A DNA stretch of 33,918 nucleotides from Desulfitobacteriaceae bacterium. Its GTDB lineage: Bacteria > Bacillota > Desulfitobacteriia > Desulfitobacteriales > Desulfitobacteriaceae. Positions 1 to 33,918 of this stretch are shown here, piece by piece (the stretch's first letter is position 1; the number at the start of each line of letters is the position of its first letter). The position numbers and the translations under genes were made by a program. The stretch is from the NCBI GenBank assembly GCA_028704155.1, contig JAQVLN010000010.1, positions 1 to 33,918 of the forward strand, written 5' to 3'. The notes beneath the pieces were generated by a model. It was not told the DNA's origin. It did no database searches and worked only from the letters and a program-made list of their open reading frames with translations.

Positions 1-20
1 CATAACACCAGAAATCAATT

Positions 21-50
21 TTGCACGTCTTAAAAGCCACAATATATAGT
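21..50 (+). promoter_or_regulatory. Candidate sigma-A promoter upstream of the metal ATPase
   Basis: TTGCAC at 21-26 and TATAGT at 45-50 are separated by 18 bases, close to the vegetative consensus TTGACA/TATAAT. It would start transcription near base 57, giving a leader of about 150 bases before the ATPase. No ArsR/CadC-type operator was recognised. The remaining bases of 1-151 hold no gene I can support. Confidence 0.3.
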
Positions 51-151
51 GTTATAAATATGCCATTTGTACTAAATACGGACATCAACTTTCAGTGAAA
101 CTACTTTTGCAACAGGCTCCTAGAAGATGAACATGTAAGACAAATATTTGA

Positions 152-205
152 ACTTGGGTTGAGTCATATTTACGAGTAGAAATTGTAAAACAAGTGAGGT
201 TCATG
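152..205 (+). other. Open frame upstream of the ATPase resembling the end of an HMA domain
   Basis: The ATPase frame stays open upstream of its likely start, back to a TGA at 149-151. Read through, 152-205 encodes residues including LRVEIVKQ, continuing into IEVIVKKIEPDVNLE of the annotated protein. That pattern resembles the second half of a heavy-metal-associated (HMA) domain, as found at the N terminus of CadA proteins. The first half, with its metal-binding CxxC, is not recognisable in any forward frame between 1 and 150. This suggests a remnant of a longer ancestral gene. The resemblance is judged by eye. Confidence 0.4.
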
Positions 206-2167
206 ATGAAGCAACAAATAGAAGTTATTGTGAAAAAGATAGAGCCGGACGTCAACCTTGAGTTTGAAGGTGCGGCTGGGTCTGCAAAGGGAACTGATCT
301 CGATGCTGATGAACACAATCATCAGCAACAGATCCGCAAATTGGTAATAGGTAGTGCAATATTTGCTGCCGGAGTGATTCTAAACCTTTCCAATGTATTG
401 GAACTTGCCATATTCTTAGTAAGCTATGTCATCGTCGGTGGCGGTGTGCTGGTACGGGCAGCTAAGGGCATTATCTGCGGTCAGATCTTCAGCGAACACT
501 TTCTGATGAGCATCGCTACTATTGGAGCTTTTTTTGTAGGGGAATATCCAGAAGGCGTAGCGGTTATGCTCTTCTATCTGGTGGGGGAGATGTTCCAGGA
601 TAGAGCTGTGGACCATTCCCGTAGATCGATCAGTTCATTGATGGATATCCGGCCTGACTATGCTAATTTGAAAGTTGGCGAAGAACTGAGAAAGGTATCT
701 CCTGAAGATATCGCAATCGGTGACATTATTGTAGTTAAACCGGGTGAAAAAGTCCCGCTGGACGGTACGGTTATCGAAGGAACATCAACAGTAGATACAT
801 CGGCATTGACCGGCGAATCTGTTCCCCGTGAACTAGAGCCCGGGAACCAGGCTTTAAGCGGATTTATTAATAAAAATGGGGTCCTCACAATAGAAGTTAC
901 CAAAAAGATCAGAGAATCTACGGTAGCCAAGATTCTGGACCTGGTCCAAAATGCCGGCAGCAGAAAGGCGCCTACGGAAAATTTTATAACCAGGTTCGCC
1001 CGGTATTATACCCCGGTCGTTGTTTTTGGAGCGTTGGCTCTGGCAGTTATACCACCTTTGTTTATCGAAGGAGCAACCTTTGCTGATTGGATTTATAGAG
1101 CCCTGGTCTTTTTGGTGGTATCTTGCCCATGTGCTTTAGTAATTTCGATACCTTTGGGATTTTTCGGCGGTATTGGCGGAGCTTCCAAGAGGGGTATACT
1201 GATCAAGGGCAGCAACTATCTTGAGGCTCTGAACAATGTAGAAACAGTGGTATTTGATAAAACCGGTACCTTAACCAAAGGCGTGTTTGAAGTTAGCCAA
1301 ATCAATTCCCAAAACGGGTTTACCAATGAAGAATTATTGGAATACGCAGCTTATGCAGAGAGCTATTCCAATCACTCGATCGCAACTTCAATAATCGGTG
1401 CTTATGCAGGCGGAATAGATAAGAACCGAATCGAAAACTACGAAGAAATTGCTGGTAACGGTATCAAGGTTACAGTTGATGGTAAAGAAGTCCTGGCTGG
1501 AAACACCAGGTTAATGATCAGTGAAAATATTGAGTATGAGAAGTTTGTCTCTTGGGGTACTGTGGTGCATGTGGCAATTAATAAGAGATATGCAGGGAAT
1601 ATTGTTATAACCGATGAAGTTAAACCAGACTCAGCAGATACGATTAAAGCCATAAAGTCGCTTGGAATCGGGAGAACAGTTATGCTTACCGGGGATTTAA
1701 AAACGGTAGGTGACAAGATTGGGACTCAATTAGGTTTGGATGAGGTTTATTCGGAACTGCTCCCGGCAGACAAGGTTGAAAAACTCGAATATATAATGAG
1801 CAGTCAAAAGTCCTCCAAAGGCAAGGTTGTCTTTGTGGGGGATGGTATCAACGATGCTCCCGTACTTAGGCGGGCAGATATCGGGATGGCTATGGGTGGA
1901 CTGGGTTCGGATGCTGCTATTGAAGCAGCTGATATTGTAATTATGACTGATGAACCATCCAAAATTGCCACAGCAATCAGGGTCGCCAGAAAAACCAGGA
2001 GTATTGTGTCCCAGAATATTATTTTTGCGTTGGGTGTAAAAGCGATCTTGCTGGTATTAGGGGCAATGGGAGTAGCTACTATGTGGGAAGCGGTTTTCGG
2101 GGATATGGGCGTGGCTTTGATTACTATTTTCAATGCCATGAGGGCAATGAATAGTATGGGGGGTTAA
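206..2167 (+). CDS. cadA: CadA-type heavy-metal (Cd/Zn/Pb) P1B-ATPase, N-terminally short
   Basis: Membrane ATPase predicted to export divalent soft metals (Zn2+, Cd2+, Pb2+). Motifs in order: ALTGES in the actuator domain; CPC in the membrane at about residues 307-309; the phosphorylation motif DKTGTLTKG with Asp351; an HP-loop equivalent reading SNHS at about 388-391; and GDGINDAP in the hinge. The final membrane segment contains MWEAVFGDMGVA with the Asp typical of the Zn/Cd branch rather than the Cu branch. The ATG at 206 is chosen because GTGAGG at 194-199 is a good SD for it; a GTG start at 194 would consume that SD. At about 653 residues it is shorter than usual CadA (around 700 or more), because only the tail of the HMA domain remains. 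The HP dipeptide conserved in P1B-ATPases reads His-Ser. No cadC-like regulator is adjacent. Confidence 0.9.
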   Translation: MKQQIEVIVKKIEPDVNLEFEGAAGSAKGTDLDADEHNHQQQIRKLVIGSAIFAAGVILNLSNVLELAIFLVSYVIVGGGVLVRAAKGIICGQIFSEHFLMSIATIGAFFVGEYPEGVAVMLFYLVGEMFQDRAVDHSRRSISSLMDIRPDYANLKVGEELRKVSPEDIAIGDIIVVKPGEKVPLDGTVIEGTSTVDTSALTGESVPRELEPGNQALSGFINKNGVLTIEVTKKIRESTVAKILDLVQNAGSRKAPTENFITRFARYYTPVVVFGALALAVIPPLFIEGATFADWIYRALVFLVVSCPCALVISIPLGFFGGIGGASKRGILIKGSNYLEALNNVETVVFDKTGTLTKGVFEVSQINSQNGFTNEELLEYAAYAESYSNHSIATSIIGAYAGGIDKNRIENYEEIAGNGIKVTVDGKEVLAGNTRLMISENIEYEKFVSWGTVVHVAINKRYAGNIVITDEVKPDSADTIKAIKSLGIGRTVMLTGDLKTVGDKIGTQLGLDEVYSELLPADKVEKLEYIMSSQKSSKGKVVFVGDGINDAPVLRRADIGMAMGGLGSDAAIEAADIVIMTDEPSKIATAIRVARKTRSIVSQNIIFALGVKAILLVLGAMGVATMWEAVFGDMGVALITIFNAMRAMNSMGG

Positions 2168-2198
2168 GGCAGATGTAAAGGGGCCTTTGTGCTAAATA

Positions 2199-2375
2199 TT
2201 AATCGTCCGTTTCAGTACAGGTGCAGGTTTTGACTAAATGATTATAAATTCTTGCGAATGAATCGCAAGTATAATCTAAAAGCTTATCACCGCCATATGG
2301 AGCTTTTTGGATTAAAGCAATCGTAATTTCTTTAGCAATAACTTCAAAAGCCTGGGTTTTCTTATGGTCAGACAA
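2199..2375 (-). CDS. Small hypothetical protein, about 58 residues
   Basis: I do not recognise a family. The product is small, soluble and mostly helical by eye, with a charged N-terminal half (SDHKKTQAFEVIAKEI) and a Cys/Thr-rich end (KTCTCTETDD). The TTG at 2375 is preceded by GGGGTG at good SD spacing; a GTG at 2384 in the same frame would add three residues but lacks an SD. It is convergent with the ATPase gene and divergent from pheA, so it is a single-gene unit. A coherent frame with an SD in an otherwise empty gap supports it being real, but it is short and could be chance. Confidence 0.5.
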   Translation of the reverse strand: MSDHKKTQAFEVIAKEITIALIQKAPYGGDKLLDYTCDSFARIYNHLVKTCTCTETDD

Positions 2376-2572
2376 AGTAAACACCCCATTTGCATAAAAA
2401 TCAGGCCCCTCTACAATCTAAATATAACTTTAGCAGAAAGTAAGCAAAAAATTCAAAAAAGAGGATAATGCTAAAGGAATGCAGTCAGGGCTATAGAATA
2501 TATTAACTGCGAATAATCACCCACTTCCACTTGAATAATTAGTTGTATATTCCCGGGAAGGAGTTGATTTTT

Positions 2573-3403
2573 ATGAGGGTTGGTTATCTTGGGCCCAGAG
2601 GTACGTTTAGTGAAGAAGCTACTGCCCGTTGTTTTAGAAAGCAGGACGTAGAATTGGTGGCTTTCCCAACCATAATCGATGTTCTGGAAGAAGTACAGTC
2701 AGGAACAATTGATAAGGCAGTCGTACCAATTGAAAATACATTTGAAGGATCAATCACTATGTCTGTAGATAGTTTGGCAGCCAGTCCCGATTTGTTTGTG
2801 CAGGGAGAAATTATTATGGCAATTTCGCAGCATTTACTTGGACTGGAACAAGCAAATTTTGCCGGAATTAAGGAAGTATGGTCTGTACCACCGGCTCTTG
2901 CCCAATGCAGACAGTTTATTAGAAGGAATAATTTAGTTACAAAAAATTTTGACAGTACAGTTTCTGCTGCCCTGGAGGTAAAGAAACAAGGCAGGATTGA
3001 TGTAGGGGCCATTGCCTCAGAATGGGCTGCCAAACAAGCGGGAATGAAAATAATAAAAAGCAATATCCAGGATTCAGCGGAAAATCATACACGTTTTGTC
3101 ATAGTAACAAAAGGACAGCAGTTATTGGCTGAACCGCAAAAGACAATGTTGTTAATAATTCCTTCACAGGAGCAAATTGGTGTCTTGTCCAATATTGCTC
3201 ATGTTTTTGCAGCCTTAAACCTTAATCTTTCATGGATAGAATCCCGCCCTACCAAGACCAAACTCGGAACATACCAGTTTTATCTTGATGTTGAGGTCGG
3301 TATGGAAGATGTACGGATGACTAAGGCGCTTGCCATTCTCCAAATCTTAGATAACAATGTAAGAATTTTAGGAAGCTATATTACAATAAAGGATCCTGAT
3401 TAA
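2573..3403 (+). CDS. pheA: Prephenate dehydratase with ACT domain
   Basis: Converts prephenate to phenylpyruvate in phenylalanine synthesis; cytoplasmic. The N-terminal dehydratase domain opens with GYLGPRGTFSEEA and contains VPIENTFEGS. The catalytic TRF motif is at residues 173-175 (NHTRF). The C-terminal ACT domain (about 190-275) carries GVLSNIAHVFA and ESRP at 223-226, the phenylalanine-binding signature, so feedback inhibition by phenylalanine is expected. There is no fused chorismate mutase, as is usual in Firmicutes, and 276 residues is normal for the monofunctional enzyme. The ATG at 2573 is chosen over the upstream in-frame ATG at 2543 because AAGGAG at 2558-2563 lies 9 bases before it. 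No other aromatic-pathway gene is adjacent, and no T-box or terminator was found in the leader. Confidence 0.95.
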   Translation: MRVGYLGPRGTFSEEATARCFRKQDVELVAFPTIIDVLEEVQSGTIDKAVVPIENTFEGSITMSVDSLAASPDLFVQGEIIMAISQHLLGLEQANFAGIKEVWSVPPALAQCRQFIRRNNLVTKNFDSTVSAALEVKKQGRIDVGAIASEWAAKQAGMKIIKSNIQDSAENHTRFVIVTKGQQLLAEPQKTMLLIIPSQEQIGVLSNIAHVFAALNLNLSWIESRPTKTKLGTYQFYLDVEVGMEDVRMTKALAILQILDNNVRILGSYITIKDPD

Positions 3404-3441
3404 TCATCCATAATTAATCTTTAAACGGTTTTTTCCAACGG

Positions 3442-3470
3442 TTGTACAAAGAAAGATATTTTGCTAAAGT
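3442..3470 (+). promoter_or_regulatory. Weak candidate promoter before argF
   Basis: TTGTAC at 3442-3447 and TAAAGT at 3465-3470 are 17 bases apart. The -10 matches the consensus at only four positions. If it is used, transcription begins near 3477, which favours the ATG at 3516 over the TTG at 3483. The alternative is read-through from pheA, since no terminator was seen between them. No arginine-repressor box was recognised. Confidence 0.25.
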
Positions 3471-3515
3471 AGGAGTAAGTCGTTGTTAAATACATACGCA
3501 AAAGGATGGGATACA

Positions 3516-4457
3516 ATGTTTTATCTTGAAAAAGAAGAACTTAAGGGTCGGGATTTTATTTGTATGAAGGATTTTACCCCGGAACAAATAAGCTATATGT
3601 TAGAAGTTGCGGCTCGTCTTAAAGCCGAGCGTAAAGATGGAATTTCTCATCCGATTTTGCAGGGTAAATCTCTGGCGATGATTTTTACGAAGTCATCTAC
3701 GCGTACCCGGGTTGCCTTTGAAGTCGGCATTTATCAACTGGGCGGCCAGGCATTATTCTTGAGCGGTCGTGATATCCAGTTAGGGCGGGGGGAACCTATT
3801 GCAGATACTGCCAGAGTCCTCTCGCGGATGGTTGATGGGATTATGATTAGGACCTTCAGTCATCAGGAGGTCCTGGATTTAGCGGAACATGCTTCAAAAC
3901 CTGTAATCAATGGCCTGACAGACCTGTTGCATCCAACCCAGGTATTGGCAGATTTGCTGACTATTCAGGAGCATAAAGGAAGATTAACCGGTATAAAACT
4001 GGCTTATATCGGCGATGGGAACAATATGGCCCATTCTTTAATGATAGGTGCTAAAATGGGTCTTCATGTTGTAATTGCATCTCCTGAAGGGTATAAACCC
4101 GATCCGGAAATTGTTGCTCTGGCCCAAGCTGATGCCCTTAAAAATGGAGGTTTTGTCGAAGTTTTGGATAATCCACTGGAGGCGGTCCATGATGCCGATG
4201 TTCTTTATACTGATGTCTGGACCAGCATGGGACAGGAGGAAGAATCTATAATCCGTCGTAAAGCATTTAAAAATTATCAAATAAATTCCGGGCTTTTAAA
4301 GCTTGCCCGTAAAGATGCCATTGTCTTGCACTGTTTGCCGACGCATCGTGGTGAAGAGATAACTGCTGAGGTTGTTGAAGGGCCCCAGTCGGTAGTTTTT
4401 GATGAAGCCGAAAACAGGCTGCATGCTCATAAAGCTATAATGGCTTTGATAATGTAA
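3516..4457 (+). CDS. argF: Ornithine carbamoyltransferase
   Basis: Transfers the carbamoyl group from carbamoyl phosphate to ornithine, giving citrulline, in arginine biosynthesis. The carbamoyl-phosphate loop STRTR is at residues 61-65 and HPTQ at 139-142. The ornithine-binding region has D233 and SMG at 237-239, and the HCLP loop with the catalytic Cys is at 272-275; all are intact. The length of 313 residues is typical of the family. The start is the ATG at 3516, preceded by AAAGGATGGG; an in-frame TTG at 3483 with its own AGGAG would add 11 residues (MLNTYAKGWDT) not typical of the family. It stands alone, without other arg genes, 112 bases after pheA on the same strand. Confidence 0.95.
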   Translation: MFYLEKEELKGRDFICMKDFTPEQISYMLEVAARLKAERKDGISHPILQGKSLAMIFTKSSTRTRVAFEVGIYQLGGQALFLSGRDIQLGRGEPIADTARVLSRMVDGIMIRTFSHQEVLDLAEHASKPVINGLTDLLHPTQVLADLLTIQEHKGRLTGIKLAYIGDGNNMAHSLMIGAKMGLHVVIASPEGYKPDPEIVALAQADALKNGGFVEVLDNPLEAVHDADVLYTDVWTSMGQEEESIIRRKAFKNYQINSGLLKLARKDAIVLHCLPTHRGEEITAEVVEGPQSVVFDEAENRLHAHKAIMALIM

Positions 4458-4515
4458 GAATAATGTTTCTTTGCTGTGAAAGAATTTAACTAAGTTTTTC
4501 GGATTGTCTGCATAA

Positions 4516-4559
4516 TTGGCAAGACCGGAATGAGGGTATGGAAATGCCGGTTTTGTCGA
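4516..4559 (+). terminator. Hairpin after argF (weak terminator or leader structure)
   Basis: CAAGACCGG at 4520-4528 pairs with CCGGTTTTG at 4547-4555 with one wobble, and the stem can be extended to about 13 pairs by further wobble pairs. No long T-run follows, so it may be a weak terminator or a leader hairpin just upstream of the SD of the next gene. Confidence 0.4.
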
Positions 4560-4593
4560 AGAATAATAGTTAAAGATTAGGAGGGCTTGCTTG

Positions 4594-5745
4594 GTGAAGA
4601 AATTAAGAGTGCTTATTTTTTCAGCAACTTTTGGAGCTGGGCATGTACGTGCAGCCGAAGCAATTATTGAAGCAATTCGAGCCAAGGAACCTGGTTCGGA
4701 AATTAGCCACTTGGATTGTGGGGAATTTCTGAATAAAACTCTTAATAAAGTTATTAAGAGTACCTATATTGAACTTATTAAACATACGCCTAAACTATGG
4801 GGGAAATTTTATTATCGGACATCCAAGATTTCTCCTCATTCTGTTTTCCAACGTTTTCTTAACCGGTTGGGAAGACGTGAGTTTTTAGAGTATATTAATT
4901 CAGTGCAGCCTGATTTGATAATCTTTACTTATCCAACGGTTGCCGGGATTCTCGCGCAATTACGGCTAAAACAGTCCCTGAATATCCCTTTGGTTACTAT
5001 TGTGACCGATTATGCAATTCACAGTCAATGGATACATCCCGGGGTAGATTTGTATGTTGTTGGCTGTAAGGAGGTTTATGAAGGCCTGGTTTCAAGGGGG
5101 ATTGAAAAGCAAAGAATCCAAATTATAGGGATTCCGGTTAGTCTTAAATTTGAAGTTCCCTTGGACTGCCCCAGTTTATATGAAAAATTAGGCCTGGATT
5201 CAGAACGTTTGACCTTGCTGGTAATGGGTGGGGCATATGGAATCCTGGAGGGGGCTAAATGGATTAGTAAGATAGTTGCTGAATCTACTGCTGCAATTCA
5301 AGCAATTATTGTTTGCGGCCGCGACCAAAAATTATACAAGTCATTGGAGCACATTATTTCAGAGGCGCGTAATCCAATTCTGCTTTTGGGATATGTTAAA
5401 AATGTAGAAGAATTGATGAGTGTAGCTGATTTAATAATCACCAAAGCCGGAGGCCTTACTGTTTCTGAAGCATTAACCAAGAGATTACCAATGATAATTT
5501 TTAAACCTATCCCGGGTCAGGAGGAAGCAAATGCCGTTTATGTTGAAAAAATTGGGGCTGGTATAATTGCTGAAACCAATGAGGATTTAGAAAGAATTTT
5601 ATACAGATTAATTGATAAGCCTCAAGATTTAAAAAAGATGCGTCTGGCAGCGGAGAAAGCTGTAATCGGACATTCAGCTGAGCGGGCAGTAAACCTTATC
5701 TTAAAGCTTGTCGATGAGCAAAAAATTGTTCAAAAGATTGGCTGA
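4594..5745 (+). CDS. UgtP/MGDG-synthase-like diacylglycerol glycosyltransferase
   Basis: GT28/GT-B-fold glycosyltransferase of the MGDG synthase/UgtP (YpfP) group, which transfers a sugar from a UDP-sugar to diacylglycerol on the inner membrane face. The start KKLRVLIFSATFGAGHVRAAEA is the family's N-terminal lipid-acceptor region. VTDYAIHSQWIHPGVDLYVVG and IIGIPVS sit before the linker. The C-terminal nucleotide-sugar domain has VMGG, LLGYV and ITKAGGLTVSEAL followed by PGQEEANA, the donor-binding signature. About 383 residues is normal. AGGAGG at 4579-4584 can serve either the GTG at 4594 (chosen, spacing 9) or the TTG at 4591. The downstream partner is a membrane-anchored deacetylase, so an envelope role is likely. 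The exact sugar and lipid cannot be read from sequence. Confidence 0.85.
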   Translation: MKKLRVLIFSATFGAGHVRAAEAIIEAIRAKEPGSEISHLDCGEFLNKTLNKVIKSTYIELIKHTPKLWGKFYYRTSKISPHSVFQRFLNRLGRREFLEYINSVQPDLIIFTYPTVAGILAQLRLKQSLNIPLVTIVTDYAIHSQWIHPGVDLYVVGCKEVYEGLVSRGIEKQRIQIIGIPVSLKFEVPLDCPSLYEKLGLDSERLTLLVMGGAYGILEGAKWISKIVAESTAAIQAIIVCGRDQKLYKSLEHIISEARNPILLLGYVKNVEELMSVADLIITKAGGLTVSEALTKRLPMIIFKPIPGQEEANAVYVEKIGAGIIAETNEDLERILYRLIDKPQDLKKMRLAAEKAVIGHSAERAVNLILKLVDEQKIVQKIG

Positions 5746-5815
5746 ATACTTATTTTTTAGACCAGGAGAAGTATTGGCCAACTGATTCAAACAAACTTAG
5801 CGGAGATGGGAAGGT

Positions 5816-7087
5816 TTGGATAGTAGTCTGCAATGTGGATTCTCGTTAATTTTATTAGTTAGTTTTATTTTTGGCTTAGCTGCCTATACGGTTATTCCTG
5901 ATTTATTTTTGCATCGTTTAGGAATTGGCAGTTGGAAAAGGCAATATACACCCGGTGTTGCCCTGACCTTTGATGATGGCCCCGATCCTGAGTATACGCC
6001 AAGGATCCTTGAGGTTTTAGCACGTAATAATGTACGGGCCGCTTTTTTTTTAGTGGGGTCCAAGGCTGTGGCATTTCCCTGGCTGACCAAAGAAATTTTA
6101 GCACAGGGCCATCAGCTTGGTCTCCATTCTCTCAATCATCGCTATGCCTGGTTTTCAGCTCCCTGGACAACCTGGCGTGAGTGGGAGGCGGCAGCCGGCG
6201 AAGTGGAGAAAATTGCCGGACGGCAGGTTAATTGGGTACGTCCTCCCTGGGGAACTTTTAACCTGGCAACTTGGCTGTGGGTAAAAAAACGCTGCAAAAG
6301 GATCGTCCTTTGGAATAATGAAGGTCATGATTGGCAGGTTAGGTATTCTGCCGACCAAATTGCTCAACGTATTGTTAAAAGGGCTAAGCCGGGAGGAATC
6401 ATCGTTTTACATGATAGTGGTAGTGAAGCAGGTGTTCGGGAAAATACCTTACAAGCTTTGGAGATTATTTGTCAACAACTCAAGTCAAAGAAAAAACTAT
6501 CCCTGGTTCCTTTGGAATTTCCCGATTGGAACGGCTTAAGGAGATTGAGTTTTGGTCTTTGGCAAAAATGGGAAGAATTATTTGCCGGTATTTATCATCT
6601 GGAAAAAATTGATTCAACTAATTTGTTTCGCTTAACCAAAACAAGATACAAGGGCCCGGAATTATACGACAAGGGCGGACAGGTTATAGCCAAAGAAGGA
6701 GATCTGGTTGCTGAATTACACATAGACAGCTTGCGTTTAAGCGGGAAAGGTACCGATATCCACACTGTTGGAATTAGAACTCTTAGGCAGACCAGGGAAT
6801 CTTTACCTGAGCTGGCTGCTTACATAAACAATAATCCCGCCTATTCGGGAATTCAGGTTATCATGGGAATTTCTTTATTGAATCGCGGAGTGAAGGGTTT
6901 TGGTTTTCACGTCCAGGAAGTTTCCCCAAATTGGCTTTATCGTTGGATTGAAATTTTACAGAAATTAAACTCCAGGATTTACCAGCCGGTAAGAAAGGCA
7001 GGGAGATCTAAACAATTGGCCAGCAGGCCTAAATTAGTATGGATAAGCAAGGAGGAGCTTTTCAGCCGGTGGCTGAGGGAGACTTGA
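5816..7087 (+). CDS. Membrane-anchored NodB polysaccharide deacetylase with C-terminal YkoP-like domain
   Basis: Residues about 9-29 form a signal anchor. The carbohydrate esterase 4 (NodB) domain covers about 45-235 with all catalytic motifs: TFDDGPD at 51-57, HSLNH with metal ligands H104 and H108, RPPWG at 142-146, and LHD at 198-200. It therefore probably N-deacetylates peptidoglycan or another GlcNAc polymer outside the membrane. Residues about 255-423 form a second domain that I assign tentatively to the YkoP-like family of unknown function (it begins near EKIDSTNLFRLTK). The TTG start has GGAG at 5802-5805. The gene follows the glycosyltransferase by 70 bases and ends at a strong terminator, so the two genes may be cotranscribed. 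The function of the second domain is unknown; substrate binding is one possibility. Confidence 0.85.
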   Translation: MDSSLQCGFSLILLVSFIFGLAAYTVIPDLFLHRLGIGSWKRQYTPGVALTFDDGPDPEYTPRILEVLARNNVRAAFFLVGSKAVAFPWLTKEILAQGHQLGLHSLNHRYAWFSAPWTTWREWEAAAGEVEKIAGRQVNWVRPPWGTFNLATWLWVKKRCKRIVLWNNEGHDWQVRYSADQIAQRIVKRAKPGGIIVLHDSGSEAGVRENTLQALEIICQQLKSKKKLSLVPLEFPDWNGLRRLSFGLWQKWEELFAGIYHLEKIDSTNLFRLTKTRYKGPELYDKGGQVIAKEGDLVAELHIDSLRLSGKGTDIHTVGIRTLRQTRESLPELAAYINNNPAYSGIQVIMGISLLNRGVKGFGFHVQEVSPNWLYRWIEILQKLNSRIYQPVRKAGRSKQLASRPKLVWISKEELFSRWLRET

Positions 7088-7125
7088 TTTAAGGTGCTGA
7101 TTCTGGTAAAATAGTTCAGATTGAT

Positions 7126-7147
7126 AGCCCTCAAGCGGGGCTTTTTT
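7126..7147 (+). terminator. Intrinsic terminator after the deacetylase gene
   Basis: AGCCC at 7126-7130 pairs with GGGCT at 7138-7142 over a 7-base loop and is followed by a run of T to 7147. It closes the glycosyltransferase-deacetylase unit. Confidence 0.75.
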
Positions 7148-7217
7148 AATCCGGAGTTAATAATAAGTGTGTTCAACACATATTAATTTTCGGGTGTTGG
7201 GTATAGTGGTAGTTTGC

Positions 7218-7240
7218 AGTCTTGATAAATCGGCAAGACT
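7218..7240 (+). promoter_or_regulatory. Hairpin in the tig leader
   Basis: AGTCTTG at 7218-7224 and CAAGACT at 7234-7240 are perfect 7-base inverted arms around a 9-base loop, 60 bases before the tig start. No T-run follows, so it is not a normal terminator. The motif TGCAGTCTT recurs directly at 7215 and 7256. It could be an operator or a stabilising 5' mRNA stem; no known regulator site (CtsR, HrcA) was recognised. Confidence 0.35.
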
Positions 7241-7300
7241 AGATAAGAATCTGCCTGCAGTCTTTCCAATATTAAGTGAAGTTTAAGGGGGAACAAATGT

Positions 7301-8584
7301 ATGTCGGTAAATCTGGAGAAAATAGATCAGAATGTAGTTCAGCTTGAAATAACTGTTGAATCGGATAAATTGTCTGTCGCGGTTAATCAGGCAGCTAAAG
7401 TACTGGCTGGCAAGGTTAATATTCCGGGCTTCAGGAAGGGAAAAGCTCCGCGAAAGATGGTAGAGCTGCATGTAGGGATCCAAACTCTTTTAAATGAGGC
7501 TGTGGAGGATTTAATAGGTACATCCTATCCCCAAGCTATTATTGACAGTGGGATATCTCCTGTCGATCGGCCGGATATTGAGATTGTCCAGCTTGAAGAG
7601 GGGAAGGATTTGATCTATAAAGCTAAAGTGGTTGTTAAGCCTGAGGTTGTTTTAGGTGAGTATAAGGGACTGAAGGTTGAGAAGGAAGCGACTGTCGTTG
7701 AGGATGCCCAAGTAGATGAAGATCTTAAGAGCAAGCAACAACAGCATGCCCTCTTGATTAATATTGAAGAAGGGCTGATAATTGAAGGGGATACGGCAAC
7801 AATAGATTTTGAGGGTTTTGTTGACGGGGTTGCCTTTGACGGAGGCAAAGGTGAGGATCATGATTTGGTAATCGGATCAGGTACTTTTATCCCAGGTTTT
7901 GAAGACCAGTTGATCGGAATTGAAGTTGGACAGGAAATTGATGTCAATGTTCAGTTCCCTGCTGAATACCATAGTAAAGAACTTGCTGGTAAAGATGCGG
8001 TTTTTAAGGTTAAAGTTAAAAAGATTCAACGAAAGGAATTAGCACCAATAGATGATGAATTTGCCAAAGATATCAGTGAATTTGAAACCTTGGAGGAATT
8101 AAAAACAGATATCCGAAGTAAACTTATTAAAGCGGCAGAAGAAAGCGCCGAGTCAAACTACCGTAATGCAGTCATCTCCAAGGTGGTAGATAATGCAAGT
8201 GTGGAAATTCCCCCTGTAATGATTGATAATCGTGTTGATTCAATGGTCAAGGATTTTAGCCGTAACTTATCTTACCAGGGTCTATCTTTAGAACAATATT
8301 TCAGTTATACTAGCTCTAATGAACAGGCTATGAAGGAACAATTTCGTCCTCAAGCAGCTGAAAGTGTCAAGACTGAACTTGTTATAGATGCAATTACCAA
8401 GGCAGAAAGTATCACAGCTTCTGATGAAGAATTGGCTGCTGAACTGGAAAAAATGGCTCAAACCTATGGCCAAAGGGTAGAAGTAATGAAGGGCAGCCTT
8501 GAGGCGCGAGGAGAACTGGATTTCATAAAAAACGGTCTTGCGTATCAAAAAACCGTTGTGTTTTTAATTGATCAAACTGCATAA
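7301..8584 (+). CDS. tig: Trigger factor (ribosome-associated chaperone and prolyl isomerase)
   Basis: Binds at the ribosome exit tunnel and assists folding of nascent chains. The N-terminal ribosome-binding domain has GFRKGKAP at residues 43-50, the signature loop for the L23 contact. The FKBP-type peptidyl-prolyl isomerase domain lies at about 150-250 (DFEGFVDGVAFDGG, then PGFEDQLIG). The C-terminal helical chaperone domain fills the remainder. The length of 427 residues is normal. The ATG at 7301 has AAGGGGG 9 bases upstream. It is followed by clpX after only 54 bases, the standard tig-clpX linkage, with no clpP between them. Confidence 0.97.
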   Translation: MSVNLEKIDQNVVQLEITVESDKLSVAVNQAAKVLAGKVNIPGFRKGKAPRKMVELHVGIQTLLNEAVEDLIGTSYPQAIIDSGISPVDRPDIEIVQLEEGKDLIYKAKVVVKPEVVLGEYKGLKVEKEATVVEDAQVDEDLKSKQQQHALLINIEEGLIIEGDTATIDFEGFVDGVAFDGGKGEDHDLVIGSGTFIPGFEDQLIGIEVGQEIDVNVQFPAEYHSKELAGKDAVFKVKVKKIQRKELAPIDDEFAKDISEFETLEELKTDIRSKLIKAAEESAESNYRNAVISKVVDNASVEIPPVMIDNRVDSMVKDFSRNLSYQGLSLEQYFSYTSSNEQAMKEQFRPQAAESVKTELVIDAITKAESITASDEELAAELEKMAQTYGQRVEVMKGSLEARGELDFIKNGLAYQKTVVFLIDQTA

Positions 8585-8608
8585 GTAGAAGTGTTAGTAG
8601 AAGTGTTA
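8585..8608 (+). repeat. 12-bp tandem duplication between tig and clpX
   Basis: GTAGAAGTGTTA occurs twice back to back, starting directly after the tig stop codon. The repeat is perfect and is most simply a local slippage duplication. Confidence 0.85.
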
Positions 8609-8638
8609 AGGGAAATTCTGAGATAAAGAGGTGAGAGG

Positions 8639-9904
8639 ATGGCAAAGCATAATGACGAGAAAAACCAACTAAAATGTTCTTTTTGCGGTAAAACTCAGGA
8701 GCAAGTCAAAAAACTTGTCGCTGGCCCCGGTGTTTATATTTGTGATGAATGCATTGAGTTGTGCACTGAAATTATTGAGGAAGAACTTAGTGAAGATCTG
8801 GGAATTCAAATTGGCGATATTCCCAAACCCAAGGAAATCAGGACAATACTGGATCAATATGTCATAGACCAGGAACAAGCAAAAAAGACCTTGTCTGTAG
8901 CTGTATATAACCATTATAAGAGGATAAATCTAGGGATGAAAATTGATGAGGTTGAACTGCAGAAATCAAATATCATAATGTTAGGCCCAACAGGCTCAGG
9001 TAAAACGTTGCTTGCCTCTACTTTAGCCAAAGTACTCAACGTTCCTTTTGCGATTGCTGATGCTACTTCCCTGACTGAAGCAGGATATGTTGGTGAAGAT
9101 GTAGAGAATATCCTGTTAAAACTTATCCAGGCCGCAGATTATGATGTTGAAAAAGCGGAAAAAGGAATAGTTTATATTGATGAAATTGATAAAATTGCCC
9201 GTAAATCAGAAAATCCCTCAATAACCAGGGATGTATCCGGTGAAGGTGTTCAACAAGCCTTGTTAAAGATTCTGGAAGGTACAGTTGCCAGTGTTCCTCC
9301 CCAGGGGGGACGTAAACATCCTCATCAGGAATTTATTCAGCTTGATACAACTAATATTTTATTTATTGTTGGCGGAGCTTTTGATGGGATCGAAAAGATT
9401 ATTCAAAACCGGACAGGTAAAAAGGTAATGGGTTTTGGAGCCGAGATCCAAAAGAAAAGCGAGGTTGATATTGGACAGATTCTCAAGGAGATTCTACCTG
9501 GTGATCTGCTTAAATTTGGTTTAATCCCGGAATTTGTTGGGAGATTACCGGTAATTGTTACTTTAGACGCCTTAGGGGAGAATGCCTTGATTCGGATTTT
9601 AACAGAACCCAAGAATGCCTTGGTTAAGCAGTACCAAAAGCTGTTTGAATTAGATGGAATAAATCTGGAGTTCAAGGAGGACGCTCTAAAAGCTATTGCC
9701 GAGGAAGCTATCAGGCGCAATACCGGGGCTCGTGGCTTACGTTCAATCGTTGAAGAAATCTTGCTTAATGTTATGTATGACTTGCCATCCCGGACTGATG
9801 TTACCAAATGTTTCATTACCCGTGATGTTGTTTTGAAAAAAGAGGAACCATTATTGGTAACAGCTGATAAGCTAAAGAAGGGCAAGAAAGAAGAATCAGC
9901 CTAG
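8639..9904 (+). CDS. clpX: ATP-dependent unfoldase ClpX (specificity subunit of ClpXP)
   Basis: Hexameric AAA+ unfoldase that recognises substrates and feeds them to ClpP. The N-terminal zinc-binding domain has C13-x2-C16 and C35-x2-C38. Walker A is GPTGSGKT, Walker B is VYIDEIDKI, and the sensor and arginine-finger region [12 protein letters not shown] is intact. The loop that docks ClpP, IGF in most ClpX, reads MGFG here. The length of 421 residues is typical. The ATG at 8639 follows GAGGTGAGAGG. In many Clostridia clpP lies directly upstream of clpX; here tig is directly upstream, as in Bacillus, so clpP must be elsewhere. Confidence 0.97.
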
Positions 9905-9933
9905 TGCAAGGCACAATTTAATACTGTAAGGAT

Positions 9934-9967
9934 AAGGAAGTTTGGCAGATACACCAAACTTCCTTTT
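9934..9967 (+). terminator. Strong intrinsic terminator after clpX
   Basis: A perfect 12-pair stem joins AAGGAAGTTTGG (9934-9945) and CCAAACTTCCTT (9954-9965) over an 8-base loop, ending in TTTT. It separates tig-clpX from lonB. Confidence 0.85.
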
Positions 9968-10045
9968 AGCTTTAGATAGTGTTTTCAATAGGTTTTTTGT
10001 GGCAATACTAACAAGGAGAGAGAAAATACCGCAGGAGGTAGTTGT

Positions 10046-11785
10046 ATGCTTGGTCTTAGCGGATTGGTAATGATAATTCAGCTTATTTTTGCTGTAGTTA
10101 TTGGCTTATACTTTTGGGGAATGCTTAAGGCCCAACATGGAAATAAAGTTTTTGTGGAAAAAGACTCACACCGGGAATTACAAAAGTTGGAGAGGATGCG
10201 GAAGATTGTGTTAACAACTCCGCTTGCCGAAAAGACCAGGCCAAAAAGTTTTTCTGAGATAATCGGACAAGCAGAAGGGATCAGAGCTTTACGTGCTGCC
10301 TTATGCGGGCCTAACCCTCAGCATGTTATAATTTATGGTCCGCCTGGTATTGGCAAGACGGCTGCCGCGCGGCTGGTTTTGGAAGAAGCCAGAAAAAATC
10401 AGTTGTCTCCTTTTAAAGAAAATGCCCATTTTATCGAAATTGATGGGGCCACTGCCCGTTTTGATGAGCGGGGTATCGCAGATCCCCTGATTGGTTCTGT
10501 TCATGATCCGATCTATCAGGGAGCGGGTGCCATGGGTATGGCAGGTATTCCGCAGCCCAAAGCTGGAGCTGTTACTAAGGCTCATGGTGGAATTTTATTT
10601 GTTGACGAAATTGGAGAGCTTCACCCGATTCAAATCAACAAGCTCCTGAAAGTGCTGGAGGATCGTAAGGTAATTTTGGAAAGTTCTTATTATAGCTATG
10701 AAGATCCTAATATCCCGGCCCATATTCATGACATTTTTCAAAATGGTTTGCCGGCAGATTTTCGGTTGGTGGGGGCTACAACCAGAAGTTCCCATGAAAT
10801 TCCGCCGGCGATACGTTCACGTTGTATGGAAATATTTTTTCGAGCCCTTTTGCCGGCTGAAATTGCCGTTATTGCCCGGGGAGCGGCAGAAAAAATGGGT
10901 ATCTCCATTAGTGAAGTGGCCTTGGAGGTTGTTAAAAATTATGCTGCAAATGGCCGTGAAGCTGTGAATATAGTACAATTAGCTGCAGGTGTAGCTCAAA
11001 CTGATGAGGCCCAGGAAATCAGTGCTGAAATTATTGAATGGGTAGTAGTATCCGGCCGGTATGTGCCCAGAAATGAGAAAAAGATTTCGGCTGAACCCCT
11101 GATTGGTGTAGTTAATGGTTTAGCCGTATATGGCCCTGAGATGGGTACGCTGCTTGAACTGGAAGTAACTGCCCATCCGGTTTCAGACGGCTGTGGTGAA
11201 TTTCACGTAACGGGAATTGTTGAAGAAGAGGAGCTGGAAGGGTCACGCAAAAGAATACGCCGTAAAAGTATGGCTCGCAGTTCAATTGAAAATGTCCTGA
11301 CAGTTCTTCGTAAGGAACTGGGCATCAAGAGCAGGGATTATAATATTCACATAAATTTTCCGGGTGGAGTCCCGATCGATGGTCCTTCCGCAGGGATTGC
11401 GATTGCTGTAGCCATAGTCTCGGCAATTCGTCAGCAAAAAGTCGATAATTACACAGCAATGACAGGAGAAGTATCAATTCAGGGTAAAATTAAACCGGTG
11501 GGAGGGATAATTGCCAAAATTGAAGCAGCCCGTCAGGCGGGTTGTCTAAGGGTTCTGATTCCTGCAGAAAACTGGCAGGAACGGTTCGGCAAAGAAGAAT
11601 TCGGGATTAAAATTATTCCTGTTGCCGAAATAAGTGAGGTTTTGACTAATGTTCTTATCGTAATGGATAAGCTTGATTTAATCGAAAAAAGTGAGCAAGC
11701 CGAGCTAAAACCGTCTTTGGAAGAAATATTGGCGAGATTGGATTTCGGTTTGGGGAATTTGCCTGACCGGGGTAAACCATGTTAA
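10046..11785 (+). CDS. lonB: ATP-dependent protease LonB (membrane-anchored, sporulation type)
   Basis: Lon-family protease with a short N terminus and a membrane anchor at about residues 3-25. The AAA+ module has Walker A GPPGIGKT and Walker B LFVDEIGEL. The proteolytic domain carries the Ser448 (DGPSAG) and Lys491 (AKIEAA) dyad, 43 residues apart as in Lon proteases. At 579 residues it matches the Firmicute LonB family, which lacks the large LonA N domain. The ATG at 10046 has AGGAGG 7 bases upstream. In B. subtilis lonB sits in the same place and is transcribed in the forespore under sigma-F. I could not confirm a sigma-F promoter in the 140-base gap upstream. Confidence 0.95.
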   Translation: MLGLSGLVMIIQLIFAVVIGLYFWGMLKAQHGNKVFVEKDSHRELQKLERMRKIVLTTPLAEKTRPKSFSEIIGQAEGIRALRAALCGPNPQHVIIYGPPGIGKTAAARLVLEEARKNQLSPFKENAHFIEIDGATARFDERGIADPLIGSVHDPIYQGAGAMGMAGIPQPKAGAVTKAHGGILFVDEIGELHPIQINKLLKVLEDRKVILESSYYSYEDPNIPAHIHDIFQNGLPADFRLVGATTRSSHEIPPAIRSRCMEIFFRALLPAEIAVIARGAAEKMGISISEVALEVVKNYAANGREAVNIVQLAAGVAQTDEAQEISAEIIEWVVVSGRYVPRNEKKISAEPLIGVVNGLAVYGPEMGTLLELEVTAHPVSDGCGEFHVTGIVEEEELEGSRKRIRRKSMARSSIENVLTVLRKELGIKSRDYNIHINFPGGVPIDGPSAGIAIAVAIVSAIRQQKVDNYTAMTGEVSIQGKIKPVGGIIAKIEAARQAGCLRVLIPAENWQERFGKEEFGIKIIPVAEISEVLTNVLIVMDKLDLIEKSEQAELKPSLEEILARLDFGLGNLPDRGKPC

Positions 11786-11809
11786 AATAACTTACGTATT
11801 CTTCATTCA

Positions 11810-11828
11810 TTCAGATTATGAATCTGAA
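11810..11828. repeat. 8-bp inverted repeat between lonB and lonA
   Basis: TTCAGATT and AATCTGAA flank a 3-base centre (ATG), a perfect palindrome. It lies 25 bases after the lonB stop and about 30 bases before the intrinsic terminator. It may be an operator or the first of two transcript hairpins. I know of no regulator with this site. Confidence 0.5.
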
Positions 11829-11859
11829 CTGTTATCGGGTAATTATCAATAGACAATGG

Positions 11860-11883
11860 CACACTAATTCTAGTGTGTTTTTT
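11860..11883 (+). terminator. Intrinsic terminator after lonB
   Basis: CACACTA (11860-11866) pairs perfectly with TAGTGTG (11871-11877) over a 4-base loop and is followed by six T. It implies that lonA has its own promoter in the following 70 bases, which I could not assign. Confidence 0.8.
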
Positions 11884-11952
11884 GCATCTTGATTAATCAA
11901 AGATGAATTGTGAATTAATTATTCCAGTATTGATTATTGAGGGGGGTTTTCC

Positions 11953-14382
11953 GTGAGAAAAGAACTTAAGTTACCGTTGCTTCCATTACGGGGGATTCTT
12001 GTTTTTCCTTATATGATAAGTCATTTAGATGTTGGACGGGAACGTTCCATGGCAGCTATTGAGGAAGCCATGTTAGGAGATAAAAAAGTTTTGCTGGCTT
12101 CCCAAAAAGAAATGGAAATAGATTCTCCGGTCTCCGAGGACATCTATTCGATTGGGACGGTGGCAGAAATTAAGCAGCTTCTTAAACTTCCTGGCGGAAC
12201 CATGCGGGTCTTGATTGAGGGGATCTGTCGCGGTAAAATTCTGGAGTATCTTACTGAGGAACCCTATTTTTCTGTTTTGGTGGAGGAACATCAGGATATT
12301 GAAAAAGCCTCGACCCTGGATCTTGAGGCCTTGACCCGCGGAGCGATACACCAATTTGAGGAATATGCCAAATTGAGCAAAAAAGTACCAAATGAAACCA
12401 TCGGCACAGTTCTGGCAATCGAAGAGCCTGGGCGTTTAGCTGATATTGTAGCTTCCCATCTCAATCTAAAAGTATCTGAAAAACAGTCGATCTTGGATGC
12501 AGTCGATATCGAACAACGTTTGGAACAACTTACCGAGTTTGTTATGCGTGAAATTGAAATCCTGGAATTGGAGCGTCGTATTGGCTTACGGGTCCGCAAG
12601 CAAATGGAAAAAGCCCAGAAGGAATATTATTTGCGGGAGCAAATGAAGGCCATCCAAAAGGAATTAGGCGAAAAAGATGAACGTCAGGTTGAGGCAGATG
12701 GGTACAGGGAAAAAGTTACCCAAGTTAAATTACCTAAGGAAGTAGAACAAAAAGCTTTAAAAGAAATTGAGCGGCTGGAAAAGATGCCTCCTTCTTCAGC
12801 AGAAGGAACTGTTGTCAGGACCTATTTAGACTGGCTTTTGGTATTGCCCTGGAGTAAGGTAACACGTGATAAAATCAATTTGAATAAAGCAGAAGAGATT
12901 TTAAATGCCGATCATTATGGATTGGAAAAAGTTAAAGAACGGATCTTGGAATTTTTGGCTATCAGAAAATTAACTCCCAAAATGAAAAGTCCCATTCTTT
13001 GTTTTGTTGGTCCGCCGGGAGTGGGCAAAACATCCTTAGCTAAATCAATTGCCAGGGCTTTAGATCGCAAATTCGTCCGTATGTCATTGGGCGGAGTTCG
13101 TGATGAAGCTGAAATCCGCGGTCATCGGCGTACTTATATCGGGGCGCTTCCAGGGCGGATTATTCAGGGAATGCGAACAGCCGGAACCCGTAACCCTGTT
13201 TTTCTGCTGGATGAAATTGATAAGATGACTTCTGATTTCCGTGGTGATCCTGCTTCGGCTTTATTAGAGGTTTTGGATCCCGAACAAAATAATACATTTA
13301 CAGATCATTATCTGGAAGTTCCTTTTGATTTGTCGCAAACCTTTTTTGTTATGACGGCAAACACTCTGGATCCAGTTCCGAGACCTTTGCTGGACCGTAT
13401 GGAGGTAATTTCCTTAAGCGGTTATACTGAGGATGAAAAGGTAAAGATAGCAAACAACTTTTTGATTTCCAAACAACTTAAGGCACATGGTTTAACAGAA
13501 GATATTTTACCACTGAATGAAGATATTTTGCTTAAGGTGGTTCAAGGATATACCAGAGAGTCCGGTGTGAGAAATCTTGAAAGGGAAGTGGCGGCAATTT
13601 GTCGTAAAGTAGCAACACGCTGGGTTAAAAAGGATTGGTCCCCACACCAACTTAATGAGGAGGATTTGGAGTCCTTATTAGGAGTTCCACGTTATTATTT
13701 CCAGATGGCCAAGAAAAACCCGGAGATAGGTGCTGTTACCGGTTTAGCCTATACTGAGGTTGGCGGGGATGTTTTAACAATAGAGGTAACACCGTTGCCT
13801 GGTAAAGGGAATCTAACCTTAACCGGGAAATTAGGGGATGTTATGAAAGAATCAGCTCAAGCGGGTTGGACTTTTGTGCGGGCCCATGCCTATGAATTGG
13901 GAATAGCGGAGGATTTTTATGAAAAAGTAGATCTTCATATTCATGTTCCGGAAGGAGCAATTCCCAAAGATGGGCCTTCTGCCGGAATTACGATGGCGAC
14001 AGCGATTGCTTCTGCTTTAGCCAAACGTTTTGTCCGTTCTGATTTAGCAATGACCGGCGAAATTACTCTGAGAGGTAATGTTTTGCCAATTGGCGGTTTA
14101 AAAGAGAAGGTTTTAGCTGCGCATCGCGCGGGAATTAAAGTTATTATTCTTCCTGAAAAGAACCGTAAGGATATAGAAGAAATACCTAAACCTGTCCGTA
14201 GTGTGATGGAATTCCAGTTTGTAAATAGAATGGAAGAAGTTTTGGAATTAGCACTTCTACCCGGAGCTTCTTCGCCTGAATCTGTTCCAGAAGCAGTTAT
14301 TCGGAATGTTATTTCTACAAGAACTATTCCCTTAGGTGAGCCGCGTCCGGGTGATCACCCTATATCCAGTCCAACGGTATAA
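11953..14382 (+). CDS. lonA: ATP-dependent protease LonA
   Basis: Cytoplasmic AAA+ serine protease that degrades damaged and regulatory proteins. The N-terminal substrate-binding domain starts at [13 protein letters not shown] (about residues 5-190), followed by a coiled helical region (about 190-300). Walker A is [12 protein letters not shown] and Walker B is VFLLDEIDK. The protease domain has Ser676 (DGPSAG) and Lys719 (KEKVLAAHR), exactly 43 apart. At 809 residues it is slightly longer than B. subtilis LonA because of a Pro/Ser-rich tail of about 30 residues with no known role. The GTG start at 11953 follows GAGGGGGG. It forms a tandem paralogous pair with lonB and is followed by a terminator-like hairpin before engB. 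Confidence 0.97.
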
Positions 14383-14404
14383 GGTTTTACTGTATAAAAA
14401 GAGA

Positions 14405-14433
14405 CCCGTTGTAAAATACAGCGGGCTTCTTTT
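14405..14433 (+). terminator. Intrinsic terminator between lonA and engB
   Basis: CCCGTTGTA (14405-14413) pairs with TACAGCGGG (14417-14425) with one G-U wobble over a 3-base loop, then CTTCTTTT. The engB SD lies 20 bases further on, so read-through must supply some engB message unless a promoter is hidden here. Confidence 0.7.
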
Positions 14434-14464
14434 ACAAACTTTTCTGAGGGGGGAACATTAATAA

Positions 14465-15058
14465 ATGCTTATCAGAAAGGCCGAGTATGTGGCTTCGGCG
14501 GTTAATCCGGCCCAGTATCCGGTTGAAAACATTCCGGAGATAGCTCTAGCCGGCCGTTCAAACGTGGGCAAATCTTCATTGATTAACCGTTTTTTGGGCC
14601 GCAGAAATTTGGCAAGGACCGGAGGAACTCCCGGAAAGACCCAAACTTTAAACTTTTACCGGATTAATGAAGAATGGTTTTTCGTTGATTTACCTGGTTA
14701 TGGTTATGCCAAAGTAGCAAAAGAGATCAAAGCCCGTTGGGGAAAAATGATGGCTGAATATTTTGGCCGCAGGAAAAACCTGCTGGCAGTCATCCAAATT
14801 GTGGATCTTCGTCATGAACCAAGTCAGGAAGACCGGGAGATGCAAAGCTGGTTGCGTCATCAGGAAATTCCAACTTTAATTGTAGCAACTAAAGTTGATA
14901 AAGTAGCCCGGGGAAAGTGGCCCAAAAATTTGAAAATTATTGCTCAAAGCCTGAATATTGATGATTGGCAGTTGATCCTGCCTTTTTCTGCTGAAACCGG
15001 GATTGGCAATGCTGAACTGCATGAGGCTATGGAGCAAATACTGGGCTGGCCTGAATGA
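14465..15058 (+). CDS. engB: Ribosome-biogenesis GTPase EngB/YsxC
   Basis: TrmE-Era-EngA-EngB-type GTPase needed for late assembly of the 50S subunit. The G1 loop GRSNVGKSS is at residues 30-38, a GGTPGKTQT switch I follows, G3 is DLPGYGYA, and G4 is ATKVDK. The length of 197 residues is typical. The ATG at 14465 follows a GAGGGGGG SD. The gene order lonA-engB is the standard Firmicute one. Its stop codon is 9 bases from the stop of the convergent LysM gene, with no obvious bidirectional terminator between them. Confidence 0.96.
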   Translation: MLIRKAEYVASAVNPAQYPVENIPEIALAGRSNVGKSSLINRFLGRRNLARTGGTPGKTQTLNFYRINEEWFFVDLPGYGYAKVAKEIKARWGKMMAEYFGRRKNLLAVIQIVDLRHEPSQEDREMQSWLRHQEIPTLIVATKVDKVARGKWPKNLKIIAQSLNIDDWQLILPFSAETGIGNAELHEAMEQILGWPE

Positions 15059-15067
15059 TTTTTCTGC

Positions 15068-15772
15068 TTACCCTCTTCGGTCGGTTACTTCCTCAGGACA
15101 GGGTTCTTGGGGAACAGGTACTTCAGGCTTCAGGCAATCAGGACAAAATTGATTCTTTGCTTCGCTGAAACATTGACAATGTCTTTCCTCCTCTGCAGCC
15201 ATTTGCATCAAGATCTGCTGGATCTCCGGAATCGGAATTTTGTGGGCCAGCTCAAGATAATGCTGGTGGGCGCCGGCTTCATCTTTAATATTCATATCTA
15301 AGATGGAACAGATATCGGCAGCATAATTAAGATAGGAGGCTCTCCAGTCGACCCAGTGTCCGTTGTCAAATGCTTGATAACGGGGGTCAAAGCCAAGATG
15401 GCGCAAGGCTTTTCCCAACTGATCAAGATGATTCATTTCATCATAGATAATTGGACGTAATAAGGCATCAAATTCCGGGTTGTCGAGAATTACAGCCTGA
15501 TAGAGGTAAGTGGTAATGGCACTTAATTCAGAGTCCTTACCGGCATAAGCTTCATATAGCCACATTGCATAAGTATAATCGGGCTCAGTAATCTCGGCTG
15601 GGATCAATTCATCGCATTCGGCAATGGGGAGCAGAAGCAATTGGCCGGGATAGATTCGGTCAGGGTTTTTAATATTATTTAGTTTAATTATATCGGTCAT
15701 TTCTACCTTAAAATTCCCGGCGATTTTATAAATGCTGTCACCTTGCTGGACAATATAGCGCTTATAATCCAT
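15068..15772 (-). CDS. LysM domain fused to a ferritin-like di-metal domain, Cys-rich tail
   Basis: The N-terminal LysM domain (residues about 5-49: YIVQQGDSIYKIA through YPGQLLLLP) binds GlcNAc polymers such as peptidoglycan. A ferritin-like four-helix domain follows (about 66-205). Its spacing gives a clear di-metal site: E82, then E112-x2-H115, then E165, then E195-x2-H198, with 30 residues between each Glu and the following ExxH. After the last ligand comes HCQC (C199, C201), CPDC (C210, C213) and a Pro/Glu-rich end with one more Cys. There is no signal peptide. SD GGAGGG precedes the ATG. LysM proteins without signals in spore formers are often spore coat or cortex proteins (SafA, SpoVID), and the locus position matches that of B. 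subtilis spoVID, upstream of valS. A spore-coat redox, peroxide or metal role is inference. The gene opposes its neighbours in direction. Confidence 0.85.
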   Translation of the reverse strand: MDYKRYIVQQGDSIYKIAGNFKVEMTDIIKLNNIKNPDRIYPGQLLLLPIAECDELIPAEITEPDYTYAMWLYEAYAGKDSELSAITTYLYQAVILDNPEFDALLRPIIYDEMNHLDQLGKALRHLGFDPRYQAFDNGHWVDWRASYLNYAADICSILDMNIKDEAGAHQHYLELAHKIPIPEIQQILMQMAAEEERHCQCFSEAKNQFCPDCLKPEVPVPQEPCPEEVTDRRG

Positions 15773-15784
15773 TTGAATCCCTCC

Positions 15785-15800
15785 AGTAATAAGTATTACT
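15785..15800. repeat. Inverted repeat just upstream of the LysM-ferritin SD
   Basis: AGTAATA and TATTACT are perfect 7-base arms around a 2-base centre, immediately upstream of the GGAGGG SD on the reverse strand. It could be a repressor operator or a small mRNA hairpin at the ribosome-loading site. No known consensus was recognised. Confidence 0.45.
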
Positions 15801-15950
15801 TAATTTTATTCAGGGAGTATGAACTATGCTGATGATTTATTGAGGTAATAAATTCCATATTGGCGAAGGGTTTTCCCAAAGACCAGACATTAAATGGACA
15901 GGTCAAGCGTAAGTATGTAGTAAAAATTCAGAAGTCACGGAGGAGAAACA

Positions 15951-16535
15951 ATGGGCAGAGCAGTTCTTCAGGGAATCTGTACAGCACTTTTGGTTACTGT
16001 TTTAACTTTAATAGCCGGAATTATTTGGACATCCAGCGGTATAGGGATAGTAAGTATTTCCCGGATTGTTGATATTGGTTTGCTGGCCAGTTGTCTCATG
16101 GGAGGCTTTCGTACAGGCCGGCAAACTAACCTCTGGTTTACAGGAACTCTTGTCGGGATTGGTTATGTGATAATCGGGAGTATGTTGTTGGCTTTGTTTA
16201 CACCCCTTCGTGGAACCGGTTTTTTGCAGGTTTTGCTGACAGGTGCTTTGTTGGGTTCTGTTGCGGGGGCCTTTGGAACCAGAACCACTTATCAGAAAGC
16301 AAAGCGCAGTTTTGTAACCAAAAAGCCCTACTACCGGAATTCCCCTTATGCTGATTGTCCTGATGATGCTGATAGGCGAATCAATTATGGGGTTGGTCCG
16401 ATGATTAAAGAACAAGAGGATAAGTTGTTCAGTGAAGAATTATTATTTTTTGAGGATCAAACCGGAGATAAGAAGCCTGGTGGCGGGCGAATGTCTCCCT
16501 GGTGGGAAGAAGAATGTACAACACATAATGGCTGA
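15951..16535 (+). CDS. TIGR04086/YrzE-type membrane protein with a charged C-terminal extension
   Basis: Residues 1 to about 115 contain four hydrophobic helices with short loops and Gly-rich packing (GIGYVIIGSMLLALF, LLTGALLGSVAGAFG), the pattern of the TIGR04086 family (B. subtilis YrzE), whose function is unknown. The last 80 residues are hydrophilic and acidic (KEQEDKLFSEELLFFEDQ) and end in WWEEECTTHNG, longer than the usual family member. The ATG at 15951 has GGAGGAG upstream. It lies between the divergent LysM gene and the promoter of valS, so it is probably transcribed alone. No terminator was recognised after it. Family assignment is from the overall pattern. Confidence 0.7.
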   Translation: MGRAVLQGICTALLVTVLTLIAGIIWTSSGIGIVSISRIVDIGLLASCLMGGFRTGRQTNLWFTGTLVGIGYVIIGSMLLALFTPLRGTGFLQVLLTGALLGSVAGAFGTRTTYQKAKRSFVTKKPYYRNSPYADCPDDADRRINYGVGPMIKEQEDKLFSEELLFFEDQTGDKKPGGGRMSPWWEEECTTHNG

Positions 16536-16559
16536 ACTGGTTGTGCATGTGTGCTTATT

Positions 16560-16588
16560 TTGACATTGTTTCTCAAGCTAAGTATAAT
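16560..16588 (+). promoter_or_regulatory. Consensus sigma-A promoter of the T-box/valS unit
   Basis: TTGACA at 16560-16565 and TATAAT at 16583-16588 are separated by exactly 17 bases, a perfect match to the vegetative consensus. Transcription should start near 16595, giving a leader of about 385 bases that contains the T-box. Confidence 0.9.
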
Positions 16589-16639
16589 ATCTTTAACTGT
16601 ATTCTATTAATCTAATATCGAAAACCCAATGATTATGAG

Positions 16640-16868
16640 GAATAGTTTGAAAGGGACCGGGCAGAGAGAAAGATTGTAACGCTGAGAAGTCTTTTCGGTT
16701 GCTAACTATGGTCGCACAGGAGGGGCAGAGGGGAATGGAGTACTTTCTGACGTAAAAACACGTTACGTTTGAACAGTGTCGGTGAATTAAGGGTTTTCAA
16801 TTTGAATTTACCGAAAAAAAGGTGGTACCGCGGAGCCTTTCGTCCTTTGTTGGCGAAAGGCTTTTTTT
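16640..16868 (+). promoter_or_regulatory. T-box leader controlling valS
   Basis: The conserved T-box GGTGGTACCGCG at 16821-16832 pairs with the uncharged tRNA acceptor end, and a terminator stem overlaps its 3' side. Upstream are a GCAGAGAGAAAG motif near 16660 (stem I base, AG-box type), a stem at 16750-16768 (ACGTAA/TTACGT) and a stem III-like pairing of GGTGAATT (16781-16788) with AATTTACC (16805-16812). The likely specifier is GTC (Val) at 16711-16713, consistent with valS downstream, but I could not fold stem I fully. The gap 16536-16979 holds this leader, its promoter and nothing else I can support. Low charged tRNA-Val should raise valS and probably folC expression. Confidence 0.92.
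16835..16868 (+). terminator. T-box regulated intrinsic terminator
   Basis: GCCTTTCG (16835-16842) and CGAAAGGC (16854-16861) form a perfect 8-pair stem followed by seven T. The 5' strand lies just after the T-box, so antiterminator and terminator are mutually exclusive. Confidence 0.92.
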
Positions 16869-16979
16869 AGCTGTAAGCAAGTATAAATTTGTTGTTGCTG
16901 TTCAGGAGTCAAAAGCTAGGAGTCAGACAGGGTTAAAGATTGCATCGTTGAAGATTGTAACTGGAAGGAGTTCAAATTT

Positions 16980-19631
16980 ATGCAGGGGGAAAAGGTTCGA
17001 ATATCATCAGTTTATGATTCAAGTCAAGTAGAAAGTAAATGGTATCAGTATTGGGAAAACAAGGGTTTTTTCCGGGCGGAGCTGACCGGGAAGAAACCCG
17101 CATTTTCGATAGTAATGCCACCACCAAATGTCACCGGCCAGCTGCATTTAGGCCATGCTATGGACTGTACATTACAGGATATCCTGACAAGGTTTAAACG
17201 TATGCAAGGCTATGATACACTTTGGCTGCCCGGAACCGATCATGCCGGAATTGCCACCCAGGCTAAAGTAGAAGAACAATTAACTACAGAAGGGCAAAGC
17301 AGAGAGCAAATGGGCCGGGAAAGGTTTTTGAAACGGGTTTGGGATTGGAAGGAACAATACGGTGGACAAATTACCCGGCAATTACGGCGGTTAGGAGCCT
17401 CCTGTGATTGGTCCAGAGAGCGTTTTACAATGGATGAAGGCTGTTCTGAGGCTGTGAGGGAGGTATTTGTTGAATTATATAATAAAGGCCTTATTTACCG
17501 GGGGAATTATATTATTAACTGGTGTCCTAAATGCCAGACTACGATTTCGGATGTTGAGGTTGAGCATCTGGACCGCGAGGGACATCTCTGGCATTTGCGC
17601 TATCCGGTAAAAGACAGTGAAGAATTTGTTATTGTGGCCACAACCCGCCCGGAAACTATGCTGGGTGATACTGCTGTTGCCGTTCACCCGGAGGACGAAC
17701 GTTATAAAGATATGATAGGCAAAACCCTGATCCTTCCCCTGGTTAATAAAGAGATCCCCTTAATTGCTGACGAATATGTTGAACTGGGGTTCGGGACCGG
17801 AGCGGTAAAAATTACGCCGGCACATGATCCTAATGATTTTGAAATCGGAAGGCGTCACAACCTGGAACAGGTTGCTGTGCTGGATAAAGAGGCAAAAATG
17901 AATGAAGCTACCGGCAAGTATAAGGGGATGGACCGTTATGCAGCCCGTGAAATGATTGTCCGGGATTTGGCTGAGCTGGGAGTCTTAGTCAGGATAGAGG
18001 AACATCCGCATGCTGTAGGAGAATGCTATCGTTGTTCGACTGCAATTGAGCCTTTGGTTAGCAGACAATGGTTTGTTAAAATGGAACCTCTGGCCCAACC
18101 TGCCCTGGAAGTAGTACGGGAGGGTAAACTGCAATTCGTGCCTGAGCGCTTCAGCAAGATTTACCTGAGTTGGCTGGAGAATATTAGAGACTGGTGTATT
18201 TCAAGGCAATTGTGGTGGGGCCACCGGATACCGGTTTGGTATTGTCAGGATTGTGATACCGAGGTTTGCTCCAAACAAGATCCTTCCACTTGTACAAACT
18301 GTGGTTCCGATCATTTGGTTCAGGATCCTGATGTTTTGGATACCTGGTTTTCTTCAGGATTGTGGCCGTTTTCGACTTTAGGCTGGCCGAAGAAAACAGC
18401 TGAACTGGAAAAGTTCTATCCAACCTCAGTTTTAGTTACCGGCAGGGATATTATCTTTTTCTGGGTAGCCCGCATGATATTCATGAGTTTGGAGTTCCAG
18501 AAAGAGGTTCCTTTCCGTCAGGTAATGATTCACGGTTTGGTATTGGATGCCCAGGGCCGCAAGATGAGCAAATCTTTGGGCAATGGAGTAGACCCTATCG
18601 AGATTATTGAGGAATATGGCGCCGATACCCTGAGGTTCATGATGATTACCGGAAATACTCCTGGTAATGACTTGCGCTTCCATGTAGAAAAATTGGAGGC
18701 CACGCGGAACTTTGCCAATAAGATCTGGAATGCTTCACGATTTGTACTATTAAACCTTAAGGACTATCAAAAAGATCAAAGAGGTGAGTTGGCCTTAGCG
18801 GACCGGTGGATACTTTCCCGCTATACTGCACTTGTTGAAAGTGTGACAGATTGTCTGGAACATTATGATCTGGGAGAGGCCGGACGTTTGCTTTACGAAT
18901 TCATCTGGAATGAATTCTGTGACTGGTATATTGAGCTGTGCAAACCCCGGCTTTATGATAAAGTTGATCTCAATGCCAGACGGACCGCCCAGTCGGTTAT
19001 CCTGGAGGTTTTAGATGGCACAATGCGGCTCTTACATCCCTTTATGCCTTTCCTGACAGAAGAAATTTGGCAAAACCTCCCCTTGCAAGGTGAAAGTATT
19101 ATGCTTCAGGAATGGCCTGAAGTCAAGGGTGACTTGCGTGATTCGGCTGCAGAAAAAGCTATGAATTTGCACATGAATATTATTAAGGCAATTCGTAATA
19201 TCCGGGCAGAAATGAATGTAGCTCCAGGGAAAAAGGCAGAGATTATTTTATTTGCTCCAGACAATCGTATCAATTTAAGATTAAACACCGGAGTTGAGGC
19301 GATTAAACGTCTTGCCGGTGGATCTGCAGTGACTATTTTAACTGAAATGCCTTCCAAACCGTCTAAAGCTGCCGGTGCTGTCCTGGATGGAGTAGAAATT
19401 TATTTGCCTTTAAAGGGATTGCTTGATTTGGATAAAGAAATTACCCGGGTTGAGAAAGAACTGGCCCAGGTGCGCAAGGATCATAAAATGTTTGAAGGAA
19501 AACTAAGTAATTCCGGGTTTATAGCTAAGGCTCCTGCCGAAGTAGTTAACAAAGAAAGGGAGAAATTAGAAGCAGCTAAAGCCAGGCAACAAGTATTGCA
19601 AGCCCGCTTGCTTGAATTGACTCAGGAGTAG
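16980..19631 (+). CDS. valS: Valyl-tRNA synthetase
   Basis: Class I aminoacyl-tRNA synthetase charging tRNA-Val, with editing of mischarged threonine. The HIGH-class motif is HLGH at residues 56-59 (PPNVTGQLHLGHA) and KMSKS is at 528-532. The editing (CP1) domain includes TTRPETMLGDTAVAVHP. Cys-rich pairs CPKC, CYRC and a CQDC/CTNC cluster sit in the insert region, as in many bacterial ValRS. The end (about 815-883) is a Lys/Glu-rich coiled coil, the tRNA-binding arm. The length of 883 residues is normal. The ATG at 16980 follows GGAAGGAG. It is expressed from the T-box leader and probably cotranscribed with folC, which begins 49 bases later. Confidence 0.97.
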   Translation: MQGEKVRISSVYDSSQVESKWYQYWENKGFFRAELTGKKPAFSIVMPPPNVTGQLHLGHAMDCTLQDILTRFKRMQGYDTLWLPGTDHAGIATQAKVEEQLTTEGQSREQMGRERFLKRVWDWKEQYGGQITRQLRRLGASCDWSRERFTMDEGCSEAVREVFVELYNKGLIYRGNYIINWCPKCQTTISDVEVEHLDREGHLWHLRYPVKDSEEFVIVATTRPETMLGDTAVAVHPEDERYKDMIGKTLILPLVNKEIPLIADEYVELGFGTGAVKITPAHDPNDFEIGRRHNLEQVAVLDKEAKMNEATGKYKGMDRYAAREMIVRDLAELGVLVRIEEHPHAVGECYRCSTAIEPLVSRQWFVKMEPLAQPALEVVREGKLQFVPERFSKIYLSWLENIRDWCISRQLWWGHRIPVWYCQDCDTEVCSKQDPSTCTNCGSDHLVQDPDVLDTWFSSGLWPFSTLGWPKKTAELEKFYPTSVLVTGRDIIFFWVARMIFMSLEFQKEVPFRQVMIHGLVLDAQGRKMSKSLGNGVDPIEIIEEYGADTLRFMMITGNTPGNDLRFHVEKLEATRNFANKIWNASRFVLLNLKDYQKDQRGELALADRWILSRYTALVESVTDCLEHYDLGEAGRLLYEFIWNEFCDWYIELCKPRLYDKVDLNARRTAQSVILEVLDGTMRLLHPFMPFLTEEIWQNLPLQGESIMLQEWPEVKGDLRDSAAEKAMNLHMNIIKAIRNIRAEMNVAPGKKAEIILFAPDNRINLRLNTGVEAIKRLAGGSAVTILTEMPSKPSKAAGAVLDGVEIYLPLKGLLDLDKEITRVEKELAQVRKDHKMFEGKLSNSGFIAKAPAEVVNKEREKLEAAKARQQVLQARLLELTQE

Positions 19632-19680
19632 GGTAAATCAATATAAGATTCACCGAATCGTGAATAAGAAAGGACAGGGT

Positions 19681-21024
19681 ATGGATAAGCCGGGCGAAGA
19701 TCAGCTGTATATTGAGACCTTGAACTATTTGGCTGGTTTAACCAAGTTTGGTATGAATTTAGGACTTGCCAGAATACGTGCTCTTTTGGAATATCTTAAT
19801 AATCCGGAAAGGCAATTGCGGATTATACATGTCGGCGGTACGAACGGAAAAGGCTCAACTTCAATAATGATCGCCCAAATTCTCTGGGAAGCAGGCTATA
19901 AAACAGGAATTTTCACGTCACCGCATTTGCATGATTACCGGGAACGGTTTGTGATTAATGGAAAAATGATTTCTAAATCTGAAGTTATCCGTCAGATTAA
20001 ACAATTAAGACCCCATTTAGAGGAACTGGTTGCCGGCGGAAGGGAGCACCCTACTGAATTTGAAGTTCAGACTGCTTTGGCTATGAATTATTTTGCGCAG
20101 GAAAAGGTTGATTTTGCGATTATCGAGGTTGGTTTGGGTGGAGAAATAGATTCTACCAATGTTGGCTTTCCTTTGGTTTCAGTAATTACCAATGTCGGTA
20201 TGGATCATCTGAATTACCTTGGTGAAGATCTTACAGCAATAGCTGAAGTTAAAGCAGGGATAATCAAACCAAATTCCGTTGTTGTGACAGCCGCCGACCG
20301 TCCGCAAGTCATGGATATTATTGCCGAAAAAGCAGCTGGGTTTGGCGTAAAACTCGTGAGAGTTGGAGAAGATGTTTTTTGGAAGAAACAGAGAAGCGGG
20401 GAATTTGAACTAAAATTTGACTTAGTAGTTTTAAACACTTTTTATCCTGGGTTACGCCTTAATTTGATGGGAGAACACCAACTGCGTAATGCGGCAACAG
20501 CTGTCGCTGTATGTGAAGTACTGAAAACGGATTATGCTGTTGCGATACCAGGTAAAGCTGTTTATGAAGCTTTGGCTAAAGTTAAATGGCCTGGACGTTT
20601 GGAGCTTTTGTCAAGCAGCCCAAAAGTTTTACTGGACGGGGCCCACAATGTCGATGGGGCTGAGGTGCTGTTGCAAGCCCTGAAAGAATATTCCAGGGAT
20701 CGTCTTATTTTATGCATAGGTATGCTTGATGATAAGGAGAGGGAAAAGATTGCAGATTTGTTGATACCTATTGCAGATGAAGTTTTTATCACAAAACCCC
20801 AATCTCTGCGGGCCGGGGACTGGATCGGCCTGGCCGACATTGCAGGAAAATACAGTAAGCCGGTTACCTGCATTGATAATCCCAGGGAAGCTGTGAAAGA
20901 AGCATTTCGCCGGCTGAAATCTACGGATCTGCTTTGTGTAACCGGTTCTTTGTATCTGCTTGCTGATGCTAGGGAAGAACTTCTGAAAATTCTGAAGATT
21001 CCATCATCTTTTCTTTTTGGTTAA
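19681..21024 (+). CDS. folC: Folylpolyglutamate synthase / dihydrofolate synthase
   Basis: Mur-ligase-family enzyme that adds glutamate to dihydropteroate and to folates. The P-loop GTNGKGST is at residues 53-60. Further signatures are the Mg-binding region FEVQTALAM and IIEVGLGGEIDSTN, the HQLRNAATA segment, and the C-terminal domain opening with DGAHNVDGAE. The ATG at 19681 is preferred because AAGGA lies 7-8 bases upstream; a GTG at 19660 would add 7 residues. The length of 447 residues is typical. It lies 49 bases after valS with no terminator, the same valS-folC order as in B. subtilis, so the T-box probably influences its expression too. Confidence 0.95.
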   Translation: MDKPGEDQLYIETLNYLAGLTKFGMNLGLARIRALLEYLNNPERQLRIIHVGGTNGKGSTSIMIAQILWEAGYKTGIFTSPHLHDYRERFVINGKMISKSEVIRQIKQLRPHLEELVAGGREHPTEFEVQTALAMNYFAQEKVDFAIIEVGLGGEIDSTNVGFPLVSVITNVGMDHLNYLGEDLTAIAEVKAGIIKPNSVVVTAADRPQVMDIIAEKAAGFGVKLVRVGEDVFWKKQRSGEFELKFDLVVLNTFYPGLRLNLMGEHQLRNAATAVAVCEVLKTDYAVAIPGKAVYEALAKVKWPGRLELLSSSPKVLLDGAHNVDGAEVLLQALKEYSRDRLILCIGMLDDKEREKIADLLIPIADEVFITKPQSLRAGDWIGLADIAGKYSKPVTCIDNPREAVKEAFRRLKSTDLLCVTGSLYLLADAREELLKILKIPSSFLFG

Positions 21025-21118
21025 ATTAGTGATATTATTGGAGATACTAAGGGAAGATAATAATATCTATCATCGAAGACTTTGTTCTAAAAATAATCTG
21101 AAACCAGTTCATTTTAAA

Positions 21119-21146
21119 TTGCCTTTTATGAACATGATGATATAAT
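21119..21146 (+). promoter_or_regulatory. Candidate promoter of rex
   Basis: TTGCCT at 21119-21124 and TATAAT at 21141-21146 are separated by 16 bases. The perfect -10 and the position 46 bases before the rex start support it. I looked for a Rex operator (TTGTGAAA-N4-TTTCACAA type) in the gap 21025-21192 and did not find one, so autoregulation is not evident. Confidence 0.5.
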
Positions 21147-21192
21147 TAATTCGAAAATAATTACTATATAAGCTATGAAATGAGGGGTTTTA

Positions 21193-21822
21193 TTGAAGAC
21201 GCTTAAGATTCCCGAAGCAACGATTATCCGGTTATCTGTTTATTCGCGTTATTTGACAGAAGTAGACCGCAAAGGAATTATTACTATCTCGTCTGGAGAA
21301 ATAGCCGAAGGAGTTGGCGTCAGCCCTGCCCAGGTTCGTAAAGATTTAGCTTATTTCGGGGAATTTGGTACACGGGGTGTTGGATACAACGTAAAAGATT
21401 TAAACAGGCATATCCTTAAAATTTTGGGACTTGGTGAAGAATGGAACGTGACTTTGGTTGGTCTTGGAAATCTGGGATTAGCTTTAAGCATGTATAAAGG
21501 CTTCCGGGAACGCGGCTTCAATATAACCAGCATTTTTGATAATGATCCTGAGAAAATCGGGACTTTGGTTAATGGGATTGAAATTATGCCTGTTGAGCAA
21601 TTAGAAGAAGTTGTCCAAAAAAATCATACTCAGATAGGAATAATTACCGTTCCGTCTGAAGTGGCTCAAGATATTGTTTCATTACTTATCAAAGCAGGAG
21701 TACAGGCAATTTTAAACTTTGCACCTGGGGTCCTGAATGTTCCGCCTCATATAGAACTTCGAAACGTTGATTTAACTGTAAATTTGGAGGTATTAACTTT
21801 TAATCTCAGATCCGGCAGGTAA
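21193..21822 (+). CDS. rex: Redox-sensing transcriptional repressor Rex
   Basis: Senses the NADH/NAD+ ratio and represses fermentation and respiration genes. The N-terminal winged helix (about 1-80) contains VSPAQVRKDLAYFGEFGTRGVGY, the family's DNA-recognition region. The C-terminal Rossmann domain has VGLGNLG (GxGxxG) for NADH and FDNDPEKIG at the adenosine-binding strand, ending with a domain-swapped helix. The length of 209 residues is typical. The TTG start at 21193 follows GAGGGG with 5-base spacing. It stands between folC and cimA with its own promoter and terminator, so it is probably monocistronic. Target operons are not in this window. Confidence 0.97.
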   Translation: MKTLKIPEATIIRLSVYSRYLTEVDRKGIITISSGEIAEGVGVSPAQVRKDLAYFGEFGTRGVGYNVKDLNRHILKILGLGEEWNVTLVGLGNLGLALSMYKGFRERGFNITSIFDNDPEKIGTLVNGIEIMPVEQLEEVVQKNHTQIGIITVPSEVAQDIVSLLIKAGVQAILNFAPGVLNVPPHIELRNVDLTVNLEVLTFNLRSGR

Positions 21823-21859
21823 TAATAGAATTAGAATTATCTGCCTTAGCCTGAAAAGC

Positions 21860-21899
21860 CCCGTGGAAGTTCTTACAGAGGACGACCGACGGGTTTTTT
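21860..21899 (+). terminator. Intrinsic terminator after rex
   Basis: CCCGT (21860-21864) pairs with ACGGG (21889-21893), with inner pairing of GTTC and GGAC across the apical region, followed by six T. cimA begins 54 bases later, so it needs its own promoter or read-through. Confidence 0.65.
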
Positions 21900-21953
21900 A
21901 ATACTATATCAAAGAGATAATTAGAGTGACTAATAACGATTTCGGAGGATAGA

Positions 21954-23567
21954 ATGAGAATGGAGACAGTTAATCGTGAGCAGAAGGTTATTGTCTATGA
22001 TACAACCCTGCGTGATGGGGCCCAAGGCGAAGGAGTTCATTTTTCGGTTAAAGATAAACTGCTTTATGTACAAAAAATGGCGGAAATTAATCTGCCCTTC
22101 ATCGAAGCAGGTTGGCCGGGAGCAAATCCGCGTGATGAAGAGTTTTTCAGGCTGGCAGCTGATTTGTCTTTTAAAAATACGAAGATTGCGGCCTTTGGCA
22201 GTACTTGCAAGGTTAATGAATCTCCGGAACAAAGTGATATCCTGGCCAATTTGCTGGCCTCGGGGGCGCCGGTAATTACCATATTCGGGAAGGCCTGGAA
22301 TTTGCATGTCAGGGAGGTCTTACGGACTACTTTGGGAGAAAACCTTCGTTTGATCAGAGAATCAGTAGAGTACCTGGTTCGCAATGGTCGCGAAGTTTTC
22401 TTCGATGCAGAGCATTTCTTCGATGGTTGGCTGGAAAATCCTGCTTATGCTTTAAGCTGTATCGAAGCTGCTATGGAAGGTGGGGCATTGGTTATTATTC
22501 TTTGTGATACTAATGGGGGAGTACTTCCGGCGGACGTGACCCGGGGGGTTCGTGATGTGAACAGGCGCTTGTCACCTCAAGAACTTGGAATACATGCCCA
22601 CAATGACAGCGGTTTGGCTGTAGCTAACAGCCTGGCGGCGGTTGAAGCGGGAGTTACTCAAATTCAAGGGGCCTGGAACGGATTTGGTGAACGTTGCGGA
22701 AATGCTAATTTAAGCACACTCATACCCGTGCTGCAACTTAAACTCGGCTACCAGGTTATGGATAACTCGGTTATTTCCCGGCTCACTCATTTATCGCGGT
22801 ATGTTGCCGAATTGGCCAATTTTCCTTTTGATGAGAAACAGCCTTTTGTGGGCAGGAGTGCTTTTGCCCACAAAGCCGGCATGCATGTTGACGGTGTTCT
22901 TAAAACCAGAAGATCTTTCGAACACATTGTGCCCAGCCAGGTTGGAAATGAAGGCCGCATTCTTATTTCGGATCAGGCCGGAAAAGCGAACATCTGGGAA
23001 AGGATGCAACATTACCAACCCGACATTCTCAAGAATGATATTCGGGTCGAAGAAGCTATGGTTCAGATTAAAAGCCTTGAAAATCAAGGGTTTCAGTTTG
23101 AAATAGCCGAAGGCAGCTTGGATTTGCGGCTGCAGAAAATCTTGGGTCAATTTGCACCTCCTTTTCAGTTAGTGGACTATCATGTTTGGAGTGATCCTTT
23201 GCGGGGGGATTTGGATTCTGTAGCTGTGGTTAAACTGCAGGTAGGTGAGGAAACAGTTCATATAGCTTCTGAGGGCTGTGGACCGGTAAATGCCCTTGAC
23301 CAGGCTCTAAGACAAGCTTTGTGCACCTTTTTCCCAGTAATTGAGAAGAGTGAACTTGTGGATTACAAGGTAAGGGTGCTTGACGAGTCCAGTGGGACTG
23401 AGGCTGTAGTCCGGGTTATTGTTGAAACGTGTTTGGGGACAGACAAATGGGGTACCATCGGAGTGTCTTCCAATATCCTGAAGGCCAGTGCCCAAGCCTT
23501 ATTGGATTCACTTTATGTAACTATTAGTAAGGGAAATATCAGTAAGGATTTAACAGCCGGCTTGTGA
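21954..23567 (+). CDS. cimA: (R)-citramalate synthase
   Basis: Condenses pyruvate and acetyl-CoA to citramalate, the first step of the threonine-independent isoleucine route. It is a DRE-TIM metallolyase with DTTLRDGAQ at the N terminus, an NxNxG-like GNANLS and the metal motif HAHND, plus a C-terminal LeuA-type dimer/regulatory domain (from about residue 400) expected to bind isoleucine. The protein matches the long (about 530-residue) citramalate synthase group rather than isopropylmalate synthase, as shown by EGVHFSVKDKL after the DTTLRD motif. GGAGG at 21944-21948 precedes the ATG at 21954 by 5 bases; an in-frame ATG at 21960 is also possible. No ilv or leu genes are adjacent. Confidence 0.92.
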   Translation: MRMETVNREQKVIVYDTTLRDGAQGEGVHFSVKDKLLYVQKMAEINLPFIEAGWPGANPRDEEFFRLAADLSFKNTKIAAFGSTCKVNESPEQSDILANLLASGAPVITIFGKAWNLHVREVLRTTLGENLRLIRESVEYLVRNGREVFFDAEHFFDGWLENPAYALSCIEAAMEGGALVIILCDTNGGVLPADVTRGVRDVNRRLSPQELGIHAHNDSGLAVANSLAAVEAGVTQIQGAWNGFGERCGNANLSTLIPVLQLKLGYQVMDNSVISRLTHLSRYVAELANFPFDEKQPFVGRSAFAHKAGMHVDGVLKTRRSFEHIVPSQVGNEGRILISDQAGKANIWERMQHYQPDILKNDIRVEEAMVQIKSLENQGFQFEIAEGSLDLRLQKILGQFAPPFQLVDYHVWSDPLRGDLDSVAVVKLQVGEETVHIASEGCGPVNALDQALRQALCTFFPVIEKSELVDYKVRVLDESSGTEAVVRVIVETCLGTDKWGTIGVSSNILKASAQALLDSLYVTISKGNISKDLTAGL

Positions 23568-23597
23568 AACTTGCTTAATTATGAAACTTGCTTATTA
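23565..23597 (+). repeat. Tandem 16-17 bp duplication at the cimA stop
   Basis: TGAAACTTGCTTAATTA (23565-23581) is followed directly by TGAAACTTGCTTATTA. The first copy includes the cimA stop codon, so the duplication leaves the protein unchanged. Confidence 0.75.
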
Positions 23598-23629
23598 GAT
23601 TGGATAATGCTAAACTTTAAATATTAACT

Positions 23630-23659
23630 CAGCCAGTGCGTAAGGCTCTGGCTGCCTTT
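23630..23659 (+). terminator. Hairpin terminator after cimA (short T-run)
   Basis: CAGCCAG (23630-23636) pairs perfectly with CTGGCTG (23648-23654), then CCTTTG. The weak T-run makes termination probably incomplete. Confidence 0.5.
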
Positions 23660-23685
23660 GTATGGGCATAAGGAGGCTCTGAAAT

Positions 23686-23949
23686 TTGGATTTAGGCCGA
23701 AAATCATCTGGGATTGGAAGAATGATTCTGTTAGTATTAATTGGGGCAGCAATCGGGACTTTAATAGGTTTTGGTTTGGAGAAATACGGAATTCTTAGTC
23801 CGTTTTTACGGCCGGCGGTTATTGATATACCTTCCCATACATATCTGGATTTCTTTTTTTTATCTCTTTCTTTTGGAATTCGCTTAAATATTACCGCGGC
23901 TACCTTGTTAGGTGCTCTTGGCGGCTATTATTTATCCAGGAAGTGGTAG
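23686..23949 (+). CDS. DUF4321 small membrane protein
   Basis: 87 residues with two hydrophobic segments: about 12-30 (MILLVLIGAAIGTLIGFGL) and about 66-85 (LNITAATLLGALGGYYL). The middle contains FFLSLSFGIRLNI, the core of the DUF4321 family of unknown function, which often sits beside maf in Clostridia. The TTG start at 23686 follows AGGAGG. Its stop codon (TAG at 23947-23949) is 2 bases from the maf ATG, so the two are translationally coupled. This gene opens the maf-mre run; no promoter was recognised. Confidence 0.8.
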   Translation: MDLGRKSSGIGRMILLVLIGAAIGTLIGFGLEKYGILSPFLRPAVIDIPSHTYLDFFFLSLSFGIRLNITAATLLGALGGYYLSRKW

Positions 23950-23951
23950 TT

Positions 23952-24563
23952 ATGCTCGTATTGGCATCCGCGTCAGCCAGAAGAATTATGTTGCTGCGTG
24001 CTTGGGGCTTTCGGCCGGAAGTAATTCAAGTGATTGTTTCAGAACTATTGGATCGGGATATTAGCCCCAGAGAAGGGGTAATATTATTGGCTGAACGTAA
24101 GGCTTTGGCAGGATTGGCTCAATGGCGGAAATTGGGCGGCAAGCCGGAAGATCTTGTTCTGGGTGCCGATACAATGGTAGTATTGGGGAGGGAAAGTTTA
24201 GGCAAACCGGGGACACCTGCAGAAGCCAGGGAAATGCTGCAATCGTTAAGCGGCAGACAGCATTCGGTTCTGACCGGTGTTGCAATAATCCGGCTTACAG
24301 GTGAAAAAGAGCTGGCTGTAGTTGAAACTGAGGTTAATTTTCGCAAACTTTCGGCTGATCAGATCAGAACATATGTGGCTACCGGGGAGTCCATGGATAA
24401 GGCCGGTGCCTATGCTATTCAGGGAGGGGCACAAGACTTTGTGGAATCATACTCTGGATCTTTAACGAATGTGATCGGATTACCGATGGAATACGTTTCT
24501 GAAAAACTTAAGACGTGGGGGAGATGTCAGCCGGGGGAATTGTTTCCCCGTGAACGGAATTAA
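23952..24563 (+). CDS. maf: Maf-family nucleotide pyrophosphatase
   Basis: Hydrolyses non-canonical nucleoside triphosphates (dTTP/UTP class) and is linked to septum control in Bacillus. The N-terminal motif reads LASASARR, where most family members have SPRR. GADTMV and [11 protein letters not shown] follow, then [10 protein letters not shown] and [10 protein letters not shown] in the second half. 203 residues is normal. The ATG at 23952 is chosen because AGGAAG in the end of the previous gene lies 8 bases upstream; a GTG at 23943 would overlap the DUF4321 stop. It is followed at 19 bases by mreB. radC, which sits between maf and mreB in many Firmicutes, is absent. Confidence 0.93.
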
Positions 24564-24582
24564 TAAGGGTGGGGGTTGGAAA

Positions 24583-25599
24583 ATGTTTTTCAGTAAGAAT
24601 TTAGGGATTGACCTGGGAACGGCAAATACACTTGTTTTTATTAAAGGTAAGGGAGTTACAGTTCGGGAACCTTCTGTTGTTGCTATAGAAGTGGGTAAAA
24701 ACAATGTTTTAGCCGTAGGAGATAAAGCCAAAGAAATGATTGGACGTACTCCGAGTACTATCGTAGCAATTCGTCCTTTAAAAGATGGCGTAATTTCTGA
24801 TTTTAATGTTACACAAAAGATGTTGAAATATTTCATTTCCAGGGCTTTGGGTTCGGAGTCTCCTTTTGCCAGACCCAGGGTTGTGATTAGTGTACCTTCC
24901 GGTGTTACACCGGTTGAGGAACGGGCCGTGAAAGAGGCTGCAATGGCAGCCGGTGCCAAAGATCCTATTATTATGGAAGAACCTATGGCCGCAGCAATCG
25001 GGGCGGGGCTTCCGGTAAGCGAACCAACGGGAAATATGATTGTAGATATTGGCGGAGGAACAACTGAAGTTGCTATTATTTCACTGGGAGGAATAGTAAC
25101 AAGCCGGTCTATCAGGGTTGCCGGGGATGAAATGGATGAGGCTATTGTCGCCCATATTAAGCGTACCTATAATCTAATGATTGGTTATCGGACAGCAGAA
25201 GATATTAAAGAGAAAATAGGTGCGGCCTATCAGACGGAGAAAATGATCACTTACCTGATTCGGGGCCGGGATCTGCTTACGGGTTTACCAAAAACAATCG
25301 AAATAGCTTCGGAAGAAATTCAGGAAGCTTTACAGGAACCGGTAATGGCTATCGTTGAGGCTGTGAAATCTTGCCTGGAAAAGACCCCGCCGGAATTGGC
25401 AGCTGATATTATGGACCGTGGGATTATGATGGCCGGCGGTGGTTCGTTACTTCGCAATTTGGACAGGCTAATTGCTGATCAAACGGGAATTCCGGTACAT
25501 ATAGCAGAAGATCCGCTTTCTTGCGTAGCACTTGGAACAGGTAAGGTAATTGAGAATACGGAAATTTTACGAAAAATTGCTGCGCTTCAAAAGGGCTAA
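24583..25599 (+). CDS. mreB: Rod-shape actin homologue MreB
   Basis: Bacterial actin that directs side-wall peptidoglycan synthesis. The phosphate 1 loop is [11 protein letters not shown], phosphate 2 is [10 protein letters not shown], and the adenosine motif is [10 protein letters not shown]. The N-terminal MFFSKN is the short amphipathic membrane-contact segment. 338 residues is typical. The ATG at 24583 follows GGTGGGGG; an in-frame GTG at 24550 would overlap maf and is unlikely. It is the first of mreB-mreC-mreD-mrdA, with a 20-base gap to mreC. Confidence 0.97.
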
Positions 25600-25619
25600 G
25601 GGGCAGGGAGGAAAAACAG

Positions 25620-26486
25620 GTGGGGAAAAGGATGAATATAACGGGAATTACGGTTCTCGTTTTCTTTCTGTTGTTAGCTGTTTTGGTTAGTATGCGCCTA
25701 ACAGGACCGGGTACAAATTTCCCCAACCCAGTTGGACGGACAATGCAACTTGTGCTTAACCCAATCGAGAAAGGAATATTAACTGTTGGCAATACATTAA
25801 AGAGAAATACTAAAGCTTTATGGAGTTTCAGTAAAGTCGAACAAGAAAATTTGAGCCTGCGTCAGCAAGTTGATCAATTAACTAGTGATAATTTAAGGTT
25901 AAAAGAGCAAGTTTTAGCCGGCATGCGTTTCGAAGACTTGAATGAGGGGTTGTTCCGCAGTCCAACCCTTGATAAATTTGAAAAAGTTGGGGCTAGTATT
26001 ATCAATAGAAATCCCACAGCCTGGTATCAGACGATAACTGTTAACAGGGGGACAAAAGATGGTATTGAAATAAATGATGCTGTCATTGCTCAGCTTGGTT
26101 TGGTTGGCAAAGTTGTAACAGTTTACCCCGAGAGTTCAGAGGTGTTATTGATTTCGGACGGTGAAGCACAAGTAGGTGCCTTGGTCCGCAGTGATACCGG
26201 AACAGCTGCTTATGGAATTGTTCAAGGTACTTATAAACGTAGTTCGCGGTTAACAGCCGCTGGAAATTTTCAAATGTTGTTTCGCCGGGAGGATTATGTA
26301 AATGTCAGTGATCTGGTTTTGACATCAGGCCTTGGCGGTGTTTACCCGAAGGATATTCCAATAGGTAAAATAAAGCAGATCATGTTGGAGGATTCAGGCC
26401 TGTTAAAAATAGCCTATATTGAACCTCTGGTTGATTTCGATTCGCTTGAAGAAGTTATTATTGTAAAAACAAATGGGGGAAAATGA
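25620..26486 (+). CDS. mreC: Rod-shape protein MreC
   Basis: Bitopic membrane protein that links MreB to the extracytoplasmic PBP2/RodA synthase. The single transmembrane helix is at about residues 8-26. A coiled coil (about 68-100: VEQENLSLRQQVDQLTSDN) follows, then the two beta-barrel domains with VGASIINRNPTAWYQTI and DDAVI-like repeats. The length of 288 residues is normal. The GTG at 25620 follows GGGAGG by 8 bases. The stop overlaps the mreD start (ATGA), so the two are coupled. Confidence 0.95.
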   Translation: MGKRMNITGITVLVFFLLLAVLVSMRLTGPGTNFPNPVGRTMQLVLNPIEKGILTVGNTLKRNTKALWSFSKVEQENLSLRQQVDQLTSDNLRLKEQVLAGMRFEDLNEGLFRSPTLDKFEKVGASIINRNPTAWYQTITVNRGTKDGIEINDAVIAQLGLVGKVVTVYPESSEVLLISDGEAQVGALVRSDTGTAAYGIVQGTYKRSSRLTAAGNFQMLFRREDYVNVSDLVLTSGLGGVYPKDIPIGKIKQIMLEDSGLLKIAYIEPLVDFDSLEEVIIVKTNGGK

Positions 26487-26992
26487 TGCGCTGTTTGCTG
26501 ATTGTAATTATGTTGTTGATTAGTTTTGTTTTACAGGGAACAGTTTTTTATTTTTGGGATTGGTTTGGAATCAAACCTGATTTGGTGATGCTCCTGGTAA
26601 TATATATTGCCTTGCATAGTCGCCTTTTTACAGGAATGCTGTGGGGTTTGGGTATAGGTATTATTGAAGATTTATATTTGGGTTATTTTATCGGAATGTC
26701 TGCTTTTACTTTTGCCGGCGTAGCTTTATTGAGTAACTGGTTAGCCCAACGTTGCTATAAAGAAAATCTTTTATTTATTGTTTTGCTGGTTTTTTCAGTT
26801 TCTGTTGTCGGGGAGTTATTAGCAATCTTTTTAAGTTTGGGTGCGGGTATGCATTGGCAGTTGGGTGCCATAGTGCGTATTTCAGTTGGAATCGCCTGTT
26901 ATAATCTCATTCTTGTTCCGGCCACCTATCCTCTCATACATCGTTCGTTTCTTTACGGATGGTTGCGTTACAGGCCGAAATATGAACAATAA
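26483..26992 (+). CDS. mreD: Rod-shape protein MreD
   Basis: Polytopic membrane protein of the elongasome, 169 residues with about five to six hydrophobic helices and few charged residues. The N terminus (CLLIVIMLLISFVLQGTVF) and the internal IKPDLVMLLVIYIAL and GLGIGIIEDLYLG segments fit the MreD family. The ATG overlaps the mreC stop by 4 bases, which is strong context evidence. It ends 67 bases before mrdA. Confidence 0.93.
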   Translation: MMRCLLIVIMLLISFVLQGTVFYFWDWFGIKPDLVMLLVIYIALHSRLFTGMLWGLGIGIIEDLYLGYFIGMSAFTFAGVALLSNWLAQRCYKENLLFIVLLVFSVSVVGELLAIFLSLGAGMHWQLGAIVRISVGIACYNLILVPATYPLIHRSFLYGWLRYRPKYEQ

Positions 26993-27059
26993 TCTGAATA
27001 GTGGATAAGTAGTTGGTATGATGATTGTATTTCGAACAGGAGGTTGAAGCGTTCAGCGT

Positions 27060-29147
27060 ATGGAGAGAATGGATGAAAGAGAACGGAAACCTTTTAAGAA
27101 GCGGCTTGGGGTATTGCGGGTTGTTGTAATTTTGGTCTTTCTGGTTCTTGGCTTTAATTTGTGGGGGTTGCAGATCAATCAAGCTGCCTATTATGAAACA
27201 AAGGCCAAAGGAAATGCCCTGCGCTTAGTCACAGTTCCGGCAACCAGAGGGGATATAACAGATCAGAATGGAAAAATAATAGTGACAAGTGTTCCTAAGT
27301 TTGCTTTAACACTCGACTGGCTTGATTTGCAGCAAGCAAAGAACTATAATTGGAAAGATGTTGTCAGACGCTTGGCGTCTTATCTTAAACCATATTGGCC
27401 CAATCCTGCCCAAACGGAGGAGTCAATCACTGTAGATATTCTGGCAATGATCCAGAATCACCAGTGGGAGCGTTATCGACCGCTAATCATTCTTAAGGAT
27501 ATTTCACCAGCTTTACAGGCAGTTGTTGCCGAGCACCAGAATGAACTGCCGGGTGTAGGTATTGCAGCAGTGCCTGAACGTATATATCCTCAAAATACTT
27601 TAGCAGGGCAATTATTGGGTTATGTACGTGAAATCAGTGATGCGGAAATAACTCAATTCAATCAGAATCCGGAAATATTGAAGGAAGACTTTAAATATAC
27701 CCAGGGCGATTTAGTTGGTAAAATGGGTGTTGAGAAAGCATATGACTATTGGTTACGGGGCCAGGAAGGGGTACAACAAGTAGAAGTTGATAATAATACC
27801 CGTCCATTGTCTAAGGAGATTATTCAAACTCCGCACCCCGGCGGAACCGTGCAATTAACAGTTGACGCTGACCTTCAAAGTGTTGTGGAGAACTCAATTG
27901 ATGAAGTTTTAAAGAAAGTTCAAAGTGTACATTCTAATTCCAAGGCTGGGGCCGCTGTAGTTATTGATGTGAATACAGGTAAAATTTTAGCAATGGCTTC
28001 CCGGCCTGCGATGAATCCTAATGACCTGATCGGGACCATCTCCGAAGAAACAGCCGAAAACTATTTTCGCACTGAAAGAGCCCCTTCTTTTAACAGGGCG
28101 CTTTCGGGGCTTTATGCGCCAGGGTCGACCTTTAAAGTATTGACTGCAGTTGCGGCCTTGCATTCAAATGTTATTACCCCCGAGGAACAGATTTACAGTG
28201 CCATGTCCTCATTGGGAACTGCTTCAGATCAAGCCCAGGGTTTCCCGGAGTGGAGCGGTTACAGTTTTGGTTTAGTGGATATATACAGGGGAATAGCTTT
28301 ATCTTCGGATATCTATTTTGAGGTGGTTGGCCGGCGGGTTTTTGATACTAAGCCTGAATTAATTCCTCAAATAGCCCATGAATTTGGGCTGGGTGTTTTA
28401 TCAGGTGTAGATTTACCCGGAGATGCACAGGGAACAGTTCCCTCTCCCGAGTGGAAAAGATCGTATTTTCAACCGGGATATGATAAGCAGAGGGACGAGA
28501 AACTCGAAGCTATCAAAAATAAATATATTGAAGAAATCACAAATGCTGCCGATAATAAGGCTAAACAAAAACTTATGGCTACTAAGGAAGCAGAGGAACA
28601 GCAGGTTCAGGTTTGGTATAAACAAATGATCAATGAATTTGTAAATTGGAAGCCATATGATAGTTATAATAATGCAATTGGGCAAGGGGATAATTCCTAT
28701 ACCCCTTTACAGTTGGCAAACTTTGTAGCAACCCTTGTCAATGGCGGAAAGCATTTTAGACCGTATATAGTGGATAAAATAATAGATCCGGTTGATGGTT
28801 CTGTTATGAAAGAAAATAAGCCTGAAATATTAAATACTGTTTCTGTTGCACCCGATAAGTTGGAAGTTGTTAAAAAAGCGATGTCCGGAGTTACTTCCGG
28901 GGAGGGCACAGCAAGATCATTGTTTGCCGATGTTCCGGAATATACCGGCGGGGCGAAAACCGGAACTGCTCAACTCGGTTCCAAGGACACCAGCCTGGAA
29001 GAAGTATATAATGGGGTTTTTGTTGCTTTTGCTCCTTATGACAATCCGCAAATTGCCTTTGCCGGAGTTATTGAATATGGTGGACATGGCGGAGATACAG
29101 CCGGTCTTGTCGCAAAAGCAGCTTTTAAGCAGCATTTCGGCTGGTAG
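27060..29147 (+). CDS. mrdA: Penicillin-binding protein 2 (elongation transpeptidase)
   Basis: Class B PBP that cross-links side-wall peptidoglycan together with RodA. The anchor helix is at about residues 18-38. The dimerisation/pedestal region begins with TRGDITDQNGKI. Catalytic motifs are S356-T-F-K359, S415-S-D417 (the PBP2-type variant of SxN) and K633-T-G. A Lys/Glu-rich stretch (about 475-525) between the second and third motifs is a surface insertion. The length of 695 residues fits PBP2 without PASTA domains. AGGAGG at 27038-27043 is 16 bases from the ATG at 27060, unusually far, and no better in-frame start exists, so the true start is slightly uncertain. It follows mreD and precedes minC. 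Confidence 0.95.
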   Translation: MERMDERERKPFKKRLGVLRVVVILVFLVLGFNLWGLQINQAAYYETKAKGNALRLVTVPATRGDITDQNGKIIVTSVPKFALTLDWLDLQQAKNYNWKDVVRRLASYLKPYWPNPAQTEESITVDILAMIQNHQWERYRPLIILKDISPALQAVVAEHQNELPGVGIAAVPERIYPQNTLAGQLLGYVREISDAEITQFNQNPEILKEDFKYTQGDLVGKMGVEKAYDYWLRGQEGVQQVEVDNNTRPLSKEIIQTPHPGGTVQLTVDADLQSVVENSIDEVLKKVQSVHSNSKAGAAVVIDVNTGKILAMASRPAMNPNDLIGTISEETAENYFRTERAPSFNRALSGLYAPGSTFKVLTAVAALHSNVITPEEQIYSAMSSLGTASDQAQGFPEWSGYSFGLVDIYRGIALSSDIYFEVVGRRVFDTKPELIPQIAHEFGLGVLSGVDLPGDAQGTVPSPEWKRSYFQPGYDKQRDEKLEAIKNKYIEEITNAADNKAKQKLMATKEAEEQQVQVWYKQMINEFVNWKPYDSYNNAIGQGDNSYTPLQLANFVATLVNGGKHFRPYIVDKIIDPVDGSVMKENKPEILNTVSVAPDKLEVVKKAMSGVTSGEGTARSLFADVPEYTGGAKTGTAQLGSKDTSLEEVYNGVFVAFAPYDNPQIAFAGVIEYGGHGGDTAGLVAKAAFKQHFGW

Positions 29148-29291
29148 GAAAAGAATTATCATTGAAAGAGGCTTAAAATGTCTTCAAGTTTTTTTACTTA
29201 AGAAAAAGGGAATTACGCTTACCCTGTAGAAATTATTGTAGTATTTATTTAGGGAGCCAGACACAGGCAACAATGGGGGATTGTAGATTTT

Positions 29292-29945
29292 ATGCAAACA
29301 AAACATGTTGTTCTTAAGGGTACCCGTGAAGGATTAGTACTTTATCTTGATCCCCATTTGGAATTCAATATTCTTTTGGATGAAATCGAGAATAATTTAA
29401 CAAAGGCTAATCAATTTCTTCAGGGTGCTGCAGTTCATTGTTACTGGGTAGAAAAGGAATGCTCGGAAAAACAAAGTGAGTCTTTGATTGGCATCTTAGA
29501 ACGGCATGGCTTGGAATTTAGCGGGTGGCTGACTGCCGCTGATTTGCCGGTTCCCGAGAAGAAAATTCCTGAGAGTACTATGCCTGAGGCAAAACGTTTT
29601 TGGGAGGAAGGAATAGCGGAGGCTAAGTGCCTTTTTGTAGAAAAGACCTTGCGCTCGGGGAAAAGTATTAATTTCAATGGTCATGTTTTGGTTATAGGAG
29701 ATGTTAATCCTGGAGCGGAAATTATCGCCACTGGAAATATTATTGTTTTAGGGGTCCTGCGGGGGGTGGCTCATGCCGGGGTTGCAGGTGAGCGGAACGC
29801 TGTAGTTACCGCCTACCATTTAAATCCAACTCAATTACGGATAGCTGATCATGTTACCAGGGCGCCTGATGAAGAAGTTGCCTGGCGGGGGCCTGAGATT
29901 GCCAGGATCAGCAACGGAAAAATCATTGTGGAAAGCTTGGTTTAA
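29292..29945 (+). CDS. minC: Septum site-determining protein MinC
   Basis: FtsZ inhibitor that blocks polar division when bound to MinD. The N-terminal domain (about 1-95) is divergent, as usual. The C-terminal beta-helix (about 110-217) carries GDVNPGAEIIATGNIIVLG followed by LRGVAHAG, the core family signature that contacts MinD and mediates dimerisation. The length of 217 residues is typical. GGGGGA at 29275-29280 precedes the ATG by 11 bases. The 144-base gap after mrdA holds only a weak hairpin near 29180, so minC may be read through from the mre operon. It heads minC-minD-minE. Confidence 0.95.
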   Translation: MQTKHVVLKGTREGLVLYLDPHLEFNILLDEIENNLTKANQFLQGAAVHCYWVEKECSEKQSESLIGILERHGLEFSGWLTAADLPVPEKKIPESTMPEAKRFWEEGIAEAKCLFVEKTLRSGKSINFNGHVLVIGDVNPGAEIIATGNIIVLGVLRGVAHAGVAGERNAVVTAYHLNPTQLRIADHVTRAPDEEVAWRGPEIARISNGKIIVESLV

Positions 29946-30000
29946 TGTAAATAGAGGGAAATCTTGTTTATTCACTATGTTTTGAAAGGCAGGTTTAAAT

Positions 30001-30795
30001 ATGGGAGAAGTAATTGTTGTGACTTCAGGAAAAGGGGGAGTGGGTAAAACTACAACTTCGGCCAACCTTGGAACAGGATTAGCTGCCTTAGGTCAAAAGG
30101 TTGTACTTGTAGATACAGATATTGGTCTTCGCAATCTGGATGTAGTCATGGGACTGGAAAATCGCATAGTTTATGATCTTATCGATGTTACTAGTGGCAA
30201 TTGCAAATTGAAACAGTCCCTGATTAAAGATAAACGTTTTGCTAACTTATATTTATTGCCGGCTGCTCAAACTAAAGACAAAAGTGCTATTGATCCTGAG
30301 CAGATGCTAAAACTTTGCCAGGAACTTAAGAAAGAGTTCGATTATACTATTATCGATTGCCCGGCCGGTATTGAACAAGGTTTCCGTAATGCTATAGCCG
30401 GAGCAGATTGCGCTATTGTAGTAACCACGCCTGAGGTCAGTGCAGTTCGTGATGCCGATCGCATTATCGGTTTATTGGAAGCTGCAGAATTATACAATCC
30501 CAAATTAATTATTAACAGGATAAAACCTGTTATGGTTAAACGGGGAGACATGATGGATATCTCGGATATTCTGGATATCCTGGCAATCGATCTTTTGGGA
30601 GTTGTTCCTGATGATGAAAGTATTGTTATTTCGACAAATAAAGGGGAACCTGCTGTAATGAATAAGGCCTCTAAAGCAGGTGAAGCCTATCGTCGGATGA
30701 CCGATAGAATTCGTGGAGAGGAAGTTCCTTTAATGAATTTGGATATACCGGATAGCTTCTTTGAGAAATTCAAGAAATTGATAGGGATGAGATAG
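30001..30795 (+). CDS. minD: Septum site-determining ATPase MinD
   Basis: ParA/Mrp-type ATPase that recruits MinC to the membrane. The deviant Walker A KGGVGKTT carries K11 (signature) and K16; VLVDTDIGLRNLD and TIIDCPAG are the switch motifs. The C-terminal amphipathic membrane-targeting helix is FFEKFKKLIGM. 264 residues is normal. The ATG at 30001 follows AAAGGCAGG. Only 2 bases separate its stop from the minE GTG. Confidence 0.97.
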   Translation: MGEVIVVTSGKGGVGKTTTSANLGTGLAALGQKVVLVDTDIGLRNLDVVMGLENRIVYDLIDVTSGNCKLKQSLIKDKRFANLYLLPAAQTKDKSAIDPEQMLKLCQELKKEFDYTIIDCPAGIEQGFRNAIAGADCAIVVTTPEVSAVRDADRIIGLLEAAELYNPKLIINRIKPVMVKRGDMMDISDILDILAIDLLGVVPDDESIVISTNKGEPAVMNKASKAGEAYRRMTDRIRGEEVPLMNLDIPDSFFEKFKKLIGMR

Positions 30796-30797
30796 CC

Positions 30798-31100
30798 GTG
30801 GCAAGAGAGAGGGGGAAAAAGTCCTTGTTGGAATTTATCAGCCGGATGTTGGGCAAGGAAAATGCCACAAGCAAAAACGTAGCTAAAGAACGGTTACGCC
30901 TTGTCCTTGTTCATGATCGTGCGAGCATATCTCCATATATGCTTAATAAGTTGAAAGAAGATCTCATAAAAGTAATTTCTAATTACATGGAAATTGATGA
31001 GTCTACCTTGGAAGTTAATCTTAGTCAGGACGATAAGGAGGTAGCCCTTGTAGCGAATATACCCGTTTTAAAGATGAAAAGGGATTTTGCCAATAAATAA
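30798..31100 (+). CDS. minE: Cell-division topological specificity factor MinE
   Basis: Stimulates MinD ATPase and generates pole-to-pole oscillation. The N-terminal LLEFISRMLG is the membrane and MinD-contacting helix, RLRLVLVHDRA is the anti-MinCD strand, and the C-terminal topological domain contains SPYMLNKLKEDLIKVISNY. 100 residues is slightly longer than E. coli MinE. The GTG start is 2 bases after minD. Having MinE here implies an oscillating Min system, in contrast to Bacillus, which uses DivIVA. Its last two stop-codon bases form the first two bases of a 20-bp inverted repeat. Confidence 0.93.
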   Translation: MARERGKKSLLEFISRMLGKENATSKNVAKERLRLVLVHDRASISPYMLNKLKEDLIKVISNYMEIDESTLEVNLSQDDKEVALVANIPVLKMKRDFANK

Positions 31101-31328
31101 TTCATAATTCATAATGCACAATCCTCAATTATGAATGTTTATCTTAATTTTGGATGGTTTTTGCTGAAATAGGAAATGCCAATTAAGAAAGACCGCGTGG
31201 AGATAGTCACCCGGTCTTTAATGCTGATCCCGCTTGAACCATAAAATAGTTATTATTCCTTAATTATTGCACTTAGCCTTCGGCAAATCATTATGAAGCT
31301 GGAAATTATGCATTATGAATTATGAATT
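31099..31328. mobile_element. 230-bp element with perfect 20-bp terminal inverted repeats (MITE-like)
   Basis: AATTCATAATTCATAATGCA at 31099-31118 is repeated as its exact reverse complement at 31309-31328. The interior has no coding frame I can support. It contains an AAAGACCG/CGGTCTTT hairpin (31188-31195 with 31212-31219) and further ATTATGAA motifs near 31128 and 31290. The size and structure resemble a non-autonomous miniature inverted-repeat transposable element. No target-site duplication is visible, so transposition is not proven. It starts in the minE stop codon and ends directly before the rodA SD. Confidence 0.6.
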
Positions 31329-31341
31329 GAGGGAAAAAGCA

Positions 31342-32475
31342 ATGCAGTTGAAACGGCATCTTCAGAATCTTGATCTTATATTCCTGCTTTTTTTAATATT
31401 GCTATTAAGCTCCAGCCTGATAATACTGAGTACTGCCTCCATAAATATCGACAAAGAGCAGCCGTTCCATTATGTTCAGCTTCAGGCTCTTTGGATTTTC
31501 GTTGGACTTATTTTGACATGTATCATTGCGTCCGTTGACTATCAGAAATGGCGTCACTTCAGTAAATGGATTTACGCTGTCAATCTGATGTTGTTGCTTG
31601 CAGTTATCCTTTTTGGAAATGAAGCTAAAGGAGCAACACGTTGGATAACGGTTACATCCAGTTTCGCGATCCAGCCTTCGGAATTCGCTAAAGTCTTTAT
31701 TATTATTACTTTGGCTGATTTTCTGGCTAAGCGCGAAAAAAATCTAAATCGTTTTAGGGATTTCATAGCCCCTTCATTGTTTGTGCTGATCCCAATGGCT
31801 TTAATTTGTTTACAGCCTGATTTAGGAACTGCTTTGGTATTCGGAGCAATTTTTGTGGGTATGATGTTTGTTGCCGGGGCTAATCCCCGCAAATTGGGAG
31901 CTTTGCTTTTAGGAATCGGTTTGATAGTGGGGGTTGCTTTGTGGCTGCATTTTGCTCAGGGAATTCCTTTGCCTTTAAAGGACTATCAATTAAAACGTTT
32001 GATAATATTTCTGGATCCGGCCTCTGATATTGCCGGTGATGGTTTTCATATTATCCAATCAATTTGGGCCATTGGTTCAGGTGGTTTATGGGGCAAGGGA
32101 TATCGCATGGGAACACAGGGGCAACTTAATTTTCTGCCGGAACATCATACAGACTTTATCTTCTCTGTAGTAGGCGAAGAATTCGGTTTCATTGGTACAA
32201 TCAGCCTGTTGTTTTTCTTTTGTATTTTTTTATTACGCAGTATACGTATCGCAGTCCAATCCCGTGACCTCTATGGAACATTGATTGCCAGTGGTATAAT
32301 ATCAATGTTTGCCTTCCATATCTTGGTGAATGTCGGGATGACTTCGGGAATTATGCCCGTGACCGGAATACCTTTGCTCCTCATCAGCTATGGAGGCAAT
32401 AATATGTTATCAAATATGTTGGCAATTGGCTTATTGCTGAGTATTAATCTTAGACGGCAGAGGTTAATGTTTTAA
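31342..32475 (+). CDS. rodA: SEDS peptidoglycan glycosyltransferase RodA
   Basis: Polymerises glycan strands from lipid II in partnership with PBP2. It has about ten hydrophobic helices and the family signatures IQPSEFAK, QPDLGTALV, FLPEHHTDFIFSVVGEEFG (with the conserved Asp, presumed catalytic) and SGIMPVTGIPLLLISYGG. The ATG at 31342 is used because GAGGG at 31329-31333 lies 8 bases upstream; an in-frame ATG at 31315 would start inside the inverted-repeat arm and lacks an SD. The length of 377 residues is normal. An intrinsic terminator follows, which ends the mre-min-rodA run. Confidence 0.96.
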   Translation: MQLKRHLQNLDLIFLLFLILLLSSSLIILSTASINIDKEQPFHYVQLQALWIFVGLILTCIIASVDYQKWRHFSKWIYAVNLMLLLAVILFGNEAKGATRWITVTSSFAIQPSEFAKVFIIITLADFLAKREKNLNRFRDFIAPSLFVLIPMALICLQPDLGTALVFGAIFVGMMFVAGANPRKLGALLLGIGLIVGVALWLHFAQGIPLPLKDYQLKRLIIFLDPASDIAGDGFHIIQSIWAIGSGGLWGKGYRMGTQGQLNFLPEHHTDFIFSVVGEEFGFIGTISLLFFFCIFLLRSIRIAVQSRDLYGTLIASGIISMFAFHILVNVGMTSGIMPVTGIPLLLISYGGNNMLSNMLAIGLLLSINLRRQRLMF

Positions 32476-32504
32476 TAATCTGCTTCCAGGATTCAAATTC
32501 AAAC

Positions 32505-32543
32505 TAGAACTGCAAGAAGTTTTTTCTGTGGTTCTATTTTTTT
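32505..32543 (+). terminator. Intrinsic terminator after rodA
   Basis: TAGAAC (32505-32510) pairs with GTTCTA (32531-32536), extendable by wobble pairs inward, followed by seven T. The spoIVFA gene therefore needs its own (probably sporulation-specific) promoter within 32544-32600, which I could not assign. Confidence 0.75.
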
Positions 32544-32618
32544 GTCTAGGGAATAAAGCTTAATAAAGACTAATGTGGCAAATAATGGGTAGCGCGATCA
32601 GGTGAGGGTGGGCTGACA

Positions 32619-33380
32619 ATGAATCCGTTTGAACGTTGGGATGACTGGGAATGGGAGAAGGCTGCCAGGGAGGTAGGGAGAGAAAGTGGAATCAACCCCC
32701 GTTGGAAACCAAAACAAAGAAAACCTGGTTTTAAACCGGTCGGCAGGAATTATTTACAGAGATTAAATAACAGTCAGAAGAAAGTCTTGCTGGCAGCCTT
32801 GGCTTTTTTGACCCTATTCTTTAGTTCGCATAATCAGGATCCGATTTCTCAAGCAATCCATGCTTACTATAATAATGTCATGACCGGGGAGAATTTCTAT
32901 ACAGCAATGAATGGCATGGCTAAAGAAGCTCTTCGTTTGAGTAATTTGGATTCAGCCGGTGTTCCGGTTGATGCGCTTGTAAAAGAGAGATTTCTGCCTC
33001 CGGTTTCCGGGCCGGTGGTTGCCGGTTTTGGGGCAACTTCCAAGGATGAACAAGGAAAAACTTTGATTCATAAGGGGATTGATGTTTCAAGTGCCTTGGG
33101 AGTAGCTGTTGTTGCTCCTGATCTGGGAGTTGTTACCTTGATCGGGCTGGATAAGCAACTGGGTAGAATTGTTATGCTTGACCATGGTGATGGTTGGAGT
33201 TCGCTTTTAGGTAATCTTGGTGATGTGTATGTTCAGAAGGGAGACCGTGTTCCAAAAGGAGCTGTTTTAGGGACTGTTGGCTTATCGGCTCCGCTTAAAA
33301 AGCCATGGCTGCATTTTGAAATTCGCAGGAACAATCAAGCAGTTAATCCTTTACCCTATATTATAAAGCAGAAGACTTGA
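32619..33380 (+). CDS. spoIVFA: SpoIVFA-like membrane protein with a degenerate M23/LytM domain
   Basis: In B. subtilis SpoIVFA holds and inhibits the protease SpoIVFB in the outer forespore membrane. This 253-residue protein has a charged, Trp-rich N terminus, one transmembrane helix (about 54-70) and a LytM-like domain (about 128-247: HKGIDVSSALG, then LDHGDGWSSLLGNL). The first ligand pair H151/D155 is present, but the HxH motif reads WLH (230-232) and the YAHL histidine is lost (LGNL), so it is unlikely to be an active peptidase. The ATG at 32619 follows GAGGGTGGG. It directly precedes an M50 protease gene by 27 bases, the spoIVFA-spoIVFB arrangement, and follows the min/rod genes, as min precedes spoIVF in Bacillus. 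Confidence 0.88.
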   Translation: MNPFERWDDWEWEKAAREVGRESGINPRWKPKQRKPGFKPVGRNYLQRLNNSQKKVLLAALAFLTLFFSSHNQDPISQAIHAYYNNVMTGENFYTAMNGMAKEALRLSNLDSAGVPVDALVKERFLPPVSGPVVAGFGATSKDEQGKTLIHKGIDVSSALGVAVVAPDLGVVTLIGLDKQLGRIVMLDHGDGWSSLLGNLGDVYVQKGDRVPKGAVLGTVGLSAPLKKPWLHFEIRRNNQAVNPLPYIIKQKT

Positions 33381-33407
33381 TGATAAATTAAGTTTGGGGT
33401 TGGTGAA

Positions 33408-33918
33408 ATGGAAATTGGAAAGGTAACTGGGGTGAGTATCAGGATGCATCCCGGTTTTCTTTTACTCTTGGGGGTCTATGCCTTATTCGGGTTGCTGCCA
33501 GAGGCCATGTTAGCCTTTGGTTTGGTACTGGGACATGAAATAGCCCATTTGTCTGTGGCAAAGGCCTATGGTTTCCGCATTCAAAGCCTGGAGTTGTTTC
33601 CCTTTGGCGGAGCACTTACCTGCAATGATATTTTTGAAGGAAGAAAAACAGAGGAAACGATGATGGCTTTGGCTGGTCCCTTGTTTAATATAATTTTACT
33701 CTTTGCGGGGCAAATCTTACGTTGGCAGGGTATTTGGACGGGAGCATTGTCGGAGGATTTTATCCGCTTTAACTTTTTGTTGGCTGTTTTTAATCTTTTG
33801 CCGATTTTACCGCTTGATGGGGGGAGAATTATCAGGGCAATTTTTGCCGGTGTTTTCGGCTTTGTTAAAACTACGAAAGCCTTAGCCTGGGCGGGAAAAA
33901 TAGTTGGCTTGTTCTTTA
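33408..33918 (+). CDS. spoIVFB: SpoIVFB-like site-2 intramembrane metalloprotease (partial, runs off the window)
   Basis: The frame stays open to the last base, so the C terminus is outside the window. The 170 residues seen include the M50 zinc motif HEIAH at 43-47 in a membrane helix and the third ligand in LPLDGGR (D137, residues 135-140) after FNLLPIL, plus ALAGPLFNI between them. This is the SpoIVFB fold, which cleaves pro-sigma-K in the mother cell. The start MEIGKVTGVSIRMHPGF is typical, and GGGGTTGGTG precedes the ATG. It is probably cotranscribed with spoIVFA. Confidence 0.92.
   Translation, partial: MEIGKVTGVSIRMHPGFLLLLGVYALFGLLPEAMLAFGLVLGHEIAHLSVAKAYGFRIQSLELFPFGGALTCNDIFEGRKTEETMMALAGPLFNIILLFAGQILRWQGIWTGALSEDFIRFNFLLAVFNLLPILPLDGGRIIRAIFAGVFGFVKTTKALAWAGKIVGLFF

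Follow-up and report, generated by a model that had tools for sequence, protein, structure and literature searches.

Spore-coat catalases are known, and what fixes them to a given layer of the spore is poorly understood in anaerobes, which to our knowledge are without most of the Bacillus coat proteins. The coat morphogenetic proteins SafA and SpoVID reach the interface between cortex and inner coat via LysM domains and coat partners, and they have no known secretion signal (PMC6282716). In C. difficile, CotCB and CotD are putative coat Mn catalases, with catalase activity reported for CotD (PMC9542656), and CotJC of Moorella has been found in spores (PMC8745062).

We describe here a gene located in a 33,918-nucleotide stretch of DNA, referred to as the window, from a Desulfitobacteriaceae bacterium, an anaerobic spore former, whose product carries a LysM domain and a Mn-catalase-like domain. 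No description of this fusion was found in the literature searched, and the protein apparently consists of known parts in a new and undescribed arrangement. When the LysM targeting precedent of SafA and SpoVID is combined with that of the coat Mn catalases, a self-anchoring spore catalase is the simplest account. We estimate a probability of about 0.55 that the protein is a peroxide-degrading Mn enzyme, made by the mother cell and held by its LysM domain at the cortex/coat interface; a role of some kind in sporulation is considered highly probable.

The gene, its locus and the LysM domain

The gene occupies positions 15068-15772 on the minus strand and encodes a protein of 234 amino acids. ATG is the start codon of the ORF, and a ribosome-binding site (GGAGGG, 15779-15784, minus strand) can be read 6 nt upstream of it; together with the Pfam matches given below, these features indicate that the LysM plus ferritin-like protein noticed in an earlier note on this DNA is real. 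The neighborhood is compact. The gene lies, as had been stated, between engB (14465-15058) and valS (16980-19631), and this interval holds one further gene, a divergent partner on the plus strand (15951-16535) coding for a TIGR04086-like membrane protein (29.5 bits, just under the cut-off of 30), which is recognised also by synteny and joint loss. Reading of the 234-residue sequence revealed neither a hydrophobic N-terminal segment nor a signal peptide, in agreement with the first reading.

The LysM domain spans residues 6-49 (15626-15757, minus strand), with a Pfam E-value of 4e-14, over the cut-off, and it is closest to the SafA-type LysM of spore proteins. Its best NCBIfam domain was TIGR02899 (spore_safA), with 5.5e-10 and 39 bits, below the cut-off of 67.85; in the related two-domain proteins tested, the LysM domain also fitted the SafA-type model best, with up to 66 bits. 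The secondary structure predicted by AlphaFold2 for this part was beta-alpha-alpha-beta. At a separate locus (L004:1495-1974), a small Gly/Pro/Cys-rich protein carries a SafA-type LysM at its C-terminus and is likely a coat protein.

The earlier note had connected the gene with spoVID, which in B. subtilis presumably also lies in the engB-valS interval. This resemblance turned out to be one of position, with no support for homology beyond the LysM domain. The SpoVID model TIGR02907 matched only the LysM stretch (profile positions 300-344; 25 bits against a cut-off of 170), leaving the remainder of SpoVID unmatched, and in relatives an ion-exchanger gene separates engB from the orthologue, to which Desulfosporosinus-type genomes add an EamA-type transporter gene. 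For these two reasons SpoVID orthology was rejected, and the position of the gene is probably coincidental. The window protein shares with SafA, SpoVID and SipL the SafA sub-type of LysM and the lack of a signal peptide but, unlike them, carries an enzyme-like domain. An alternative reading is that of a structural or morphogenetic coat protein, with a role similar to that of SpoVID or SipL and an enzyme fold serving only as scaffold. A LysM domain without signal peptide, as in SpoVID and SafA (PMC6282716), the Pro/Cys-rich tail and the placement shared with spoVID would agree with it; however, the LysM domain is N-terminal and is all that TIGR02907 matches, the metal ligands are all invariant across a large divergence, and the gene has been lost from a genome that keeps SpoIVA (G010, see below). 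We regard this alternative as quite unlikely.

Mn-catalase-like domain and C-terminal tail

Residues 60-212 (15137-15595, minus strand) form a ferritin-fold, Mn-catalase-like domain, defined by Pfam, by matches to KatB and by its ligands. Mn_catalase PF05067 was matched with 7e-11 and 42 bits (gathering score of 27) in two stretches, the best of them at residues 59-125. The PF05067 family and the association with spores are shared with the spore-coat Mn catalases CotJC, CotCB and CotD. The source genome also encodes a CotJC-like protein at another locus (L005), which differs from the window protein in having no LysM domain and is only about 22% identical to it. The NCBIfam equivalog for manganese catalase, NF052557, gave 19 bits against a cut-off of 350, so the protein is not an orthologue of that group. 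By sequence, the closest solved protein is KatB, a Mn catalase of Anabaena (4r42), with E=1e-12 for the single sequence and 3e-18 for the family profile, bacterioferritin chains being also among the profile matches. KatB (Alr3090, PDB 4r42/6j42) is a short manganese catalase whose fold and ligand positions align with those of the window protein, but it has neither a LysM domain nor a Pro/Cys tail, and it is about 28% identical to the window protein, known here from sequence and model.

The AlphaFold2 model consists of a LysM domain and a helical bundle (mean pLDDT of 79.9), with high confidence in most helices and low confidence in residues 52-58, the loop 136-146 and the tail. The helices of the bundle comprise residues 82-96, 99-125, 154-178, and 182-209. 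In Foldseek searches, KatB ranked first, followed by other Mn catalases and many bacterioferritins, with a TM to KatB of no more than about 0.55 for the entire chain. Structure prediction had been named beforehand as a refuting test; it returned a helical bundle closest to a Mn catalase, an outcome that speaks for the note.

The predicted ligands E82, E112, H115, E165, E195, and H198, whose numbering in the earlier note was exact, align with the KatB positions and make up a complete di-metal carboxylate set. According to the KatB alignment and the model, they follow the E / ExxH / E / ExxH pattern of Mn catalases on a four-helix bundle, and the alignment suggests that all six converge into one site. 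They were invariant in 31/31 aligned sequences, that is, 28 orthologue rows (the window protein included) and three LysM-less relatives of about 35% identity, a constancy greater than chance would give, and they are kept as well in two-domain paralogues of 32-34% identity. Y89 (E82+7) is invariant too. Mn catalases and bacterioferritins alike have their second-shell Tyr at this position, so that the residue does not discriminate between these types. The sequence dictates neither the metal nor the chemistry, given that Mn catalases, rubrerythrins and bacterioferritins have the ligand set in common. Of the earlier proposal of a ferritin-like oxidase, peroxidase or metal store, the di-metal site was supported, and the fold could be narrowed from generic ferritin to Mn-catalase/CotJC-like, which favors peroxide chemistry over metal storage.

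The main rival of the Mn catalase reading is a diiron peroxidase or oxidase of the rubrerythrin/bacterioferritin type on the spore surface, one that would work with Fe plus a reductant, or with O2, and in which invariant Cys residues might take part. Rubrerythrin PF02915 is over its Pfam cut-off (2e-11), with a score as good as that of Mn_catalase, the ExxH pairs represent the diiron pattern, bacterioferritins recur in the profile and Foldseek matches, and C155 and C210 are conserved in 28/28 orthologue rows. On the other hand, the top matches in both sequence and structure are Mn catalases, and there is neither a rubredoxin domain nor a conserved CxxC pair, with C213 present in 15/28 rows. 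A diiron enzyme is thus a possible but rather unlikely reading. The more specific identification as a rubrerythrin was discarded: PF02915 passes, but there is no rubredoxin-like Cys4 domain, and C199, C201 and C213 are not conserved.

It was also considered that the protein could store Mn or Fe, or handle metal in another way on the spore, without catalysis. The ferritin fold seen in the model and in the Foldseek matches would be compatible with this, and Mn is known to accumulate in spores, but KatB and the other Mn catalases, its nearest relatives, do not form storage cages, the catalytic-type site is invariant, and an encapsulin shell gene (PF04454) was absent from all 46 genomes searched, including that of the window. 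Such a store is therefore judged improbable. The lack of a shell gene also led us to reject an encapsulin cargo identity; encapsulin-associated ferritin-like proteins (EncB NF058679, TIGR04535) show a weak likeness in the di-metal helices, far below the cut-off.

The earlier note had pointed to a CxC (C199/C201) and a CPDC (C210/C213) as a potential second metal or redox centre. This was abandoned because few orthologues have the first pair (C199 in 3/28 rows and C201 in 6/28), and the proposed centre, as read from the alignment, is a local feature. The variable, Pro/Cys-rich tail (residues 210-234; 15071-15145, minus strand) starts at the invariant C210 and ends in a Gly found in 28/28 orthologue rows, mostly as GG[KRA]G behind a Pro-rich stretch. 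It is probably a conserved docking or cross-linking extension.

Distribution in the source family and link to sporulation

Orthologues were searched for in 81 genomes, 46 of which belong to the family of the window genome. They were present, with 55-69% identity, in 40 of these 46, among them Desulfosporosinus spp., Paradesulfitobacterium, Acididesulfobacillus, and Peptococcaceae CEB3, and outside the family only relatives of about 35% identity were obtained. SpoIVA was present in 45/46 genomes of the family. The divergent TIGR04086-like membrane gene adjoins the orthologue in nearly every locus of the family that could be checked. The absence of the orthologue in G018, G031, and G033 is attributable to an unassembled region, since engB is missing too, and a transposase interrupts the locus in G038. 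G010 represents a true loss of the gene, yet SpoIVA, SpoIIIAA, and DpaA are all kept, which indicates that the gene is dispensable for sporulation.

In G001, the sister species and sole congener sampled, lon-engB-valS-folC are contiguous, and both the LysM plus Mn-catalase-like gene and its divergent partner are missing. This genome (L085) has no SpoIVA, no SpoIIIAA, and no full DpaA match, keeps two copies of spo0A and, judging by its gene content, has apparently lost sporulation. The joint loss constitutes a natural experiment which ties the gene pair to sporulation, as one event in one 92% complete MAG. The link to sporulation that the earlier note had put forward was supported, both by this co-loss and by the survey proposed there of spore formers against non-spore formers, in which homologues were found in genomes carrying sporulation genes. 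Given that the distribution tracks sporulation, the protein is probably an enzyme attached to the spore that destroys peroxide or handles metal. The membrane gene at 15951-16535, lost with the sporulation genes in G001, is itself a candidate sporulation gene.

Footprint alignment of 33 orthologous upstream regions revealed a −10-like element, GAATATA[GT]T, which 30 of them share and which in most cases lies some 30 nt ahead of the start. The element of the window, GAATAAAAT (15803-15811, minus strand), is a variant that departs from this consensus of the source family. Similar −10 regions were found in the family for spoIVA (AATATACT) and dpaA (CATATACTG), and control of the gene by a mother-cell sigma factor (sigE or sigK) is plausible. 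In addition, a candidate SpoIIID site, ATGGACAGGT (15894-15903, plus strand), fits WWRRACARNY, which we assume to be the SpoIIID consensus. Its core GGACA occurs in 28/33 orthologous regions, and the site is kept as tentative because the full consensus holds in only 15/33.

Two-domain relatives and proposed role

A wider survey covered 398 genomes of the phylum, 6 from the source family and 392 others. A two-domain match was obtained in 6/6 members of the source family and, counting matches that span both domains among those listed, in at least 6 of the 392 other genomes, and LysM-less relatives were common. SpoIIIAA was present in all six outside genomes with the two-domain architecture and in four further genomes checked. 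In another family, a LysM plus Mn-catalase-like gene (L159:1492-2951) is convergent with sigK, which was identified with 316 bits, over the cut-off. A further gene of this type (L158) lies near a SASP-like ORF, a rubrerythrin, and a flavodiiron protein, these neighbors having been named by eye. The protein might also be a vegetative stress protein of the cytoplasm or the wall with no tie to sporulation, as the lack of a signal peptide would permit. This is very improbable in view of the SafA-type LysM, the loss of the gene together with sporulation genes, and the sigK and SASP-like neighbors in other families.

Under the preferred reading of a self-anchoring catalase, the protein would be made in the mother cell during sporulation, and its SafA-type LysM would keep it on the surface of the forming spore by attaching to the cortex peptidoglycan or to precursors of it, or else to coat partners that bind LysM. 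There, the di-metal site, presumably occupied by Mn rather than Fe, would break down H2O2 as CotJC-type coat catalases do, and the Pro/Cys tail, which always ends in Gly, probably serves to dock or cross-link the protein. As one protein would combine its own SafA-type anchor with a catalytic core, the question of what fixes a coat enzyme to its layer would become directly testable in Desulfosporosinus-type spores. Moreover, the gene would serve as an easily recognised sporulation marker for uncultured genomes of the source family.

The tree places the window family together with the f2 proteins, apart from the paralogues, and its branches are long. Four changes are needed to account for the history of the LysM fusion, of which just one is required by branches with good support, and long branches come together in the tree. 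We also advance, as a doubtful possibility, that anaerobic spore formers have a recurrent class of di-metal enzymes anchored at the cortex/coat, in which LysM domains would have become fused, perhaps repeatedly, to Mn-catalase-like cores, and whose peroxide chemistry would regulate coat cross-linking rather than only detoxify. If true, peroxide chemistry would be placed exactly at the site of coat cross-linking and cortex maturation.

Finally, paralogues with a LysM and a Mn-catalase-like domain were observed in frame with an upstream 2Fe-2S subunit of the xanthine-dehydrogenase type, with no stop between them, at L003:931-2160 (in the window's own genome, C115), L080:1368-2642, and L082. This arrangement recurs in three genera, and an internal ATG preceded by GGAGGG suggests a separate start for the in-frame paralogue.
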